Under the pieces are notes generated by a model, which was not told the DNA's origin, searched no databases, and saw only the letters and a program-made list of their open reading frames with translations. From assembly GCA_022560615.1 (NCBI GenBank), contig JADFSR010000006.1, positions 1 through 64,000 on the forward strand: a stretch of DNA of 64,000 nt, in the 5' to 3' direction. Numbering within the stretch: position 1 is the first letter of the stretch; each line of letters starts with the position of its first letter. This document shows, one piece after another, positions 1 through 64,000 of this stretch. The position numbers and the translations under genes are program-made. Source of the stretch: Gemmatimonadota bacterium. GTDB taxonomy: Bacteria; Gemmatimonadota; Gemmatimonadetes; Longimicrobiales; Gaopeijiaceae.

Positions 1-801
1 CTTCGCTGGGTCCAGCTCGCCACCCACGTTCAGCCCGCGACCCGGGCGGCACGACTCGCCTCGGTGCGGCGGTTCGCCGCTTGGCATAGCGCTACAGATC
101 CTCGGACCGAGGTCCCGCCCCAAGGACTCCTTCCCCACCGCTACCGCCGCACGCGCCCCTACATCTATAGCGATGACGAGATCAGCGGGATCGTTCTCAC
201 AGCCGGCGAACTCGCTTCGGCGAAGGGGCTCAGAGCCCGCACCTACTCGACGCTTTTTGGTCTGCTCGCTGTGACCGGGATGCGCGTCAGCGAAGCCTTG
301 TGTCTCAACCGCACGGATGTTGATCTCGAAGCTCGGGTACTCACGGTCCGGCGGACGAAGTTCGGCAAGACCCGACTCGTGCCCGTGCATCCGTCCACCT
401 GTGATGAGCTCAGAGCGTACGGCCACGACCGCGACCAGATCGTTCGTGTGTCGTTCACCGCTGGCTTTTTCGTTTCCGAGCGCGGCACCCGCATCTCGGG
501 ATGTGCGGCGCGCTCCACCTTCGCCAAGGTCTCCCGTGAGATCGGACTCCGGGCTCCTGCCCAAGGCCAGCGTCGCGGACACGGTCCGCGGCTGCACGAT
601 ATGCGGCATCGATTCGCCGTGAAGACGTTGATCGACTGGTACCGGGCTGGGCTCGACATCGAGGTTGAGATCCCCAAGCTGGCCACCTATCTCGGCCACG
701 TGCACGTCCACGACACCTACTGGTATCTGGAGGGCGTGCCCGAGCTCCTCGCTCTGGCCGCCGAGCGACTGCTCGACCAACACGAGGAGGGCAGATCATG
801 A
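1..801 (+). CDS. Tyrosine recombinase, 5' end outside window
   Basis: Site-specific tyrosine recombinase (phage integrase family) that cuts and rejoins DNA through a covalent tyrosine intermediate. The reading frame is open from base 1, so the gene begins upstream; a GTG at 64 is only an internal candidate start. Visible catalytic pieces are the first arginine in TGMRVSEAL, the H-x-x-R box in LHDMRHRFA and the late LGH followed by tyrosines in DTYWYLE. The N-terminal core-binding domain is mostly missing from the window. The stop overlaps the next recombinase by 4 nt (ATGA), so the two are translationally coupled. Overlapping recombinase genes on one strand are the hallmark of RIT (recombinase-in-trio) elements; this would be the second of the three. 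Confidence 0.85.
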   Translation, partial: LRWVQLATHVQPATRAARLASVRRFAAWHSATDPRTEVPPQGLLPHRYRRTRPYIYSDDEISGIVLTAGELASAKGLRARTYSTLFGLLAVTGMRVSEALCLNRTDVDLEARVLTVRRTKFGKTRLVPVHPSTCDELRAYGHDRDQIVRVSFTAGFFVSERGTRISGCAARSTFAKVSREIGLRAPAQGQRRGHGPRLHDMRHRFAVKTLIDWYRAGLDIEVEIPKLATYLGHVHVHDTYWYLEGVPELLALAAERLLDQHEEGRS

Positions 802-1793
802 TCTTTGCCAGCCTTCAGGCTCTCCTGCAGTCCTTCTTCACCGACCGCCTGCTTCGGCAGCGGCACGCGAGCCCCCACACCATCGCCGCATATCGCGACT
901 CGTTCCGGCTGCTGCTGAACTTCGCTGCCCAACGTCTCGGCAAGCCTCCCTCCGAGCTGCTCATCGAAGATCTCGGCGCACCCTTCATCGGCGAGTTCCT
1001 GCAACACCTCGAGATCGACCGAGGCAACAGTGCTCGCACCCGTAACACTCGCCTGGCCGCCATCCATTCCTTCTTCCGATACGTGGCCTTGACCGAACCG
1101 GCATACGCCCTCATCTGCCAGCGCGTCCTGGCGATGCCCAGCAAGCGCTTCGAGAAGAGGCCTCTCGTGTTCCTCGACCGGGCGGAGATCGAGGCCTTGC
1201 TCGCCGCGCCCGATCTTTCGACCTGGACCGGGCGTCGAGACCGAACCCTCTTGTTGCTCGCGATCCAGACCGGTCTCAGAGTCTCTGAACTCATCGGCCT
1301 GCGCTGGAAGGACATCGCTCTCGACAAAGGCGCCCATGTGCGCTGCGTCGGAAAAGGCAGGAAGCATCGCTCCACGCCTCTGCGTCGCGACGCCCAGACC
1401 CTGCTCCGTGCATGGCTCCGCCGCCAACATGCCGAACCGGAAGATCACGTCTTTCCCAGTATCCGTGGCGGAGCCCTCAGCCGAGACGCCATCGCGTGGC
1501 TCGTCACCAAACACACCATAACCGCCCAGAAGCACTGCCCGTCGCTGAAACGCAAACGAGTCACGCCACATGTGCTTCGTCACACCGCGGCCATGGAGCT
1601 GCTCCACCACGGCGTCGATTGCTCCGTCATCGCACTCTGGCTCGGACACGAGTCCATCGAGACCACCCACATCTATCTCCACGCCGATATGCGCCTCAAG
1701 GAACGAGCGCTCGCCCGCACTACGCCGATCGACACCAAGCCCGGCCGATACCGGCCCAACGATCAACTCCTCGCCTTCTTGGACAGCCTCTGA
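798..1793 (+). CDS. XerC/D-like tyrosine recombinase (RIT-like)
   Basis: Complete 331-residue tyrosine recombinase. The N-terminal SAM-like core-binding domain covers about residues 1-110. The catalytic domain shows R in TGLRVSELIGLRW, K in GKGRKHRSTPL, the H-x-x-R box in HVLRHTAAM, LGH near residue 285 and the nucleophile in HIYLHADM. The ATG lies in an ATGA overlap with the upstream recombinase stop. No cargo gene follows, and a short noncoding tail with repeated ATTATGCCG begins at its stop codon, as expected for the right end of a RIT-like element. The family is certain; the element type is inferred from the overlapping arrangement, because the first recombinase lies outside the window. 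Confidence 0.9.
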   Translation: MIFASLQALLQSFFTDRLLRQRHASPHTIAAYRDSFRLLLNFAAQRLGKPPSELLIEDLGAPFIGEFLQHLEIDRGNSARTRNTRLAAIHSFFRYVALTEPAYALICQRVLAMPSKRFEKRPLVFLDRAEIEALLAAPDLSTWTGRRDRTLLLLAIQTGLRVSELIGLRWKDIALDKGAHVRCVGKGRKHRSTPLRRDAQTLLRAWLRRQHAEPEDHVFPSIRGGALSRDAIAWLVTKHTITAQKHCPSLKRKRVTPHVLRHTAAMELLHHGVDCSVIALWLGHESIETTHIYLHADMRLKERALARTTPIDTKPGRYRPNDQLLAFLDSL

Positions 1794-1881
1794 TTATGCC
1801 GTGTCCATAGGCGCCGGGGCCCAGCCTTCGCCCCGATCTGAGATCGCTTCTCCGCATAATCCCGAACTCGGCATTATGCCG
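1793..1881. repeat. Candidate element end with ATTATGCCG repeats
   Basis: The 9-mer ATTATGCCG occurs at 1793-1801 and again at 1873-1881. An inverted GCATAAT lies at 1854-1860, opposite ATTATGC at 1873-1879. The last copy sits in a perfect 6-bp inverted repeat, CGGCAT-T-ATGCCG (1869-1881). This last repeat coincides with the point where the opposite-strand recombinase loses homology. I infer recombinase binding sites at the right end of the RIT-like element. The repeats are seen directly; their role is inferred. Confidence 0.6.
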
Positions 1882-2556
1882 AAGCGAATGTGGGGAGACG
1901 CGCTTCCGGATGCCGGCTCTCTCCTTCGCACGGGCGAAGAGCTTGTCAACGGACCCGCGAGTGAGTGGGCGTGAGGGATCTCGCCCGGGAAAGAGCCAGA
2001 GGGCGGGCTGGTACTCTCGCCAGTAGCGGCGCAGGGTCAGCAGCAGCCTCTGTGACAGCATGACGTAACGGTCCTTTCGGCCCTTGCCCTGATCGACCCG
2101 GATCATCATCCGCCCGCTGTCGATGTCGGACAACTTCAAGTGTACGACCTCGCCGATGCGAAGGCCGGCCGAGTAGAGGGTCATGAGGAGGGCGCGGTGC
2201 TTGAGGTTGGTCGTGACGTCGAACAGCGCCCGCACCTCCTCACAGCTCAGCACAACCGGCAGCTTCCTGCCAGACCGCTGGTAGGGGATGTGCTCGACGT
2301 TCCAGTCGACCCGGAGCACCTCCCGGTAGAAGAAGCGGATCGCGCAGACGTGCACGTTGAACGTGCTCCACGACACGCGTTTGTCCTTGGTCAGGAAGAG
2401 CTGGTACTGCTTCACGTCCTCCGCCGTCAGCTCGTCAGGCGGCCGCATGAAGAAGCGCACGAAGCACTTCATCTTCTCGATATAGCACTTCCTCGTGTTC
2501 TCGGCGTAGCCGCGGATGCGTAGCTCGCGGTCCATGCGATCGTGGAGCCTGCCCAT
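1876..2556 (-). pseudogene. Tyrosine recombinase truncated inside its H-x-x-R box
   Basis: Integron/XerD-like tyrosine recombinase lacking its C-terminus. The ATG at 2556 is preceded by a GGGAGG ribosome-binding site. The core-binding domain (LRIRGYAENTRKCYIEKMK) and the first part of the catalytic domain (SAGLRIGEVVHLKLSDID, then GKGRKDRYVML) are intact. Homology stops right after SPHSLRH, where family members continue with SFATHLLE. Here the frame runs into the repeat-rich end of the neighbouring element and reads on as unrelated sequence to a stop near 1720. The final catalytic histidine and tyrosine are therefore gone. I infer disruption by the RIT-like element; the other half would lie beyond its left end, outside the window. 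Confidence 0.85.
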
Positions 2557-2744
2557 GGGATCCTCCCGTCGAAAGGGGCCAATGAAATGGGCGTCACAAC
2601 GACGCCCCATGGCCCATCATCTCGGGGGACGGCAAACGAGGGGAAGGCGCGCAGGATCGGTTGGTCCGTCAGACGCATCCCAGGAAGGGACCCGCAGGCT
2701 CCACCGCGCAGCGGTTTAGTTCAATCGTTTTTTGGCTTTAGTTA

Positions 2745-2770
2745 TGGAATACATTAGTTGTGGAATACAA
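2745..2770. repeat. TGGAATACA direct repeat with TTGT-N5-ACAA palindrome
   Basis: TGGAATACA occurs at 2745-2753 and 2761-2769. The second copy lies in TTGTGGAATACAA, an inverted repeat with TTGT/ACAA arms. The stretch 2557-2814 has no gene. Because this AT-richer site lies just downstream of the MarR gene, it could be a regulatory site or the outer edge of a mobile element; neither is proven. Confidence 0.35.
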
Positions 2771-2814
2771 CTTGTTGGTCAAATGAATCCGGGGCGACTC
2801 ACTGGGGTCGCTCG

Positions 2815-3354
2815 TCAGCTCACTACGCAGCAGCTACCACCCGACGCCTGTACGCGTGCCGTGAACGACCGCCCCAGCCGCGCCACCAACCGCGTGATCT
2901 CGGCCCGGATCTCGGGATCGAAGTCGGACAGCATCTCGACGTATTCGCGGGTGAGGTCCGACTCGATCGTCGAACAGATGGACGCGCCCTCTGGTGTCGC
3001 CACCAACCGCACTACCCGACCGTCCACCGGGACCCGTTCTCGAACCAAGAGGCCTTTGTCCACCAGGCCGTTCGCGACTCGGCTGGCGGTACTCTTGTCC
3101 AGGTACAGGTGGGCCGCGAGGTCGTTGATGGTCAGTGCGCCCGCATCGACGACTCCCTTGAGCGCGTAGCACTGGCTCACGCTGATGTCGTAACAGCACG
3201 CCCGGTCGCGGTCTCGGAACTGGATGACTCGAATGAGCTCGCTCAGCGCATCGGACAGCTGCTCGGCGTCAGCGCGCAAGCTGGCGTCTGCCGTGGGATC
3301 CGCGATCGGCAGCGCGAGGGAGCTGCGTCTCGGGTGGTCGATAGTAGTTGGCAT
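2815..3354 (-). CDS. MarR-family transcriptional regulator
   Basis: Winged-helix regulator of about 179 residues. The DNA-binding part reads LTINDLAAHLYLDKSTASR followed by a wing with RVPVDGRVVRLVATPEG, typical MarR architecture. The region before it contains CCYDISVSQCYAL, with three cysteines close together that could sense redox or electrophiles; that is inference. I chose the ATG at 3354 rather than the TTG at 3360 because a good promoter puts the transcript start at or next to this ATG. The gene lies downstream of a ThDP decarboxylase pair on the same strand but has its own promoter, with a palindrome over the start codon that suggests autorepression. Confidence 0.88.
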   Translation of the reverse strand: MPTTIDHPRRSSLALPIADPTADASLRADAEQLSDALSELIRVIQFRDRDRACCYDISVSQCYALKGVVDAGALTINDLAAHLYLDKSTASRVANGLVDKGLLVRERVPVDGRVVRLVATPEGASICSTIESDLTREYVEMLSDFDPEIRAEITRLVARLGRSFTARVQASGGSCCVVS

Positions 3355-3389
3355 ATGCAACTATTAATCGAATGTGGATCGCAGGTCAA
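3345..3389 (-). promoter_or_regulatory. marR promoter with overlapping operator, probably leaderless
   Basis: On the minus strand a -35 TTGACC (3389-3384) is followed by a 17-nt spacer and a -10 TAATAG (3366-3361); the next purine at the right distance is the A of the marR ATG (3354). No ribosome-binding site precedes that ATG, so a leaderless mRNA is likely. The inverted repeat TAGTTG-N7-CAACTA (3345-3363) covers the -10 box and the start codon, a natural autoregulatory operator. The -35 box overlaps the stop of the upstream decarboxylase gene. Confidence 0.6.
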
Positions 3390-3964
3390 CGAGCCGAGCT
3401 CCTCTCACGAATCCACCGCTTGAACCGGAATGCGTTCTCGGGCAGTGCGAAGTCCATCCCGTAGTTGTCCGGCCCAACGGCCTTCACCTTGGCGACGATC
3501 ACGCCCAGGTCGTCGCGCTCGAGCGCCTCGACGACAGCCTCGCCGAAGGCCATCGGGGAGTTGACGGACGCGACGTGCTCGATGCCCGCCCCGCGTGCGA
3601 TTGCCGCGAGATCTGTGATGCCCGCGGTCGTGTGCGACTCGAAGCCGCCCGTAGAGAGCAGGCTGCCGTTGTCGAAAATGATGTGCAGGAGGTTCTTAGG
3701 CCGATATCGGGCCAGCGTCGCGAGTCCACCCAGATTCATCAGCACCGAGCCGTCACCGTCGAGCACTACGACCTGCTCCTCGGGTCGGTGCAGCGCGAGG
3801 CCCAAAGCGATCGAGGAGGCGAGGCCCATCGCGTGCTGCAGGTAGAAGAAGTTCTCCCGGTGACCGAGGTCGTAGAGCTCCTGCGCGCTCGCGCCCATGA
3901 TGGTCACGACCAGCTTGTCCTGGAGCTCGGGGTAGAGCATCGCAATGCACTGGGCTCGTTCCAT
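3386..3964 (-). CDS. ThDP-dependent decarboxylase, beta subunit (sulfopyruvate decarboxylase-like)
   Basis: C-terminal, cofactor-binding half of a split thiamine-diphosphate decarboxylase, about 192 residues. The ThDP/Mg motif is GDGSVLMNLGG followed at the usual distance by IIFDNGS. It resembles ComE of sulfopyruvate decarboxylase and the C-terminal part of phosphonopyruvate decarboxylase. Its start shares one base with the alpha-subunit stop (TGATG), so the two are co-translated. No sulfolactate or coenzyme M genes lie nearby, so the substrate, an unspecified 2-oxo acid, cannot be fixed from sequence. Confidence 0.8.
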   Translation of the reverse strand: MERAQCIAMLYPELQDKLVVTIMGASAQELYDLGHRENFFYLQHAMGLASSIALGLALHRPEEQVVVLDGDGSVLMNLGGLATLARYRPKNLLHIIFDNGSLLSTGGFESHTTAGITDLAAIARGAGIEHVASVNSPMAFGEAVVEALERDDLGVIVAKVKAVGPDNYGMDFALPENAFRFKRWIRERSSAR

Positions 3965-4473
3965 CACTCCTCCATCAGATCCCGCGTGAGCAGGAGCGCC
4001 ACAGGAGAAAGTGAGCTCTGGGAGAAGGTCCACGCCTCCTGGATCTGCTTGCCGACTTTCTCCGGGTCGCGGGCGTACTCGAACGGGATGCTCAACGCCC
4101 GCAGAACGCCTTCCGTGACGATGCCGCCCCGAGTGTGCCACGGGTACGGCTCCCCCCAGTGCCCACGCAGCGCGATGAGCATGCACAGCGGGATCCCGTA
4201 GAGCTGCGCGAGGGACACGATGCCGTTGATCGCCCCTAACAGGCCGTGATTCTGCATGAGCAGGATGTGCGGCTCTCCCGCGAAGTACGCGCCAGCGGCG
4301 ATGCCCACCGCCTCCTCTTCCTTCGCGACCTGGATGAGCTGGATGTCCGGGTCGTCCTCAGCGCGCTGGAGCAGCAGGCCAAGCCACGTCTCCGGCAGCG
4401 CGGAGATGCTCGTGATGCCGGCGGCCTTGATGCCCTCGAAGACGGCCTTCGAGTTGTCGTAGGAGACGGTCAT
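3964..4473 (-). CDS. ThDP-dependent decarboxylase, alpha subunit (sulfopyruvate decarboxylase-like)
   Basis: N-terminal, pyrimidine-binding half of the split enzyme, 169 residues. The segment VAKEEEAVGIAAGAYFAG contains the conserved glutamate that activates ThDP, and LLMQNHGLLGAING is typical of ComD-like subunits. The ATG at 4473 has a good GGGGAAGG ribosome-binding site. The reading frame of an upstream kinase fragment happens to end in an ATGA overlap with this start. Together with the beta subunit it should form an alpha/beta decarboxylase of a small 2-oxo acid. Confidence 0.8.
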   Translation of the reverse strand: MTVSYDNSKAVFEGIKAAGITSISALPETWLGLLLQRAEDDPDIQLIQVAKEEEAVGIAAGAYFAGEPHILLMQNHGLLGAINGIVSLAQLYGIPLCMLIALRGHWGEPYPWHTRGGIVTEGVLRALSIPFEYARDPEKVGKQIQEAWTFSQSSLSPVALLLTRDLMEE

Positions 4474-4540
4474 GGGGTCACCTTCCCCCAGGCCGCGTCG
4501 TGGCGTTCAGGACGATCTGGTACGACGGGGCGACCTTGCC

Positions 4541-4661
4541 GGCTATGCTTGATGTCCTCCGCCAGGTAGACCGACGCCATACCGCCCTCACCGAGCTTGC
4601 TCTCGATGCGGTACCGGCCGTCCAGCGCGGCGTCCAGGCGATCGGTATGGCCTTCGTTCAT
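4541..4661 (-). pseudogene. N-terminal fragment of a Ser/Thr protein kinase
   Basis: About 40 residues match the start of Hanks-type kinases: RYRIESKLGEGGMASVYLAE contains the Gly-rich ATP loop. The sequence then stops resembling a kinase just before the expected lysine-bearing strand and continues as noncoding leader into the decarboxylase operon. In Gemmatimonadota such kinases have an almost identical N-terminus, which supports the taxonomic guess. The remaining catalytic domain is absent from the window, so this is a deletion remnant. Confidence 0.7.
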
Positions 4662-4811
4662 GTTTGCAACCTACGCGGCGGGTGTGGGATTGCGCGAGCG
4701 GCGGGCAGCGTGCGGACGTCGAGACCTCCCCGTGCCCCGTTCGGCCATTGGGGCGTCCCGCGCCAGCCGAGACGTTCCGAGCACCACCATCAGCCGAGTG
4801 GGCCAGAGCCA

Positions 4812-4841
4812 TTGTCCCGACAGAGATATGGTCATACCATA
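4812..4841 (+). promoter_or_regulatory. Toxin-antitoxin promoter and operator
   Basis: TTGTCC (4812-4817), a 17-nt spacer and TACCAT (4835-4840) form a plausible sigma-70 promoter. The inverted repeat TATGGT-CAT-ACCATA (4827-4841) overlaps the -10 box and lies just before the antitoxin ATG at 4846. RHH antitoxins bind such short inverted repeats, so autorepression is likely. The transcript would begin almost at the start codon. Confidence 0.5.
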
Positions 4842-4845
4842 CCTC

Positions 4846-5112
4846 ATGGCACGCATGACCGTTCGCTCCACGTTTGCGCTCGACCCGGAAACCGCCGACT
4901 CCCTGGACCGGCTTGCCAAGCGCTGGCAGGTCTCGAAGTCCGAGGCTCTACGCAGGGCAGTGGCTGCTGCCGCCACGGTAGAGGAAGCCGACGCCGCCTC
5001 CGATTCGCTCAACGCCCTCTCCGAGCTGCAAGAACGGCTGGGCCTGGACGTCGAAAAGGCCGAGAAGTGGGCGCGCTCGGTCCGAGCCGAACGCGAAGCG
5101 GGGAGGGTGTGA
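4846..5112 (+). CDS. Ribbon-helix-helix (CopG-type) antitoxin
   Basis: Small antitoxin of 88 residues. Residues 4-45 form the RHH fold: a beta strand TVRSTFALDPETADSLDRLA, then KRWQVSKSEALRRAV. The acidic and charged C-terminus (ELQERLGLDVEKAEKW) would wrap the toxin. The ATG at 4846 was chosen over the much longer open frame because the promoter and palindrome end just before it; an ATG at 4855 is the alternative. Its stop overlaps the PIN toxin start by 4 nt (GTGA), the usual antitoxin-first layout. Confidence 0.85.
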   Translation: MARMTVRSTFALDPETADSLDRLAKRWQVSKSEALRRAVAAAATVEEADAASDSLNALSELQERLGLDVEKAEKWARSVRAEREAGRV

Positions 5113-5504
5113 GGTTAGAGGCCAGGGCTGCGGTCCATCTCGACACGAGCTTCTTGATCCGAGCTCTGGTGGACGGCTCCAACGAAGCGCTCGCGCTGCG
5201 CACTTGGCTCCGGCAGGGTCTCACCGTCGCGATCTCGACACTCGCTTGGGGGGAGTTCCTTTGCGGACCGCTCTCGGAAGAGGATGCCGCGCTGGCGCTC
5301 CGGATCGTCCGGGCCCAGGTCCCGTTGGGGACGGAGGAGGCCACCGAGGCCGCGCGGCTCTTCAATGAAACGGGCCGTAGGCGCAGCAGCTTTCAGGACT
5401 GTCTCGTAGCCGCAACCGCCCTCACCGCAGTTGCCGAGCTCGCTACGGCCGACAGGTCCGACTTCGTCCGTTTCGAGGAATGCGGACTGAAGCTCGCGGG
5501 GTGA
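5109..5504 (+). CDS. PIN-domain toxin (VapC-like RNase)
   Basis: PIN-fold endoribonuclease toxin, 131 residues, starting at GTG 5109 inside the antitoxin stop. The acidic metal-binding residues are visible: D in VHLDTSFLI, E in AWGEFLC, D in SFQDCLVAATA and D in TADRSDF. It should cleave RNA when the RHH antitoxin is degraded. It is intact and directly coupled to its antitoxin. Confidence 0.88.
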   Translation: MRLEARAAVHLDTSFLIRALVDGSNEALALRTWLRQGLTVAISTLAWGEFLCGPLSEEDAALALRIVRAQVPLGTEEATEAARLFNETGRRRSSFQDCLVAATALTAVAELATADRSDFVRFEECGLKLAG

Positions 5505-5588
5505 CGCGAGTCGGTGCGTCCCGGTCGGCCATCGGCCTGCCCACACGTGAGTGCCATCATCCGACCCACTGATTGCTCACTCTCGGAG

Positions 5589-5654
5589 CGGTATGTACCG
5601 TCATTGTAGCTACATCCAGAAGATGCGATGCCGCAGATACGATGCCGCAGATAC
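5589..5654 (+). promoter_or_regulatory. mazE leader: two palindromes and a 14-bp tandem repeat
   Basis: Upstream of mazE lie CGGTA-TG-TACCG (5589-5600) and the perfect palindrome TGTAGCTACA (5605-5614), followed by two head-to-tail copies of GATGCCGCAGATAC (5627-5654) that end at the mazE ATG. MazE/AbrB antitoxins bind palindromes of this kind. An in-frame ATG about 33 nt upstream of 5656 means the duplication could add residues to MazE. Confidence 0.45.
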
Positions 5655-5655
5655 G

Positions 5656-5898
5656 ATGTTAGTGCGGATTCAGAGGTGGGGGAACTCGCTGGCGCTCAGG
5701 ATTCCCGCGGCCTTCGCCAGGGAGATCGGAATCGAATCGGGGGCGGAGGTTGACCTCGCGCTCAAGGACAGACGGCTGGTGATCAAGCCGCCAGCGCGCC
5801 CCTCCTACTCGCTCGACGAACTCCTCGAGGGAGTCACCGAGAAGAACCTGCACGCCCAGGTCGACGCCGGAGCGCCGCGGGGCGGGGAGGCGTGGTAG
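5656..5898 (+). CDS. mazE: MazE-type antitoxin (AbrB/SpoVT fold)
   Basis: An 80-residue antitoxin. The N-terminal swapped-hairpin DNA-binding domain is clear: VRIQRWGNSLALRIP, then IGIESGAEVDLALKDRRLVI. The C-terminal tail (YSLDELLEGVTEKN) is the usual MazF-binding segment. ATG 5656 gives the canonical N-terminus; an upstream in-frame ATG would add a short extension made of the tandem repeat. The stop overlaps the MazF start by 7 nt, so both are co-translated. Confidence 0.9.
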   Translation: MLVRIQRWGNSLALRIPAAFAREIGIESGAEVDLALKDRRLVIKPPARPSYSLDELLEGVTEKNLHAQVDAGAPRGGEAW

Positions 5899-6233
5899 GA
5901 GGTGGTTACGTCCCCGACCGTGGGGACGCTGTCTGGCTCCACTTGGATCCGCGGACCGGGCACGAGCAGGCCGGGCGACGGCCCGCGCTCGTCCTCTCTC
6001 CGGCCAGCTACAACGGCAAGGTGGGGCTCGCGATCCTCTGCCCGATCACCCGGCACGCGAAGGGCTACCCCTTCGAGGTCGCCCTGCCCGAGGGGCAGGG
6101 CGTCGCTGGCGTAGTCCTCTCGGATCAGGTGAAGAGCCTTGACTGGCGTGCGCACCGGGCCGAGCCGATCGGCCGCGTGCCCCCGCGCGTCACCGAGGAG
6201 GTGCTCCAGAAGCTGACGACGCTCCTAGGATGA
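5892..6233 (+). CDS. mazF: MazF/PemK-family endoribonuclease toxin
   Basis: Toxin of 113 residues with the MazF fold: PDRGDAVWL, GHEQAGRRPALVLS (catalytic arginine region), CPITRHAKGYPFEV and VVLSDQVKSLDW, which carries the conserved Ser/Asp. It cleaves mRNA at short sequence motifs. It starts at GTG 5892 within the end of mazE. It looks complete and is the second of three toxin-antitoxin loci within 3.2 kb. Confidence 0.92.
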   Translation: MVGGGYVPDRGDAVWLHLDPRTGHEQAGRRPALVLSPASYNGKVGLAILCPITRHAKGYPFEVALPEGQGVAGVVLSDQVKSLDWRAHRAEPIGRVPPRVTEEVLQKLTTLLG

Positions 6234-6275
6234 GGAGAGCGCCCAATGCAGTGGCCAGGACGACACGTAGGCGAC

Positions 6276-7262
6276 CTACCGATACGGATCGGCTTGCGAG
6301 AGGTGCTGCTCGACATAGTCCGCCACGCCTTCCTCGACGGACCTCAACGGGCGGTCGTATCCGGCAGCGCGCACGCGCCCCATGTCGGCCTGAGTGAAGT
6401 ACTGGTACCGGTCGCGGATCTCCTCGGGAGTATCCACCCAGTTGACCTGTAGCTCCTGACCGACCGCGGCGTACAGGGCAGCCATCAACTCGAGCCACGT
6501 CTGCGCTCGACCGGTGCCGAGATTGAAGAGGCCGCTGACGTCACGGTTCTCCATCAGCCAGAGCACCACGTCTTCACAGTCCTTCACGTAAACGAAGTCG
6601 CGCATCTGTCCGCCGTCCTCGTAGTCGGGATGGTGCGAGCGGAAGAGCGTGACGGCCTCGCCCCGAGCGGCTGAGCGGTGGTTCTTCAGCACCACGCTGC
6701 GCATGTCGCCCTTGTGGTGCTCGTTCGGGCCGTAAACGTTGAAGAACTTGAGGCCAACCCACTGCGGTGGCTTCGGACCGGAGTTCGCGACCGAGCGCGC
6801 GACCCACCGGTCGAAGAGGTGTTTGCTCCAGCCGTACGGGTTCATGGGCACGAGCTTCGCCAAGCCGTCCGGTGACCCATCGTCGTCGAATCCCCGGACG
6901 CCATCGCCATACGTCGCCGCGGACGACGCGTAGATGAGGGGCACGTCATGTTGCGCGCACCACCGCCAAATCCTCTGTGAGAGCCGCAGGTTGTTGTCGA
7001 CGATGAGGTCGGCGTCGCTCTCAGTGGTCGCAGAGATCGCGCCCATGTGGACGACGTAGGCGATCTCATGGCCCCGTGAGTGGAGGAAGTCGTCGAGCCC
7101 CGCGGGATCGACGAGCTCGTCGAGCTCCCGGCGGCGCAAGTTCTTCCACTTGTCGCCGGTCCCAAGGTGGTCCACGACGCAGATCGGCCCGGCACCGGCT
7201 TCCTCCAGCCCGGCCACGATATTCGAGCCGATGAAGCCGGCTCCTCCGGTAACGACGATCAT
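6276..7262 (-). CDS. hldD: ADP-L-glycero-D-manno-heptose 6-epimerase
   Basis: Extended short-chain dehydrogenase/epimerase of 328 residues that inverts C6 of ADP-heptose for the lipopolysaccharide inner core. The Rossmann motif is VTGGAGFIGSN; the catalytic serine lies in YASSAATYG and the Y-x3-K in PYGWSKHLFD. The family signature VVDHLGTGDKWKNL follows the NADP site. It implies a Gram-negative outer membrane with heptose-containing LPS. It stands alone between toxin-antitoxin loci, with no other heptose gene nearby. Confidence 0.93.
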   Translation of the reverse strand: MIVVTGGAGFIGSNIVAGLEEAGAGPICVVDHLGTGDKWKNLRRRELDELVDPAGLDDFLHSRGHEIAYVVHMGAISATTESDADLIVDNNLRLSQRIWRWCAQHDVPLIYASSAATYGDGVRGFDDDGSPDGLAKLVPMNPYGWSKHLFDRWVARSVANSGPKPPQWVGLKFFNVYGPNEHHKGDMRSVVLKNHRSAARGEAVTLFRSHHPDYEDGGQMRDFVYVKDCEDVVLWLMENRDVSGLFNLGTGRAQTWLELMAALYAAVGQELQVNWVDTPEEIRDRYQYFTQADMGRVRAAGYDRPLRSVEEGVADYVEQHLSQADPYR

Positions 7263-7344
7263 CGGTTCAAGTTGCCAGTCTTGGGCTCAGCGCGACAGCA
7301 TGTTCCCATGACCCCGCTGAGGGGATCGCTCGCTTGACATCGAC

Positions 7345-7362
7345 ACATCATATACTTGATGT
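7345..7362 (+). promoter_or_regulatory. Inverted repeat framing a -10 box before the VapC locus
   Basis: ACATCA (7345-7350) and TGATGT (7357-7362) form a perfect inverted repeat whose 6-nt spacer is TATACT, a good -10 box. A TTGACA lies at 7334-7339, but at only 11 nt spacing. A VapB-type antitoxin dimer could bind here and block transcription. The first ATG (7366) opens a frame that stops after nine codons, which points to damage in the antitoxin gene. Confidence 0.45.
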
Positions 7363-7392
7363 CACGATGCGCTTCGACGCGGCCTCCAGGCC

Positions 7393-7521
7393 ATGAACGC
7401 TCCCGCTCCCGAACGGCCGCGCTACGACACCCCGGCGTCCGACCTGGGCCGGTGCCTCATCGGAGGCCTCGACGACGTAGCCGAAGCGCTCGCGGCGGCC
7501 GAGGGTGAAGGCTTTCGGTGA
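7393..7521 (+). pseudogene. Antitoxin remnant upstream of vapC
   Basis: A 42-codon frame starting ATG 7393 ends in a GTGA overlap with the toxin. Its C-terminus (SDLGRCLIGGLDDVAEALAA) looks like the toxin-binding tail of antitoxins paired with this VapC group, but no DNA-binding N-terminal domain is present. The ATG that sits where an antitoxin should begin (7366) hits a stop after nine codons. I infer an internal deletion that removed the DNA-binding part and left the tail. It could still be a minimal toxin-neutralising peptide. Confidence 0.5.
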
Positions 7522-7949
7522 TCCTGCTCGACGCGAACATCTTGTTGTACGCACGCGTCCAGTCCTTCGAGCAACACACCATCGCCAGCGAATGGCTGGA
7601 TGAGCAACTGAACGGGATCACCGGCGTTGGCATACCGTGGCCGACACTACTCGCGTTCGTCCGACTGATCTCGAACCGCCGGGTCTTCGAGCGCCCGCTC
7701 AGTACGCAGGAAGCTTGGCACCAGGTCGAGCACTGGCTGGATTGCGAGCCGGTGTGGACGCCGGTCCCCACGGAGCGTCACCGAGAGGTCATGAGCTCCT
7801 TGGTACGGAGCATCGGGAATCGCCCGAACCTGGTTCTGGATGTGCATCTGGCCGCGCTCGCTATCGAGAATGGCTTGAAGCTCTGCTCGACGGACGGGGA
7901 TTTCGCCCGCTTTCCGGGGCTTGTCTGGGAGAATCCGTTGGCCGGCTAG
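7518..7949 (+). CDS. vapC: VapC-family PIN toxin
   Basis: PIN-domain ribonuclease of 143 residues starting GTG 7518. It carries LLDANILLYA at the N-terminus, PWPTLLAFVRLISNRRVF in the middle and NLVLDVHLAALAIENG followed by STDGDFARFPGLVWENP at the end, the profile of the mycobacterial-type PIN subfamily in which the second acidic residue is often replaced. The toxin looks intact although its antitoxin is damaged, so either the remnant still protects, a solo antitoxin elsewhere does, or the toxin is inactive. Confidence 0.9.
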   Translation: MILLDANILLYARVQSFEQHTIASEWLDEQLNGITGVGIPWPTLLAFVRLISNRRVFERPLSTQEAWHQVEHWLDCEPVWTPVPTERHREVMSSLVRSIGNRPNLVLDVHLAALAIENGLKLCSTDGDFARFPGLVWENPLAG

Positions 7950-7961
7950 GCCGGCGCCCGC

Positions 7962-8834
7962 CTACTCCCGGGGAGGGAAGACCTTCGCTTCCCACTCCTG
8001 GAGTGCCTCTTTTGTCAGCGCCCCGCCTTGCTCGATCCACAGCTCGTCGCTCGCCGAGTCACGCGCGAGCACGGTTTGCTCGGCACCCGCCCCCACCACG
8101 TAGCGTAGCTTCGGCTCCGGGTCGTCCAGCGCGTGCGCGATGGCTTCGGCGACCACGCTCGGCGGATCCGCCTGGGCGCGTGCGTGCGTATACATCGCCT
8201 GCATGCGCGAGAGCACCTCGGCGTATGGGCCGTCAGCGTCGAGCGGCTTCGAGGCCTTGTCGAGGATCGGCGTGGAGATGAAACCCGGCTCGATGATGAT
8301 GACGCGGAGGCCATACTTGCGGGTTTCGATGGCGAGGGCCTCGCTCATCGCCTCGAGCGCGTACTTGCTCGAGGAATAGATCCCGTGGCCACCACTGACG
8401 AGTCGCCCCGAAATCGAAGTGATGTTGACGATCGCCCCGCTCCTGCGCTCGCGCATGCTCGGCAACACGGCCTGCATGGTGCGCAGCGGACCCAGCACGT
8501 TGGTCTCGAAGACCGCCTTCGCGTCCTCCATCGAGACCTCCTCGACGCTCGTGAGCTTTCCTATCCCCGCATTGTTCACGAGCACGTCGATGTGACCGGA
8601 CCGTTCCATTGCGGCGCCGATGGCGCGCGCGACCGAGTGGTCGTCGTCGACGTCGAGCGCGAGCAGCGTGACGTCCAGCTCTTCGCCCCGGGCGGCGACG
8701 CGCAGCTCACCCCCCGATCTGTCGGGCGCGCGCATGGTCGCGTAGACGGTGTCGCCCAGGTGCGCGAAGTGCAGCGCGGTGGCCTCGCCGATGCCCGTGC
8801 TCGATCCGGTGACGAAAACGACCCGGCCCGACAT
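7962..8834 (-). CDS. Short-chain dehydrogenase/reductase
   Basis: Classical SDR oxidoreductase, 290 residues, NAD(P)-dependent. It has the cofactor motif VTGSSTGIGEA, NNAG near residue 88, the catalytic serine in NITSISGRLVSG and Y-x3-K in IYSSSKYALEAM. I start it at ATG 8834; the frame stays open for more than 1 kb upstream, but that part is antisense to tctC and not credible. Divergent from the tctC operon with about 195 bp between starts. The substrate cannot be told. Confidence 0.9.
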   Translation of the reverse strand: MSGRVVFVTGSSTGIGEATALHFAHLGDTVYATMRAPDRSGGELRVAARGEELDVTLLALDVDDDHSVARAIGAAMERSGHIDVLVNNAGIGKLTSVEEVSMEDAKAVFETNVLGPLRTMQAVLPSMRERRSGAIVNITSISGRLVSGGHGIYSSSKYALEAMSEALAIETRKYGLRVIIIEPGFISTPILDKASKPLDADGPYAEVLSRMQAMYTHARAQADPPSVVAEAIAHALDDPEPKLRYVVGAGAEQTVLARDSASDELWIEQGGALTKEALQEWEAKVFPPRE

Positions 8835-9029
8835 TAGCTGGCCCGAGCGTTGACGAGTGGGACGAGGCCTTCTGTCATAGCGTATGTCTCCGTGCAGGTG
8901 AATGGGCTCGCTGCGGTCCCAAGATGCCCACGCGCTGGGGCGGTGCAAGCCGCCATGGAAGCGCAACGCCTGCTCGAGCTCATCGTTATTCGGTTGCGTC
9001 CCTCGCTCCGCACCGCGATAACGGAGACC

Positions 9030-10001
9030 ATGGATAAGCGTGTACTGCTCGCTGCCACGGCCGTCGTCGTCGCGATCGCGCTCTATGTCGGACGACGCTC
9101 CGACGAGGCCGTGCGCTACCCCGACCCGTCTCGCGAAGTCCGCCACGTCATTCCGTGGCGAGCCGGTGGTGGCACGGACGCGGCGATGCGCGGCTTCATG
9201 AGCCACTTCGAGCGGCACCTGGGCGTGCGCGTAGTGACGGAGAACCTGCCCGGTGGCCTCAGCTCGGTCGGCCTGACGAGGGTGCAAAACGCGCGGCCTG
9301 ACGGGTACACCATCGGCACGATGACTTACGATGCGCTCTCGGTCGAAATCCTCGGATTGGCGCCGGTGTCGTGGCGCTCCTTCGAGCCGGTTTGCATGGT
9401 CACGGACCACCCGAGCGCTCTGATCGTGCCGGGCGCATCGTGGGAGGACCCGGAGGCGTTCCGCGCGGCCGCGGCTGCTGCCCCTGGTGAGGTCACGGTG
9501 GGGAACGTAGGCATGAGGGGTATCTGGCATCAGCATGCCGCCGCGATGGAGCAAGCGATGGGGATCGAGCTGCTGCACGTTCCCTACGAGGGCGGCTCCG
9601 GACCGCAGCTTGCGGCGATCCTGGGCGGGGAAGTCGACGCCATCGTATCGAGCCTCCCGGCTGCGATGCCGTACGTCGAAGACGGTTCGCTCAAGGTGCT
9701 CGCGATCATGGCCCAGGAGCGCAGTGAGCTCGTGCCTGAAGTGCCGAGGTTCCTCGAGTACGGTTACGAGCTCGACTACAGCGGCTTCCGCATCCTGGTG
9801 GTGCCCGGCGAGACGCCCCCGGAGGTGATCGCTGTGCTCGCTCTGGCGTGCCGGGAGACCGCCGAAGATCCCGAATACCGGGCGTGGGCCGCGGAGGCGG
9901 GCATCGGCGCGTCGTGGAAGGACCGCGTCGGCACGATCGAGCATCTCGAAGGTCTCGCGCCGAAGGTCGAGGCCCTCATGGCGCGGCTGAGCGAACGATG
10001 A
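9030..10001 (+). CDS. tctC: Tripartite tricarboxylate transporter solute-binding protein
   Basis: Periplasmic binding protein of the TTT family (Bug/TctC), 323 residues. A membrane-spanning signal (LLAATAVVVAIALYVG) leads into VRHVIPWRAGGGTDAAMRGF, the ligand-loop signature, and the second motif VPYEGGSGPQLAAILGGEVD. ATG 9030 has a GGAG ribosome-binding site; the longer upstream frame lacks a signal. It binds a carboxylate and delivers it to TctA/TctB. First gene of an operon that includes a ThDP lyase, linked by an ATGA overlap. Confidence 0.9.
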   Translation: MDKRVLLAATAVVVAIALYVGRRSDEAVRYPDPSREVRHVIPWRAGGGTDAAMRGFMSHFERHLGVRVVTENLPGGLSSVGLTRVQNARPDGYTIGTMTYDALSVEILGLAPVSWRSFEPVCMVTDHPSALIVPGASWEDPEAFRAAAAAAPGEVTVGNVGMRGIWHQHAAAMEQAMGIELLHVPYEGGSGPQLAAILGGEVDAIVSSLPAAMPYVEDGSLKVLAIMAQERSELVPEVPRFLEYGYELDYSGFRILVVPGETPPEVIAVLALACRETAEDPEYRAWAAEAGIGASWKDRVGTIEHLEGLAPKVEALMARLSER

Positions 10002-11689
10002 GTGATCTTCGCGGCGCCGACGCCATTGTCCGGATCCTCGAAGGCCTCGGCGTCGACGTGGTTTTCGGCTTGTGCGGCGACACCTCTCTGCCGTTCTATG
10101 CCGCGCTCGCGAAGTCCGAACGGGTCCACCACGTGCTGACGCGGGACGAGCGCTGCGCGTCGTTCATGGCCGATGCCTACGCGCGTCTGAGCGGTCGGGT
10201 CGGCGTGTGCGAAGGCCCGAGCGGGGGTGGCGCGACGTACATCCTGCCCGGTGTGGCGGAGGCTAACGAGTCCTCAGTGCCGCTCGTCTGCCTGACGTCG
10301 GATATCGGGCTGGAGGATCGCGGGAAGGGGACGCTCACCGAGTTGGACCAGGCCGCCCTGTTCGCCCCGGTCAGCAAGAAGGTGTTCTCTCCGACCTCGG
10401 GCGCGGAGTTGCCGCACCTGCTACGTGATGCCTTTCGGGAGGCCACCACCGGGAGCCTCGGTGCCTGTCATGTGTCGCTGCCGCTCGACGTGCAGAACCA
10501 GCCGGTCGCTGCGTCCGACATGGGTGCCGATGACCGCTTTGGCCGTTATCCGAACGAGCGGCTCGCGCCGAGGGGCGATCAGGTGAAGGCCGCTGCGCGG
10601 CTCTTGGTCGAAAGCCGACGTCCCTTGCTGGTGGCCGGAGCCGGCACGCTGCGTTCCGGCGCCTGGCACGAGGTGGCCGCTCTCTCTCGAGCGCTGGGCG
10701 CTCCAGTAGCGACGTCGATCTGCGGGAAGGGCGCCATCGCCGAGACCGATGTGCTCTCGCTCGGCGTGATCGGCAGCAACGGAGGACTTCCGTGGAGGCA
10801 CGACCTCGTGCGCCGGGCAGACCTGGTGTTCTACATCGGTAGCGGCGCCGGTTCGGTCACGACGGAGAAGTGGACGCTACCCACTCCGGGCTCGACGACC
10901 GTGCTACAGCTCGACGCCGATCAGGCCGTGATCGGCCGCGTATACGACGTGGCGGTTGGCATCCACTCGGACGCGAGCTTGGGCCTGGCCGCGCTGCTGG
11001 AGGAGGTCGCGGCACTCGGAGCCGACGGCGTCGGAGACCGCGTCGACCCGGCCGAGATCGCAGAGGGTCACCGGGCGCACATGGAGCGGGTCGCGCATCT
11101 GTTCGCGTCGGACGAGTCTCCGATTCGCCCCGAGCGAATGATAGGAGAGCTCTTCGCCGCGCTACCCAATGATTCCGTCATCGTCGCGGATCCCGGAACT
11201 CCGTGCCCGTACGTGTCCGCGTACTGGCGTCTCGAGAGCGCTGGCCGGTGGTTCGTGAGCCCCCGTGCCTTCGGAGCGCTCGGCTACTCGCTGCCTGGAG
11301 TGGTCGGGGCGCACTACGCGAAGCCAGAGGCCGGCCGGGTCGTCGGCATCATGGGCGATGGATCGTTCGGTATCTCAGCCGGCGAGTTGGAGACGCTCGT
11401 GCGGCTTCAGCTTCCCGTCACGCTCATCGTATGCAACAACGCCAGCTACGGTTGGATCAAGGCGGGCCAAAAAAGCCGGGGCGACGCCTACTACTCGGTC
11501 GACTTCGGGCGGTCGGACCATGCCGCGATCGCGCGGGCCTACGGCATGAGCGCCTCGCGTGTGGAGGACCCCGCCGACCTGTCAGCTGCGATGCACGACG
11601 CGCTGAGGGCACCAGGTCCCTACCTGCTCGACGTGGTGACCCAGCCGCTCGAGGAGGCGAACGCTCCAGTTTCCAAGTGGATCGCTTGA
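9998..11689 (+). CDS. ThDP-dependent lyase (acetolactate synthase / benzoylformate decarboxylase family)
   Basis: Single-chain ThDP enzyme of 563 residues with three domains: an N-terminal pyrimidine domain with the activating glutamate in TRDERCASFMADAYA, a central domain around residues 190-330, and a C-terminal cofactor domain with GDGSFGISAGELETL and CNNASYGWIKAGQ. Members decarboxylate 2-oxo acids or join C2 units; the substrate is not defined by these motifs. Its position between tctC and tctB, with overlaps on both sides (4 and 13 nt), argues that it acts on the acid the transporter imports. Confidence 0.85.
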   Translation: MSDLRGADAIVRILEGLGVDVVFGLCGDTSLPFYAALAKSERVHHVLTRDERCASFMADAYARLSGRVGVCEGPSGGGATYILPGVAEANESSVPLVCLTSDIGLEDRGKGTLTELDQAALFAPVSKKVFSPTSGAELPHLLRDAFREATTGSLGACHVSLPLDVQNQPVAASDMGADDRFGRYPNERLAPRGDQVKAAARLLVESRRPLLVAGAGTLRSGAWHEVAALSRALGAPVATSICGKGAIAETDVLSLGVIGSNGGLPWRHDLVRRADLVFYIGSGAGSVTTEKWTLPTPGSTTVLQLDADQAVIGRVYDVAVGIHSDASLGLAALLEEVAALGADGVGDRVDPAEIAEGHRAHMERVAHLFASDESPIRPERMIGELFAALPNDSVIVADPGTPCPYVSAYWRLESAGRWFVSPRAFGALGYSLPGVVGAHYAKPEAGRVVGIMGDGSFGISAGELETLVRLQLPVTLIVCNNASYGWIKAGQKSRGDAYYSVDFGRSDHAAIARAYGMSASRVEDPADLSAAMHDALRAPGPYLLDVVTQPLEEANAPVSKWIA

Positions 11690-12273
11690 CCGAGACTCCT
11701 TCGGGCGGAGGCTCACGGCTCCTTCGAGACGATGTCGTCTCCGGAGGCGTGCTCCTGCTGGTCGCGGCCGCCTACGGAGCGGGCGCAATGCGGATCCCGA
11801 GCCAGGCCGGTGAGCCCGGCCCGGGCTTCATACCGCTGGCCCTGTCCGTGATGTTGGCGGCCTTGTCGGTGGCGATTGTCGTGGGGGGGCTCCAGCGGAG
11901 CGCCGACACCGGCGGGGCCCATGGGGCCGATGGGGCCGATGGAGCCGATAGAGCCGAAGGGGCCGATAGAGCCGAAGGGGCCGAGGACGAGCCGGCCGAC
12001 GCGGCGCGAAGAGTCCCGCAATCCGGCGGAGGGCGCAGCCGGGGGGTAACCATGCCCTCGCTCGCGGCGCTCGCCACGATCGCCTATGCCGCTCTGTTCC
12101 AGCCACTCGGCTTCGTTCTGAGCACTCTCGCCTACAGCGGCTACCTGACCAGCCTTTTCAGCGAAGATCGCAAGCTACGTGCGGCCGTCCCGGCCTTCGT
12201 GACCTTGGCGCTCTTCATCTTCTTCCGTCTCGCTCTGGGTGTGCGGCTACCGACGGGGCTGCTGGGGCCGTGA
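11677..12273 (+). CDS. tctB: Tripartite tricarboxylate transporter small membrane subunit
   Basis: TctB, about 198 residues with four hydrophobic segments (GVLLLVAAAYGAGAM, FIPLALSVMLAALSVAIVV and two after residue 125). GTG 11677 overlaps the lyase gene. Between the second and third membrane segments lies a low-complexity loop of repeated GAD/RAE triplets, unusual for TctB. The C-terminus overlaps the TctA start by 4 nt. It partners TctA in secondary transport of carboxylates. Confidence 0.88.
   Translation: MDRLTETPSGGGSRLLRDDVVSGGVLLLVAAAYGAGAMRIPSQAGEPGPGFIPLALSVMLAALSVAIVVGGLQRSADTGGAHGADGADGADRAEGADRAEGAEDEPADAARRVPQSGGGRSRGVTMPSLAALATIAYAALFQPLGFVLSTLAYSGYLTSLFSEDRKLRAAVPAFVTLALFIFFRLALGVRLPTGLLGP
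11914..11984 (+). repeat. 9-nt minisatellite within tctB
   Basis: Repeated GGGGCCGAT and GAGCCGATA-like 9-mers encode a GAD/RAE tripeptide array in the TctB loop. The unit keeps the frame, so copy-number change would alter only loop length. A comparable 9-nt array is found in tctA (about 12908-12956). Confidence 0.8.
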
Positions 12274-13713
12274 CGCCCGATCTGCTGCTCGCGCCAGGGC
12301 TACTCCCGTTCCTGGTGGGTGGCGTCCTGTTGGGCATCATCGTGGGTGCGGTGCCTGGACTCACCGCTACGCTCGCGATCTCGCTGCTGCTTCCACTCAC
12401 GTTCCAGCTCGCGACGCTCCCGGCGATCGTCATGATGACCGGGATCTTCACAGGCGGGATCTACGGTGGATCCATTGCGGCGATCACCCTGCGGATTCCT
12501 GGGGCGCCGGCGAGCGCGATGACCATGCTCGACGGCCACGCGATGGCACAGCAGGGAAGGGCAGGATCGGCGATCGCCTTGGCGACGTTCTCTTCGTTCG
12601 TGGGAGGCATCTTCGGGGGTGTCGTGCTCGTGCTCTTCGCGCCACAGCTCGCGCGCATTGCTCTCACGTTCCAGTCCCCGGAGATGTTCGCTCTGGTCTT
12701 GCTGGCGCTGGTCGCCGTGGCGACCGTTTCCCCTGAGTCGTTGCTGAAGAGCATGACCGCGACGGTCATCGGTCTGATGCTCGCGACCGTAGGCATCGAC
12801 CGGCTCGTGCCGGTGCCGCGCTACACGTTCGGATCGGTGGACCTCCTTGTCGGGGTCCCCCTCATCCCGGTCGTCATCGGTCTCTTTGCCGTGACCGAGC
12901 TGCTACATCAATCCGAGCAATCCGACCAATCCGACCAGTCCAGCCGGTCCGGCGAGTCGGCACGCCGAGCCGAAGCCGCGCCCGAGATCGGATTCCCTCG
13001 CCTGGCAGCGCTGTGGAGCGACGTGCGCTCGGTGGGAATCGGAGTGTGGGTGAAGAGCCCGGTCATCGGGACGCTCGTGGGCGCGCTGCCGGGAGCTGGG
13101 GCCGCGATGGCCGCCTTCCTCTCCTACTCGGAGGCGAAGCGCTCTTCAGCCGAGCCGGAGCGGTTCGGTTCCGGTGTCCCGGAGGGAATCGTCGCGCCAG
13201 AGGCGGCCAACAACGCGATGACGGGCGGGGCGTTCATCCCCATGCTCGCTCTCGGCATCCCGGGTGACGCTGTCACGGCCGTCATCCTCGGCGGTCTGGT
13301 CGTGCACGGCATCACGCCGGGCCCTCAGCTCTTCGGGGGGTCATCCGAGCTGCTGGGTCCACTGTTCGGGGCGTACTTCTGGAGCTACGTGCTCATCCTG
13401 GTCTTCGGCCTCGCGTTGATCCCGGTCTTCGTGCGCATCACACGGATCCCGAGAGGGGTCCTTTTTCCACTCATCGGTTCGTTGGCGCTCACCGCGGCGT
13501 TCACCTCCGAGGGGACCACCTTCGCGATGTACTTGACGGCCGGGGTGGGTGTGCTCGGCTTCGTGCTCAGGCGGTACGGCTATCCGCTGATCCCGGTTCT
13601 GCTCGCAGGGGGACCCCACGGTCTTCCTGCGTTCCCCCGTCGCGGCTGTATTGCTGCTGGGGGCGGCGGCGTTCCCGCTTTGGGTGCTACGGCGACGGAG
13701 GAGTCCAGGTTGA
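12270..13713 (+). pseudogene. tctA: Tripartite tricarboxylate transporter large subunit, frameshifted at C-terminus
   Basis: TctA is the large permease with about 12 membrane segments. It begins at ATG-equivalent 12270 and shows the family blocks GLTATLAISLLLPLTF, GIYGGSIAAITLRIPG, PEAANNAMTGGAFIPML and LGIPGDAVTAVILGG. Near 13605-13612 the expected stretch after YPLIPVLLA is missing, and the conserved DPTVFLRSPVAAVLLLG is read in another frame that ends with TGA at 13711-13713. That stop overlaps the next gene's TTG by 4 nt, confirming the original frame. In the zero frame the protein reads on into the downstream lipoprotein. About 20 residues of the family sequence appear deleted, so this is more than a one-base slip. 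Confidence 0.8.
12908..12956 (+). repeat. 9-nt minisatellite within tctA
   Basis: Tandem AATCCGACC-like units encode a SEQ/SDQ-rich cytoplasmic loop between membrane segments. The same unit length occurs in tctB of the same operon, but the sequence is different. Confidence 0.75.
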
Positions 13714-14207
13714 ATTCTCTACCCTACGGGGCCTCACTGTCTGTGGCGCTGCTGTTGGCGGGCTGCGCGACCGATTCGGCCGCTCCTTCCAATCCAGGGG
13801 AGGGTCAGGAACCGGAGGGGCCGCTGGCAATCGCTCGCGGATGGGTCGGGTTGTACGACGGCTTCGGCATAATCACGGTGGGCGCTGACCGTCAGGAAGC
13901 GACCGACCTCATCCTTCGGATCGCGCTGGACACGGACTCGGTCGCGAGTGCGTCGTGCCCGGCCTGCGTGACCGTCATCCTGGACCCGTGGTTCGCGAAG
14001 GGGAACTTGGAGATTGCGTCGGGATCGGAGGCTGCGCTGGCCTACGAGGAAGAGGGGGTCGTCCGGTCCCTGACCATCAACAGGTTCTCCGCTGGCGGGC
14101 AGATCGCCAACGTGCTCACCGTGAAGCTTCGTCACGAGACGGCTCCGCCCCCGGGTGTTCCCGTCCAGATCCTGGTGGATGGTGATCTCGAATTCCGGAA
14201 GCGATAG
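13710..14207 (+). CDS. Putative lipoprotein of unknown function
   Basis: Lipoprotein of 165 residues. It starts at TTG 13710, with GGAGG upstream, in a TTGA overlap with the original tctA stop. The signal peptide ends in the lipobox LLLAGC, followed by a Pro/Gly/Glu-rich linker. The mature part is predicted beta-rich (WVGLYDGFGIITVGADRQEA), with a CPAC motif near residue 85. I do not recognise the family. A frameshift in tctA now places it in one continuous frame with the permease, but its own start signals are intact. Confidence 0.7.
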   Translation: MNSLPYGASLSVALLLAGCATDSAAPSNPGEGQEPEGPLAIARGWVGLYDGFGIITVGADRQEATDLILRIALDTDSVASASCPACVTVILDPWFAKGNLEIASGSEAALAYEEEGVVRSLTINRFSAGGQIANVLTVKLRHETAPPPGVPVQILVDGDLEFRKR

Positions 14208-14223
14208 CACCGCCTGCTCGGCC

Positions 14224-16998
14224 CTACTCGTATCGCAATGCGCTCGATGGGCCCACGCGCGCCGCCCGCCCCGCCGGGATCCAGCAGGCCAGCAACGCCA
14301 CGGCCGCGAAGAGCGCCGGAACGGATATGAACGTCTGTAGATCCTGGGGTTCCACTCCGTAGAGCATGCCGCTCATCAGATCCGTGACGAACCAGGCGAC
14401 GCCCGTACCAACGGCGACCCCGGCGAGCGCCATGATCATGCCCTGACGCACGAGCAATGCAATGACCTGTCCCGATTCGGCCCCGAGCGCCATGCGCACG
14501 CCGATCTCCTGTGTGCGTTGGCTCACCGAGTACGCGAGCACGCCGTAGATGCCGATGGTCGCAAGGATGATCGCAAGCGAGCCGAAGGCGCTGAGCAGCA
14601 TCATGGCGAAGCGAGGTTGGGCGACCGCCGAGGACAGCACCTCATCGAATGTCCGGATGTTGGAGACCGGAAGAGTCGGATCGGCCGACCGAATCTCACG
14701 GCGCACGGGACCGATGAGCGCCTTGGGGTCTCCGCGCGTGGCGATCGTGAGCGTCATGCCCCGGATCGTTCCGACGAAGGAGACCTGGGCCTGGGCCTGT
14801 GGCCGATAGAACCGCTCGTTCACCTCTCCGGTGATGCCGTTGTGGGCCACGTCGCCGACGACGCCGACAACGATCGCGGTGTCGCCACCCATCGCGCGGA
14901 CTTCCGCGCCGAGCGGACTTCCATTGGGCCAGTACCGATTCGCCAGCGTCTGGTTGATGACCACGACCGCCTGACCATCCGAGTTGTCACCGATCTCGAG
15001 CGTGCGTCCCTCGATGAGCGGGATACCCATCGTCTCAAGGTACCCAGGTGTGGCGAACTGCCAGTCCGCCTGCGTCCACTCGTTGGGCTGGGGGACGTAG
15101 CCTACCGGTGAGAAACCTCCGTCCCCCATGGTGGTCGCCAACGGCAGAATCCTGACGGCGCCCGCGTTCTCAACGCCTGGTAGCTCGCGGATCCGGCGCA
15201 GGAGCTCGTCGTAAAAGCCGACTACGGCAGGCGCGTCCGGGTAGGCGCCCGCCGGCGCTGAGATGCGTAGCGTGAGCACGTTCTCGGCACGGAAGCCAGG
15301 GTCGACGCTGAGCAACGAGACGAAGGTCTTCATCATGAGGCCGGATCCCGTCAGTAGGATCACCGCCATCGCCATCTGGGCCGCAACGAGTAGCCCCTGC
15401 ATACGGTTTGAGCTCACGCCCCTGCGCCCGCCGCGTCCACCCTCGTGCAGTGCCGCGCCGATGCCACTGCGACTCACGCGTACGGCGGGCACCACGCCGA
15501 AGAGCAGCGCCGTGAACGCCGAGAGGCCGATCGTGAAGAGCACGACGGTCGCGTCGAGGGACACCGCGTCCGAGCGGGGCACGGCGGTCGGGTCGATCGC
15601 GAGTAGCGCGTCTACCCCGAGCACCGCGAATACGAGTCCAAGGGCGCCGCCGGCAGCGGCGAGCACGGCGCTCTCGGTGAGCAGTTGACGGAGAATCCTC
15701 GCCCGTCCCGCGCCGAGCGCGGTGCGCACGGCGACCTCGCGCGTCCGAGCCTCGCTGCGCGACAGCAGCAAGTTGGCGACGTTGGCGCACGCGATGAGCA
15801 GCAGGAAAGCGACTGCGCCCAACAGCACGAGGATCGTATTGCCGGCGGCGCCGACGATGTCCTCTTTCACACCGTAGACGCGCGGCTGGAAGTTCTTTTC
15901 GACGCTGAAGACGCCCTCGGCCCTGAGTTGGTCGACGAGACCGACCAGGTCAGCCCGCGCTGTCTCTACCGTCTGCCCTTCCCTCAGCCTCGCGACTACG
16001 AAGCTGCCGTGGTTACCGCCCTCCTGGAGCGCGAGCGGTGTCTCCACGTCCACGTACATCGGGAAGAAGACCTCTGAGACACTCGCCGAGCCGTAGTCGA
16101 TCGGCAGCATGAATCCTTCCGGTAGGACGCCGACGATAGGGAACATCATCCCGTCCATCTCGACGCTCCGACCGACGATCGTCGGGTCGCCACCGAATCT
16201 GCGTTGCCACAGATCGTGGCCGATGAGGACGTTGGGAATCGAATCCTGGCCGGCGAGCGGGCGATGCACACGGCCCGTGACCGGCTCCACGCCCAGCACC
16301 GAGAACGTGTTCCACGTCACCGTTGCGGACCCAACCCGCTCGGGATTCTCGGCCGATGTGAAGCTCACCGAGCCGGTCTGGTACAGCGCCACGTCTTCGA
16401 GCGTCCGGTTCTGCTGATACCAGTACGTATACTCCTGCGTGGAGACCCAGGTTTTGTCCGGGAAATTGTCCCACGACGACCAAATCGTGACGACCTCGTC
16501 GGCGTCCGCGTACGGCAGCGGGCTGAACAGCACCCCGTTCGCCACGCTGAAGATCGCGGCGGTGGCGCCGATGCCGAGCGCGAGCGTAAGCACCGCCGCA
16601 AACGAAAAGCCCGGGTTTCTGCGCAGCGAACGCGTGGCGAACTTGAGATCCTGCAGTATCGAAGTCATCCCTTCCCCTCCCGTCAATTCGGTCAGCCACC
16701 GCGGCAGCGTATGGCGCATCATTCGACGCAGCGTCGGTCGCATCGCGTCTTGCTCCGTGCGGAGAAGCACGACGAGGATACGACGCTCTGCGGGATCTTC
16801 TACGCATAGCAGGATCTGATCGCCCGCTGGAAGCGCGACTGCGCCGGTTTCGTCGAGCTCGCCTTGCAGACCCGGTGGCAGCCCGTTTGCGGCGAGGTGG
16901 TCGATGCGCTCCGCGACCCTCGTTCGGTCTTCGCGGGGGAGAGCTCGCAGGGCGGCGACCACCGCACTCGTGAGCTCGACGTGCCAGCGCTCCGCCAT
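14224..16998 (-). CDS. FtsX/MacB-type permease fused to an N-terminal RelE/ParE-like domain
   Basis: 924 residues. From about residue 111 it is an ADOP-type ABC permease: LKFATRSLRRNPGFSFAAVL, the first membrane helix ALGIGATAAIFSVANGVLF, a large periplasmic MacB-like domain, then two FtsX units with the signatures REVAVRTALGAGRARILRQL and EIGVRMALGAESGQV. Residues 1-86 look like a RelE/ParE toxin fold (VELTSAVVAALRALPREDR, then LPAGDQILLCVEDPAERR). A strong GGGAGGGG ribosome-binding site precedes the ATG at 16668 (residue 111), so the permease may also be made alone. No cognate ATPase is adjacent. A Phd-like antitoxin remnant lies directly upstream. Confidence 0.85.
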   Translation of the reverse strand: MAERWHVELTSAVVAALRALPREDRTRVAERIDHLAANGLPPGLQGELDETGAVALPAGDQILLCVEDPAERRILVVLLRTEQDAMRPTLRRMMRHTLPRWLTELTGGEGMTSILQDLKFATRSLRRNPGFSFAAVLTLALGIGATAAIFSVANGVLFSPLPYADADEVVTIWSSWDNFPDKTWVSTQEYTYWYQQNRTLEDVALYQTGSVSFTSAENPERVGSATVTWNTFSVLGVEPVTGRVHRPLAGQDSIPNVLIGHDLWQRRFGGDPTIVGRSVEMDGMMFPIVGVLPEGFMLPIDYGSASVSEVFFPMYVDVETPLALQEGGNHGSFVVARLREGQTVETARADLVGLVDQLRAEGVFSVEKNFQPRVYGVKEDIVGAAGNTILVLLGAVAFLLLIACANVANLLLSRSEARTREVAVRTALGAGRARILRQLLTESAVLAAAGGALGLVFAVLGVDALLAIDPTAVPRSDAVSLDATVVLFTIGLSAFTALLFGVVPAVRVSRSGIGAALHEGGRGGRRGVSSNRMQGLLVAAQMAMAVILLTGSGLMMKTFVSLLSVDPGFRAENVLTLRISAPAGAYPDAPAVVGFYDELLRRIRELPGVENAGAVRILPLATTMGDGGFSPVGYVPQPNEWTQADWQFATPGYLETMGIPLIEGRTLEIGDNSDGQAVVVINQTLANRYWPNGSPLGAEVRAMGGDTAIVVGVVGDVAHNGITGEVNERFYRPQAQAQVSFVGTIRGMTLTIATRGDPKALIGPVRREIRSADPTLPVSNIRTFDEVLSSAVAQPRFAMMLLSAFGSLAIILATIGIYGVLAYSVSQRTQEIGVRMALGAESGQVIALLVRQGMIMALAGVAVGTGVAWFVTDLMSGMLYGVEPQDLQTFISVPALFAAVALLACWIPAGRAARVGPSSALRYE

Positions 16999-17030
16999 AT
17001 GGCTAGATCCCTATCCGTTTCATCAGTCTC

Positions 17031-17240
17031 TTAGAGGTCCAGGTCTCTGCGGACCTCGTCCCACGAGCGCGTGCCGGACTCGTTCATGGCGGCGAGCGCG
17101 GCCTCGAGGTCCCTCTTTGACAGCAGCTCGCGTAGCCGATCTAGGAGCGTGACCTCCTCGAGCGGAACGATGGCGACCAGCCCCTTCCCGTGGCGTGTCA
17201 CGACGAACCGTTCCTTGCCGTATGCCGCGCGGTTGAGGAG
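17031..17240 (-). pseudogene. Truncated Phd/YefM-type antitoxin
   Basis: Sixty-nine codons ending at the TAA at 17031-17033 match the middle and end of Phd/YefM antitoxins: LLNRAAYGKERFVVTRHGKG, LVAIVPLEEVTLLDRL and a helical toxin-binding tail. The first ~15 residues, including the start methionine, are missing; the frame instead runs back into the 3' end of the neighbouring lipoprotein gene, next to a duplicated GAGGAGCT. It sits 32 nt upstream of the RelE-like domain fused to the permease, in antitoxin-toxin order, so it is most likely the remains of a toxin-antitoxin operon. Confidence 0.65.
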
Positions 17241-17248
17241 CTGAGGAG

Positions 17249-18160
17249 CTAGAGCCGCTCGAGGTCGCAGCGCATGACCGTCATCGAAGCCGGCCCACCC
17301 ACGGGCCCACCTTCCGACGTAAGCACGACGAGTCCGTCGAGCCCGATACCGACCGCCTCGCCCTGGCCCTCCTGCAGGGTGCGGAGGTTGACGAGTGCTC
17401 CGTCGATCGCGGCGAGCGTGTCGCCGTCCATGCGGTAGAACTGGAGTGACTCATAGGTCCGCAGCGCGAGCACCGCTCCCCGCGGGTCGACCGCACCGCC
17501 GGTCACCTGGCGCGGGAGGATCTGGGCACGGCTGGTCAGCCGCTGGACCTCCTCGAGCGTGACTGTATCGGGGCGCAGCGGTGGTGGATAGCGGTACACA
17601 GTGACTGGGTGATTGCGGCCCTTCGTGACCACATACACGCGCTCGCCCGGCAAGACCAACAACGCTTCGATATCTCGGGGGCCGTCGGGCAGGCGGAGGG
17701 GGAATGACTCGGTCCGTAGCCGACCGTCAGCGTCGACTTCGGCCCCCGAACCTGTCGGGTCCGGTTCCGGGATGCGGCGGAGCAGAATTCCCCCGGCGGG
17801 CCGCTGCTCGTCGTTGTCGCCCAGGTCGGCCAGATAAAGGCACGAGCCATCTTCCGGGCATGTGGAAACCGCGAGGTCCTCCCAATCGCGTAGGTCATCG
17901 GCGAGCGGGAAGCGAGCCGTGATCGATCCCTCGCGGTCCACCGCGTACAGCACCGAGCCGTCATCGTTGTGCGTCCAGAAAGTACCGGGGTGACGGAGGC
18001 TGACGGCGACACCGCTCGACTCGCGGAGCTCGTCCGGAAACACGATGCCGGACGACACGGGGCGACACCCCGGACCTGCCGTCGCAACGGGCCCACATCC
18101 CATCGTCCACAGCGCACCGGCGAGCAGGATCGCGTGGTGCTTTGTCGGCGGCCTGCTCAG
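17249..18160 (-). CDS. Putative lipoprotein, beta-propeller/esterase-like
   Basis: Secreted protein of about 303 residues with repeated beta-propeller-like strands (GTFWTHNDDGSVLYAVDREG, LADLGDNDEQR, DIEALLVLPGERVYVVTKG). An SdiA-regulated/YjiK-like or phytase-like fold is my best guess, without recognisable catalytic residues. An internal ATG lies at 18103, but only the longer frame starting at CTG 18160 gives a proper lipoprotein signal (AILLAGALWTMGC). That CTG overlaps the upstream stop as CTGA, matching the coupling used elsewhere here. Confidence 0.6.
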   Translation of the reverse strand: MSRPPTKHHAILLAGALWTMGCGPVATAGPGCRPVSSGIVFPDELRESSGVAVSLRHPGTFWTHNDDGSVLYAVDREGSITARFPLADDLRDWEDLAVSTCPEDGSCLYLADLGDNDEQRPAGGILLRRIPEPDPTGSGAEVDADGRLRTESFPLRLPDGPRDIEALLVLPGERVYVVTKGRNHPVTVYRYPPPLRPDTVTLEEVQRLTSRAQILPRQVTGGAVDPRGAVLALRTYESLQFYRMDGDTLAAIDGALVNLRTLQEGQGEAVGIGLDGLVVLTSEGGPVGGPASMTVMRCDLERL

Positions 18161-18903
18161 CTAGCGCCTCCCTGAGTGGCCTCGGTGTGCACGGCGGTCA
18201 GGATCTCGCGGAAGGCTTCGGTAGGCAGCGCTCCCTGGAGTGGCGGATAGCCGAAGATGAAGAATGTGGGCGTTCCACGAACGCCGGCCTGCTTAGCGAA
18301 GCTCGTCGCCGCCGCGATGCGATCCATTTGGCGGTCGTCGGCCAGGCAAGCGTCGAGCTCACCGAGATCGGCGCCGGCGTCGCCGGCCATGGCCCGCACC
18401 ACGGCCTCGGGTTCACCGCTGCGTTTCCAGGCCGCCTGATCCGTCCAGAGGCGCTTATTGAGCTGGTCGAACACTTCGGGGCTTTGAAGGAGTGCGCACT
18501 CGGCGGCCTCGGTTGCCGCCAGAGAGTTCTCGAACATGCCTGTGATAAAGGGCATGAATTTCCACTCTACCATGCCTGACTCGATGAACTCCGAGAGCAG
18601 CGTGGGGAAAGTCTCGATATGGAACTGGCGGCAGTAGCCGCAGCCGTAGTCGGACAGCTCCAGCACGCGGACGGGCGACTCCGGGTCTCCACGGTTGTAG
18701 CCGAGTGTCGCGACGTCGATGGTCTGGCTCGAGCCCGAAGGAAGGTCGGCGTTTCCCATCGGACTCGAGGAGCCCCTCGGCGCACCGCTGAGAAGACCCG
18801 CCGCCGTCGCGCTCGTGTCGGGGGCGTCCGAGCCCTCGGAAGCGCACGCGCCGACCGTGAGCGCGGCCGCGACGGCAACCGTCCGAACGAACAACAGCCT
18901 CAT
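18157..18903 (-). CDS. DsbA-like thiol-disulfide oxidoreductase, lipoprotein
   Basis: 248-residue thioredoxin-fold protein. The N-terminus is a lipoprotein signal ending LTVGAC, followed by a Ser/Gly linker. The active site is CGYC in LSDYGCGYCRQFH, and the cis-proline loop is VRGTPTFFIFG. It resembles the DsbA/DSBA oxidoreductase group (Thioredoxin_4), exchanging disulfides on the periplasmic side. The ATG at 18903 overlaps the ccdA stop by 4 nt, so CcdA probably supplies it with electrons from the cytoplasm. Confidence 0.9.
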   Translation of the reverse strand: MRLLFVRTVAVAAALTVGACASEGSDAPDTSATAAGLLSGAPRGSSSPMGNADLPSGSSQTIDVATLGYNRGDPESPVRVLELSDYGCGYCRQFHIETFPTLLSEFIESGMVEWKFMPFITGMFENSLAATEAAECALLQSPEVFDQLNKRLWTDQAAWKRSGEPEAVVRAMAGDAGADLGELDACLADDRQMDRIAAATSFAKQAGVRGTPTFFIFGYPPLQGALPTEAFREILTAVHTEATQGGAS

Positions 18904-19643
18904 GGCATCTCCAGATTGATGAGCTGGCCCAACCCGGCCAGAAACGCCGTCATGGTCGCGAACCGACCTGTAACCATCAGAAGACCGATCGCGACGAGCA
19001 GAGTTCCGGCCACGCGCCCGAGCGGCACCATCCACCGTTTCAGACGCTCCGTCCCTGCCAGGAACCAGTTGAACGCCACCGACGCGACCACGAAAGGGAT
19101 CCCGAGCCCCAGAGCATAGGTCGCGAGCAGCACCGACCCGTGTGCCATCGTGGCTTCGAGACTCGCGTAGAGCAGAATCGAAGCGAGAATCGGCCCGATG
19201 CAGGGCGTCCACCCGGCGCCGAACGCGACTCCCACCACGAGTGAGCCCAAGGGCCCGGCCGGTCGCGACGAGAGATGTACACGCCGTTCGCGGGCGAGTG
19301 CCGGAATACGCAGTGCTCCCACCATATAGAGCCCGAAGACGATCATCACGATCCCTCCGGCGCGGTTGAGCCACGGAAGCGTGCGGGTCACCGCCTGACC
19401 GAACGACGTGGCCACCCACCCCATGGTCATGAAGACCGCCGAGAAGCCCAGGACGAAGAGCACCGAATTGATCAGCGCCGCCCTGCGCGCCTGCGCGGCC
19501 GAGCTCTCGCGAAGGTCCTCGAGGGTCAGCCCGGAGATGAACGCCAGGTAGCTCGGCACTACCGGCAAGATGCACGGAGACAAGAACGAAGCGAGGCCCG
19601 CGACGAATGCGAGCGGCAGCGATATCTGGACCTCGAGGGACAT
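18900..19643 (-). CDS. ccdA: Cytochrome c biogenesis / thiol-reductant transporter CcdA
   Basis: Polytopic membrane protein of 247 residues with about six helices. The two redox cysteines are seen in SFLSPCILPVVPSYLAF (helix 1) and GAGWTPCIGPILAS (helix 4), each in the typical Pro-flanked setting. CcdA moves electrons from cytoplasmic thioredoxin to periplasmic partners, here most likely the co-transcribed DsbA-like lipoprotein. The start is ATG 19643. Confidence 0.93.
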   Translation of the reverse strand: MSLEVQISLPLAFVAGLASFLSPCILPVVPSYLAFISGLTLEDLRESSAAQARRAALINSVLFVLGFSAVFMTMGWVATSFGQAVTRTLPWLNRAGGIVMIVFGLYMVGALRIPALARERRVHLSSRPAGPLGSLVVGVAFGAGWTPCIGPILASILLYASLEATMAHGSVLLATYALGLGIPFVVASVAFNWFLAGTERLKRWMVPLGRVAGTLLVAIGLLMVTGRFATMTAFLAGLGQLINLEMP

Positions 19644-19667
19644 GTCGGTGAGCGGACGGACCGGCCG

Positions 19668-20522
19668 TCAGAGGCTGAAGTCCGTGAGCAACCGCTTCTC
19701 CGTTTCGCCCACCGTGGCCTGGATCTCCAAGTACTCCTCCAGCCCGCTACCATTGAGCTTGTTGCGGAGAAGTTGGTCCAACTGGAAGAGGCCCGCCGAG
19801 TTCGAGAGCTCCACCGTCACGCGGATCGGCTTGTCGCCTCCGCGTTCGATCTTCACGCTCTCCACAGCGGCGGCCGACACCGAGTGGATCGAAAGAGAGC
19901 CGGACGCGAAGGGAATCCGCGAGCGCCCCTTTGCCATGTCGAGCGCGTCCGCGGTGCGAACTATGCCCGCTTCGAGCGTCAGCGGCGTGCCGCCCGACCG
20001 GTGAGAGATGATCGCGTGGAGGATCTCCGCTCGGACGATCGTCGCGTGGCGCACGTCGTAGATCTCCGGCAAGAGCCGCGCGAGCTTGTCCTGCGCGACG
20101 AAGAGGCTGAACGCTTCGTGGTCCGCGCGGTGGATCGACATGCCGACGTCGTGCAATAGCGCAGCGAGCGCAACGACGACTTCAGCGTCGGTCGCTTTCA
20201 TCTCGTAGTTGCGGACGATTCCCGGCTCGACACCCGCGTCCACGAGCAGGCGCAACATCCGCACCGCAATGTTCATGACGATCTTCACGTGCACCGGACC
20301 GTGGTCCGTCATGCCCAGCCTCTCGACCGCGTTCACGTTGGCCGCAATCCAGAGTCCATAGAGGTCGTCGTCCGCGTTCACGAGCTCCATCACCTTGCGG
20401 AGCTTGGCGTTTCGGCGGTTGGGCACCGCCATGACGATGCGCTGCTCGAAACGGCCGTCCACACTCCGGACCAGGTCGCCTGGGTCCGGAATGGCCTCGG
20501 TATCGAAGTATTCCTTGCTCAC
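19668..20522 (-). CDS. HD-domain phosphohydrolase
   Basis: 284 residues with an HD metal-binding core: the first histidine in TDHGPVHVKIV, LLHDVGM (HD pair) near residue 125, H in HAIISHRSGG and D in IVRTADALDMAKG. The C-terminal third (after about residue 210) contains mixed alpha/beta sequence of unknown role. HD proteins of this type hydrolyse nucleotides or phosphate esters; the substrate is unknown. Its start overlaps the truncated RDD-like gene by 4 nt. Confidence 0.85.
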   Translation of the reverse strand: MSKEYFDTEAIPDPGDLVRSVDGRFEQRIVMAVPNRRNAKLRKVMELVNADDDLYGLWIAANVNAVERLGMTDHGPVHVKIVMNIAVRMLRLLVDAGVEPGIVRNYEMKATDAEVVVALAALLHDVGMSIHRADHEAFSLFVAQDKLARLLPEIYDVRHATIVRAEILHAIISHRSGGTPLTLEAGIVRTADALDMAKGRSRIPFASGSLSIHSVSAAAVESVKIERGGDKPIRVTVELSNSAGLFQLDQLLRNKLNGSGLEEYLEIQATVGETEKRLLTDFSL

Positions 20523-20872
20523 AAAGCGGACTCCCAGTCGGCGACCTTCTGCGCTCCGTCCACGATGACCACTGTGCCGACGATGCGGTCGTGGATCCCG
20601 AAGACGACGCCCAACACCATCGCGAAACTGCTCGTCACGAGCGTAAGGAACCCGACCAATACGAGATCGATCAGCAACGCGAATAGCCGCCTGCTCGGAA
20701 GCGCCAGCGGCGTACCGAGCAGCTCCTCCGCAACCTCGAACGCGTCCGGAGTGATGATGTTGCAGGGGTCGCGCGGCGCGTTGAGCCCGTGGTCATCTAG
20801 CAGCCCGTGGTCATCTAGGCTCGCGACTACCTCTCCTCGTCCACAGGACCAGCGCGAGCCCCACCGCGGCAC
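20519..20872 (-). CDS. Short RDD-like membrane protein, probably truncated
   Basis: The frame encodes NIITPDAFEVAEELLGTPLA followed by SRRLFALLIDLVLVGFLTLV, the beginning of an RDD membrane domain with its conserved Arg and Asp. Gemmatimonad homologues, as I recall them, continue for hundreds of residues, whereas this one ends after one long hydrophobic segment. The start is uncertain: an in-frame ATG at 20872 lies well inside the upstream gene, and no good alternative is visible nearer. The stop overlaps the HD gene start (ATGA). Confidence 0.5.
   Translation of the reverse strand: MPRWGSRWSCGRGEVVASLDDHGLLDDHGLNAPRDPCNIITPDAFEVAEELLGTPLALPSRRLFALLIDLVLVGFLTLVTSSFAMVLGVVFGIHDRIVGTVVIVDGAQKVADWESAL
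20784..20818. repeat. 18-bp tandem duplication
   Basis: AGCCCGTGGTCATCTAG occurs at 20784-20800 and 20802-20818. In the RDD-like frame this duplicates six residues (LDDHGL), so the frame is kept. It also covers the stop codon of the upstream zinc-ribbon gene. Confidence 0.85.
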
Positions 20873-21254
20873 CGAGTAGGGCGCCGCCCGCGATGGTGCG
20901 TGCGCGGCTGCGGTCGACCGGTGTCGGCACCACGACCTCGTCCTCCTCCGTGTAGAACGGAAGCGTCACAGCTCCGTCTTCGCCAAGAGCGACGGTCTCA
21001 TCTTCGTCTCCTTTCCATGCACACTGCGCGCACGAGAGCACGCCCCGTTCGCGTGCCGTACGGTTGGCGAAGACGACCTCTTCACCACAGACGGGGCAGC
21101 CGAGCCCTCCCGGTAGCGGCTGAATCATCCCGTACAGCGCACCCTTCGAGAGGTCGAGCTGCTCGGCGATCTGATTTACGCTGCGCTCGGAGCCCCAATA
21201 CAGCTCGTTCGCAGCCGCGGCCGCTTCCTGCCTGCGTTCAGAAGTGTCCGTCAT
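20811..21254 (-). CDS. HTH and zinc-ribbon protein with a C-terminal membrane helix
   Basis: 147 residues in three parts. Residues 12-45 form a likely helix-turn-helix (SVNQIAEQLDLSKGALYGMI). Residues 50-80 form a zinc ribbon with CPVCGEEV and CAQCAW. After an acidic stretch comes one membrane helix (GGALLGAAVGLALVLW) and a basic tail. It may be a membrane-tethered DNA-binding protein; that is inference. The start is ATG 21254. I do not know a named family. Confidence 0.75.
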   Translation of the reverse strand: MTDTSERRQEAAAAANELYWGSERSVNQIAEQLDLSKGALYGMIQPLPGGLGCPVCGEEVVFANRTARERGVLSCAQCAWKGDEDETVALGEDGAVTLPFYTEEDEVVVPTPVDRSRARTIAGGALLGAAVGLALVLWTRRGSREPR

Positions 21255-21381
21255 GTGGTGTCCGGTGTTGTCTTGACCGTTTCGGGCAGTGCGATGAAGA
21301 TAGCTTCGCCCTGCCGGTACTGCACGGCGAAATCCGCTGACCGACCGGCCTGCGCCGCATTCATGGAGCGGTCCCTCGCGC

Positions 21382-22023
21382 ATGTACATCCCAGTTTCAC
21401 ACGGTCGACTCGAAGCGCTGGTGAAAGCGCCGGCGGGTCCCGCCCGCGGTGCGGCGGTCGTATGTCACCCGCATCCGATTCACGGCGGCACGATGCATAC
21501 CAAGGCCGTGTACCGGGCCGCCCAGGCGTTCAACGACGCGGGGCTCGTGGCGCTGCGGTTCAACTTCCGTGGCGTGGGCGCGAGCACGGGGAGCTACGAT
21601 GAAGGGATCGGAGAGCGAAACGACCTCGAGGCGGCGCTCGACTGGCTCGAGGCGGAGTACCCCGAGCTGCCGCTATTCGCGGGCGGCTTTTCCTTCGGAT
21701 CAGTGGTCGGACTCTCCGTCGGAGCGGACGACGAGCGCGTGGTCGCGCTTTTTGGCCTCGGCCTGCCGGTCGACATGGATCTCTACGACTACTCCTTCCT
21801 AGCAGAGACCGATAAGCCGATCCTCGTCGTGCAGGGCGAGAACGACGAGTTCGGTCCCGGGGATAGGGTCTCGAAGCTGCTCGCTGCGTTGGGCACGCAC
21901 ATCACGCTGGTGCGCATACCGGGAGCGGACCATTACTTCACGGATCGTCTGGACGAGCTCCGTGCCACCGTTCGCGGTTACTACGAATCGGGCCCGGGCT
22001 CCCAATTTCTTGCGATCGTCTAG
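21382..22023 (+). CDS. Alpha/beta hydrolase
   Basis: 213-residue hydrolase. The oxyanion strand is VVCHPHPIHGGTMHTK, the nucleophile elbow GGFSFGS, and the acid and base residues lie in GENDEFGP and GADHYFTDRL. The short CocE/NonD-like form lacks a lid domain. It has no signal peptide and so should be cytoplasmic. First of a run of plus-strand genes that includes cobalamin adenosyltransferase and a second hydrolase. Confidence 0.88.
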   Translation: MYIPVSHGRLEALVKAPAGPARGAAVVCHPHPIHGGTMHTKAVYRAAQAFNDAGLVALRFNFRGVGASTGSYDEGIGERNDLEAALDWLEAEYPELPLFAGGFSFGSVVGLSVGADDERVVALFGLGLPVDMDLYDYSFLAETDKPILVVQGENDEFGPGDRVSKLLAALGTHITLVRIPGADHYFTDRLDELRATVRGYYESGPGSQFLAIV

Positions 22024-22050
22024 TGACAGGACACTAGCGAGGGGGAAGCA

Positions 22051-22293
22051 ATGCGCAGTCGCGACCGAGTGCTCCAGAGCCTCGAGAAGGTCTATCGGAG
22101 TGCCTTCAGTGCCGCCGAGGAAGCCGGTGACGCCGAGACGATGGCCCGCCTCGATATCGGGTATCAGCGGGATCAGCTCGAGTTGGAGTTGCTGCTCGAC
22201 ATCCGTGATCTGCTGATGTCGGAAGAGAAGGACATGACTACCTCCCTGCTGGAGAAGGCCCAACAGATCCGCAAGCTCACGAAGCTTCGGTGA
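22051..22293 (+). CDS. Small helical protein of unknown function
   Basis: 80 residues, predicted almost entirely helical and highly charged (LEKVYRSAFSAAEEAGDAET, DQLELELLLDIRDLL). A GGGGGAAG ribosome-binding site precedes ATG 22051. The stop overlaps the cobalamin adenosyltransferase GTG start by 4 nt, so it is co-translated with it. No recognised domain. Confidence 0.75.
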   Translation: MRSRDRVLQSLEKVYRSAFSAAEEAGDAETMARLDIGYQRDQLELELLLDIRDLLMSEEKDMTTSLLEKAQQIRKLTKLR

Positions 22294-22868
22294 AGATCTA
22301 CACGAAGACCGGCGACGGGGGTGAGACGTCTCTCTTCGGAGCGGGTCGCGTCTCCAAAGCGGATGCGCGCATCGAGGCGTGCGGCTCGGTCGACGAACTG
22401 AATGCGACGCTCGGGTGGGCTGTGGCTCATGTGACAGACGCCGGAATCGGGCAACGACTCGGGGCGATACAACACGATCTCTTTGCACTCGGGGCCGAAC
22501 TGGCGTCGCCGCCGCCGACTGACGGGCGCCGGCGCCCGGACACGCCGAGCCTCCCGGTCGCTCGTATATCGGAGATGGAATCGTGGATGGACGAGGCGGA
22601 CGGCGAGCTGCCCGAGCTTCGGGCGTTCGTGCTTCCTGGTGGCACGCGGGGCGCGGCCGCCTTGCATCTGAGTCGCACGGTGTGCCGCCGCGCCGAGCGC
22701 TCGGTGGTACGGCTCGCCGAAGCCGAGCCGCTGAACGAAGAGTTGGTCAGGTACCTGAATCGCCTCTCCGATCTGCTCTTTACGTTCGCACGTCTCGAGA
22801 ATCATCGATCGAACACGCCGGACGTCGAATGGAAGGTCGAATGGAAGAAGGAGCACGACGAGGCATGA
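22290..22868 (+). CDS. Cob(I)yrinic acid a,c-diamide adenosyltransferase, PduO type
   Basis: 192 residues. The N-terminal ATP-binding motif TKTGDGGETSLFGAGRVSK, VDELNATLG, then RRAERSVVRLA and YLNRLSDLLFTFARLEN are the PduO/MMAB signatures. It transfers the 5'-deoxyadenosyl group of ATP to cob(I)alamin, making coenzyme B12. It starts at GTG 22290 within the previous stop and ends in an ATGA overlap with the next gene. No B12-dependent mutase is visible in the window. Confidence 0.93.
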   Translation: MKIYTKTGDGGETSLFGAGRVSKADARIEACGSVDELNATLGWAVAHVTDAGIGQRLGAIQHDLFALGAELASPPPTDGRRRPDTPSLPVARISEMESWMDEADGELPELRAFVLPGGTRGAAALHLSRTVCRRAERSVVRLAEAEPLNEELVRYLNRLSDLLFTFARLENHRSNTPDVEWKVEWKKEHDEA

Positions 22869-23704
22869 TCCACGTCCCGTTCACTCGCGATCCGCGCCCA
22901 GGAGAGACGATCCGTGGGGAAGTCCGTATTCCCGAGGGGCCGCCACCGACATCCGCCGTCGTCGTCGTGCACGGCTTCAAGGGCTTCAAGGACTGGGGCT
23001 TCTTCCCCCACCTATGCCGGCAGCTCGCCGCGGCTGGACACGCTGTGGTCTCGTTCAACTTCACTCGGAACGGCATCGGCTCAGACCCTCTGGAGTTCAC
23101 GGAGCTCGACAGCTTCGGCACCAACACCTTCAGCATCGAGTTGGACGAGGTGCGTCTGATCCTCGACGAGGTCTTCGACGGAAATCTGCTGCCCCGCGCA
23201 CCGAGGAAGGTGGGATTGCTCGGTCACAGCCGGGGCGGAGGACAGGCGATTCTGGCGGCTGCGGAGGAGCCTCGAGTCGACGCGCTCGTCACCTGGGCGG
23301 CCGTCTCCCACTTCGACCGTTGGTCGGACGAGACCAAGGAGGAGTGGCGGGAGCTTGGTCGGCTCTGGGCCATGAACACGCGCACCGGTCAGCGGATGCC
23401 GCTGGACGTGTCGTTGCTCGAGGACTACGAGACGAACAGCGCGCGCCTGGATATCCCATCGGCAGCGGGCCGCATCGCGTCGCCATGGCTGATTCTCCAC
23501 GGACTCGAAGACGAGACGGTGCCGCCGGACGAGGCAAGAGCTCTGGCCAAAGAGGCCGCGCACGCACGTATGGTGCTCGTCAACGACGCAGGTCATACGT
23601 TTCAGGCCCGGCATCCCTTCGAATCGTCGCCGCCCGAGCTCGACGAAGCGGTGCGACGCACCATCCAGCACTTCGAGCGCCACCTGATTCCGAAGGACAC
23701 CTGA
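22865..23704 (+). CDS. Alpha/beta hydrolase (dienelactone-hydrolase-like)
   Basis: 279 residues. VVVVHGFKGFKDWGFFPHLC holds the oxyanion loop, the nucleophile elbow is LLGHSRGGG, the acid lies in HGLEDETVPP and the base in NDAGHTFQARHPF. Cytoplasmic by absence of a signal. Translationally coupled to the adenosyltransferase. The natural ester or amide substrate is unknown. Confidence 0.88.
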   Translation: MIHVPFTRDPRPGETIRGEVRIPEGPPPTSAVVVVHGFKGFKDWGFFPHLCRQLAAAGHAVVSFNFTRNGIGSDPLEFTELDSFGTNTFSIELDEVRLILDEVFDGNLLPRAPRKVGLLGHSRGGGQAILAAAEEPRVDALVTWAAVSHFDRWSDETKEEWRELGRLWAMNTRTGQRMPLDVSLLEDYETNSARLDIPSAAGRIASPWLILHGLEDETVPPDEARALAKEAAHARMVLVNDAGHTFQARHPFESSPPELDEAVRRTIQHFERHLIPKDT

Positions 23705-23747
23705 TATGAAGGACGCCTGATATGGTGGATCGCGTCCACTGAACGGC

Positions 23748-24314
23748 GTGGACCGCGCGGTCGCGATGTCCACGTCCGTGGTGAACGCGTTGCGGGCGAT
23801 CGGGCTCGAGGACGATGCGCTAGACTTGGTCCGGCGTGCCCACGATCTGGCCATGAGACCAAGGGTCGATCAGCTCGAAAGCGACCATGACTCGGCCTAT
23901 CTGCATCCGGGGCGGTCCGTGCTGATCCTCCTACGTGATGTCGGGCACTCGGACGCCGCGTCTCTCGCCGCCAGCGCGTTGCTGGAGTCTGAGTCCGAGT
24001 CGCTGCGTGTGTCCACGCGCCAGGTCGAATCGGAGATCGGCGAGCACGTCGCCCAAGTGCTCGCGGAGATCCCTGCCCCGGGAGACGAACGGCTCGTAGA
24101 GCGGCTCATTATGCTTCCCGTGACCTCGCGGCTCGCTGCGCTCTCCGAGCGCCTGGATCAGCTGCGCCACGCGCACCTGCACCCGGATCGGGCGTGGTGG
24201 GCCGCGATCCATGAGGAGACTACGCGCGCTTGGCTCCCGGTCGCCGAACGCACGCACGAGCGCGTGGCGCAACGGTACAGGCACTGGCACCGGACATTCG
24301 CGAGGAGGCTGTAG
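23748..24314 (+). CDS. Hypothetical protein with degenerate HD-like region
   Basis: 188 residues, mainly helical. SAYLHPGRSVLILLRDVGHS resembles the first helices of RelA/SpoT-type HD domains, but the HD pair itself is not present, so hydrolase activity is doubtful. The C-terminus is rich in Trp, His and Arg. ATG 23748 is used; an ATG at 23766 is possible. No coupling to neighbours. Confidence 0.6.
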   Translation: MDRAVAMSTSVVNALRAIGLEDDALDLVRRAHDLAMRPRVDQLESDHDSAYLHPGRSVLILLRDVGHSDAASLAASALLESESESLRVSTRQVESEIGEHVAQVLAEIPAPGDERLVERLIMLPVTSRLAALSERLDQLRHAHLHPDRAWWAAIHEETTRAWLPVAERTHERVAQRYRHWHRTFARRL

Positions 24315-24394
24315 GCTGCTTGCCTCCGCCAGTGGCTTTGATTAGACCTTGGGCTCCGTCGTGCGCAGCATGACATGAGAGGACGCGTTGTACC

Positions 24395-24649
24395 ATGACC
24401 TACATCATCACCGAGCCTTGCCTCGAGACCAAAGACGCCAGCTGCGTCGAGGTGTGTCCGGTCGATTGCATCTATGAGTCCGAGGATCAGTACTACATAC
24501 ATCCCGACGAGTGCATCGATTGCGGTGCCTGTGAACCGGAGTGTCCCGTTCAGGCGATTTTCCCGGATACCGACGTGCCCGCCGAATGGAAACAGTACAT
24601 CGACAAGAACTACACGCACTTCGACTGCGCCGTACCGGCCCACGAATAA
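24395..24649 (+). CDS. 7Fe ferredoxin ([3Fe-4S][4Fe-4S])
   Basis: 84 residues. The N-terminal cluster motif is C-x7-C-x3-CP (ending CVEVCPVDC) and the second is [12 protein letters not shown]. The extended C-terminus ([14 protein letters not shown]) is usual for FdxA-type ferredoxins. A cytoplasmic low-potential electron carrier. A strong GC hairpin follows the stop codon immediately. Confidence 0.93.
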
Positions 24650-24652
24650 GAA

Positions 24653-24681
24653 GCGGCGGGGGCCTCGAAGGTCCCCGCCGC
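24653..24681 (+). terminator. GC-rich hairpin after the ferredoxin gene
   Basis: GCGGCGGGG and CCCCGCCGC pair perfectly around a short loop, starting 3 nt after the ferredoxin TAA. There is no strong T-run, only CTCTT. It is very likely the transcription terminator and may serve both converging transcripts. Confidence 0.75.
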
Positions 24682-24730
24682 CTCTTCATGTCCGCGCCCG
24701 AAGCCGGAGCGCAGCCGTATCGGTTCGTTC

Positions 24731-24898
24731 CTACAGACCGAGCTCCCGGATGCGCTTGAGTGAAATGGTCGCCGGTTGCCTCTCTCCGGCCGGGATGGCC
24801 TGAACCGTCCGCGTCTCCACCTGCTTCTGCTGGCGCACCAGGAGGATCGTCGTCGCGAGCGCTGCCGCGCTGAGCAGACCGACCATCAACTTCCTCAT
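24731..24898 (-). CDS. Small membrane-anchored protein, 55 residues
   Basis: Starts at ATG 24898 with a GAGAGGTG ribosome-binding site and encodes a signal-anchor (LMVGLLSAAALATTILLV), a Gln/Glu-rich linker and the tail ISLKRIRELGL. The clean initiation region and signal-like N-terminus argue for a real gene. Function unknown. It points away from the M20 peptidase gene across a 190-bp divergent region (24899-25087). Confidence 0.6.
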   Translation of the reverse strand: MRKLMVGLLSAAALATTILLVRQQKQVETRTVQAIPAGERQPATISLKRIRELGL

Positions 24899-25087
24899 CG
24901 CTCACCTCTCTGGTTTAGTACCGACCCTGTCACCACTGTAGCAGGAACCGTGCCGCGCCAACCGTTCGGGACGGACAGCCGCATCCGTACTGTTCACACC
25001 ACTTTACGCTGTCACCCCTTCCGGCCTTACAGTCGAAACCGTCAGATTCGGGAGACAACCCTCGGAAATTTGTTCCGGTAGGACGAC

Positions 25088-26263
25088 ATGCACGATCCCT
25101 TGAGCGTCGAGATACTCGAACGAGCCCGTCGCGGAGACCCGGTCGCGCTCTGCCGAGCGATGGTCACGACGGACTCGGTGAACCCGGTTTTGGCGCCCGG
25201 GGGGAGGGGTGAACGCGCCCTGGCCGAGCTGGTTGCAGGGTGGCTCGATGCGTGGGGTCTCAACCCAGAGATGATCGAAGTCGCACCGGGCCGTTTCAAT
25301 GTCGTGGGAAAGCTAGAGGGGGAGGGGCCGACCCTGTTGCTGAACGGCCACCTGGACACCGTTGGGGTGGAGGGCATGACCATCCCTCCGTTTGCGGCGA
25401 CGCTGGAGGGTGACCGACTGTTGGGCCGGGGCTCGTGCGACATGAAGGGTGGCGACGCCGCGATTCTCGCCGCGGCTGCCCGGCTCGCGGAAGGGGGGCC
25501 CAGACCGCGTCTCGTCGTCGCGTTCACGGCGGATGAGGAGCACGCCAGTCTGGGGATGGCTCACCTGGTGGAGTCAGGCATCCATGCCGATCTCGCGGTG
25601 GTCTGTGAACCGACGAGTCTAGCGGTAATGCCTGCGCACAAAGGGTTCGTGTGGCTCCGGGCGCTGTTCAGGGGTCGCGCGGCACACGGATCACGACCGG
25701 AAATCGGGATCGATGCCATCCGACACGCGGGACTCTACCTCGCCGCGCTCGACGGATACTCGGAGGAGCTGCGTACCCGCCCGGCTCATGCGCTGCTCGA
25801 GTATGGATCGTTCCACGCGGGCACGATCGAAGGCGGCACGGCCGAATCGGTGTATCCGGAGTCGTGCGTGCTGTCGCTCGAGCGGCGGACCATGCCCGGG
25901 GAGGAACCGGAGGCGGTGGTACTCGAGTTTCAGGCCGTGCTCGACGCCCTGCTCGAGCGTCACACCGACATGGATGCGTCTCTCGAGATGACGCTCGCAC
26001 GTCCGGGCACGGAGGTGCCCGAGTCCTCCGAGCTGGTTCAGGGGTTGGTAGCCGCGGCCCGGGCACGAGGTGTGGAGTCCGGAGTTGAGGGCATGAGCGC
26101 ATGGGTCGACGCTGCGTTTCTCAACGAGGCGAGGGTTCCGACGGTCTGTTTTGGTCCTGGCGATATCGCTCAGGCACACACCGAGGACGAGTGGATCGAC
26201 GTCCGCGAGATCCGCACCTGCGCGGAGGTGCTGGAGACTTTCGCGCGGGGACTGGCCGTCTGA
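25088..26263 (+). CDS. M20-family metallopeptidase (ArgE/DapE-like)
   Basis: 391 residues, cytoplasmic. The metal-binding motifs are all present: NGHLDTVG, GRGSCDMKGG, the catalytic pair in TADEEHAS, VCEPTS and a final histidine in QAHTEDEW. The lid/dimerisation domain is about residues 185-295. The family removes acyl or aminoacyl groups from N-acyl amino acids or peptides; sequence alone does not tell ArgE from DapE or a carboxypeptidase. Confidence 0.9.
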   Translation: MHDPLSVEILERARRGDPVALCRAMVTTDSVNPVLAPGGRGERALAELVAGWLDAWGLNPEMIEVAPGRFNVVGKLEGEGPTLLLNGHLDTVGVEGMTIPPFAATLEGDRLLGRGSCDMKGGDAAILAAAARLAEGGPRPRLVVAFTADEEHASLGMAHLVESGIHADLAVVCEPTSLAVMPAHKGFVWLRALFRGRAAHGSRPEIGIDAIRHAGLYLAALDGYSEELRTRPAHALLEYGSFHAGTIEGGTAESVYPESCVLSLERRTMPGEEPEAVVLEFQAVLDALLERHTDMDASLEMTLARPGTEVPESSELVQGLVAAARARGVESGVEGMSAWVDAAFLNEARVPTVCFGPGDIAQAHTEDEWIDVREIRTCAEVLETFARGLAV

Positions 26264-26268
26264 GACGG

Positions 26269-26670
26269 CTATCGTCTTCGGGTCGTGACGAGGATCGCCC
26301 CGGCGTCATAACCAGTGCCGAAGCGCGTCGTCGCGTTGGAGGCGCTCAAGAACTCGATCTCTTGCACATCCGAGACCCGAAGGCTCCGGAGTTCGTCGAT
26401 GCCGCTCTGACGCGGAGAGCCGTCCACGACCACCCGGGGTGTTCCGCGGCCGCGAGAGGTGAGCCACCGCCCCCGAAGCTGGCGGATGGCGTCGTACAGG
26501 TCCAATTCCTGCTGGTTGACCAAGTCGGCTGCCGTGAGTCGGTTCGGGCCGCTGCTGCTGCCGCTGCTGCCGCTGCTGCCACTGCCGCCACTGCCACTGG
26601 CACAGCCGGCGAGACCGATCATCAGCGCGAACGCGGCCAACATCAAACGCTGGGATGAAATAACACGCAT
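26269..26670 (-). CDS. Lipoprotein with TonB-plug-like domain
   Basis: 133 residues. The signal ends at the lipobox GLAGC and is followed by a long Gly/Ser linker encoded by a GCTGCC-type microsatellite (26551-26600). The mature domain (RGTPRVVVDGSPRQSGIDEL, then GTGYDAGAILVTTRRR) resembles the plug domain of TonB-dependent receptors without a barrel. Such stand-alone plug lipoproteins are frequent in Gemmatimonadota. Function unknown; possibly a partner of an outer-membrane channel. Confidence 0.75.
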   Translation of the reverse strand: MRVISSQRLMLAAFALMIGLAGCASGSGGSGSSGSSGSSSGPNRLTAADLVNQQELDLYDAIRQLRGRWLTSRGRGTPRVVVDGSPRQSGIDELRSLRVSDVQEIEFLSASNATTRFGTGYDAGAILVTTRRR

Positions 26671-26893
26671 CGCTGGCTCCTTTTCTGAGGTTCGACCAAA
26701 GCATAATGCCGGGCGGGCCCGTATTTCGCCACCGCTTCACACTCCGCGGTTTCTTGCCGGGCAGGAATGCCCCCCATAAGCTCAACGTCCGCTTGAACCC
26801 GAAGGATTTGGGAAGCGTCGGCATAGGCGTCACTGTTCGTGAGTGGATGGCGGTTTCAGGAGCGTCCCGAGAGCGGGGGGTGGCGACCGAGCG

Positions 26894-27589
26894 ATGGCAA
26901 ACGAGAGCAACCCGGGCCTGGAGCCCGTTGCCAATACGCGCGAAGTGACGATCGACACGTTGTGTGAGCACTTCGCCAACGACATCATGAGCGTCGAGGA
27001 GTTCGAGCGTCGCGTGGACGCGGCGCATGCCGCTACATCCGTCGACGCCCTCAAGAAACTGCTCCACGATCTACCCGGCGGTGGCCTCCCCGCCGTCGTT
27101 GAGCCTCAGACGACTCCAACGCCCGCGCCGAGCCCCCAGTACACTGTCACGTCGGCTGGGCAGGTGAAAGAGAAAGGCTTCATCGTCGCCATTTTGGGCG
27201 GCAGCGCCCGTAAGGGTCGCTGGAGGCCGGCAAGGAAGAACTACTCCATCGCCGTGATGGGCGGGTCCGAGCTCGACTTTCGCGACGCGCTGATGGGTCC
27301 GGGGCTTACCGAGCTGCGAGTCTTCACGGTCTGCGGCGGCGTCGAAGTCATCGTCCCTCCCGGGCTCAACGTCGAGAGCCACGGCATCGCCATCATGGGC
27401 GGATTCGAACACATAGCTGATGAGTATCACGATCCGGACCCGCACGCTCCCACGCTCAGGATCACGGGCGTCGCCGTCATGGGTGGCGTGGAAGTCACGG
27501 TTCGCCATCCCGGTGAGACCGCCCGTGACGCCCGCAGGCGTCGCAAGTTGGAGCGAAAGGAGCGTCGTCGGCTGATGAAGGGTGGCTGA
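26894..27589 (+). CDS. DUF1707 / LiaF-like cell-envelope protein
   Basis: 231 residues. The N-terminus has the DUF1707 segment (LCEHFANDIMSVEEFERRVD), then a Pro/Thr linker, then repeated beta strands with IAVMGGSELDF, VCGGVEVIVP and VAVMGGVEVTV, as in LiaF C-terminal domains. No membrane helix is present, unlike full LiaF, so it may act on the cytoplasmic side in envelope-stress sensing (inference). ATG 26894 is preferred over 26843. It overlaps the arginase start by 8 nt. Confidence 0.8.
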   Translation: MANESNPGLEPVANTREVTIDTLCEHFANDIMSVEEFERRVDAAHAATSVDALKKLLHDLPGGGLPAVVEPQTTPTPAPSPQYTVTSAGQVKEKGFIVAILGGSARKGRWRPARKNYSIAVMGGSELDFRDALMGPGLTELRVFTVCGGVEVIVPPGLNVESHGIAIMGGFEHIADEYHDPDPHAPTLRITGVAVMGGVEVTVRHPGETARDARRRRKLERKERRRLMKGG

Positions 27590-28541
27590 GAGCTCGCGAG
27601 ACGTCGCACTCGTAACTGTTTCGATCGACCTCGGCGCAGGTCGTCGAGGCGTCGACATGGGCCCCTCGGCCCTCCGGATCGCAGGCATCACCGAGACCAT
27701 CGAATCGCTCGGCTACACCGTGAGCGAGATCGGCACCGTGACCGCGGGTGGATTCGAGACCACGGATCAAGGCGAGACGAGGACGCGATTCCTCGAGGAG
27801 ATCGTCGAGGTGGCGCGCCGGGTGGGCGCGATGGTCAGCGAGGGGATGGCCGAGGGCTGCCTTCCCCTCATTTTAGGGGGCGACCACTCCCTCTCCGTCG
27901 GCTCCGTCGGCGCTGTCGCGCAACACTTTCGAGCACGCGGCGAGTCGATCGGCCTGATATGGGTCGATGCTCACGCGGACATGAACCGTCCCGAGACCAC
28001 GCCGAGCGGTAACGTCCATGGCATGAGCCTGGCAGTGCTGCTGGGTCACGGTCATGCAAGGCTGGTCGAGCTCTTCGGCGCCACACCCGGGGTTCGCGCT
28101 GAGAACGTGAGCGTCCTGGGCGCGCGCGAGCTCGATGCCGGCGAGACCGCACTGATCTCCGAATTGGGCGTACGCGTTTTCACCATGTCGGAGATCGACG
28201 AACGAGGGGTGGCGGTGTGCATGGAAGAGGCGCTGAAACGCGCGTGCGACGGCACGAGTGGCTTTCACCTCTCGTTCGATCTCGACGTGCTCGACCCCCG
28301 GGTCGCTCCGGGTGTCGGCACACCGGTGCAGGGCGGTCTGACCTACCGGGAGGGGCACCTCGTGTGCGAAAAGGCCGCGCGGTCGGGCAGGCTGCTCAGC
28401 CTCGAAATCGTGGAACTGAACCCGGTCTTGGACGACAGGAACCACACGGCGCACCTCGCTGTGGGTCTTGTGGCGTCCGCGTTGGGCAAGTCGATTCTAG
28501 GAACTCCATGGACCCTCCACGCAGCGACCTATGACCAGTGA
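27582..28541 (+). CDS. rocF: Arginase/agmatinase-family ureohydrolase
   Basis: 319 residues. Binuclear manganese motifs GGDHSLSVG, DAHADMNRP and SFDLDVLDP are intact, with LEIVELNP near the end. The arrangement and substrate loop (ETTPSGNVHGM) fit arginase, which hydrolyses arginine to ornithine and urea; agmatinase or formimidoylglutamase is less likely. Starts at GTG 27582 within the end of the LiaF-like gene. Confidence 0.88.
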   Translation: MAESSRDVALVTVSIDLGAGRRGVDMGPSALRIAGITETIESLGYTVSEIGTVTAGGFETTDQGETRTRFLEEIVEVARRVGAMVSEGMAEGCLPLILGGDHSLSVGSVGAVAQHFRARGESIGLIWVDAHADMNRPETTPSGNVHGMSLAVLLGHGHARLVELFGATPGVRAENVSVLGARELDAGETALISELGVRVFTMSEIDERGVAVCMEEALKRACDGTSGFHLSFDLDVLDPRVAPGVGTPVQGGLTYREGHLVCEKAARSGRLLSLEIVELNPVLDDRNHTAHLAVGLVASALGKSILGTPWTLHAATYDQ

Positions 28542-28944
28542 AGGCACGCGCTCCGGCATTTCGCACTTCTTCCTGAACACGCTGCGCATCGTCGTAGCGC
28601 TGATGTTCATGCAGCACGGGGCGCAGAAGCTGTTCGCGGTCTTCGGCGCTGACTCCGCGGCCGAGTTCATGACCCAGTTCTGGTTTGCCGGCGTGCTCGA
28701 GTTCTACGGCGGCGGCCTTATCCTCTTGGGTCTGTGGACCCGACCGGTGGCCTTCCTGCTCGCCGGTGAGATGGCCGTCGCCTACTTCCAGGCGCACTTT
28801 CCCAGCGGCTGGATCCCGATCATGAACCGGGGAGAGCTCCCGGTCCTGTTCTGCTGGATTTACCTGTTCATCGCCGCGAACGGCGGTGGTTCGTTCAGCG
28901 TGGACGGTCTATTGGCTCGAAGACGTGCGAAGTCCAGCCTTTGA
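28531..28944 (+). CDS. DoxX-family membrane protein
   Basis: 137 residues with four membrane helices (TLRIVVALMFMQHGAQKLF, FAGVLEFYGGGLILLGLW and two more). The HGAQK motif after helix 1 and GLWTRPVAFLLAGEM are typical of DoxX. ATG 28531 lies inside the arginase end (11-nt overlap). DoxX proteins are linked to redox and sulfur stress; the exact role is unknown. Confidence 0.9.
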   Translation: MTSEGTRSGISHFFLNTLRIVVALMFMQHGAQKLFAVFGADSAAEFMTQFWFAGVLEFYGGGLILLGLWTRPVAFLLAGEMAVAYFQAHFPSGWIPIMNRGELPVLFCWIYLFIAANGGGSFSVDGLLARRRAKSSL

Positions 28945-28987
28945 GGGGCGCCGCCCTCAGCACCGAGCAGGCCGTGGCTGCTAAGCC

Positions 28988-29863
28988 TCAGTCGCCCAAC
29001 GACCGGTCCAAGTACGCCTTGAGGCGCTGCCAGGCGTCCAACGCGGGACCGGTTCGCAGCTCCGGGTTTCCGTCGACCCGCAGCCAAAACCCGTGGTTTA
29101 CGTCGTCGTAGATGTGCACGTCATTCTCGATGCCCGCTGCGCGTAACGCGCTTTCGAATGCCATCACTTGCTCCGGGGGGATGCCACCGTCTTCCCGTGC
29201 GAACGTGCCGTAGACTTCGTGATCCATCGCCGCGAGGACTTCAGGATCATCGATGAGGCGGCCGTAGAAGATCGCCGTGGCCTCGTGGTGGTCGCCGTCC
29301 AGCCCAAAGGAGAGCGCGATGCCGCCTCCGAAGCACCAGCCCATGGCTCCGACGCGACCCGTAACGTCGGGCCGGGCCTTCAAGTATGCGACCGCCGCGT
29401 TCAAATTGGCCACGGCCACGGGCAGGTTGGCCATCGCCTCCTGCATCAGCGCGCTGTTCTCCTCCGAGTTCGAGCCTGTCCGGCCCTGGTAGAGGTCGGC
29501 GGCCAGGGTCACGTACCCTTCGGCGGCGAAGTCGTCGGCGACCTGCCGGACCCGGTCGACGAGCCCGTTCCACTCATGAATGATCACCAGAGCCGGGAAA
29601 GGCCCGTCGCCCTCCGGGACCGCGAGATATCCCATGGTGGCCGCGTCACCCTCTAGATAGCCGAGGCCCTCGCCCCGGAGATCACCGCCCTCACCGATGA
29701 TCGCCGGGGGCAGCTCTCCGTCGGCGGTCGGGGCGAGGGCGACCCGGGGTCCCGACGGCACGGCCGCCGACTCGGTCATCGAAGTGTCTTCGGAATCTGA
29801 TGCGGCGCACGCGGTCGTGGCAGCGACAAAAACGGCTAGGGGCAGCGAACGGAATCGGAACAT
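28988..29863 (-). CDS. Dienelactone hydrolase family protein, secreted
   Basis: 291 residues. The N-terminal signal ends near FVAATTACAASD, a plausible lipobox. The hydrolase has the dienelactone-type cysteine nucleophile in MGWCFGGG, the activating glutamate in VIIHEWNGL, and the histidine in DDVNHGFWLR. It faces DoxX tail to tail with 43 bp between. An exported esterase/lactonase of unknown substrate. Confidence 0.88.
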   Translation of the reverse strand: MFRFRSLPLAVFVAATTACAASDSEDTSMTESAAVPSGPRVALAPTADGELPPAIIGEGGDLRGEGLGYLEGDAATMGYLAVPEGDGPFPALVIIHEWNGLVDRVRQVADDFAAEGYVTLAADLYQGRTGSNSEENSALMQEAMANLPVAVANLNAAVAYLKARPDVTGRVGAMGWCFGGGIALSFGLDGDHHEATAIFYGRLIDDPEVLAAMDHEVYGTFAREDGGIPPEQVMAFESALRAAGIENDVHIYDDVNHGFWLRVDGNPELRTGPALDAWQRLKAYLDRSLGD

Positions 29864-30153
29864 GGTTCGAGTTTCCTGAAGAGGAGTTGAATCGAGAAGG
29901 ATGCCATTCCGAGCACGGGTGCAACAGGTCAGCAAGGAGTTGCGACCGCGCGGGCGCTGCCGGCCGAGGAGGGACACAAGGTGGTCGCCATGACGCGGAA
30001 TCCGTCCTCGGAGAAGGCGCACCTGGGTGAACGTCACGTGCGTTCCACCATGGGATCGGGAGTTTTCTGCCGAGATACGCGTCTCTGGAGAACGCGCCGT
30101 TCGCGTTCTGGAAGAGGAATCCTCGACCATTACTGTCGCAACACCCCGGTGCG
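29864..30153. other. Intergenic region between hydrolase and sugar-transferase genes
   Basis: About 290 bp. It should hold the hydrolase promoter and the end of the sugar-transferase transcript. I see no gene, repeat or strong hairpin in it. Confidence 0.4.
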
Positions 30154-30927
30154 CTACATCCAGACCCGGCGAAGCAGGATGACCGGAAGCGTTCTTGCCA
30201 TGATGGAAAGATCGTGGATCGCGGACCGGTGGCGGATGTAGGTCAGGTCCAGCTCGACCTTCTTTCGGACTCCTTCGAGATCGGTGTCGTACCCATGGTT
30301 GACCTGGGCGAGTCCGGTGATCCCCGGCAGTACCCGTTGACGGTCACGGTACTCTTCGATCTCCTCACTCAGCTCGGCGAAGATGCGAGGCTGCTCCGGT
30401 CTCGGCCCCACGATGTTCATGTCCCCGTTGAGGACGTTGACGAGCTGGGGCAACTCATCCAGTCGCATCGCCCGCAGAATCCGTCCGAAGGGGGTGATCC
30501 GGGGGTCGTCCTTCGACGCCCAGACTTGCTTCGCTCCTCCGCTGTCGGCTCGCATCGTCCGGAACTTGTAAATCATGAAGACGTTTCCACCACGATCGTC
30601 CGACCGACGGCTCGGGAGCGACTGGGGCCCCCGATTCCTCCGGCGGTCTACGCCGACACGGTCCTGGCGGAAGATGACGGGTCCCGGGGAGCCGAGCTTG
30701 ATCAACAGCGCGATCATGAGCATGAGCGGCGCCGTCAGCAGGATCGCCACGAGGGCGACGCCGACGTTGAGAGCGCGAGCCTCCCAGTTGGGTGGGCCCG
30801 ATGGCGGGGGCAGCACGGACCCCCTCGCCGCATAACGCCGTGAGAGCGGATTCGAGTCTAGAGTGGGGGGCGCTTGGGAGGATGTCGCCCGCTGTCGAAT
30901 TCTTGGAGTACGCTTTATCGAGATCAA
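30154..30927 (-). CDS. Bacterial sugar transferase (initiating phosphoglycosyltransferase)
   Basis: About 257 residues. A single membrane helix (VGVALVAILLTAPLMLMIAL) is followed by LIKLGSPGPVIFRQDRVG, YKFRTMRADS, MRLDELPQLVNVLNGDMNIV and GPRPEQPRIF, all hallmarks of the WcaJ/PglC group. It attaches a sugar-1-phosphate to undecaprenyl phosphate, starting polysaccharide synthesis. I chose TTG 30927, which has AGGAG at the right distance, over a distant ATG at 31062. A run of nine Gs directly abuts that ribosome-binding site. No other polysaccharide genes are adjacent. Confidence 0.8.
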   Translation of the reverse strand: MISIKRTPRIRQRATSSQAPPTLDSNPLSRRYAARGSVLPPPSGPPNWEARALNVGVALVAILLTAPLMLMIALLIKLGSPGPVIFRQDRVGVDRRRNRGPQSLPSRRSDDRGGNVFMIYKFRTMRADSGGAKQVWASKDDPRITPFGRILRAMRLDELPQLVNVLNGDMNIVGPRPEQPRIFAELSEEIEEYRDRQRVLPGITGLAQVNHGYDTDLEGVRKKVELDLTYIRHRSAIHDLSIMARTLPVILLRRVWM

Positions 30928-31346
30928 GTAGCGCTCCTGGGGGGGGGCAGCTGACTGGTTCGAGAGCGTGGTGAGTGCAAGGCCCGTTCTCTGAATGGCC
31001 AACTTGGCTCGGATATGTGGCATGTCCTTGCCACACAACGGCTTACGTCGGCGCTGCGGCACGCCTGGCGGACGACACCTGGGCGGATAGTCGTGGCATC
31101 TCTACGCTTCTGTCACACGCCTGCAACGACGTCCGGCGTGCCCTCGACCAAGAGTTCAACGGCTTTTGGCGGTCCAAGTCGAGCCGCCTCCCCGTGGGCG
31201 ATCGAGGTCAAGAGAGCTTCCCTGGGGTGTCCTGTTCCAAAACTCAGCCCCGCCGGAACGTCTGTCTCGACATGTTCGGACTGGGCTTCTGAGTTAGCGG
31301 GGGAGGAGTCGACTTCCGATTTTCGTCTAGCGCCGGATTGCGGGGC
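30928..31346. other. Intergenic region without a recognisable gene
   Basis: About 420 bp. It contains the G9 tract at 30939-30947 and otherwise mixed sequence with no coherent frame, tRNA or strong hairpin. It should hold the sugar-transferase promoter. Confidence 0.4.
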
Positions 31347-33773
31347 TCAGCCAACCTCGCCTTGCAACGCGAGAACCGGATCCATCTTCGACGTGCGCCG
31401 AGCTGGCAGATACGCCGCGGTGAGCGCGACGAGTGTGAGAACGACGGCCACGCCTGCGTACGTGACCGGGTCCGTCGCGCTTACGCCGTACAACTGGCTG
31501 GCCATGACGCGACTGAGTAGGAATGCGGCCACGAGCCCCAGGCCGACTCCCGCCAGGGACAGACGCACTCCGTCGATGAGTACGAGGCGAACGATGTCCT
31601 CCGGCTCGGCGCCGACGGCGATGCGGATGCCCAGCTCACTCGTGCGCTGAGACACTCCGTACGAGACCACCCCATAGACTCCGATCGCCGAGAGCACCAG
31701 TGCGACACCCGCAAACAGGACGAGCAGCAACATGCTGAACCGCTCCCTGGCCACCGACGTGGAGAGGATGCCCTCCAGCGTCGAGATGCGTGAGACGGGC
31801 ACCATCGGGTCGGCCGAGCGAACGACTTGTCGCACGCTGGCCATGAGCGACTCCGGATCGGTGCTCGTCCGCAGCGTGAAGCTCATTCTGCGAAAGGGCG
31901 CCTGAGCGACCGGCAGGTATAACGACGGTTCGGACGGCGCGGCGAGTCCGAAGTACTTCACGTCCTGGACCACGCCCACGATCTCGAAACTCTCCACAAG
32001 GAAGCCGCCGAGCGCGACGTGCGGCGGAAGTCCGTCGATCACCCTCCCGATGGGATCCTCATCGGGGAAGTATCGAAGCGCGAGGGACTCGTTCACGACG
32101 GCGACACCTCGCGAAGCTCGGTCGTCCAAGACGTCGAACTCGCGCCCACTGACAACGTCGATCCCCATCGTGCCGAAGTACCCCGGCGATATCTGGCGGT
32201 AGTGAGCCCGGGGCTCTTCGCCTTGCTCGGGCGCGACTCGGTCCCGGACGAGAAAATTGCCGAGGAACGGGATCTCGCGGTCGAAGGGTAGCGCTGCGGT
32301 CGCCGCGACCGACTGCACGCCCGGCAAGCTCTGCATCCGTGCCACCAGATCCGCGTGGAAGTCAGAGACACGCTCCAAGTCGCTGTACGCTCCGCTCGGA
32401 AGGTCCACTCGCAACGTCAGCAGGTTCGTGGTGTCGAAGCCTGGTTCTGTGTCGAGTAGCGCGATGAAGCTGCGAGACATGAGCCCCGCGCCGACGACGA
32501 GCACGACCGCGACCGCGACTTGCGCCACGACCAGCAGGCTTCTGATCCGCTCCCGTCCTCTTCCACCGGTCGAGCCGCGTGAGCCCTCTTGAAGCGACGC
32601 GCGCACATCCATGCTCGCGAGACGGAGTACCGGTGCGAGGCCGAATAGCAGACCTGTGAGGCATGTGGCGACGAACGTTACGAAGAGAACCCGTCCGTCC
32701 ATCGAGACCTCGTCCAGCCGCGGTAGGTCATCGGGTCCGAAAGCCACGAGCAGATCCATGCCCACAGATGCGAAGAAGACCCCCAACACGCCTCCCGCCC
32801 CTGCCAGCACCAGGCTCTCCGTCAGTAGCTGGCGGCTGAGGCGGGCTCGACCCGCCCCCAACGCGGTGCGCACCGCAATCTCCTGCCCCCGGTCCGCCAT
32901 CCGCGAGAGAAGAAGGTTGATGACGTTTACGCACGCCACGAGCAGGAGCAGGCCGGTCGCTCCGAGAAGGACCCACAGGGTGGTGCGCGTGTCGCCGACC
33001 ACTGCGTCGTGAAGTGGGAGCACGGTCGTCGCATAGGCTCGGTTCGTGCCGGGGTACTCCTGCTCGAGTTGGCGGGCGATGCCCGCGATGTCCTGGCGGG
33101 CGGTGGCCAACACGACGTCGGTTCCCAGACGACCCACGACGTCCATCCAACGTGCGTAGCGGCCCGGATACGCGAGCAGGTGCCGGTTCAGCCAGAAGCT
33201 GGAGCTGCCCGGGAAGTCGAAGCCAGGCGGCATCACCCCGATGACTGTGTACTGATCTTCTTCGACGGTCAGGGATCGACCCAGAACGTCGGGGTCGGCG
33301 CCGAAACGGCTCCTCCAGAACTCGTGGCCGAGTACCATGACCTTGCTGGCGCCTGGCTCCCCGTCGCTCTCGGTGAGCGCCCGGCCGAGCACCGCTGAAG
33401 CGCCGAGAACGCTGAAGAGGTTCCCGCCCGCCCAGGTGCCGATAACCTTGACGGCGGCCCCGTCGAGGTCGATGAGCGCGAGCTCCGCTTCCGAAAAGGC
33501 CGCGAGGTCGTCGAGGGTACGATTCCGGCTCTGAAAGTCCGCGATGTCCGGGGGAGACATGAAGCCTCGTTCGACGCCGCGCTCGCTGTTCGTGGACCAC
33601 ACGCGGATCAACTCGTTCGGCGCCTCGTACGGCAGCTCCTGGAGCAGTACGGCGTCGACGACGCTGAAGATCGCCGTGACCGAGCCGATCCCCAGGGCGA
33701 TGGTGAGTACAGCTACCGCCGCGAAGGTGGGGTGCTTGGTGAGGCTGCGAACGGCGTAGCGGACGTCTTTCAA
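31347..33773 (-). CDS. FtsX/MacB-type duplicated permease (ADOP)
   Basis: 808 residues, complete. MKDVRYAVRSLTKHPTFAAV leads into helix ALGIGSVTAIFSVVDAVLL, then a MacB-like periplasmic domain, then FtsX core 1 (EIAVRTALGAGRARLSRQLL) and, after a second periplasmic domain, core 2 (ELGIRIAVGAEPEDIVRLVL). These 'acidobacterial duplicated orphan permeases' occur without an adjacent ATPase, as here. Predicted role: ATP-driven export or envelope mechanics with a partner ATPase elsewhere. Divergent from the M1 peptidase. Confidence 0.9.
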   Translation of the reverse strand: MKDVRYAVRSLTKHPTFAAVAVLTIALGIGSVTAIFSVVDAVLLQELPYEAPNELIRVWSTNSERGVERGFMSPPDIADFQSRNRTLDDLAAFSEAELALIDLDGAAVKVIGTWAGGNLFSVLGASAVLGRALTESDGEPGASKVMVLGHEFWRSRFGADPDVLGRSLTVEEDQYTVIGVMPPGFDFPGSSSFWLNRHLLAYPGRYARWMDVVGRLGTDVVLATARQDIAGIARQLEQEYPGTNRAYATTVLPLHDAVVGDTRTTLWVLLGATGLLLLVACVNVINLLLSRMADRGQEIAVRTALGAGRARLSRQLLTESLVLAGAGGVLGVFFASVGMDLLVAFGPDDLPRLDEVSMDGRVLFVTFVATCLTGLLFGLAPVLRLASMDVRASLQEGSRGSTGGRGRERIRSLLVVAQVAVAVVLVVGAGLMSRSFIALLDTEPGFDTTNLLTLRVDLPSGAYSDLERVSDFHADLVARMQSLPGVQSVAATAALPFDREIPFLGNFLVRDRVAPEQGEEPRAHYRQISPGYFGTMGIDVVSGREFDVLDDRASRGVAVVNESLALRYFPDEDPIGRVIDGLPPHVALGGFLVESFEIVGVVQDVKYFGLAAPSEPSLYLPVAQAPFRRMSFTLRTSTDPESLMASVRQVVRSADPMVPVSRISTLEGILSTSVARERFSMLLLVLFAGVALVLSAIGVYGVVSYGVSQRTSELGIRIAVGAEPEDIVRLVLIDGVRLSLAGVGLGLVAAFLLSRVMASQLYGVSATDPVTYAGVAVVLTLVALTAAYLPARRTSKMDPVLALQGEVG

Positions 33774-33973
33774 CGAATCACTCCCTCAAGGATGCACCAT
33801 TAAAGATTCGAACGCGCAGGACTACCTTGGCTCTACGACCGGTCCGGCGCAACGACTTGGGTGGTTCGTGCGTGGGACGGTGCCGCGCGATGCGTTGGCC
33901 GAGCGGCTTGCTGTGGGCTAGCAGACGGCGGCATCTTGGCGACCCTCAGTCCCTCGCGACATTGGAGTATCGA

Positions 33974-35617
33974 ATGCGTCGAGCCCGTCCGTTGGTGCTG
34001 GCGCTCATGGTCGTGCCGACCTTGGGTGCAGACACGGGGCCGGACACGTACCCGCGCCGCACGGGGATCGATGTCGAGAACTACCGCTTCGAGCTGACGC
34101 TCAGCGATGACACAGACGAAATTGTGGGTCGGGCTACGGTCTCGATTCGCTTTCGGGCCAATGGCGTGGTGGCGGTTCCGCTCGACCTGACCAGCGTGGA
34201 CGGCTCGGGACGGGGGATGCGGGTGTCGTCGGTTACGAGATCCGGCGCCGCTCTCGACTACACGCACGAAAACGATCTGCTCACGATCCGGTTGGCCGAG
34301 CCCGGCCGCGCGGGGCATCGCATCGACCTGACGGTCGAATACCGCGGCGCTCCCGCGGATGGTCTGCGCATCGGGCCGAACAAATACGGCGACAGGACTT
34401 TCTTCAGCGACAACTGGCCGAATCGGGCCAGGAACTGGCTGCCGACGATCGATCACGTGTACGAGAAGGCGACGAGCGAGTTCGTCGTCACCGCACCGAG
34501 TCACTATCAGGTCGTTTCGAACGGCGTCATGGTCGAGGAAACGGATCTCGAAGACGGCGCACGTCTTACCCACTGGAAGCAGTCTGTCCCGATTTCCCCG
34601 TGGCTGTACGTGCTGGGGGTGGCGCGCTTCGCCGTGCAGAACGTCGACGACTTCCAGGGAAGGCCGATCCAGACCTGGGTCTACGCGCAGGATCGGGACG
34701 CCGGCTTCTACGACTTCGCAGTGCCGACGAAACAGGTGATGGAGTTCTTCGACGAGTACGTCGGACCGTTCGCATACGAGAAGCTCGCGAACGTGACCTC
34801 CCCGGCGATTGGCGGGGGCATGGAAGCCGCTACGGCGATCATGTACGGAGAGGACTCCGTAACGGGCGACCGGAGTGTGCGATGGCGCAACGTGATTATC
34901 CACGAGGTCGCGCATCAGTGGTTCGGCAATGCGGTCACGGAGGCCGACTGGGACGACGTGTGGCTGAGTGAGGGTTTCGCGACGTACTTCACGCTTCTCT
35001 TCCGGGAGCACGCTTACGGCCGGGACGACTTCGTCGACGGACTGAAGAGCGCGGCCGAGCGTGTCTTCGCACAGTACGATCAGGATCCCGACTACCGGAT
35101 CGTGCACGACAACCTCGACGACATGAGCCGGGTCACGAGTGGCGCGACGTACCAGAAGGGTGCCTGGGTGCTGCACATGCTCAGGAAGCGCATGGGCGAC
35201 GAGGCTTTCTGGGCGGGGATCCAGGCGTACTATGCGGCTCACCTGAACGGGATCGCGACCACCGACGACTTCCGCCGCGCGATGGAGCAGGCCGCGGGAG
35301 AGAACCTCGAGGCATTTTTCCGCCAGTGGCTGTACGAGGGCGGCAATCCGCATCTGGCGGGCTGGTGGCGGTACGACCCGACGGCTCAGGCGGTGAGCAT
35401 CGAGATCAGACAGACCCAGACGAACGTGGGCCCGTTCGATCTTCCGCTGGAGGTGGGGATTTACATGGGTGCCAGCGAGCGCCCGACCGCCATTCACACC
35501 GTCCATGTCACCAGCGGCTTTCATCGCTTCGTTATCCCGGTGCCAGGTGAGCCAGAGGACGTGCGGCTCGATCCGGACAGTTGGGCGCTGTTCACAGCGG
35601 ACTTCGGGCGCCGATGA
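33974..35617 (+). CDS. M1-family metallopeptidase, secreted
   Basis: 547 residues from ATG 33974, which follows a long noncoding leader; the upstream frame is not protein-like. A signal peptide (LVLALMVVPTLGA) precedes the beta-sandwich domain. The exopeptidase loop reads SPAIGGGMEAATAI, and the zinc site is HEVAHQWFG with the third ligand in LSEGFATYF. The final asparagine of the usual GAMEN motif is alanine here. It probably trims peptides in the periplasm or outside the cell. Confidence 0.9.
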   Translation: MRRARPLVLALMVVPTLGADTGPDTYPRRTGIDVENYRFELTLSDDTDEIVGRATVSIRFRANGVVAVPLDLTSVDGSGRGMRVSSVTRSGAALDYTHENDLLTIRLAEPGRAGHRIDLTVEYRGAPADGLRIGPNKYGDRTFFSDNWPNRARNWLPTIDHVYEKATSEFVVTAPSHYQVVSNGVMVEETDLEDGARLTHWKQSVPISPWLYVLGVARFAVQNVDDFQGRPIQTWVYAQDRDAGFYDFAVPTKQVMEFFDEYVGPFAYEKLANVTSPAIGGGMEAATAIMYGEDSVTGDRSVRWRNVIIHEVAHQWFGNAVTEADWDDVWLSEGFATYFTLLFREHAYGRDDFVDGLKSAAERVFAQYDQDPDYRIVHDNLDDMSRVTSGATYQKGAWVLHMLRKRMGDEAFWAGIQAYYAAHLNGIATTDDFRRAMEQAAGENLEAFFRQWLYEGGNPHLAGWWRYDPTAQAVSIEIRQTQTNVGPFDLPLEVGIYMGASERPTAIHTVHVTSGFHRFVIPVPGEPEDVRLDPDSWALFTADFGRR

Positions 35618-35675
35618 GGATGAACGTGGCGCTGTTGGTCATGAAGGACGGCGAGATCTATAAGAGGCCAGAACG

Positions 35676-36814
35676 ATGAGACGAGTCTGTTGGAGCGTGC
35701 TCGTGTTGGTGCTGCTCCCGGTAGCGGCCTGTGGTGGAGGTGAATCAGCCGACACCCCGTACGATCTCGTGATCGCCAACGGTCGGGTCATCGACCCCGA
35801 GTCGGGGCTGGATGCCGTTCGCACTGTCGCGATCCGTGGCGGGCGCGTCGTTCTCATCCACGACGGGGACGTTCACGGGGACCGCACGATCGATGCGAGC
35901 GGCCTCGTGGTCGTGCCCGGCTTCATCGACCTGCACGAGCACGGCCAGGAAGAGGAGTCGTACGCGCTCATGGTGCGGGACGGGGTAACGAGCGCTTTCG
36001 AGCTCGAGATCGGTACCGCGGATGTCGATGCGTGGTACGCCGAGCGCGAAGGTGGACAGATCGTGAACTACGGCGTGAGCATCGAACACGTGCCGACGCG
36101 CATGGCCGTGCTCGGGGACCCGAGCCAAGCGCTCCTGCCCGCGGGCATCGGAGGCTTCGGCAGCGCCTCAGGGCAGCAGATCGAGGACATGGAACGCCGT
36201 GTCCGCGAGGGGCTCGATCAGGGCGCCGTCGCCGTCGGCTTCGGTTCCGCCTACACGCCCGGCGCCGAGATGTCCGAGATCGCCCGATTGTTCGGTGTGG
36301 CCGCGGAGTATGGAGCCGTGTCCCACATTCACATGCGGGGCGGCCTGGCCGGGCTCGACTCGACGATCACAGCCGCTCGAGAGGCCGGAGCGCGGAGCTG
36401 ACGCGCGCCGCCATCGCGAGTCCGCTCGCGATGATCGCGAGCGACGGCTTCATCGACCAGGGGCGAGGGCACCCACGGACGTCGGGGACCTACTCCAAGG
36501 TGCTTGGGCGCTACGTACGCGACGAGGGGCTGCTCTCGCTCACTGACGCGATCCGGCGGATGACCATCGAGCCCGCGCTTCGCTTGCAGACCCGGGTGCC
36601 GTCGATGGCGCTGAAAGGCCGGATCGCGATAGGTGCGCATGCCGACATCACGATCTTCGACCCCGAGACCATAATCGATCGCTCGACCTACGAGGATGCG
36701 ACGATTCCGGCCGAGGGGATTCCTTACGTGATCATCGCCGGTGAGGTCGTGGTGGACGGTGGCAAGGTGACCGATGCGCGGCCGGGGCGGGCGACTCGCG
36801 CGCGGATCCGGTGA
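35676..36814 (+). pseudogene. D-aminoacylase-like amidohydrolase with internal deletion
   Basis: The 5' part (35676-36401) has a lipoprotein signal ending PVAACG and the amidohydrolase start VVPGFIDLHEHG. It stops at a TGA right after TITAAREAGAR. The 3' part continues in another frame from ELTRAAIASPLAMIASDGF through TSGTYSKVLGRYVRDEG to the end at 36814. In the family these blocks are separated by roughly 130 residues that include metal ligands. I infer a deletion of about 0.4 kb with a frame change near 36396-36404. The protein cannot be functional as read. Confidence 0.85.
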
Positions 36815-36848
36815 GCTTGCAAGAAGCCGGCGGGAGGGGACGCCCGGG

Positions 36849-37463
36849 CTAGGAGAGCTCCTGCACGCGCAGGTTCCTCCAGCGCACCTTGATGCCGCCG
36901 CCGTCATGAATCTGAAGCGCGATGTGACCGGTGGCCTCACCGATCTTCTCGTCGATGAGGTCGATCATCTCGGTGCCGTTGAGCCACGTGGTCACGCGCC
37001 CACCGACGACCCTTATGCGCATCTCGTTCCACTCACCCATACGGAGCGCGGCGTCCTTCTCCGGCTCGGGCTGGATGAGCCAGCCCCGCCCGTACGACTC
37101 GTAGATGCCCCCTGAAAAGAGTCCGGGCGGCGCGACCTCCACCTGCCAGCCGGTGATGATTACGCCATCGAGCGTCGAGCGGAAGAAGACACCGCTGTTG
37201 CCGTTGGCCTCCTGCCTGAACTCGAGAGTGAGCTCGAAGTCGGTGTAGATGGCTTCGGTTCGCAGGTAGCCGTATTGCGCGTCGGGACCACTCTCGCAGA
37301 CGAGCTCGCCGTCTTCGACGTACCACAACTCGGTGCCGTGAACGGCCCACCCGTCGAGGTCCCGGCCATTGAAGATCGAGACCGGCTCCTGGGCCGCGAC
37401 GACGCTCGCGAGCAGCAGGGAAAGCGCCGACGCTGTAGCTGCGACGTTGGATGTCTTGCGCAC
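36849..37463 (-). CDS. DUF1080 / 3-keto-disaccharide hydrolase-like protein
   Basis: 204 residues. A signal peptide (ASALSLLLASVVAAQ) precedes a concanavalin-like beta-sandwich with SIFNGRDLDGWAVHG, NSGVFFRS and the closing motif VTTWLNGTEMIDL. It starts at GTG 37463, 1 nt after the upstream gene's stop. The family includes 3-keto-glycoside hydrolases; here it forms an operon with a second DUF1080 protein and a Gfo/Idh oxidoreductase. Confidence 0.85.
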   Translation of the reverse strand: MRKTSNVAATASALSLLLASVVAAQEPVSIFNGRDLDGWAVHGTELWYVEDGELVCESGPDAQYGYLRTEAIYTDFELTLEFRQEANGNSGVFFRSTLDGVIITGWQVEVAPPGLFSGGIYESYGRGWLIQPEPEKDAALRMGEWNEMRIRVVGGRVTTWLNGTEMIDLIDEKIGEATGHIALQIHDGGGIKVRWRNLRVQELS

Positions 37464-37464
37464 C

Positions 37465-38241
37465 TCAGCTCTCGTTCAACGGACGGATCTTTATGTTCCG
37501 GTACCATACGGGCGTACCGTGGTCCTGCAGTCCGATCGAACCGGAGCGCGCGCGGGAGTAGAGCTCCTCCACTCCGAACTTGCTCTTGGCGACCAACTCC
37601 TCCCACTCGTCCGAGTACAGCTCGAACTCGACGGTTATGTGACCGTTCAGCCAGTGTGTGACATGGTTGCCGTCTACGACGATTCGGCCCGTGTTCCACT
37701 CGCCGGTCGGATTCATGGTCCTCTCGGCCGCTGAATGCAGGTCGTAGTTGTCACCGGTGAGGTGGGTGTTCATGTCCATCGTGCCCATCGCGATATACGC
37801 GGGGTCGTCGAGCACTTGGTACTCCGCGGCGACCTGCCACAGTTCCTTGCCCGGCGCTTCTTTCACTCGATAGAAGATCCCGCTGTTGCCTTCGGGACCC
37901 ACCTTGAAGTCGAACACGAGATCGAAGTCCGTGAACTCCGCGACGGTGATCACGTCTCCGCCGTCCATGTTCCCGCTCGACGACTGACCTGCGAGCTCGC
38001 CGTCTACGGCCTTCCAGCTGTCTGCCGGAATATCGTCGCGGCCATAACCACGCCATCCTTCGGAGCTCTGTCCATCGAAGAGCAGGATCCAGCCCGCGGA
38101 TTCCTCGTCGGCAGTCAACGTGTTGTGGGCCGTCGCCGTGCTTACGTCATCCGCGGACGCAGTTCCGTCTGTGCCGTCACCGCCGCACACCGCTACGAAC
38201 CCGCACAGCAGAAGCGCACTCGGCCATTCCGGGATTCTCAC
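37465..38241 (-). CDS. DUF1080 / 3-keto-disaccharide hydrolase-like lipoprotein
   Basis: 258 residues. GTG 38241 overlaps the oxidoreductase stop as GTGA. Hydrophobic signal SALLLCGFVAVCGG has a possible lipobox cysteine. Motifs: WILLFDGQSSEGWRGYG, GPEGNSGIFYRVKE, NHVTHWLNGHITVEF and a closing GSIGLQDHGTPVWYRN. A second paralogue with probably different sugar specificity. Confidence 0.85.
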   Translation of the reverse strand: MRIPEWPSALLLCGFVAVCGGDGTDGTASADDVSTATAHNTLTADEESAGWILLFDGQSSEGWRGYGRDDIPADSWKAVDGELAGQSSSGNMDGGDVITVAEFTDFDLVFDFKVGPEGNSGIFYRVKEAPGKELWQVAAEYQVLDDPAYIAMGTMDMNTHLTGDNYDLHSAAERTMNPTGEWNTGRIVVDGNHVTHWLNGHITVEFELYSDEWEELVAKSKFGVEELYSRARSGSIGLQDHGTPVWYRNIKIRPLNES

Positions 38242-39602
38242 AGCACTCTCATCTCCTCGGGATCCCAGGAAACCACCTTCTCTTCGAAGTAGCTGTTGTT
38301 GCACGCGAGCGCCGGCGCCGCGGCACGCAAGCCGAAGACCGCGTCCTCGTGAACCGGTGTCCCGTTGCGCACGCCGCGGAAGAAGTTCATGAAGTGGTCG
38401 AAGTGAGCGCCCATGTATCCGTTCTCGACCGAGTATACGCTCTCGGCCGGCGGCAGCATCTGCTTGCGGGCTTCGATCCCCTGGTCCATCTCGTCCGCCT
38501 TCATCTGACTGAAGACGTCGGTGGCGCTGACCGACTTGTTTCGGCGCAGCACGACGTCGGTCCAAGTGACGTCCATCGCGCCTTCGTTTCCTACCAGCCG
38601 GAGGAACGTCGTGCCGGAAGTGCCGTCCACGAAATTCACCCTCAGCGAGAGGTTGAACGGCGGATGCGCGGCGGTCTGCGGGTAGTCGAACATGCCGAGC
38701 AGGATGTCGGGCACCTCGCGGCCATCCTTCCAATAGCGCAGCCCGCCCTGGGCCATGACCTTCCGGGGCCCGTGCGATGACGTAACGAAGTGCAGGCTCG
38801 AGAAGAGGTGCACGAAGAGGTCACCCGACACGCCGGTGCCGTAGTCTCGGTAGTTGCGCCAGCGGAAGATGCGCAGCGGGTCGTACGGCCTGCGTGGCGC
38901 ATCCCCCAGGAACATGTCCCAATCGACGGTCTCCTCCGACGCGCCTTCGGGAATCGCGTACTGCCAGGCACCGATCGGGTCGTTCCTCGCCCAGAACCCT
39001 TCAGCGTAGTTGAGCTCACCGATCGCGCCCTCCTCGAGTAGCTCCTTCGCTTTCTCGTTGCCGAGCGAGCTCATGCCCTGGCTGCCGACCTGGAACGTCT
39101 TTCCCGATTCTCGCTGTGCGCGGATAAGTTCGGCGCCCTGCTCGATCTTGTGCACCATCGGCTTCTCGCAGTAGACCGCCTTGCCCGCGCGAAGAGCATC
39201 TAGGGAGATCTTCTGATGCCAGTGGTCGGGCGTTCCGACGATGACGGCGTCGATGTCGTCGCGCGCGAGAACCTCCCGGTAATCCCGCGTGGTGAAGATG
39301 TCGCTCCCGTGGCGCTCCTTCGCGGCAGTCAGCCTGCCGTCGAAGCAGTCAGCGGCGGCCACGAGCTTCACGCCTGGCACGCGCAGCGCCGTGTCCACGT
39401 CCGCCATACCCATGCCGCCTGCCCCGATCACGGCCAGGTTGATTCGATCGTTGGCGGATTGGTAGGTGCGCGCCGCCATCGTGTATGCGTGGCGTCTCTC
39501 GGCGGCGGAGAGCAGGAGCGGTGTCGCGCCGGCGGCGAGTGCCCCCGCGGCGAGCTCGCTCAGGAAACGGCGGCGCGATTGAGGCGGTCCGGGATCGGTC
39601 AT
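38238..39602 (-). CDS. Gfo/Idh/MocA-family oxidoreductase with Tat signal
   Basis: 454 residues. The twin-arginine signal SRRRFLSELAAGALA targets it to the periplasm already folded with NAD(P). The Rossmann motif is LAVIGAGGMGMADVD, and the conserved EKP lies in GKAVYCEKPMVH. With the two DUF1080 proteins it could oxidise glycosides at C3 and let the hydrolases cleave the product, a route known for 3-keto-sugar degradation. That link is inference from neighbourhood. Confidence 0.88.
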   Translation of the reverse strand: MTDPGPPQSRRRFLSELAAGALAAGATPLLLSAAERRHAYTMAARTYQSANDRINLAVIGAGGMGMADVDTALRVPGVKLVAAADCFDGRLTAAKERHGSDIFTTRDYREVLARDDIDAVIVGTPDHWHQKISLDALRAGKAVYCEKPMVHKIEQGAELIRAQRESGKTFQVGSQGMSSLGNEKAKELLEEGAIGELNYAEGFWARNDPIGAWQYAIPEGASEETVDWDMFLGDAPRRPYDPLRIFRWRNYRDYGTGVSGDLFVHLFSSLHFVTSSHGPRKVMAQGGLRYWKDGREVPDILLGMFDYPQTAAHPPFNLSLRVNFVDGTSGTTFLRLVGNEGAMDVTWTDVVLRRNKSVSATDVFSQMKADEMDQGIEARKQMLPPAESVYSVENGYMGAHFDHFMNFFRGVRNGTPVHEDAVFGLRAAAPALACNNSYFEEKVVSWDPEEMRVL

Positions 39603-39788
39603 GGTTCGGCTCTCAGGTGGCCGGTGGCTGGTCTGGAAGAATGCGCCGGCCGCCGGCCGATTGCCAGTTGCCTTGTGGAGGTCACGCTTCAGGCGAACCG
39701 TGGACGAGAACGACGTTCCATGCCTTCTGTGGCTAGAGGATCGTGTCGGTGATAACCTGCTCGGCGTGTCACTTCGCTCAAAGGATGC

Positions 39789-41246
39789 ATGATGCTCAAT
39801 CGGATGAATCCGGCGTCGACCACGTTCGGGCCGGCGAAGCGCGGACCCATCACCTGGCTCACCGCCAGCGTACTGCTCGCTGCCGCGAGTCCATCGCACG
39901 CCTCCGCCCAAATCGACCTCGCGGCGCTGCAGGACGAGGCTGTCGAGTGGGTACAGCAGTACATCCGTATCAACACCGTCAACCCGCCCGGGAACGAGAC
40001 CCGCGGCGCCGAGTTCTTCGCGGAGATCTTCGAGGCCGAAGGCATCGAGTACGAGATGGTCGAATCGGCTCCGGGCCGTGGCAACATCTGGGCGCGCATC
40101 GAAGGCGGGGACGAGCCTGGGCTCCTGCTGCTGCACCACATGGACGTCGTGCCGGCCGATGAACGGTTCTGGACCACCGATCCGCTCTCGGGCGAGTTGC
40201 GCGACGGATACATCTACGGACGAGGGGCACTCGATACGAAGACGAGCGGGATTCTGCATCTCGCGACCTTCCTGGCGCTGCACCGCACAGGGACACCGCT
40301 CAATCGCGACGTCGTCTTCATGGCTACGGCCGACGAAGAGGCAGGTGGTTTTTTCGGAGCCGGCTGGCTGGTGGAGAACCGACGCGAGCTTTTCGAAAAC
40401 ATCGGCTTCCTTCTCACCGAAGGGGGCGGTGGGTCCGTTGTGGAAGGGAAGACTCAGTTCGGACTTGAAGTCACGCAGAAGGTGCCGTACTGGCTGCGGC
40501 TCACCGCGACGGGCGAGCCAGGACACGGTTCGAGGCCGCTGGTGTCGTATGCGTCCCTGGAGATGGTCGAGGCGTTAGACCGCTTGCGCCGCTACGAGTT
40601 CGAGGCGCGGGTGATCCCGGCGGTCGACCGCCACTTCAAGGGCATGGCCGAGCGCCACCCGGAGCCGTGGCGGAGTCACTTCCAGGATCTGGCGTCGGCG
40701 ATCCGGGAACCCGGCGTTCTCCTCGAGCTGCAGGAGTATGCGCCTGGCCTCCATACGCTCGTGCGCAACACCTGCTCGATTACGCGGTTCGGTGGCAGTG
40801 AGAAGATCAACGTGGTATCGCCGGAGGTCTGGGCAGAGATCGACTGCCGGCTGCTTCCGGATCAAGATCCGGAGCCGTGGCTCGCTGAAGTGCAGGAAGT
40901 ACTCGGGCCTGAAATCGAGATCGAAGTCCTGATGGGCTTCACCCCCGCTGTGTCGTCGATCGATACAGACCTGTACCGGACCGTGCGGGAGGTCACGCTC
41001 GAGACGTTTCCGGAAGCGAGTTTCGTCCCCCAGGTTCTGGGCGGCTTTACCGACAGCCACTTCTTCCGTGACCTCGGCATCGTGAGCTACGGGTACAGCG
41101 CGACCGCGACGCCAGTCGAGGACCAAGGGGGGGTGCACGGAAACGACGAGCGTGTGACCGAGGAGAACGTGCGCCGGGGCGTGGAAATGACACTGAGGAT
41201 TCTGGAACGCTTCGCGGCGATGCGACCGATCATGGAGGAGGAGTGA
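39789..41246 (+). CDS. M20-family peptidase, secreted
   Basis: 485 residues. A signal peptide (LTASVLLAAASPSHASAQ) precedes the catalytic domain: LLLHHMDVVPAD, GRGALDTKTSG, ATADEEAGG and LLTEGGGG. The dimerisation insert starts near TATGEPGHGSRP. It probably hydrolyses peptides or acyl-amino acids outside the cytoplasm. The stop shares a base with the next start (TGATG). Confidence 0.9.
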   Translation: MMLNRMNPASTTFGPAKRGPITWLTASVLLAAASPSHASAQIDLAALQDEAVEWVQQYIRINTVNPPGNETRGAEFFAEIFEAEGIEYEMVESAPGRGNIWARIEGGDEPGLLLLHHMDVVPADERFWTTDPLSGELRDGYIYGRGALDTKTSGILHLATFLALHRTGTPLNRDVVFMATADEEAGGFFGAGWLVENRRELFENIGFLLTEGGGGSVVEGKTQFGLEVTQKVPYWLRLTATGEPGHGSRPLVSYASLEMVEALDRLRRYEFEARVIPAVDRHFKGMAERHPEPWRSHFQDLASAIREPGVLLELQEYAPGLHTLVRNTCSITRFGGSEKINVVSPEVWAEIDCRLLPDQDPEPWLAEVQEVLGPEIEIEVLMGFTPAVSSIDTDLYRTVREVTLETFPEASFVPQVLGGFTDSHFFRDLGIVSYGYSATATPVEDQGGVHGNDERVTEENVRRGVEMTLRILERFAAMRPIMEEE

Positions 41247-41572
41247 TGGCTGAATATGTGAAGGACGTCTGGTCGACCGAGGCCCGTGAGATCATGCCGG
41301 GATTCCGTGGGCACTTCGTGCATTCCGAGCACACTACGCATGTCTACTGGGATGCGGACGAGGGCGCGAGCGTGCCCGACCACAGCCATCCGCACGAGCA
41401 GATCGTCAGCATGCTCGAGGGCACGATCGAGCTCGTGGTGGACGGAACGAAGCATGTGTTGAGCGCAGGGGATGTGCTCGTGATCGAAGGCGGGCAGGTA
41501 CACGGCGGCATCGCACGCACCGCGTGCAAGATTCTGGACGTCTTCTCACCCGTGCGTGAGGAGTACCGATGA
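41246..41572 (+). CDS. Cupin-domain protein
   Basis: 108 residues, one cupin barrel. Motif 1 is PDHSHPHEQIVSMLEG and motif 2 is GDVLVIEGGQVHGG, giving His/His/Glu/His metal ligands. Could be an isomerase, dioxygenase-like enzyme or sensor; function not definable. Start ATG 41246; a GTG 3 nt upstream is also possible. Its end overlaps the DUF1028 start by 4 nt. Confidence 0.85.
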   Translation: MAEYVKDVWSTEAREIMPGFRGHFVHSEHTTHVYWDADEGASVPDHSHPHEQIVSMLEGTIELVVDGTKHVLSAGDVLVIEGGQVHGGIARTACKILDVFSPVREEYR

Positions 41573-42936
41573 GGGTCCGCCTGCGATGCGGCGGGCTAGC
41601 GCTGACGCTATCGGTATTGATGGCTGTGGCCGCTGGCGCGCAGGAGCCGCCGCCACCGGGCGAGGCGCGCGGCGCCTCGCTGCACGAGGTCGAACGCTGG
41701 CCCCCGGTCGCGACGTTCTCGATCGTCGGCTTCGATCCCGAGACCGGTGAGGTCGGCGGGGCTGTCCAGTCACGCGTCTTCTCGGTGGGCAACGGCGTGC
41801 TTTGGGCCGAAGCCAACGTGGGAGTCGTCGCCACGCAGGCGATCGTCGACGTGAGCTATGGGCCTCAGGGTCTCGAGCTACTACGGCAGGGGCTTTCGGC
41901 TCAGGAGGTCGTGCAGACAATTCTCGAGAACGATCCGGACCCCCGCCCGGACCGGTGGACGAAGCTGGGCCGACAGTTCTCCGTGATCGACGCTGAGGGC
42001 AACGTGGCGACGCACACCGGTCCGCAGGCGTCGGAGTGGGCCGGTCACCGGATCGGCACGCACGTCTCGGCTCAAGGCAACATCCTGGCGGGTCCGGACG
42101 TCGTGAACGACATGGTGGAGGCGTTCGAGGCGACCGAGGGTCACCTCTCCTTCAAGCTGATGGCTGCGCTGGAGGCGGGTCAGGCCGCGGGAGGTGATAG
42201 GCGGGGCATGCAGTCCGCGGCGATGATCATCGTGGGGGAAGACGGCGGCGTCTGGCTCAACAACGACGTCGTACTGCGTCTCCAGGTCGACGATGCGGAG
42301 AATCCGGTCGCGGAGCTACGCCGACTGGTCGAGATCGCCGGTCGTCAGCGGGAGAGAATTCGAGGCCTTCTGGGCCCCGGCCTCTCACCGGAGCCCTTTC
42401 GTGGTCGCGACTTGCCGGGCAAGGCCCGCGAGCTCACCTCGTCAGCAGTGCAGCTCGTAGGCAGCCTGCAGGTCGGCTGCGATGTCTTCCGGCTGGCGTC
42501 CCTCGATCTGGTGGCGTTCCATGAAGTACGCGAGCTCGCCGTCCTTGAAGAGCGCGATCGACGGGGACGAAGGTGGGTAGCCGGTGATGTAGTCCCGCGT
42601 TCGGTCCGTGGCCTCCATGTCCTGACCGGCAAACACCGTCGTCAGGACTTCGGGCTTCTTCTCTCCCTGCAGCGACATGTAAACTGCGGGGCGCATCATC
42701 GCTGCGGCGCAACCGCACACGGAATTCACCGCGACGAGGGTAGTGCGCTTCTCTTTGCCGAGGATCGAGTCTACCTCCTCTGGCGTCCGCATCTCCGCGA
42801 ACCCGACACGAACGAGATCGTCGCGCATCGGGGCGATCATCATCTCTGGATAGGGCATCCTTGCTCTCCTGTGCTTCCACCGGGGGGTCGACCGGATTCT
42901 TTCATACCTGGGGGACAGAAGGTTACCCCAACCTGA
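41569..42936 (+). CDS. DUF1028-family protein with an anomalous C-terminal run-on
   Basis: The first ~265 residues are a typical secreted DUF1028 protein: signal peptide (LSVLMAVAAGAQ), PPVATFSIVGFDPETGEVGG, GVGVVATQ-like block near residue 85, and GPDVVNDMVEAF. After ELRRLVEIAGRQ the frame does not stop but runs antisense through the whole bacilliredoxin gene to 42936, giving sequence of no known type. The true gene probably ended near 42350-42440 and lost its stop. The family may be an Ntn-hydrolase-like enzyme; its role is unproven. Confidence 0.65.
   Translation: MRVRLRCGGLALTLSVLMAVAAGAQEPPPPGEARGASLHEVERWPPVATFSIVGFDPETGEVGGAVQSRVFSVGNGVLWAEANVGVVATQAIVDVSYGPQGLELLRQGLSAQEVVQTILENDPDPRPDRWTKLGRQFSVIDAEGNVATHTGPQASEWAGHRIGTHVSAQGNILAGPDVVNDMVEAFEATEGHLSFKLMAALEAGQAAGGDRRGMQSAAMIIVGEDGGVWLNNDVVLRLQVDDAENPVAELRRLVEIAGRQRERIRGLLGPGLSPEPFRGRDLPGKARELTSSAVQLVGSLQVGCDVFRLASLDLVAFHEVRELAVLEERDRRGRRWVAGDVVPRSVRGLHVLTGKHRRQDFGLLLSLQRHVNCGAHHRCGATAHGIHRDEGSALLFAEDRVYLLWRPHLREPDTNEIVAHRGDHHLWIGHPCSPVLPPGGRPDSFIPGGQKVTPT
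42442..42858 (-). CDS. BrxA/BrxB-family bacilliredoxin
   Basis: 138 residues with the family active site VNSVCGCAAAMMRP (CGC) near residue 47 and the C-terminal FMERHQIEGR block. Bacilliredoxins remove bacillithiol or similar thiols from oxidised proteins. ATG 42858 begins MPYPEMMIAPMRDDL, the conserved N-terminus. It lies wholly antisense to the run-on of the DUF1028 frame, and its own codon pattern and family match make it the real gene here. Confidence 0.9.
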   Translation of the reverse strand: MPYPEMMIAPMRDDLVRVGFAEMRTPEEVDSILGKEKRTTLVAVNSVCGCAAAMMRPAVYMSLQGEKKPEVLTTVFAGQDMEATDRTRDYITGYPPSSPSIALFKDGELAYFMERHQIEGRQPEDIAADLQAAYELHC

Positions 42937-43008
42937 AGCAGTGTTCCACGGGGGTTGTTCGGGAGGGGTCGTGTTGCAGGCCGCTTCCCGTCCGGCGACC
43001 TTTTCTTC

Positions 43009-43515
43009 ATGTGCACGAGTACCGAGATCGTCTGCCTCACGGTCAACGGCGACCGCCGCGAAGTAGGCGTGCCGACGCACTTTACGCTCCTGGAGACCCT
43101 CAGATACGCGATGGGCCTCACGGGCTCGAAGCAGGGATGCGACAAAGGCGACTGCGGCGCGTGCACGGTCATTCTGGACGGAGAGGCGACGCTGTCTTGC
43201 ATCACTCCCGTGTGGGAGGCCGAGGGGCGTGAGGTCACGACTGTAGAGGGCTTGGCCTCCGCCGAAGCCCCGCACCCGCTACAGGACGCTTTCGACCTGA
43301 ACGGTGCCGCCCAGTGCGGCTTCTGCACCCCTGGAATCCTGTGCTCCGCCGCCGTGCTCCTCGACCGGTCACCTAGCCCCACACGGGAGGAGATCAAGGA
43401 GGCCTTGGCTGGAAATCTCTGTCGCTGCACGGGGTATACCAAGATCTATGACGCCGTGGAGGCCGCTGCCGCCGTGCTCCGGAATGGGTCAGGCGTCGCG
43501 GATCCCGTGGGATGA
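43009..43515 (+). CDS. hcrC: Molybdenum hydroxylase [2Fe-2S] subunit (HcrC/XdhC-like)
   Basis: 168 residues. The plant-type cluster motif is GCDKGDCGACTVILDG with a following cysteine, and the second cluster is CGFCTPG...NLCRCTGYTK. It passes electrons between the Mo site and the other subunits. It ends in an ATGA overlap with the large subunit. Assignment to the 4-hydroxybenzoyl-CoA reductase type rests on the FAD subunit downstream. Confidence 0.85.
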   Translation: MCTSTEIVCLTVNGDRREVGVPTHFTLLETLRYAMGLTGSKQGCDKGDCGACTVILDGEATLSCITPVWEAEGREVTTVEGLASAEAPHPLQDAFDLNGAAQCGFCTPGILCSAAVLLDRSPSPTREEIKEALAGNLCRCTGYTKIYDAVEAAAAVLRNGSGVADPVG

Positions 43516-45965
43516 GTATGAACGGCCGTAAGACCAAGTCCGACTTGCGGTTAATCGGCACACCGATGCGCAAGGTGGAAGGTCTGGACATGTCCACTGG
43601 CCGGGCGCTCTACACCGACGATCTCGTCTTCCCGGGCATGCTGCACGGCAAGATCCTGCGGAGCCCGCACCCTCACGCGCGCATCGTGTCGATCGACACC
43701 ACCGCGGCCGAGGCGCTGGACGGAGTGCACGGGGTGATCACGGGGCAGGACATGCCGACCAAGTATGGCATCATCCCCTGGACGCCCGACGAGTACCCGC
43801 TGTGCGTAGACCGAGTCCGATACGTCGGAGACGGCGTGGCGGCGGTCGCGGCGGTCGATGAGGATACCGCGCTTGGCGCGCTCGAGCTCATTGAGGTCGA
43901 GTACGAGGAGCTGCCGCCCTTCCTCGATCCGTACGAGGCGCTCGAGGCGGATGGCTCGACGCCGTACGTGCACGATGCGAAGAAGGAAGGCTGGAACGGC
44001 AACATCACCAAGAAGGTCCACCTGGAATTCGGTGAGGTCGACCAGTTGATGGACGGCTCCGACGTCGTCGTGGAGGGTGAGTACTTCTTCGAGGGGACGA
44101 CCCACACGCCCATCGAGCCACACTGCGCGATCGGGCTGTGGCAAGCGGGCGGTGGCTTCGAGGGGCCGGCCGGCGAGTCTTCCGGCAAGCTCACCGTTTG
44201 GTCCGCGACCCAGGTGCCGCACTACTTGCACCGAGAGCTCGCCCGGGTCCTCGGAGTCGACCAGGCTCACGTCCGCGTGCTCCAGCCCCTCGTGGGCGGG
44301 GCATTCGGCGGGAAGAGCGAGCCGTTCGATCTCGAGTTCTGCGTCGCCAAGCTGTCGATGGTCACGGGCCGCCCGGTGAAGATCCTGTACACCCGGGAAG
44401 AGGTCTTCTACGCGCACCGCGGAAGGCACCCCTTCCACATGAAGTACCGCACCGGTGCCACCGCGGACGGCAAGCTGACGTCGGTCGACGCGACGATCGT
44501 GCTCGACGGAGGCGCGTACGCGTCGTTCGGCCTCATCACGACCTACTACGCGGGCCAGTTGCTGTGCGCGCCCTATAAGATGCAGGCGTACCGATTCGAT
44601 TCGACTCGCGTGTATACCAACAAGCCCGCCTGCGGCCCCAAGCGCGGGCATGGCTCGGTGCAGCCACGCTTCGCCTTCGAGGTGCAGATCGACAAATTGT
44701 CACAAAAGGTCGGCCTCGACCCGATCGAGTTTCGCCGGCGCAACTTCATCGGCTCCAATACGCGCACCATCAACGAGCTGCGCGTGACGTCGAACGGCTT
44801 CCTGGAATGCCTCGAGTCGGTGGAGCGCGCGAGCGGCTGGAAGGACCGCTTTCGCAAGCTGCCCTTCGGCCGTGGCCTCGGCGTCGCAGGGTCGACGTAC
44901 ATCACGGGCACGAACTATCCGATCTACCCGAACGAGATGCCGCAGTCCGGCGTGCAGATGCAAGTCGACCGTTCAGGGCGCGTCGCGGTGTTCAGCGGCG
45001 CGAGCGAGATCGGCCAGGGCTGCGACTCCATGGTGGCGTACATCGCAGCGGAGGAGTTGGGCGTGCCCCTCGACTACGTGCGTGTCCTGCGCGGTGACAC
45101 GGATTTCACGCCGGTCGACTTGGGTGCCTATTCCAGCCGCGTGACGTTCATGGTCGGCAACGCCGCGATCGATGCTGCGCGCAAGCTGCGTGGCATGGTG
45201 CAGGAAGCCGTCGCGGAAGAGTGGAACGTGAAACCCGGTGAGGTGCTGCTCGCGGGCGGCCTCGCGCTATGGGCGCCCGACACCGAACGACAGATGCACG
45301 TCAAGGAGGCGTTCAACCTCGCCGAAGCCAAGTTCGGGACGCTCGGCTCAACGGGTTGGTACAACACCCCCAAGGACGTTCACGGCGACTACCGTGGCGG
45401 GACGATCGGGGCGTCGCCCGCCTTCTCGTTCACCGCGCACGTCGCCGAAGTCGAGGTCGACGTCGAGACAGGCATCGTCGAGGTGAAGAAGATATGGGTC
45501 GCGCACGACTGCGGCCGGGCGCTCAATCCGGTTCTGGTCGAGGGACAGATGGAGGGTTCCGCGTACATGGGGTTCGGCGAGGCGCTCATGGAAGAGCACG
45601 TCTTCAAGGACGCCGAGCACGGTAGAGCCGGGCTCCACGATGGACCGTCCTTGCTCGACTACCGGATTCCGACGAGCCTCGACACTCCGGAGTTCGAGTC
45701 GCTGATCGTCGAATCGATCGATCCGGAGGGTCCGTACGGCGCCAAGGAGGCGGGCGAGGGTCCGCTGCACCCGTCGATCCCGGCGATCGCCAACGCGATC
45801 TACGACGCCGTGGGCGTGCGCATGGATCGGCTGCCCTTCTCACCGCCCAACGTGTGGCGCGAAGTCGAGGCGGCCCGCGAGGCGGGTACGCTGTGCAAGC
45901 CGGCCGTGCCCGTGATGCCTGGCGTTCCGTTCGCGCCTGCTCCTGAGCCGGTGCCGGGGGACTGA
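43512..45965 (+). CDS. hcrA: Molybdenum hydroxylase large subunit (HcrA-like)
   Basis: 817 residues. It carries the Mo-pterin-binding blocks VGGAFGGKSE and GASEIGQGCDSMV, and the catalytic glutamate in GAKEAGEGPLHP. The N-terminal a/b hammerhead domain begins at RALYTDDLVFPGMLHGKILR. Family members hydroxylate or reductively dehydroxylate aromatic rings, aldehydes or purines; the HcrB-type partner suggests 4-hydroxybenzoyl-CoA reductase or a relative. No benzoyl-CoA pathway gene is present nearby. Confidence 0.88.
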   Translation: MSMNGRKTKSDLRLIGTPMRKVEGLDMSTGRALYTDDLVFPGMLHGKILRSPHPHARIVSIDTTAAEALDGVHGVITGQDMPTKYGIIPWTPDEYPLCVDRVRYVGDGVAAVAAVDEDTALGALELIEVEYEELPPFLDPYEALEADGSTPYVHDAKKEGWNGNITKKVHLEFGEVDQLMDGSDVVVEGEYFFEGTTHTPIEPHCAIGLWQAGGGFEGPAGESSGKLTVWSATQVPHYLHRELARVLGVDQAHVRVLQPLVGGAFGGKSEPFDLEFCVAKLSMVTGRPVKILYTREEVFYAHRGRHPFHMKYRTGATADGKLTSVDATIVLDGGAYASFGLITTYYAGQLLCAPYKMQAYRFDSTRVYTNKPACGPKRGHGSVQPRFAFEVQIDKLSQKVGLDPIEFRRRNFIGSNTRTINELRVTSNGFLECLESVERASGWKDRFRKLPFGRGLGVAGSTYITGTNYPIYPNEMPQSGVQMQVDRSGRVAVFSGASEIGQGCDSMVAYIAAEELGVPLDYVRVLRGDTDFTPVDLGAYSSRVTFMVGNAAIDAARKLRGMVQEAVAEEWNVKPGEVLLAGGLALWAPDTERQMHVKEAFNLAEAKFGTLGSTGWYNTPKDVHGDYRGGTIGASPAFSFTAHVAEVEVDVETGIVEVKKIWVAHDCGRALNPVLVEGQMEGSAYMGFGEALMEEHVFKDAEHGRAGLHDGPSLLDYRIPTSLDTPEFESLIVESIDPEGPYGAKEAGEGPLHPSIPAIANAIYDAVGVRMDRLPFSPPNVWREVEAAREAGTLCKPAVPVMPGVPFAPAPEPVPGD

Positions 45966-46984
45966 TGCGAGGGACGATTGGCGCGATGATCAAGTATCGT
46001 GCGTTGCTCGGGCCGGTGGTGTTCGTGGCGATCTTCTTCGTTGCGGTTCGTTGGTCACCGTTCGAACCGCACCGCCCGCCGGTGGTGGCTGCGCCAGGTG
46101 AGCAGACGACCGTGACCGCTGCACCTACGTGGGCCGACGAGGACTGGGCGATTTTCGAGTCCAAGATCCGGTGGGCGCTCGAACAGCGACTCGACACGCT
46201 CCCGCTGGGCAGTGCCATGGCGGAGATGGGTCGTTCGTTCGTGGGTGCCGCATACGTGCCGGGCACGCTCGAGGTCGAGGGACCTGAACGGCTCGTCATC
46301 AACTTCCGGGGTCTCGACTGCGTGACATTCGTGGAGAACACGTGGGCGCTCTCCAGCTTCGTCCGCGTGATCGGTGGGGCGCTCGGGCTCGATGCGGTGA
46401 GGACCCTTGCCGATCGCGCGCTCACCGAGCAGCGGTACGAGTCGCTGCTGAGGAGCGTGCGGTACCGGGACGGCCACATCGACGGATACCCGAGTCGTCT
46501 GCACTACTTCACCGACTGGGTGGGCGACAATGCGAAGCGTGGGCTCGTGCGCGACATCAGTCGGGAGTTGGGCGGCACGCTCGACACCGAGCCGATCGAC
46601 TTCATGACCGCGCACGTAGACGCCTATCGGCAGCTCGCGGACCCGTCGTTCGTAGTGCTGCTGAAGCAGACCGAGCAGCGACTCACCGACGGCGGACGGT
46701 ACTTCGTGCCCCAGGACCGCATCGAGGAAGTGGCGGAGAGGATCCAGGACGGGGACATCATCGCCGCGACGAGCACCGTGCGCGGTCTCGATGTGGCGCA
46801 TACGGGGCTCGCGCTCTGGGTCGACGGCACGCTTCACATGCTGCACGCTCCGCTCGTAGGGGAAGAGGTACAGATCAGCGCGCTGTCGCTCGCGGATCGC
46901 ATCCGGCGCATCGGCGGGCAGGACGGAATCATCGTGGCTCGTCCGCGGACCGACCCCGAGACCATTGGGGGAATGGAGCTATGA
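45965..46984 (+). CDS. DUF1460 protein (NlpC/P60-like amidase)
   Basis: 339 residues with one N-terminal membrane anchor (LLGPVVFVAIFFVAVRW). The core is INFRGLDCVTFVENTWAL, with the catalytic cysteine, DGYPSRLHYFTDWVGDN, and a late histidine in DVAHTGLALWV, the Cys-His arrangement of the NlpC/P60-like DUF1460 family. Known relatives cleave peptidoglycan-derived amides. Its place between hcrA and hcrB, with a TGATG overlap upstream and a 1-nt gap downstream, is unexpected. Confidence 0.85.
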   Translation: MRGTIGAMIKYRALLGPVVFVAIFFVAVRWSPFEPHRPPVVAAPGEQTTVTAAPTWADEDWAIFESKIRWALEQRLDTLPLGSAMAEMGRSFVGAAYVPGTLEVEGPERLVINFRGLDCVTFVENTWALSSFVRVIGGALGLDAVRTLADRALTEQRYESLLRSVRYRDGHIDGYPSRLHYFTDWVGDNAKRGLVRDISRELGGTLDTEPIDFMTAHVDAYRQLADPSFVVLLKQTEQRLTDGGRYFVPQDRIEEVAERIQDGDIIAATSTVRGLDVAHTGLALWVDGTLHMLHAPLVGEEVQISALSLADRIRRIGGQDGIIVARPRTDPETIGGMEL

Positions 46985-46985
46985 G

Positions 46986-47972
46986 GTGCTGAGGCTGCCA
47001 CCATTCCGCTATCACCGACCAGACAGCGTCGCGCGGGCGGTCGAAGTCATGGGGGAACATGCCGGTGAGGCGATGTACGTGGCCGGTGGCACCGACCTGA
47101 TTCCGAACATGAAGCACCGTCTCTTCGAGCCGGCCCATCTCGTCGCGCTCAAGCGAATCGAGGAGCTGGGTGGCATCCGTGTCGATGACGGACAGCTGCG
47201 CATCGGGGCCGCTGAGACGCTCTCGAGCGTTGCGACGAACCCAGACGTGCTCACCCGATTCCCGGCGCTCGCCGACGCCGCCGGGCATGTGGCCGGACCG
47301 CAACTGCGGAACTCGGGCACCATCGGCGGGAACCTGTGCCTCGAGACCCGCTGCACGTACTACAACCAGACCGCGTTCTGGAGAGAGGCGCTCGGGTACT
47401 GTCTCAAGAAGGACGGTACGGTTTGCCACGTGACGAAGGTCGGGAACAAGTGCGTCGCCGCTCATTCGGCGGACACACCGCCCGTGCTGATGACTCTCGA
47501 CGCCGTGGCAACGCTCGTCGGACCGGAGGGTCAACGGGAAGTACCAATCCGCGACTTCTTCGTCGCCGATGGCATCGTCAACTCATGTCGGGCGCCGGTA
47601 GAGATCGTGACCGAGGTGCGCATTCCTCTCGCCTCGGCCGAGCGTAAGCAGGCGTACGCCAAGTTGCGGCAGCGGAAGTCGATCGACTTCCCGCTGCTGA
47701 CGATAGCGATTGCCGCTGACCTCGAAGGAGATGGCACCGTGCGGTCGATCGAAGGCGTGGTCACCGCACTCGGTGCGCGACCGCGCGTGCTCTCGGGCTG
47801 GGGGGACGTGGCTGTGGGGCGTGCGCTGGACGCCGATGTGATCGACGAGCTCGCTCAACTTGCGCACAAGCAGTGTCATCCGCTGGAGAACATGACCGTG
47901 GATCCTGAGTGGCGGCGCGCGATGGTGCCGGTCTACGTCCGTCGCGCGCTGGAGAAGCTGAGCACCGCGTGA
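46986..47972 (+). CDS. hcrB: Molybdenum hydroxylase FAD subunit with extra [4Fe-4S] loop (HcrB-like)
   Basis: 328 residues from GTG 46986. The FAD motif is MYVAGGTDLIPNMKHR followed by GPQLRNSGTIGGNLC. Right after it an insertion holds cysteines at residues 118, 123, 139, 147 and 156; the 16/8/9 spacing of the last four equals that of the extra [4Fe-4S] cluster in Thauera 4-hydroxybenzoyl-CoA reductase beta subunit, as I recall it. Ordinary xanthine or CO dehydrogenases lack this loop. It lets the enzyme run as a reductase fed by low-potential ferredoxin. Confidence 0.88.
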   Translation: MLRLPPFRYHRPDSVARAVEVMGEHAGEAMYVAGGTDLIPNMKHRLFEPAHLVALKRIEELGGIRVDDGQLRIGAAETLSSVATNPDVLTRFPALADAAGHVAGPQLRNSGTIGGNLCLETRCTYYNQTAFWREALGYCLKKDGTVCHVTKVGNKCVAAHSADTPPVLMTLDAVATLVGPEGQREVPIRDFFVADGIVNSCRAPVEIVTEVRIPLASAERKQAYAKLRQRKSIDFPLLTIAIAADLEGDGTVRSIEGVVTALGARPRVLSGWGDVAVGRALDADVIDELAQLAHKQCHPLENMTVDPEWRRAMVPVYVRRALEKLSTA

Positions 47973-48239
47973 TGCGCCCGCAGTCAGGCAGCTGGTAGCG
48001 GCCGAGGCAGGTGCCGCTGACGCAGGTACGGACGAAACCTGCGCTGCCGGGATAGGCGGACACAGGGACGTGGAGTCCCGGTGAGTACCGGAGAGGGGGG
48101 CGGGGAACGGCTCCTCTCTCTGCGGTGACGAGGGCGCGCGGTCACCGTCCACGGCTTCTGCAGGAAGGGAAGCGTCTTCTCGATCTCGGGGCCCGTGTAC
48201 CCGCTCTCACACAGGAACCGGACGTCTTTGCCCTAGTCG
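47973..48239. other. Region of decayed sequence
   Basis: On the minus strand a frame with KDVRFLCESGYTGPEIEKTL followed by FLQKPWTVTARPRHR is protein-like, but it has no start and begins behind an in-frame stop (48233-48235). I do not recognise it. The remainder is low-information sequence. It follows the recombinase fragment below and is probably more mobile-element debris. Confidence 0.35.
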
Positions 48240-48440
48240 CGCAGCGCGTCGTGCAGGACCACCCACCCATCTCCGCGACGTCCGCTGGTGGCAGGTGCTT
48301 CCGTTCGTTCGCCCACTTCCGTCTGTATGCGTGCCACAGGGCGCTCTTGAGTGGTGATAACCCAGCCGACTTCTCCAACGTCCGTCGATGTAGACCCTCA
48401 AGGCGGGGGACCCAGCCAGGCTTCATGAGCAGCTTCCGGC
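48240..48440 (-). pseudogene. C-terminal fragment of a tyrosine recombinase
   Basis: Reads LEKSAGLSPLKSALWHAYRR, then KWANERKHLPPADVAEMGGW. The WHAYRR H-x-x-R box and the GGW at the late catalytic position are the end of a phage-integrase-type recombinase. The nucleophilic tyrosine should follow but is lost, because the sequence changes to an unrelated frame at 48250. The fragment is in frame with the IS21 transposase start upstream, making a chimeric open frame. Confidence 0.65.
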
Positions 48441-48443
48441 AGC

Positions 48444-48476
48444 CATACGTATACTCGCTACCGCCATATACGTATG
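48444..48476. repeat. Inverted repeat at the junction of two mobile fragments
   Basis: CATACGTATA (48444-48453) and TATACGTATG (48467-48476) are perfect inverted repeats around a 13-nt loop; each contains the palindrome ATACGTAT. They lie just where the IstA homology ends and the recombinase homology begins. They are AT-rich in an otherwise GC-rich region, so they may be an element end or recombination site. Confidence 0.7.
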
Positions 48477-48479
48477 CTG

Positions 48480-49176
48480 TTGCGCCCTTCTCTGGACCTC
48501 GCTCGACTTTTCCCTTCACCCGAGGCCAGTACGGAGGACTGGCCACCGGGAGCACGCCGAAGTGCTCGACGAAATCCAGGAACTGAGAGTTCCAGCGCAC
48601 GGTGCCGGTGCTCACGTCCTGCTGATCGACGGCCTGCTTCATGTTGTCGACCAAGAGCTCGGCGGGCATGCCCAGAGCCTCAAAGGCCCGGCTCACGCAG
48701 CCCAGGAGCACCGGCAGACGGGTCGAAGTGGTGAAGCGAGCATACATCATCCGGCTGTAGCCCAAGACCATGACGAAGGCGTAGAGCTTCCGTCGCTCGC
48801 CATCCACGATGATCGTGCCGCACTCGCCCCAATCGATCTGGGCCTGCTGGCCCGGAAGCGTCTCGAAGCGCTCGGTGACGCGGCGCACGAACTCGGCCTT
48901 CAGCGGGCTCACGAAGTCTCGCAAAATCGTCAGACCGCCCTCGTAGCCCCGCGTGCGCAACTCCCGCAGGAGCGTCGTGGAAGGTAGGTCGAATTTCTCG
49001 AGCCGCGCCCGGATGTAGTCCCGGAACGGATCGAGCTTCGAGGGCCGTTCCTTGCGCGGCTTCGGGTAGGGCTCGACCCAGTCCAAGTGGTTGTAGACCG
49101 TCTGGCGGCTGATCCCGAGCCAGTCGGCGATCTTCGTCTTCTGCATGCCCTGGCGGGCGAGATATTTGATCTGCAT
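48480..49176 (-). pseudogene. istA: IS21-family transposase IstA, C-terminally truncated
   Basis: The ATG at 49176 has a GGGAG ribosome-binding site. An N-terminal helix-turn-helix (TKIADWLGISRQTVYNHL) is followed by the DDE core: QIDWGECGTIIVDGE, AELLVDNMKQAV and KGKVERG. After the catalytic glutamate the homology ends and the frame passes into the inverted repeat and a recombinase fragment. The C-terminal domain and the istB ATPase gene are missing, so the element cannot transpose on its own. Confidence 0.85.
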
Positions 49177-49392
49177 CGCTGTCTCCCGTAGCATCATCGG
49201 TGTGGAAGCCCTCCAGCGTGTTGGGGTCAATCCTTTCCAACGGGCCGCCCCAAACTACTGCGCCGGCGGGCTTCTGCTTTTACCCTGCGTTCGAAGGTTC
49301 CGGGGCCTTTTCCTCGCGCCTGCGGCGCTCGGGGCCCACGGCTCCATCGGCTAGGGGAGGAGTGTCAAATTCTTAACCGTTGGGTTTGTACA
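49177..49392 (-). mobile_element. IS21-family element end
   Basis: The ~215 bp upstream of istA hold no gene. They finish at TGTACA (49387-49392); read on the minus strand the end begins TGTACAAACCCAACGGTTAA, with the TGT...ACA terminus usual for IS21. The endonuclease-family reading frame starts exactly on the other side, which fixes the boundary. The opposite end of the element is missing. Confidence 0.55.
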
Positions 49393-49707
49393 AGATCAAA
49401 CCGGTGATGAGAGTAGCGCCGGCATCGTGCTGAGCGACTTCAACAACGTCGCCGAGCATAGCGAGCTCTGGCATATCGCCATGGGCCATGACTCCATGAC
49501 GCCTGGGTCGTGTCCGACGACCGGCAGGGTCCGGCGTTGACTCTGAGCGACTCCGGTCCGCCGGATGACAGCCGGACCGAGCGGGTCGACTGGATTTTGG
49601 TCGGAGGTCCGATTGGGTCCCGCTCTGTCGAGACGGTCCTGCACTGCGACCGAGGCCGCTCCCCGTCCGATCATAACCCGGTGGCGGCGCGCCTCGAGAT
49701 CCGCTAG
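49393..49707 (+). pseudogene. Endonuclease/exonuclease/phosphatase-family fragment
   Basis: The C-terminal third of an EEP-fold metalloenzyme. GIVLSDFNNVAEHSELW carries the conserved Asp/Asn pair and SDHNPVAARLEI the catalytic Asp-His. The two pieces are in different frames, with a shift near 49500, and the 5' part is missing at the IS21 end. I infer insertional disruption followed by decay. The N-terminal half is not found on the other side of the element. Confidence 0.8.
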
Positions 49708-49741
49708 CGGCGTGTCCTCGACGATCCGCTAGCAGTCCAGC

Positions 49742-51679
49742 TCACGACCGCTTTACGTCCACCAGTCCCCGGCGCCGCTTCAAGACCTGACGTGGCATGA
49801 GGTAGCGCTGCTCCGGGGGGACGGCAGGCGGCTGGTTCCGGTGTCGCTCGGCGGTCGGTTCGGTCGGCTCGGGGAGCGGCCACGTCACCACTCGCAGCTC
49901 GGGCGGCGGGTTGACCTCGGTGGGCACAAGAAACAAGCCACGTCGACGGGCCCATCGACCCAGGCCCGGGCTGCTCGTCCAGCGCACCAAAGGAGCGGCC
50001 AGAAGCAACCCCACGAATATCGGGCTCAGCCAGAGGAAGAAGGCCGGGCTGAAATAGAGAGTCACGGCGGCCCAAGCCAGCCCGACGCCCGTGATTCCCA
50101 CCGTCTTGTGTGCAGCCTCTCGCCAACTGACGGCACGGTCCCCCCGAGTCTGGGGGTCCCACCGGATGTCATGACCGATCAGGACACTGACAACGAAGCG
50201 GGTGTGATACATCATCAAGAGTGGTGCGACCACCACGGAAAAGCCGATTTCCAGCACGCCACTCAGGAGCAGCCGGCCGACTCCACCGAACGACCGCCGG
50301 TGGCGGATCACGGCCAGAAACATCCCCAGGAACTTGGGAAGCAAGAGCATGACGCCCGTCACGGCGAGGAACGAGATGGTGGGGCGGGCTCGTGGGGGTG
50401 CCCAGTCGGCGAAGAGGGCCGAGCCGACACCGATGAGCGAACTGCTGATTTCTGGAAGCACGACGTACACCGTGCTGCCGATCAAGATGAGTAGCCAGAG
50501 CAGGGACGCAACGTAGCCCATGGCCCCGAGCAGGAAGTGCAGCCGGTTCATGGAGTGCAGGCCGTAGGCCGGCATCAGTCGGAGATGCTGGAGACTCCCC
50601 TGGCTCCAACGCCGATCACGCTTGGCGTAGTCCAGCAGGTTGCCGGGCACCTCCTCATAGCTGCCGTCCAAAGTGGGCAAGAGATAGACCTGCCAGCCAG
50701 CCCGACGAAGGAGCGCTGCCTCCACGAAATCGTGGCTGAGGATGTCACCCCCGAACGGGGGACGACCGGGCAACACGGGAAGGCCACAATTGTCGGTGAA
50801 GGCCCGTATTCGCACGATGGCATTGTGGCCCCAGTAGTTGGCTGAGTCGGTCTGCCAGAAGCTCTGACCCGTCGCCAGCATCGTGCTATACAGCCGGGCG
50901 GCGAACTGCACCAAACGGCCGAAGAGCGTGACCTCTTGCCCAGGTATGGGAACGGTCTGAATGAGCCCGGCGGCCGGATTCGCCTCCATCTTCTGAACGA
51001 GCTCGACGAGCGTGGCCCCGCTCATGATGCTATCTGCATCCAACACGACCATAAAGTCGTAACGCCCGCCCCACCGTTGGCAGAAGTCGGCTATGTTTCC
51101 GGCCTTACGACCGGTGTTGGCAAGCCGACGACGGTAGTAGAGCTGGGGGGGATGGTCCCCCTTCTCGCGCAGCGTCCTCCAGGCCGTCTCCTCCGCCAGG
51201 GCAATGGAGGGGTCGGTGGTATCGCTGAGCAGATAGACATCGAAGCGATCACCGTGACCCGTGCGCGCCAGCGACTGAATGGTGGCGGTCAAGCCGCTCA
51301 TGATCCGGGCCGGGTCTTCGTTACAGACGGGCATGACCACGGCTGTGCGCCCCCTTAGAGGAGCATATGCCACGACCCTGTCCGCGACCCGATCGAGTGA
51401 CAGGGGATCCCGCCGGAGGAGTTGAAGAACGAATCCGATGATGCCGTTCCAGAACGAGATGGCGATCCATCCAAAAGTCCCGGCGAACGGCAGGAGGATC
51501 GCGATCTCGAGAGCGCTGATGCCGTTCGACCGCACGATGTCGAGCATCACCAGCACGCCGGTCACGGTCGTGCCGACAACCAGACCCAAGAACAACCAGC
51601 GGCGCAGCCGCTTGAGAGGCAGATAGATGGTGTGGTCCCGTGGGACCGGTCCAGGTGACACGATTCCGTCAGCCGACAT
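49742..51679 (-). CDS. mdoH: Glucans biosynthesis glucosyltransferase MdoH/OpgH
   Basis: 645 residues. Multi-pass inner-membrane GT2 enzyme that polymerises UDP-glucose into the beta-glucan backbone of osmoregulated periplasmic glucans. Visible parts: two N-terminal helices, the GT2 domain with VVMPVCNEDPARIMSG, MVVLDADSIMSG, HDFVEAALLRRAGW and the RRWSQGSLQH (Q-x-x-R-W-like) motif, then several C-terminal helices. It is shorter at the N-terminus than the E. coli protein. Its start overlaps mdoG by 11 nt. Confidence 0.93.
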   Translation of the reverse strand: MSADGIVSPGPVPRDHTIYLPLKRLRRWLFLGLVVGTTVTGVLVMLDIVRSNGISALEIAILLPFAGTFGWIAISFWNGIIGFVLQLLRRDPLSLDRVADRVVAYAPLRGRTAVVMPVCNEDPARIMSGLTATIQSLARTGHGDRFDVYLLSDTTDPSIALAEETAWRTLREKGDHPPQLYYRRRLANTGRKAGNIADFCQRWGGRYDFMVVLDADSIMSGATLVELVQKMEANPAAGLIQTVPIPGQEVTLFGRLVQFAARLYSTMLATGQSFWQTDSANYWGHNAIVRIRAFTDNCGLPVLPGRPPFGGDILSHDFVEAALLRRAGWQVYLLPTLDGSYEEVPGNLLDYAKRDRRWSQGSLQHLRLMPAYGLHSMNRLHFLLGAMGYVASLLWLLILIGSTVYVVLPEISSSLIGVGSALFADWAPPRARPTISFLAVTGVMLLLPKFLGMFLAVIRHRRSFGGVGRLLLSGVLEIGFSVVVAPLLMMYHTRFVVSVLIGHDIRWDPQTRGDRAVSWREAAHKTVGITGVGLAWAAVTLYFSPAFFLWLSPIFVGLLLAAPLVRWTSSPGLGRWARRRGLFLVPTEVNPPPELRVVTWPLPEPTEPTAERHRNQPPAVPPEQRYLMPRQVLKRRRGLVDVKRS

Positions 51680-53315
51680 CGTCGGGATACCAGACGTACG
51701 ACCACGTTTCCGTCAGGCGCTCGCCTTCCGTCTCGAGGAACAGCCGCATGTCGGACGGGCGATTCCCATCGGGCACCAGCTCGAAGGTCGCGCGCCAACC
51801 ACGGCGGTCAGGGAGCGGTTGTACGACCAGATTGGACACGCTCCCCGCGGTGGTCTCCAGGACGGCCTCGGGCTTGCCCAACCCCATAGGAGACAGGGCA
51901 TCCTCCACCACGAAGTCCACGACAAACCGCCGCTGGGTCCGTGGCGGCGGATCCGTCTCCCCAGGCAGAGCCACCCACCCGATACGCGTGCGCTCCACCT
52001 GGGCAAGCGTTTGCGAGTCGAGCCTGCGGTCGAGGGTGACGAGCCGGTAGCGGTAGACCCTCTCCTCGCCGGCCCGAAACGGCTGATCGGGCGCCCAGTA
52101 GGCCACGATGTTGTCTTTGAACTCCGAATCGGTCGGAATCTCCACCAGCTCGACCCCCCCGCGGCCCCAATCGCCGTCTCCCAACGCCACCCATTCGCTG
52201 GGGCGCCGATGATACTGGGCCTCAAGGTCGAGGTAGCTCCCGAAGTCGCGGTCGCGTTGAAGGAGGCCGAACCCCCTTGGGCCATCGTCGCGAAGCGAGG
52301 TGACCCGGAGGGCCAGCCCGTTGCTGAGCGGGCGCCAGATCCACTCGTCACCGCCCGTATGCATCATGAGGCCGTCCGAGTCGTGAACCTGGGGGCGGAA
52401 GTCGTCGAAGCGCCGTGCCCCGTTGGGGCCGTACAGGAACATGCTGGTCAGCGGAGCCACTCCGAGCTTGGCCACGTCCCGACGAGCGAACAGTCTGGCT
52501 TCCACCTCCAGAGCCGTCTGGAAGCCCGGCTCTAGCTCGAAGCGATAGGCGCCCGTCACCGACGGGCCCTCGAGCAGCGCAAAAAAAGTCAGCGAGCGAG
52601 CCTCCGGAGTCGGCTGGACGAGCCAGAACTCTCGGAATGCCGGAAATTCCTCCCCACTGGGCTGAGCGACATCTACGGCCAGGCCTCGAGACGAGAGGCC
52701 GTGAACGTGATCGGAGCCTAGGAGACGGAAGTAAGAGGCCCCGAGAAACACGACGATCTCTTCGCGATAGTCGGGCCCCTTCACGGGGTAGTAGACCCTG
52801 AATCCGGCATAGCCCAGCTGGGGCCCCGCTGCCTCGGCAGCCCCCGCCGCGATGCTGTCGTATCGGTAGAGGCTACGGTCGAAGGGAAGCGTGACCACGT
52901 TTCCGTCCTTCAGTACGTGGATGCGGACCGGCTCCTGGTAGAGAAAGCCTGGATGAAGAAGCTGCACCGCGAAACGGGCGTCGTCTTGCCAAAGGGAGGC
53001 CTCGGGACGGAAGTTGATTACCCGATACTGCTCGTAGCTCAAGCTTGCCAGGGCCTTCGGTAGGAACCCTCCCTGCGGCAGGTGCCCCGTCAGGGCCGAG
53101 CTGCGAGCGCGGTCGACGACATGCTCGAACAGCGTCTCTGTGGTCACCCGCTGGGGTACGGGGGGAGATGGCTCCAGAGTAAACCAGTGGGGTGGGGCTA
53201 CGGCCGCATCGCCTGCCAGCTCTTCGGCGGACGGGGTGGAAGCCGCCTCACTTCGGCAGCTGACGGTGAGGGGAAGCGTGACGGCGAGAAGAACGAGCGA
53301 GCGACGAACCGCCAT
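51669..53315 (-). CDS. mdoG: Glucan biosynthesis protein MdoG/OpgG
   Basis: 548 residues; the periplasmic beta-sandwich partner of MdoH. Motifs ALASLSYEQYRVINFRPEAS, LGASYFRLLG and LEGPSVTGAYRFELEPG are characteristic. The signal sequence ends LTVSC, a lipobox, so this copy is probably a lipoprotein, unlike the soluble E. coli MdoG. It is transcribed first in the mdoGH operon, divergent from the sulfatase-fold gene with 111 bp between. Confidence 0.92.
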   Translation of the reverse strand: MAVRRSLVLLAVTLPLTVSCRSEAASTPSAEELAGDAAVAPPHWFTLEPSPPVPQRVTTETLFEHVVDRARSSALTGHLPQGGFLPKALASLSYEQYRVINFRPEASLWQDDARFAVQLLHPGFLYQEPVRIHVLKDGNVVTLPFDRSLYRYDSIAAGAAEAAGPQLGYAGFRVYYPVKGPDYREEIVVFLGASYFRLLGSDHVHGLSSRGLAVDVAQPSGEEFPAFREFWLVQPTPEARSLTFFALLEGPSVTGAYRFELEPGFQTALEVEARLFARRDVAKLGVAPLTSMFLYGPNGARRFDDFRPQVHDSDGLMMHTGGDEWIWRPLSNGLALRVTSLRDDGPRGFGLLQRDRDFGSYLDLEAQYHRRPSEWVALGDGDWGRGGVELVEIPTDSEFKDNIVAYWAPDQPFRAGEERVYRYRLVTLDRRLDSQTLAQVERTRIGWVALPGETDPPPRTQRRFVVDFVVEDALSPMGLGKPEAVLETTAGSVSNLVVQPLPDRRGWRATFELVPDGNRPSDMRLFLETEGERLTETWSYVWYPDDVG

Positions 53316-53426
53316 GGCTTATTGCAACTCCGAAAACGGGAACGGAGACAAGATGAAGCGACAGTATGGCCGCCGTGTCACGCTCGGCCAAGATCTGGGC
53401 GCGGTCGAGCGCGCAGCCGGACCACG

Positions 53427-55064
53427 ATGACCAGACCGTTCCTTCGGCTGATCGGCGCCCTGCTAATCATCGACGCGCTGTTCCTGGGACCGTACTGGGT
53501 ACTGACCGGTAATGCGGCCGCCTCTTGGATTGCGTTGGAGGCGTCACTGGCCGTGGGTGTGTTCGCCTTGCTGCCCCGCGCGCGCTGGAGCACGGCGATC
53601 GCGGGCCTTGTTGCCGTGCTGACGGTCGCCCTGAGCTTGCTGGTCTTTGCCGACGAAGCGGCCCGTCAGATCCTTGGACGGCCCCTTAACCTCTACTTGG
53701 ATGTGAGGCTGTCGGGTGCAGTGGTCAACCTGCTCGAGGGAGCGCTAGGTGGGCTGACGGCGGCGCTCATCTTCCTCGGCGGGCTGGTTGGTGCCGCGCT
53801 GGTCATTTGGTTGCTGACGACGCTTCTGTCACCGATCGACATTCAGAAGGGCCGAAGGCCGCGGAAGATCGCGGGGTTGGTGCTCGTCGCGTTCGCGAGC
53901 CTGGGAATCGTGGGCGTGGGGTTCCCGGCGCACTCCTCGAGGACGTCGATGCCGGGGATCTGGGTGGCACGCGATCAGGTGCGCCACTTCGTCAGGATGC
54001 TCGGCGAACGAGATCGGTTCGAGACCGAGATGGAGGCCGCGCCAGCAAGCTATTCGGAGCGACCAGGCCTACTGGCGGCGCTCGAGGGGCGTGACGTCAT
54101 ACTGGCCTTTCTCGAGTCTTATGGAGTCTCGGCGTTGGATGACCCGCGCTATTCCTCGGTGGTTCTACCGGGCTTGCAGCGGTTGCACGAGCGGGTGACT
54201 CGGGCGGGCCTGCACATCGCGACGGGCACACTGGTCGCGCCCAGCCAGGGCGGGCAATCGTGGCTTGGCCACATGACCGTGCTGAGCGGTCTATGGGTGG
54301 ACAACCAGCTTCGGTACGACGTGCTATTGGCCAGCGGCCGAGAGACGCTGATCGACGACTTTCGACGTGCCGGCCACCGCACGGTCACGCTCATGCCGGC
54401 CACCACGATGGCGTGGCCTGAGGGGGAACGCTTCGGCTACGACCAGATCTTCGCGTTCGACGACATGAACTATGGGGGCCCGCCTTTGAACTGGGTCACC
54501 ATGCCGGACCAGTTCACTTGGTCTTTTTTGGAGGAGCACGTTCGCCGTTCGGGCGACCCTCGGGCCCTATTCGCCGAAGTTGGATTGATCAGCAGTCACG
54601 CGCCCTGGACACCGATCCTGCCCGTCCTGGAAGATTGGGAGGCTATTGGGGATGGATCGGTCTTCGCGCGCTTCGAGAACACCGGCGAGAGCCCCGCAGA
54701 GCTGTGGCAGGACTACGACCGCGTCCGGGAGCAGTACGCGCTTTCCCTCGGCTACGCGCTGGAGGTGATGGGAGCCTATGCAGAGCGTTACGTAGACGAC
54801 CGGACCCTGCTCATCGTGCTCGGCGATCACCAGCCGGCTCCGCTCATCACCGGGGAAGATGTGAGCCGGGCGGTCCCGGTCCATGTGATCAGTGGAGATG
54901 AGACACTGGTCAGGCCGTTCGTCGACTGGGGGTTCAAGCCTGGGGTCTTACCGGATCCAGGCGTGCCGTCACGAGGCATGGACGCCTTTCGGAGCTGGTT
55001 CGTCGGAGCGTTCAGTGTTCCTGAAACCGAGGAGAGCAGGCGCTCGACCGCCGCCGGGTCGTAG
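53427..55064 (+). CDS. Membrane sulfatase/phosphoglycerol-transferase-like enzyme
   Basis: 545 residues from ATG 53427. Four or five membrane helices occupy residues 1-165. The periplasmic part has the alkaline-phosphatase fold: FLESYGVSAL at the nucleophile position (Ser, where many LtaS/OpgB enzymes have Thr), a metal site SSHAPWTP and LIVLGDHQPAP. Next to mdoGH it is a good candidate for adding phosphoglycerol or similar groups to the glucans, as OpgB does. That role is inferred. Confidence 0.82.
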   Translation: MTRPFLRLIGALLIIDALFLGPYWVLTGNAAASWIALEASLAVGVFALLPRARWSTAIAGLVAVLTVALSLLVFADEAARQILGRPLNLYLDVRLSGAVVNLLEGALGGLTAALIFLGGLVGAALVIWLLTTLLSPIDIQKGRRPRKIAGLVLVAFASLGIVGVGFPAHSSRTSMPGIWVARDQVRHFVRMLGERDRFETEMEAAPASYSERPGLLAALEGRDVILAFLESYGVSALDDPRYSSVVLPGLQRLHERVTRAGLHIATGTLVAPSQGGQSWLGHMTVLSGLWVDNQLRYDVLLASGRETLIDDFRRAGHRTVTLMPATTMAWPEGERFGYDQIFAFDDMNYGGPPLNWVTMPDQFTWSFLEEHVRRSGDPRALFAEVGLISSHAPWTPILPVLEDWEAIGDGSVFARFENTGESPAELWQDYDRVREQYALSLGYALEVMGAYAERYVDDRTLLIVLGDHQPAPLITGEDVSRAVPVHVISGDETLVRPFVDWGFKPGVLPDPGVPSRGMDAFRSWFVGAFSVPETEESRRSTAAGS

Positions 55065-55273
55065 ATTTGCAAGGTATCGACCAAGGAACGATCGGAGCGA
55101 CTGGCCTGTTTGCCGCACGTTACGGGGCTCTCCAACGTGACGCGTGCCTGCGTCCCTCGCCGGCGGTCGCCACCATCGGATTCTTCTTGCTTCGATTCGA
55201 ATCAGCCGATTCGCTGACCCGTGGAGGGAAAGGGTCATCTTGATCCTAGGAACTTGCCGTCCACATGAGGGCG

Positions 55274-55313
55274 GCCGGCGGAGGGACTCAACTCACTACG
55301 CACTTCCGCCGGC
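55274..55313 (-). terminator. Long GC hairpin downstream of ribA
   Basis: GCCGGCGGA (55274-55282) pairs perfectly with TCCGCCGGC (55305-55313) around a 22-nt loop, 12 nt past the ribA stop. No T-tract follows. A likely transcript end for ribA. The rest of 55065-55325 shows nothing coding. Confidence 0.55.
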
Positions 55314-55325
55314 ATGGCCGGGTGC

Positions 55326-56453
55326 CTAATCCGCCGAGACGCGCTGCGAGATCATGTCCATCAGCCAGTGGCCCGAGCGGTCTGCCTTGGCCTGTACGTA
55401 ACGCAGGTTGTGCCGGTTGATTTCGCCGTAGAGGGGAGTGCGCTCGGCGACTTCGATGCCGCTCTCCTCCAACGCCTTCACCTTGTCGGGGTTGTTGGTG
55501 AGGAGCTCGACACGCGTGATCTCGAGGTGGCGCAGAATCGCCACTGCCGCGTCGTAGTGCCGCTCGTCGGCGCCGAAGCCGAGCACGCCGTCGGCGTCGA
55601 CGGTGTCCAAACCATTATCCTGGAGGTTGTAGGCGCGGATCTTGTTGCCCAGTCCGATGCCGCGGCCCTCCTGCGCTAGGTACACCAGCACGCCTCCGCC
55701 CCGATTCTTGAAGTGGCGGAGGCTCCCGCGGAGCTGCTCACCGCAGTCACAGCGCAGGCTGCCGAACAAGTCGCCTGTGATGCAGGCCGAGTGGACACGC
55801 ACCGGCACCGGATCGGGCCAGTCTGTTCGAGGGCCGATCAGAACCGCCACGTGCTCCAGGAAACCCCCGCCTTCGCGAAAGAATACGAAGCGGGAGTCCT
55901 CGGCGTCGGCCAACGGAACCAGTGCCGCAGCCACGCTGGTGACCTCGATCCCGGACCGGGCCACGGCGCCCTCGACCTCCTCATTCGAGACGTCCAGAAT
56001 CGTCCCGTCCTCGATCCAGCGCATGAGCGCCGGGGAGCCGGGATCCACCTCCACGCTCACGACGGCCGGAAGGAGACGTCCGAATCGGGTGAGCGCCAAT
56101 CCTGCCGATTCGGTAGGGGTCGCCGGACGTGCGTCGAAGCGGCGCAGGGGCTCCGACTGATCGGCTATCGGCTCCGTCGCGAGTCTCATGATCGTCTGGG
56201 GCGTCTCGCCCCGGCCGAGTCCAATGCTGAGGTTCGACTCGCCCTCGTGCGCGTCAATGCCCATCGCTCGACCACGATGATGTGTAACCACCAGCCGAAG
56301 CGGCGTGCCCAGGGCACGGAGCTGCTCCAGCCGGTCCGGGGCGAGACCCTCGACCGCGGCGACCAGGGCGCACGCACTCCGGGCCTTATCGGTCACACGA
56401 AGAGCTCGCCCCTGCTTGAGCTCGAAGAGTCCTCTTTCCGCTTTGTGCGCCAT
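55326..56453 (-). CDS. ribA: GTP cyclohydrolase II with extra N-terminal domain
   Basis: 375 residues. The C-terminal ~200 residues are GTP cyclohydrolase II: zinc ligands C-x10-C-x-C in CITGDLFGSLRCDCGEQL, YLAQEGRGIGLGNKIRAYNL and ELLTNNPDKVKALEESG. The RAY tyrosine, which as I recall separates full ring-opening with formate release from retention of the formyl group, is kept. The N-terminal ~165 residues (RALRVTDKARSACALVAAVE) resemble the extra domain of some proteobacterial RibA proteins and lack the RibB motifs. Function: first step from GTP toward diaminopyrimidine products. Confidence 0.9.
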   Translation of the reverse strand: MAHKAERGLFELKQGRALRVTDKARSACALVAAVEGLAPDRLEQLRALGTPLRLVVTHHRGRAMGIDAHEGESNLSIGLGRGETPQTIMRLATEPIADQSEPLRRFDARPATPTESAGLALTRFGRLLPAVVSVEVDPGSPALMRWIEDGTILDVSNEEVEGAVARSGIEVTSVAAALVPLADAEDSRFVFFREGGGFLEHVAVLIGPRTDWPDPVPVRVHSACITGDLFGSLRCDCGEQLRGSLRHFKNRGGGVLVYLAQEGRGIGLGNKIRAYNLQDNGLDTVDADGVLGFGADERHYDAAVAILRHLEITRVELLTNNPDKVKALEESGIEVAERTPLYGEINRHNLRYVQAKADRSGHWLMDMISQRVSAD

Positions 56454-56633
56454 TCGGTCAGGTGGTATCGTTGGGCCAGCGTGTGCTCCGAAACGAGCCT
56501 CGTGGGTGGGCGAGCCGCTCCACGGTTCGCCCCGAAAGCCTGCTCCGAGGCCGTCGACCGAATGATGCGCCTGTGGGTCTCCGGCTGCTGAGGGTGTTCA
56601 TTAAGATGATCAGGCTGGTCTCTGGGTGGGTGC

Positions 56634-57227
56634 TTGTCAATGGGCTGCTCCCATCTTTTCCACTGGTCGGTCGTGCTCCTCCTGCTGGTGCAGATCCCGG
56701 GGGGGATGGCGATGATCGCGCCCGGCCTCGGGCAGGGGTCGATCGACCGGCTCTTCGTCCTGCACAAGGGGCTCGGCGTGGTGCTGCTCGTGGTCGCGGT
56801 GGTTCGAGTGCTGTGGCGGCTGACCCACCGGCCGCCACCGATGTCGGAGGCCATCCCGGAGATGGAGCGACGCATCGCGGCCGTGGCGCATGGCGCCACC
56901 TATGCGGGCCTGGTCGTGGTCGCGGGGCGCGGGTACGTGCGCGTCGTCGGGGAGGGCTTCCCCATCGAGCTGATGGACGCGCTCCGGCTGCCGACGATGC
57001 TTCCTCTGATGCCCGAGGTCGCGTCGCTGGCGTCCCTCGTGCATCGGTTCTCGACCTTTTTGCTGGTGGCCCTCGTGGCGATTCACGTGGCACAGGTGCT
57101 GCGCCACCACCTCGTGGTTCCGGACGGAACGCTGGCGCGGATGTGGCCGCCGCTGGGAGGGCGGAAGCACCAACTCGACATCGAAACCAAGCCCCAAGGA
57201 GAGACCGATAGTGCGGCGCCGCATTGA
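56634..57227 (+). CDS. Cytochrome b561-family protein
   Basis: About 197 residues, four membrane helices. Heme-ligand histidines are seen in HLFHWSVVLLLLVQ, FVLHKGLGVVLLV, LVHRFSTFLLVALVAIHVA and QVLRHHLVV. Family members exchange electrons with quinol or superoxide in the membrane. I use TTG 56634, with an ATG 6 nt later as alternative. It overlaps the FkbM-like gene by 17 nt. The 180 bp upstream (56454-56633) are a divergent promoter region. Confidence 0.85.
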   Translation: MSMGCSHLFHWSVVLLLLVQIPGGMAMIAPGLGQGSIDRLFVLHKGLGVVLLVVAVVRVLWRLTHRPPPMSEAIPEMERRIAAVAHGATYAGLVVVAGRGYVRVVGEGFPIELMDALRLPTMLPLMPEVASLASLVHRFSTFLLVALVAIHVAQVLRHHLVVPDGTLARMWPPLGGRKHQLDIETKPQGETDSAAPH

Positions 57228-58044
57228 CCGGTGGCTCGGCCTTGTCCGCTCGCTGATCATCTACTGGCGGCCGGGCCGGCAGCGCGGGCTTCGGCGGCTA
57301 TACCGCCCCTTCGTCGGGGAGGGGGATTTGGCCTTCGACGTGGGAGCGCACCTGGGCGACCGCACGGCGGCGTTCCGGAAGCTGGGCGCGCGGGTGGTGG
57401 CTCTGGAGCCCCAGCCCGCGGTGCGCCGTTGGCTCGTGCTGCTGGTGGGGCGCAGCCGGGACGTCTCGGTTCGGGCGGAGGCGGTGGGGCGCGCGGTCGG
57501 CACCGCCCGCTTGGCCCTGAGCCACCGCACGCCGACCATGTCCTCCCTGGCCGAGGACTGGCCTAACGCCTTGGCCGAACGAAATCCCGTCTTCGGCGGC
57601 GTGCGCTGGGACGACTCGATTACGGTGCCGGTAACGACGCTGGACGCGTTGATCGAGCAGTATGGCCTCCCTCGCTTCTGCAAGATCGACGTGGAGGGGT
57701 ACGAAGCCGAGGTGCTGGCGGGCCTGAGTCACCGTATCCCGGCGCTCTCGGTCGAGTTCGTGGTAGGCGCTCTGGACGTCGCCGAGGCGTGCGTGCGCAG
57801 GCTCGAAGCGCTAGGTGCGTACGAGTTCAACGTGGTCGAAGGAGAGGAGAGGAATTTCGTGTCGAAGCGGTGGCTCACGGCCGATGAGATGGTCGCCTGG
57901 CTTAGAGACGGCGCGGGAAGTAGATCTTCGGGAGACGTCTACGCCCGTCTAGGGTCCGACGAAGACGCCGCGGGGGACGGTGAGTCCGAGGGGGGCGCTG
58001 CGGGCTCGAACGAAGGCTCGAACGAACGCTCGATCGATGGCTGA
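57211..58044 (+). CDS. FkbM-family methyltransferase
   Basis: 277 residues from GTG 57211. The SAM-binding start is LAFDVGAHLGDRTAAFRKLG, then VVALEPQPAVRRWL and, at the C-terminal side of the fold, FCKIDVEGYEAEVLAGL, the FkbM signature. These enzymes O-methylate sugars or polyketide-like hydroxyls. The last 40 residues are a Glu/Gly/Ser-rich tail. It overlaps the creatininase gene by 8 nt. Confidence 0.88.
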   Translation: MRRRIDRWLGLVRSLIIYWRPGRQRGLRRLYRPFVGEGDLAFDVGAHLGDRTAAFRKLGARVVALEPQPAVRRWLVLLVGRSRDVSVRAEAVGRAVGTARLALSHRTPTMSSLAEDWPNALAERNPVFGGVRWDDSITVPVTTLDALIEQYGLPRFCKIDVEGYEAEVLAGLSHRIPALSVEFVVGALDVAEACVRRLEALGAYEFNVVEGEERNFVSKRWLTADEMVAWLRDGAGSRSSGDVYARLGSDEDAAGDGESEGGAAGSNEGSNERSIDG

Positions 58045-58873
58045 CGGGGCAGTCCGGTGGTGGCAGACGCTGACGACGGTGGACGCCGGGGCGATCGAGC
58101 TGAGCGATCCGGTCGTCGTCCTGCCCGTCGCCGCGATCGAGCAGCATGGACCTCACCTGCCCCTCTCCACTGATCTCGAGATCGGTCTCGGCTTGCTCTC
58201 TCAGGCCTTCGGGCGGCTGCCAGACGACTTTCCAGCCTGGGCTCTGCCGCCGCAAGCGATCGGCTGCAGCCGGGAGCACGCCCACTTTCCGGGCACGCTC
58301 TCCCTCGAGCCTGAGCAGCTCTCCGCTCTGATCGAGGGGACCGGCGAGGCGCTCGCCCGGACGGGGGTCCGGCGGCTCGTGCTGAGCAACAGCCACGGCG
58401 GGAACCGGCGCGCGCTGGAGACAGCCGGGCTCCGACTTCGCGACGAGCTGGGGATGCTGGTCGTGCATGCGAGCTGGTTCCGTTTTCCCAGGCCGGATGA
58501 CGTGGACCTCCCGGAGGAGGAGTGGCTTCATGGCATCCACGGCGGGGCGGTGGAGACGGCGATGATGATGCATCTCCGGCCGGATCTGGTGCGCACCTCC
58601 CAAGCTGCTCGGGCCCGCTCCCTCGGCGAGGAGCTGGGGCAGACGCTACGCCGGGTGTCTCCGGAGGGTGCGGCCTCGTTCTCCTGGCTCGCCGGCGATC
58701 TCCACCCCGACGGTGCGGTCGGGGACGCGACCCTGGCCGACGCCGATCTGGGGGCGCGCTTCGTGTCGCACTACGGGGCAGTCCTGGCGGAGGTGATCGA
58801 AGACGCCAGGGCATTCCCCCTGGATCGGCTTGGCGACCGGCTGGAGGACCGGCCGGTGGAGGACGCCCCGTGA
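58037..58873 (+). CDS. Creatininase-family amidohydrolase
   Basis: 278 residues. The metal and active-site motifs VAAIEQHGPHLPLSTDLEIG, LSNSHGGNRRA and HGIHGGAVETAMMM are complete. The family covers creatininase, mycofactocin MftE and archaeal ArfB, the deformylase that acts on the formylated pyrimidine made by GTP cyclohydrolase III. Beside ribA and a RibD-type reductase an ArfB-like role is attractive, though the canonical RibA tyrosine would make deformylation unnecessary. Reaction unproven. Confidence 0.88.
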   Translation: MADGAVRWWQTLTTVDAGAIELSDPVVVLPVAAIEQHGPHLPLSTDLEIGLGLLSQAFGRLPDDFPAWALPPQAIGCSREHAHFPGTLSLEPEQLSALIEGTGEALARTGVRRLVLSNSHGGNRRALETAGLRLRDELGMLVVHASWFRFPRPDDVDLPEEEWLHGIHGGAVETAMMMHLRPDLVRTSQAARARSLGEELGQTLRRVSPEGAASFSWLAGDLHPDGAVGDATLADADLGARFVSHYGAVLAEVIEDARAFPLDRLGDRLEDRPVEDAP

Positions 58874-58900
58874 GCGGATCCCTGAAGGCGGTGGGTCGGT

Positions 58901-59824
58901 TTGGCTGAGGTCGCCGCCTCGCTTGACGAAGACGCCGCCTGGGCGCTGGTGCGCGCCGCCGTTCCGCGCGCGGTCCTCGATCCCGGGCCTCGTCGCGTGG
59001 CCCATCCCACGCGCCCGGGGCTCTGGCTGGAGCTGGGCGACTCCGGAGGCTGGGAGGCGTCGGTCCCACCCACGCCGGCTGCTCGAGATCTGCTCGACCT
59101 CTATCTGCCGCTCACCCGCGGGCCCGACCTCGTCATCGGGCAGCTCGGCCAGAGCCTCGACGGCCGCATCGCGACGGTGAGCGGGAGGTCCCACTACATC
59201 ACCGGTCCGGAGGACATCCGCCGCCTCCACCGACTTCGTGCTCTGGTCGACGCCGTGATTCTGGGGGCCGAAACCGTGGCGCAGGATGATCCGCAGCTCA
59301 CGGTGCGGGAGGTGGAGGGCGAGAATCCGGCCCGGGTGATACTCGATCCGGACGGTCGCCTCGCACAGGACTGCCGGGTCTTTTCGGACCGGGCGGCCCG
59401 GACGCTCGTGGTGCGGCGCGCCACGGCTCCTACGAGCGCCGCCCGCACGCCGGGGGTTGGTGCGTCCACAGCGGGCGAGGTGCCGCCGGGGGATGGTCCC
59501 CGATCCCCGGAAGTCCTCACCCTTCCCGCCTCCGGCCCCATGGGCTTCGACAGGGGGGGCTTCGAGCCGGGGGCCGTGCTGGAAGCGCTCCGTGCCCGAG
59601 GGCTTCGGCGGGTGCTGGTGGAGGGAGGAGGGGTCACCGTGTCGAGGTTCCTCGAGGCCGGGCTCCTCGACCGACTCCACGTGACCGTCGCGCCTATCTT
59701 GATCGGCTCGGGCCGTCCGGGGATCACCCTACCGCCGATTGAGACCCTGGACCAGGCGGTGCGGCCTCGGTGCCGTCACGTACCCCTGGGAGACGACCTC
59801 CTCTTCGATCTCGACCTGAGCTAA
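58901..59824 (+). CDS. RibD C-terminal-type pyrimidine reductase
   Basis: 307 residues starting TTG 58901. LVIGQLGQSLDGRIATVSG, the helix ALVDAVILGAETVAQDDPQL, and VLVEGGGVTVSRFLEAGLLD are the reductase domain of RibD/ArfC (dihydrofolate-reductase fold, NADPH-dependent). An extra N-terminal ~75 residues precede it, and a Pro/Gly-rich insert lies around residues 175-205. It lacks the deaminase domain of bifunctional RibD. Its 3' end overlaps the convergent membrane gene by 101 nt. Confidence 0.88.
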   Translation: MAEVAASLDEDAAWALVRAAVPRAVLDPGPRRVAHPTRPGLWLELGDSGGWEASVPPTPAARDLLDLYLPLTRGPDLVIGQLGQSLDGRIATVSGRSHYITGPEDIRRLHRLRALVDAVILGAETVAQDDPQLTVREVEGENPARVILDPDGRLAQDCRVFSDRAARTLVVRRATAPTSAARTPGVGASTAGEVPPGDGPRSPEVLTLPASGPMGFDRGGFEPGAVLEALRARGLRRVLVEGGGVTVSRFLEAGLLDRLHVTVAPILIGSGRPGITLPPIETLDQAVRPRCRHVPLGDDLLFDLDLS

Positions 59825-60698
59825 GCAGGACGAGCGCTCCCGGAAGGCTCGAGAGCAGCACCAGGATCCCGTACGCGGCCGAGATCGCCACGCCGTCCAC
59901 CGGCGTGAGCCCCACAGCACCCCAGAGGGCCGCGGCGGTGGCCTCGCGCACCCCCCACCCCGCGACCGTCACAGGGATCAGCATGCTGAGCAACACGGGA
60001 GCGACCAGGGGCAGGAGCGTCCACAGCGGGGTGCTCACCCCCACCGCGCGTGCGGCCACGACGTAGGTCGCGAGAAAGGTGCCCACGATCAGGGTGGAGC
60101 TGAGGAGCTGCGCGGGTAGGGCATCGCGCGCGAGAAGCGCGATGTGGACGTCGCGCCCGAGGGTGGCCAGGGGACCGGCGCGTGGTCGCCGGCGGAGGGC
60201 GAGAAAAGCCGCCAGCGCGGCGAAGCCTACTCCGCAGACGGCGAGCGTCAGTGTCAGGGGCACCGCGCTGAACGCAAACGGCAGGCTCGCCAGGGAGAGC
60301 GCGGCGATCCCGCCCATCACCACCTGCCCCGAAGTGCGCTCCAGGATCACGGCCAGGGCTGCGGGCCCGATGCGGCGCTCCGGTCCCGAGCGTCCGTGGC
60401 GCCACGCGCGCGAGACATCCCCCATGACGCCGCCGGGAAGAACCTGATTGAGGAAGGTCGCGAGGTAGTACTCCCGCAACGCGGCGCCGAAGGGAAGGTC
60501 CAGCCCGAGCCGGCGCGCCGTGAATCGCCACCGGAAGGCGAGGAGCACGATCTGCGGCAAGGAGATCGCGACAGCCACGAGCGCCCAGCGCGGATCGAAC
60601 CCGGCGAGGCGGTCGAGGAGCGCTCCTGCGTCCAGCCACCAGGCCAGCAGGGCCAGAAGGGCGAGGCTCACCCCCGTGCGGACGAGACCGGGGATCAC
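59724..60698 (-). CDS. Lysylphosphatidylglycerol synthase TM-like (UPF0104) membrane protein
   Basis: 324 residues, about eight helices. Conserved pieces are LREYYLATFLNQVLPGGVMG, ILERTSGQVVMGGIAAL and MLIPVTVAGWGVREATAAAL, as in the flippase-like integral-membrane half of MprF. There is no soluble aminoacyl-transfer domain. Probably a lipid or lipid-linked-product translocator in this cluster. Starts at ATG 60698 in an ATGA overlap with the methyltransferase. Confidence 0.85.
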   Translation of the reverse strand: MIPGLVRTGVSLALLALLAWWLDAGALLDRLAGFDPRWALVAVAISLPQIVLLAFRWRFTARRLGLDLPFGAALREYYLATFLNQVLPGGVMGDVSRAWRHGRSGPERRIGPAALAVILERTSGQVVMGGIAALSLASLPFAFSAVPLTLTLAVCGVGFAALAAFLALRRRPRAGPLATLGRDVHIALLARDALPAQLLSSTLIVGTFLATYVVAARAVGVSTPLWTLLPLVAPVLLSMLIPVTVAGWGVREATAAALWGAVGLTPVDGVAISAAYGILVLLSSLPGALVLLSSGRDRRGGRLPGVRDGTEAAPPGPGSQSAVG

Positions 60699-61513
60699 GG
60701 AGCGTCTGGCCTCGGGGGGAGAGCCAACAGGTCAACGTGTCCTACCTCGAGGCGGAACCGCTGGGCGGCTGTGGCGCGGCGGCGCGCGGCCCAATCCCGG
60801 ATAAGCGGCGCGTCCGCAGGGCGCTGCTCGGCCGCGGCGGCCACCCACCCGTCGATCAGCGCGCGCGCCAGCGAAGCGTCGGCGGGGCCCAGGTGCCAGG
60901 GGCTCGGGCGGAGCCGAGTGTCGTATCCGGCCGAGCGAAACGCGAGCTCCGCCGCCGGCCCGGCCGCCGGTCCGAGCGCCGGCCCCATCCCTTTGTCTCG
61001 GAGCTGATGGCTCCGCATCGCGTCGGCGACGAGAGCGTCGTCGGGGTCGGGGTCACCACCCCAGGTCATCGTGCCGTCCCATGTGAGTGTAAGCAGCGCT
61101 GCGTTCCCAGCCGCCCGGCACGTCGCGGCGAGCCGCTCCAGCCACTCGTGGGTCACCAGGTCCAGCAACGCGGATGCCGTCACGAGGTCGGCCCTGGCGA
61201 CGAGCTCCAAGCCTTCTCGGTCCAGCTCGCCGAGGACGCGCTCCACCCGAGCCACCCCGGGGACGGCGACGGCCGCGCCGGTCGCCCCGTCCAGCGCAGC
61301 GGCGTCCCTGTCCACCAAAGTCCACTCCTGCTCACCCGGAAGCCGGGGCGCGAGGTAGCGGAGGTTGGACGCGGTGCCGCTGCCCAGATCGAGCACACGC
61401 TGGCTCGGACGGGACCCAAACCACTCGGCGAGGGAGGTCACGAGATCGGCGGCGCGGGAGCGGTGATCCACCGGCTCGCGCAGGGCCAGCCAGTCGAGGG
61501 TGGCCTCACCCAC
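60695..61513 (-). CDS. Class I SAM-dependent methyltransferase
   Basis: 272 residues. SAM motif I is RVLDLGSGTASNLRYL, motif II EWTLVDRDAAAL, and motif IV lies near ADLVTASALLDLV. No membrane or targeting sequence. It is embedded between the glycosyltransferase and the flippase-like gene with 4- to 8-nt overlaps, so it should act in the same pathway. Target atom and substrate unknown. Confidence 0.87.
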   Translation of the reverse strand: MGEATLDWLALREPVDHRSRAADLVTSLAEWFGSRPSQRVLDLGSGTASNLRYLAPRLPGEQEWTLVDRDAAALDGATGAAVAVPGVARVERVLGELDREGLELVARADLVTASALLDLVTHEWLERLAATCRAAGNAALLTLTWDGTMTWGGDPDPDDALVADAMRSHQLRDKGMGPALGPAAGPAAELAFRSAGYDTRLRPSPWHLGPADASLARALIDGWVAAAAEQRPADAPLIRDWAARRRATAAQRFRLEVGHVDLLALPPRPDAP

Positions 61514-62579
61514 CCGGAGAGAGCTCCCGAACGGCGCGCTCGAAGGCCAGTGCCGCGTCGCCCCAGGTGGGGAGGGAGCGGCCGTGGCGGAGCGATCCCT
61601 CCGCGAGCCCGGCCCGCCGTGCGGCCCCCTCCGGACCCGAAAGCAACTCTTGCAGCGCGGCCGCCAGGGCCCGCTCGTCCCCGGGGGGCACGAGCACGCC
61701 GGCCTCGCTTGGCACGGTGTCCGGAACCGCTCCTCCGCGTGTGCTCAAGACCGGGAGCCCGCGGGCGAGGGCCTCGGCCAGCGCCATGCCGTAGCTCTCG
61801 AAGTGGGTGGCAAGCACAAAGAGCGAAGCGGAGTGATAGTGCGTGTCGAGCTCTGGGGAGCCGAGCTCGCCGAGGAAGTCGATCCGGTCCTCCACACCCA
61901 GCGTTCGCGCCAGCTCCATCACCGAGTCGGCGAATTCGGGCGTGTTCGTCAGGCTCCCCGCGCACAGACAGCTCCAGGGGAGGGCGCGGATGCGGGCGAG
62001 CGCGCGAACCAGCACGTCCTGCCCCTTTCCGGGGCTCACCGAGCCCACGCACAGCAGGCGGGGAGGCTCGCCGGGCCCCGGGCCCACGGCAGCCGGAGCC
62101 GGGTCCGTCCCGGGCAGTACGACGCGGACGCGGGAAGCCGTGACGCCGTACGCCCCGAGCCGTCGCGCGGTGAAGGCGCTCGTCACGACGGCCCCGGCGC
62201 ACTGCGCCAGAGACTCGCGCTCCAAGCGGGCGAGGCGCGCGCGCTCGGCCTCCTCCAACCCCGTCTCGTCGGCAAGGGGAAGGTGAATGAGGGCGGTCAG
62301 CCGCAGGCGGTCTCGGTGCGCCCGGAGAGGCTCGGGAAGTGGGCTCATGGCGAGACCGTCCAGGACCACCCTGGCGCCTTGGGGGATCCCCTCGAGCGTG
62401 CGGGCGAGGCTGGCCTCCGCGACCGCGTCGCCTTCGGGAAATCTGCCCTCGAGGGCGTGCGCGATCACCCTCCAGCCCAGCGCAATCAGGCCCTCGACGA
62501 TGCGCGCGTCGTAGAGGTAGCCGCCGGTCCGCTGGTCCAGCGGCCCCGGCGCGATCAGATGGAGCTCCCGCGGGGTCAA
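61506..62579 (-). CDS. GT4-type glycosyltransferase
   Basis: 357 residues with a GT-B fold. The donor-binding half has [32 protein letters not shown] and the E-x7-E motif in [19 protein letters not shown]. The N-terminal acceptor half starts [19 protein letters not shown]. Retaining transfer of a nucleotide-sugar residue is expected. It overlaps both neighbours (8 nt and 4 nt), strong evidence for a shared function with the pterin-synthase homologue. Confidence 0.9.
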
Positions 62580-63037
62580 ACCGACCCTTCGAAGGACGCC
62601 CAGGCCACGTGCGACTCGTGAAGCGTCACGGTCAGTCGCTGGAGGCCCCGCGCTCCATCCCCGAGGCGGCCGCCCCGGATCGCTACCACGAGCCGGTCGA
62701 AGATGGTGCGCGCCAGGAACTCGGTCGTCGTGTTCTGCCCCGTGAATGCGGCCTCTTCGTCCAGGTTCCGGAAGTCGAGCTCCCCGAGGACCGCCTTCAG
62801 GGTCGTGGTGGCGAGCCCGATGTCGACGACCAGGCCGTCGGCGTCGAGCTCCTCGCGCCGGAAGGTGGCGTCGACCACGTAGGTGGCTCCGTGGAGCCGC
62901 TGGGCCGGCCCGAATACCTCGCCCTGGAAGCTGTGGGCGATCATGAAGTGATCGCGAACGTTCAGGCTGTAGATAGTGCTGTCTCCAAGCGGCTCCAAGG
63001 CCGTAGTCAGGGTCGGGGGTAGCGGATGCGGTGACAC
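62576..63037 (-). CDS. 6-pyruvoyl-tetrahydropterin synthase/QueD homologue with altered active site
   Basis: About 153 residues if GTG 63037 is the start (TTG 62998 is the alternative). The T-fold is recognisable in [52 protein letters not shown] and [12 protein letters not shown]. The usual LHGHNY zinc motif is LHGATY here, so one histidine ligand is lost, and the catalytic cysteine before it is absent. The distal glutamate (HES) remains. It probably binds a pterin or pyrimidine triphosphate relative but does different chemistry. Confidence 0.82.
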
Positions 63038-63999
63038 AGGGCCCCCTGCCCGTCCGCGGCGAGGCGGCCCATCACCTCCGGGAGCGTCTCGAAATCGCTC
63101 TCTCCCGAGATGAGGAGGTCGAGCCGCTCGTCGCCGAGCAGGTCGAGCGCGACGCCGAGCCGGCGGGAGTGGTCCCAGCGCGGAGCCCGGTCCGCGGGGA
63201 TGCGGCCCACCTGGCTGCTCCGGAGGGTGAGCCGGCGGGAGTGGAAAGCCTCTCCCAGGGGGAGCGGAACGGACCGGGTGCCGTACCAGCTCAGCTCGAC
63301 CACCATGGCCTCGACGCCCGCCGCCGACAGGGCGGTTGCGAGCCCCTGCGGGCTTCCGCTCGCGTGGAAGACGAAATCGGCGTCCACTCCGGCCGGGGCG
63401 ACATCGGCGAATTCCAGCCCCAGACCCCGGGCCACGCCCTCTCGAGACGGGTCGATATCCACCAGGCTCACGTGAGTCGCGGGTATCTGCCGGCACAGCC
63501 ACGCGACGAGGAGCCCCACGACCCCGCCGCCGATCACGACGATCCGGTCGCCAGCCGACGGTCGCGCGTCCCACACCGCGTTGAGGGCGGTTTCCATGTT
63601 CGCGCCGAGCACGGCGCGCTCGGGGGGCAGGCCGTCGGGCAGGACGCGCACGGCCCGGGCCGGCACCAGGTAGAGGTCCTGGTGGGGGTGGAGGCAGAAG
63701 ACGTGCCGCCCGACGAGCGAGGGCTCGGGCTGGTCCGGCGCCTCCAGTACCTCGCCCACGCTGCTGTACCCGTATTTTACGGGTCCGGGGAAGTCGCCCT
63801 CCTGGAACGGCGCTCGCATCACCTGGTGCTGGGACGGCGGCACCTCGCCCCGAAAGACCAGCGCTTCCGTGCCTCGGCTGATGCCGGAGTAGAGGGCGCG
63901 CACGAGCACCTGGTCCGGCTCCCGGGGCCCGAGCGGCGACGTGACGATCTCTCCGTGGCCCGGAGTGCGGATCCAGAACTGGCGAGCGGTTCTCGGCAC
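63007..63999 (-). CDS. Zinc-type alcohol dehydrogenase-like protein, start at window edge
   Basis: 330 residues of medium-chain dehydrogenase. The GroES-like half has [19 protein letters not shown] and [12 protein letters not shown], and the Rossmann half has [18 protein letters not shown] with VDIDPSREG. The GHE catalytic-zinc motif typical of true alcohol dehydrogenases is not present, so it may lack zinc. The frame opens at a GTG at 63999 right at the window edge, so the real start could be further upstream. It overlaps the pterin-synthase homologue by up to 31 nt. Confidence 0.85.
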
Positions 64000-64000
64000 G

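Follow-up and report, generated by a model that had tools for sequence, protein, structure and literature searches.

Evidence that RIT elements insert at catalytic-motif codons of tyrosine recombinase and other genes

Results

A RIT element end within a tyrosine recombinase gene

The stretch analysed here (the window) comprises 64,000 nucleotides of a Gemmatimonadota genome of 105 contigs (GenBank assembly GCA_022560615.1) and corresponds to C6:1-64000 (JADFSR010000006.1), the contig beginning at window base 1. At its left end lie two genes in one direction on the plus strand. The first, ritB (1..801), is represented by its C-terminal 266 codons, its 5' part lying beyond the contig start; it matches PF00589 (E 4e-15), and 225 of 263 residues are identical to the complete RitB of a related locus, L150, from a genome of the same family. 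The second, ritC (798..1793), encodes 331 amino acids with matches to PF00589 (E 4e-36) and Phage_int_SAM_1 and is 88% identical to the RitC of L150, where part of a further recombinase precedes ritB. The initial annotation had read this region as two recombinases sharing an ATGA overlap and running off the window, and both are indeed present, overlapping at 798-801, matching Pfam Phage_integrase and with the first open at the left. On the RitC side, the terminal inverted repeat occupies 1851..1876 (minus strand) and reads inward TAATGCCGAGTTCGGGATTATGCGGA; this RIT terminal repeat is found in the same form at both ends of relatives, the window holding its right copy; terminal inverted repeats of about 28-34 bp are among the defining features of RIT elements. 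Between ritB and the right end we found no accessory non-recombinase genes, as in the complete element on contig C82 of the same genome, and an Rfam search of window positions 1-6000 gave no match. Since window base 1 is also the first base of the contig, neither ritA nor the left end nor the C-terminus of the interrupted target falls within the readable sequence, and this single insertion is documented from its right side.

Directly adjoining the repeat is a tyrosine recombinase gene of an IS91-linked element (1877..2556, minus strand; PF00589 and Phage_int_SAM_4), truncated after HSLR/H, where the slash marks the break here and below. Its open reading frame runs from 2610 to 1720 on the minus strand, with the start set by homology at 2556. 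An intact 288-amino-acid paralogue on contig C13 serves as the empty site, being colinear with the window at 92% DNA identity over 1877-2725; this includes an upstream stretch (2557..2725, minus strand, from blastn) that is common to the C13 copy and still belongs to the target element. The open reading frame following the intact C13 gene encodes what we take to be an IS91-type transposase. Identity to C13 ends at 1877, within the HSLRH codons: the paralogue reads ..CATTCGCTTCGGCACGCGTTTGCG (HSLRHAFA), and the minus strand of the window junction reads ..CATTCGCTTCGGCA/TAATGCCGAG. The empty site thus confirms that the element ends at the H-x-x-R box of an opposite-strand recombinase, as the initial annotation had proposed, and the truncation falls, to the base, at the edge of the repeat. 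Junction alignment places a putative 6-bp crossover spacer, TCGGCA, at 1877..1882 (minus strand), consisting of the Arg codon and the first two bases of the second His codon; the corresponding 6-bp duplication is seen in relatives. Searching the 105-contig genome for the missing target C-terminus with the C13 sequence from the break onward revealed no second copy, the matches being C13 itself, the known 60-bp window match and partial relatives on C2 and C87. The insertion must presumably inactivate the target recombinase, as the rest of the catalytic domain, including the nucleophilic tyrosine, would be lost. Very probably, then, the locus is a RIT element (ritA-ritB-ritC, with ritA off the contig) that inserted site-specifically into another tyrosine recombinase gene.

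The window RitC is 61-65% identical in alignment to eight plasmid or genome RitC proteins and falls inside the RitC tree. A second, complete RIT with all three rit genes lies on C82 (L008, approximately 1037-4430) in an IS256-type transposase gene at RCTV/H; its RitC is 61% identical to that of the window, three copies of its spacer, CGTTCA, are present, and between the element and the 3' half of the target lies a 20-bp palindrome. Remnants of a further diverged recombinase set, with RitA/B-like proteins and transposase-like neighbours, occur on C87 (L009, 1-1760). Elsewhere in the window, the open reading frames at 4597-6233 and 7518-7949 read like toxin-antitoxin pairs (ribbon-helix-helix with PIN, MazE with MazF) and another PIN protein, an assignment made by reading only.

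Related elements and their targets

We drew a sample of related loci by similarity to RitC, comprising 80 loci from named genomes, 20 from viral contigs, 8 of 569 matching plasmid records, further relatives from the phylum of the window and, later, a fresh sample of three further groups (15 loci). An element end was called at 119 of the 130 loci examined (11 without), and 110 of these had a flank of at least 30 bp (nine more without). L139 (a fragment) and L155 (masked flanks) were left out, and L152 is the same contig as L047. The element ends of relatives follow the inverted-repeat pattern T(A/T)ATGCCG-N7-GATTATGCCG and variants.

The junction seen in the window, sought across the sample as the initial annotation had suggested, occurs at 25 of the 110 loci, a recurrence far beyond chance, each time in a tyrosine recombinase gene at the same codon (HxxR/H). 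A further 22 loci have ArdC genes interrupted at HExx/H, and 11 have DUF3489 genes, 10 of them at TGWQx/H or variants and one (L125) at HTVR/G. The remaining assigned targets are IS66 transposase genes (8), a serine recombinase gene with near-identical flanks in one Kibdelosporangium genome (5), rve-type DDE genes (2), the IS256-type transposase gene on C82 in the window's own genome (1), istB (1) and a tyrosine recombinase interrupted near box III (1; L188, LLGHTKLE/STVRYLG, read by eye), while 34 flanks have no assigned target. The idea that such an element aims at the active-site codons of its own protein family is supported by the 25 recombinase loci and holds more widely than first put: the preference is not for 'own family' as such, since in other RIT clades the targeted motif codons are those of ArdC, DUF3489, IS66 and serine recombinase genes. 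The five Kibdelosporangium philippinense loci (L099, L101, L104, L105 and L106) have identical RitC proteins and near-identical serine recombinase genes (..GTMSEA/ELHFLKARL), with the site on the complementary strand relative to the HxxRH class; these near-identical copies from one genome represent one event or few.

Pfam profiles fix the insertion position independently of the analyst's choice. PF00589 matched 15 of 24 recombinase five-prime flanks in full, each time up to profile position 133 (L041, L042, both L045, L046_L, L050, L051, L053, L061, both L095, L102, L150, L151 and L181); conversely, the three-prime flanks of L042, L044, L061, L068 and L154 begin at position 134 (n = 5). In the window flank the match extends to 137, into element codons, and a weak match in the L054 five-prime flank ends at 116. 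For L048, L060 and L055 the match lies in another frame, indicating a frameshift before the break. The five-prime flanks L057_L and L093 gave no Pfam match and were called by motif reading, and L046_R and L057_R were too short and were left out of the Pfam search. Motif reading is also the basis for L063 and L037, where Pfam matched nothing (in L037 on either side). ArdC five-prime flanks end at PF18818:52-53 (18/18) and three-prime flanks begin at 54 (6/6), and DUF3489 flanks end at PF11994:34-35 (10/11, with L125 at 39) and begin at 36 (2/2).

No pair among the 24 recombinase five-prime flanks exceeds 60% identity over the last 70 amino acids, and by this divergence the recombinase insertions are separate events. 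The three nearest relatives by RitC are L150, L151 and L047 (88%, 86% and 84% identity). In L150 and L151 the RITs lie at HVLR/H and HMLR/H of two other tyrosine recombinases, and although their RitC proteins are 86-88% identical to that of the window, the three target proteins share only 42-47% mutual identity. L047 (2472, a Gemmatimonadetes contig) is a genuine exception within the lineage: its RIT interrupts an istB gene at a point where the fit to the HxLRH codons is poor. Two recombinase targets (L041 and L050) are 49-55% identical to the L150 RitB and, as RitB homologues, show that RIT-type genes are also hit. ArdC flanks are more redundant, with several Roseobacter loci 74-94% alike, so that the 18 flanks are not 18 events.

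Target classes follow the RitC phylogeny. The tree, of 112 rows, was built by a quick method, and one of its branches (L138) is very long. On it the three main target classes required 3 changes on 57 rows, compared with a shuffled mean of 25.4 (minimum 20); after thinning to 42 rows, 3 changes compared with a shuffled mean of 16.6 (minimum 12). The ArdC class lies within one clade, as does the DUF3489 class except for L125. On this tree, RIT clade predicts target class.

Junction anatomy

In 57 elements, one end adjoins a plain target half, and at the other a palindrome with a 6-bp spacer on each side stands between the element and the rest of the target. The palindrome, of approximately 20 bp (TTATGCCGATATCGGCATAA and variants), consists of two inverted copies of the terminal arm of the element. 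Of the 57 elements, 32 have the same spacer at both target junctions, compared with 1.6% of between-element pairs, which shows that insertion duplicates 6 bp, the repeat being exact only in those 32. The inner spacer equals the five-prime spacer in 24 of 57. By our reading, the palindrome lies on the 3' side of the target in 33 of 33 such elements of the three main classes. Relative to the element it lies on the RitA side in 34 of 57 and on the RitC side in 23 and, being nonetheless always on the target 3' side in the main classes, shows that the core occurs in both orientations.

Departures from this arrangement comprise three elements with palindromes on both sides (L044, L094 and L134) and 12 with none on either. 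Six of the 12 (L045, L046, L057, L095, L096 and L129) are flanked on each side by a five-prime target half, the two halves being different; recombination between two RIT copies would give this pattern and is their likely origin. The 12 also include L034, a palindrome-free insertion, and L037, with imperfect palindromes on both sides.

Inner spacers fit N(A/C)GNNA, corresponding to an Arg codon and the start of a His codon, in 15 of 17 elements of the recombinase clades compared with 1 of 28 in the ArdC and DUF3489 classes. When only inner spacers that differ from the present target are counted, the fit is 10 of 12 compared with 0 of 21 in other classes. The inner spacer would be either 6 bp kept from the previous site or a spacer tuned to the motif, and both options imply repeated use of the same codons.

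DNA motif versus protein family

Across recombinase flanks, positions 1 and 2 of the His, Leu, Arg and His codons are invariant or nearly so, and the wobble bases carry 0.1-0.2 bit, except for the pyrimidine of the first His. Conservation of the first two codon positions follows from the protein motif alone and is no proof of DNA recognition. With a leave-one-out matrix, the true site came out on top for every one of the 24 recombinase flanks, and we applied the recombinase matrix to off-family insertions of the recombinase-hitting clades. These loci were chosen after the tree was seen and number only six with a five-prime flank; their true sites ranked 13, 3, 5, 17 and 165 of 1770 and 1 of 108 (combined p 6e-8), the weakest (165) being L047 in istB. 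Off-family insertions of these RITs thus appear to lie mostly in DNA that resembles HxLRH codons.

Sites of other clades mostly score badly under this matrix, except that the ArdC HELGH sites of L036 and L066 rank first. In L125, the break in the DUF3489 gene is in the recombinase register and lies a few codons away from where the DUF3489-hitting clade inserts. We rejected the proposition that the target is set by protein family alone, as L125 and the ArdC HELGH sites (first of 1770) point to DNA. The pattern CAY-NNN-CTN-NGG-CA is common to HxLRH and HELGH codons and may be a route by which lineages switch between protein families.

The HxxRH codons of the RITs' own recombinase genes score lower in recombinase-hitting than in ArdC-hitting RITs (median 14.0 versus 16.7, p 2e-5, a value that ignores relatedness), perhaps reflecting self-avoidance by the former, but 54 of 61 own sites score at least as high as the weakest real target.

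Discussion

Comparison of sequences (ends, insertion position, 6-bp repeat, palindrome, orientation, clade coupling and off-family sites) suggests the following mechanism. The lineage represented in the window very probably recognises CAY-NNN-YTN-MGN-CA, the codons of the catalytic box H-x-L-R-H as imposed by the protein code. RitA, RitB and RitC would bind the TTATGCCG arms and the target half-site, and a circular intermediate would carry the 6-bp spacer. Strand exchange very probably takes place over these 6 bp, the last two of which are the CA of the second His codon. The core would invert between its flanking spacers, and the internal spacer would be a footprint of an earlier target.

A simpler rule, under which the target is recognised by spacer identity between circle and target, ending in CA, strikes us as improbable; on this view the motifs would be hit because they are rich in such 6-mers, and the His and Leu codons farther upstream would contribute nothing. 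Inner spacers do end in CA at 44 of 45 palindrome ends in the three main classes, and L054, L052 and others tolerate very different spacers. Outside the spacer, however, all 24 recombinase flanks carry C at -14, A at -13 and T at -7, and a spacer-only rule would scatter insertions across many genes; the bases at -14, -13 and -7 are also fixed by the protein motif, and a spacer rule could cover part of the specificity. Still less credible is near-random insertion in which copies persist only in dispensable mobile-element genes, whose over-representation would then reflect selection. While every identified target except the DUF3489 genes is a gene of mobile elements or plasmids, survival cannot give base-exact positions (PF00589:133 in 15/15, PF18818:52-53 in 18/18 and PF11994:34-35 in 10/11) or account for the coupling of clade and target. 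Lastly, a RIT-recombinase chimera from a misjoined contig end can be set aside with near certainty: the contig does start inside the element, but the junction lies 1.9 kb inside it and L150 and L151 have the same kind of junction in different genes of two other genomes. We favour recognition of catalytic-box codons together with exchange over the spacer.

Published RITs (Van Houdt et al. 2012, PMC3414803) measure ~3.5 kb, with three recombinase genes that overlap by ATGA, an inverted repeat and an overlapping palindrome, and their described insertions are in radC (twice), IS66 tnpA and a Tn6049-like transposase gene (PMC3414803; Cupriavidus metallidurans CH34 genome, PMC2864759). In the available portions of these two accounts, repeat searches gave nothing convincing as a binding site apart from the inverted repeat and palindrome, and the target rule, the 6-bp spacer and clade-specific targets are absent; a 2023 table gives RIT target specificity as not formally tested (PMC10214605). 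The Tn554 family, SEs and GInts are described as having several cooperating tyrosine recombinases, a 6-bp spacer or staggered cuts and target specificity (PMC10214605, PMC5385486). From the portions of these sources available, those elements differ from RITs in carrying accessory genes (tnpC/srap, tfp, ginC/D) and cargo, whereas the sampled RITs carry only recombinases and the palindrome, and in using fixed chromosomal sites, whereas RITs change target family by clade. SEs and Tn554 are reported to keep a 6-bp footprint from the donor site (PMC10214605). The RIT inner spacer differs from the target in many elements and looks like an earlier target of the same class, and may be a footprint of this kind.

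In the literature searched we found no statement of the target rule, an earlier mention being possible in the main RIT paper (Ricker et al. 2013). Literature searches for a link between ArdC and RITs found nothing, and those for transposons aimed at catalytic codons found nothing relevant.

Inteins, group I introns and homing endonucleases (conserved active-site codons) and Tn7 (glmS) secure a lasting target by using codons that can hardly change. These leave the target gene working, whereas RITs break it, and the broken gene mostly belongs to another mobile element. One reading, which we find about as easy to doubt as to accept, is that RITs are hyperparasites of mobile elements: each lineage would read, in DNA, the unchangeable bases of a catalytic motif (HxLRH, including that of ritB-type genes, ArdC HExxH, or IS66, serine-recombinase or DDE enzyme motifs), lineages would switch between unrelated proteins with look-alike codons and the inner spacer would record an earlier victim.

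The target rule would account for the repeated presence of RITs in recombinase, transposase and ArdC genes, and it suggests that a transposon can reach a very wide host range by reading codons that are fixed across an entire protein family. Elements with mixed halves or double palindromes are likely recombination products, and RITs may in this way drive rearrangements. With ends, 6-bp spacer, palindrome and target rule in hand, a direct integration assay becomes possible, and earlier insertions may be readable from genome sequences through the internal spacer.

What the first reader, a model, noticed from the sequence alone, without database searches (positions are those of the whole stretch)
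14224..17240. RelE/ParE-like toxin domain fused to an FtsX permease behind a truncated Phd antitoxin
The permease frame carries 86 N-terminal residues of RelE/ParE type, and a Phd-like antitoxin remnant lies 32 nt upstream in antitoxin-toxin order. A strong ribosome-binding site before residue 111 suggests the permease was once a separate gene. Either a toxin stop was lost by deletion, or a new fusion protein has formed.
Basis: partly seen in the sequence, partly recalled or inferred. Interest (0 to 1): 0.75.

Follow-up and report, generated by a model that had tools for sequence, protein, structure and literature searches.

The report
Dead toxin domain fused to permease
A bacterial toxin of the RelE type has lost its cutting residues and become the front end of a membrane permease, in most relatives still next to its old antitoxin gene and that antitoxin's predicted DNA switch, which suggests that a self-poisoning module was turned into a control circuit for a transporter.

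Summary
One 924-codon frame (14224-16998, -) joins a RelE/ParE-fold domain (residues 1-84) to a complete ADOP-family permease (114-924). A Phd antitoxin lacking its first 14 codons lies 32 nt upstream.

The fusion is not a fresh accident. It recurs in ten genomes of one family, once per genome; two of these are cut by contig ends. In eight of them an intact Phd gene directly precedes it. Phd promoters carry TTTTGTACAAAA (YefM-type core TGTACA); exact copies occur in 6 of 14 genomes, once each, always at this locus.

The domain has lost all six RelE active-site residues checked (window 0 of 6; free toxins in the same family keep them). It sits on two separate permease lineages (one clade rejected, p-AU 1.4e-5). 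In one lineage a strong internal start at the permease is conserved (6 of 6); the other lacks one.

Locally the module is damaged. Compared with a same-genus genome, the window lacks 161 bp (operator and Phd N-terminus), while that genome lost 2.7 kb of the fusion.

Best reading: a toxin-antitoxin operon turned into an autoregulated permease module, with a dead toxin domain as Phd-binding co-regulator. Architecture and active-site loss are shown; binding and regulation are inferred.

The parts
14224..16998 (-). fusion gene, 924 aa: RelE-like domain + linker + ADOP permease (ATG at 16998, stop 14224-14226)
   Evidence: open frame; same architecture in nine other genomes, two of them cut by contig ends
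16747..16998 (-). RelE/ParE-fold domain, residues 1-84, active-site residues lost
   Evidence: hhalign 98.4%, 2khe E 4.8e-5, AF2 pLDDT 81.6, Foldseek, residue table
16669..16746 (-). linker, residues 85-110, basic helix then Gly-rich stretch; in frame
   Evidence: alignments; AF2 helices 88-106 at low confidence
16672..16681 (-). internal Shine-Dalgarno GGGAGGGGAA before M111
   Evidence: rank 1 of 73 in-frame start-like codons; conserved in 6 of 6 clade-A members
14227..16668 (-). ADOP-family duplicated permease (MacB_PCD/FtsX), residues 111-924
   Evidence: TIGR03434 901 bits; PF12704 and PF02687
17031..17240 (-). Phd/YefM antitoxin remnant (codons 15-84 of 84; N-terminal DNA-binding part incomplete)
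   Evidence: TIGR01552 and PF02604 from model position 14-16 on; alignment with four intact homologues
17034..17201 (-). possible C-terminal Phd fragment, 56 aa, from GTG 17201
   Evidence: open frame; translation not shown
17242..17243 (.). junction of the 161-bp deletion that removed operator, promoter and Phd codons 1-14
   Evidence: blastn with same-genus locus L120: 422-3778 = 20599-17243 and 3940-4238 = 17242-16946; sequences
17249..18103 (-). upstream gene on the same strand (284 aa, weak phytase-like match); its stop now abuts the Phd remnant, so it may drive the fusion by read-through
   Evidence: read-through is inference

Best explanation
This is a member of a conserved module made from a type II toxin-antitoxin operon. 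In the intact form a Phd/YefM-type protein is expressed from a promoter carrying TTTTGTACAAAA. It is followed directly by a gene in which a RelE-fold domain, no longer an RNase by its residues, forms the cytosolic N-terminus of an ADOP permease (shown: order, frame, operator motif, loss of active-site residues, recurrence). Phd most likely represses its own operon through the TGTACA palindrome, and the toxin-derived domain most likely still binds Phd's C-terminal tail. The level, and perhaps the conformational state, of the membrane permease would then feed back on Phd and on its own expression: toxin-antitoxin autoregulation reused as transporter control (inferred). In six genomes a conserved internal ribosome-binding site probably yields a second product, the bare permease (inferred). 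In the window's genome the control half has been lost by a 161-bp deletion, so the fusion here is probably no longer Phd-controlled and is either read from the upstream gene or decaying.
For: Recurrence: the domain in frame with ADOP in G029, G013, G019, G147, G139, G150, G132 and G130 (contig end), plus G049 (contig ends inside the domain); intact Phd directly upstream in all of these but G139. Operator: exact TTTTGTACAAAA in 6 of 14 genomes searched, once per genome, each at the Phd promoter; looser forms at G029, G013 and G150; YefM operators have the core TGTACA (PMC7730913). G139 keeps Phd and fusion at different loci, each with an operator-like site, which suggests action in trans. Dead enzyme: 0 of 6 active-site residues in the window, at most 3 of 6 in any fusion, 6 of 6 in six of seven free toxins. 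Fusion is translated: nine loci with spacings of 111-128 codons and no stop, and clade B (G150, G132, G130) has no strong internal start. Two permease lineages carry it, one clade rejected at p-AU 1.4e-5. Cytosolic side follows from the MacB/FtsX topology, in which the domain after TM1 is periplasmic (established knowledge).
Against: No binding, repression or transport was measured. Operator function rests on motif and position. The dead domain could have another role. Only 10 of 121 genomes in the family have the module and both genomes of this genus have lost part of it, so it is dispensable. Clade-B domains matched the clade-A profile no better than free toxins did, so common descent of the two fused domains is supported mainly by their Phd partners. 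Phd control of ADOP could be coincidental operon linkage.
Confidence: 0.55

Rival explanations
1. The permease is made only from the internal start at M111. The upstream toxin-like frame is a vestige of a former toxin gene that happens to stay open.
For: The internal Shine-Dalgarno plus ATG/GTG is conserved in 6 of 6 clade-A members and ranks 1-3 of 60-91 in-frame start-like codons. The first start has a weaker site in the window.
Against: Clade B has no strong internal start but the same fusion. No stops, and only multiples of three among the spacing differences, in nine loci. The domain keeps its fold.
Confidence: 0.2
2. An active membrane-tethered RelE toxin neutralised by Phd, that is, a working toxin-antitoxin pair.
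For: Antitoxin-toxin order and a conserved partner; RelE fold.
Against: All six checked active-site residues are lost in the window and most in every fusion. The window genome keeps the domain with a truncated Phd and has no second close Phd.
Confidence: 0.07
3. The window locus is a decaying relic: promoter lost, gene not expressed.
For: 161-bp deletion of operator and Phd start; the same-genus genome has deleted the fusion; the neighbouring TctA gene is also altered in the window.
Against: The 924-codon frame is intact and ADOP scores 901 bits. The Phd remnant shows dN/dS 0.13 against G001, like its neighbours at 0.09-0.20, although both lineages contribute to that value.
Confidence: 0.3
4. 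The 161-bp gap or the joined frame is an assembly artefact.
For: Draft assembly of 105 contigs; short repeats lie at the junction.
Against: The fusion recurs in other assemblies. Only the Phd truncation rests on this single assembly.
Confidence: 0.08

Closest known systems
Phd/YefM-RelE/YoeB type II toxin-antitoxin operons
   Same: gene order, Phd family antitoxin, RelE fold, promoter palindrome with TGTACA core
   Different: the toxin domain has lost its active-site residues and is the N-terminus of an 800-aa permease; only one TGTACA palindrome is clear at most loci, not the long/short pair 12 bp apart
ADOP permeases (TIGR03434) with prefix domains such as NF038403
   Same: full-length ADOP with an extra cytosolic N-terminal domain in the usual position
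   Different: the prefix is a RelE-fold domain paired with an antitoxin gene; no NCBIfam prefix model matches it
RelE domains in fusions, e.g. CRISPR effector Cami1 (PDB 8phb)
   Same: RelE fold carried on a larger protein
   Different: Cami1 is a CRISPR effector; here the RelE-like part looks inactive and is on a permease

Membership tests
RelE/ParE toxin superfamily (fold) | beta-alpha-alpha-beta-beta-beta fold and profile similarity | tested here: met
RelE mRNA interferases (active) | basic residues and terminal Tyr of the active site | tested here: not met
   0 of 6 in the window, free toxins keep them; residues named in PMC4989188
Phd/YefM antitoxins | match to TIGR01552/PF02604 including the N-terminal DNA-binding part | tested here: inconclusive
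   intact homologues meet it (L120 and L029); the window copy matches only from model position 14-16 on
Type II toxin-antitoxin system | toxicity neutralised by the antitoxin | not testable with these tools
   active-site loss argues against it
YefM-type autoregulated operon | TGTACA palindrome(s) at the promoter bound by the antitoxin | tested here: inconclusive
   motif present and unique in relatives, absent at this locus in the window; binding not testable
ADOP permease TIGR03434 | full-length match above the curated cut-off | tested here: met
   901.2 bits vs 622.3, model 1-803 of 803

The most novel reading that the evidence does not exclude
A dead RelE toxin domain works as a membrane-tethered anti-repressor: the permease itself, according to its amount or transport state, captures the Phd repressor and so sets its own transcription, in cis or (as in G139) in trans.
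Probability: 0.3. Interest if true: 0.78.

Novelty: new variant of a known kind. Interest (0 to 1): 0.6.

Why it matters
It is a concrete path by which a toxin-antitoxin operon can become an ordinary regulatory module: toxin activity lost, operator and antitoxin kept, toxin fold reused. It also suggests a regulatory input for ADOP permeases, for which I found almost no literature in the library searched. I found no paper describing a RelE-permease fusion. The library lacks most subscription papers, so that is weak evidence of novelty.

Tried and rejected
Pfam and NCBIfam on the N-terminal 110 aa alone gave only chance-level matches. The C8 hit in the window genome lies in an unrelated 234-aa frame that reads like a DtxR-type regulator (family named from memory); the C10 hit was weak (E 0.17) and not pursued. 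A genome-contig scan found only one weak Microbacterium match. The full-length AlphaFold model was poor (pLDDT 45.9) and was not used. The one-clade test on 62 rows did not finish, so it was run on 23 rows with a simpler model. No Rfam element lies in 12000-20000.

Full report
Observation. The frame 14224-16998 (-) runs 924 codons without a stop. Its residues 114-924 are a complete ADOP permease (TIGR03434, 901 bits, model 1-803). The N-terminal 110 residues match no curated family on their own. A Phd remnant at 17031-17240 matches TIGR01552 and PF02604 only from model positions 14-16 on, so its N-terminus is missing. The gap between the Phd stop and the fusion start is 32 nt.

What the N-terminal domain is. 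A profile of ten fused domains aligns with seven free RelE toxins of related genomes at 98.4% probability. It finds the RelE structure 2khe at E 4.8e-5, with 1wmi and 3g5o below it. The AlphaFold2 model of residues 1-110 (ten sequences, pLDDT 81.6) has strand-helix-helix-helix-strand-strand-strand order, and Foldseek's best matches are RelE, YoeB, HigB and ParE toxins. The fold is therefore well supported; the last 20-25 residues are uncertain. Pfam's ParE_toxin matched 8 of the 17 aligned members at a permissive threshold.

It is not a working RelE by sequence. At six positions invariant or nearly so in the free toxins (two Arg after strand 2, Tyr-Arg, Arg and terminal Tyr), the window has A, P, Q, I, E and R, none of the six. 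The other fusions keep between zero and three. Six of the seven free toxins keep all six and the seventh keeps five. The roles of Arg54, Arg56, Arg61, Arg81 and the terminal Tyr are from PMC4989188. The alignment in this region is by MAFFT, so individual columns near the C-terminus are less sure than the overall loss.

The fusion is conserved. In the family f1 (121 genomes) the domain precedes an ADOP in frame in G029, G013, G019, G147, G139, G150, G132 and the window, in G130 up to a contig end, and in G049 the contig ends inside the domain. It is found once per genome. It was not found fused outside this family in 154 genomes of the order (E 1e-7) or 395 drawn from the phylum (E 1e-9); hits outside the family were frames of toxin size, up to 106 aa. 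Eight of the ten have an intact 83-84-residue Phd directly upstream. The intact Phd proteins first aligned are 68-74% identical to that of G049.

Operator. Upstream of Phd lies TTTTGTACAAAA or a near form, about 47-133 nt before the start in the nine sites lined up. The exact 12-mer was found in 6 of 14 genomes searched, once in each, always at this promoter. YefM and Axe bind palindromes with a TGTACA core (PMC7730913; also PMC4803016). In G139 the fusion and Phd are on different contigs, neither at a contig edge, and each has a site of this type, which fits regulation in trans.

Two permease lineages. A tree of 62 ADOP sequences puts the fusions in two supported groups: A (window, G029, G139, G147, G019, G013; SH-aLRT 99) and B (G132, G150; 100). 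On 23 rows with LG+G4, holding all fusions together lowers log-likelihood by 112 (p-AU 1.4e-5). The group was named from its architecture before the tree was made. G130 was not in the tree because its frame is cut by the contig end. Either the cassette was joined to ADOPs twice or the prefix was swapped between them.

One protein or two. In all six group-A genes a strong ribosome-binding site and ATG/GTG sit at the permease start, ranking 1, 3, 1, 2, 1 and 1 among 60-91 in-frame start-like codons. Group B has no ATG there and only weaker sites. So in group B the permease most likely comes only from the fusion, and in group A both a long and a short product are plausible. The spacing from the domain's first Trp to the permease motif varies from 111 to 128 codons over nine loci, always in frame.

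Local history. Compared with the same-genus locus L120 (G001), window 20599-17243 and 17242-16946 align on either side of 161 bp present only in G001, which contain the operator and the first 14 Phd codons. In G001, 2.7 kb of the fusion (window 16945-14238) is missing, leaving about its first 18 codons and the last two or three. The ancestor of the genus thus had the whole module, and the two species lost opposite halves. The Phd remnant shows dN/dS 0.13 against G001, like neighbouring genes at 0.09-0.20; since both lineages contribute, this does not show that the remnant is still used. No second close Phd and no exact operator copy were found in the window genome.

Mechanism. Shown: architecture, recurrence, operator motif, active-site loss, two permease lineages, reciprocal deletions. 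Inferred: Phd represses through TGTACA; the domain binds Phd's C-terminal tail; permease amount or state feeds back on Phd; internal initiation in group A. In this genome the control half is lost, so the copy here may be unregulated or decaying.

Limits. The relatives are unnamed, mostly draft, assemblies, and the 161-bp gap rests on one assembly. ADOP function is itself poorly described in the library searched. No precedent for the fusion was found, but most subscription papers are not held.

Noticed in passing
12270-14207: The window's TctA gene runs in frame into a lipoprotein-like C-terminus, whereas the same-genus locus L120 has a TctA with a longer proper C-terminus and a separate lipoprotein frame; a deletion or frameshift in the window is likely.
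   Followed up: partly
G001 genome (L120): G001, the only other genome of the genus searched, gave no ADOP match at the thresholds used with either permease query (1e-100 and 1e-60), while the window genome has 27 at 1e-100 or better.
   Followed up: no
L122 (G139:C328): The unlinked Phd of G139 lies a few kb from a CcdA-like gene, as in the window (18900-19643), so it may mark the ancestral site of the module.
   Followed up: partly
L127 (G019:C85, oriented 3709-3960): G019 has a second Phd of this subfamily on another contig, with a TGTACA at -146 and ADOP-like fragments nearby, but no recognisable RelE-like domain.
   Followed up: partly
L129, L130, L131: Some free RelE-type toxins in genus g25 are preceded by a small protein unlike Phd (possibly ribbon-helix-helix) instead of Phd.
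   Followed up: no
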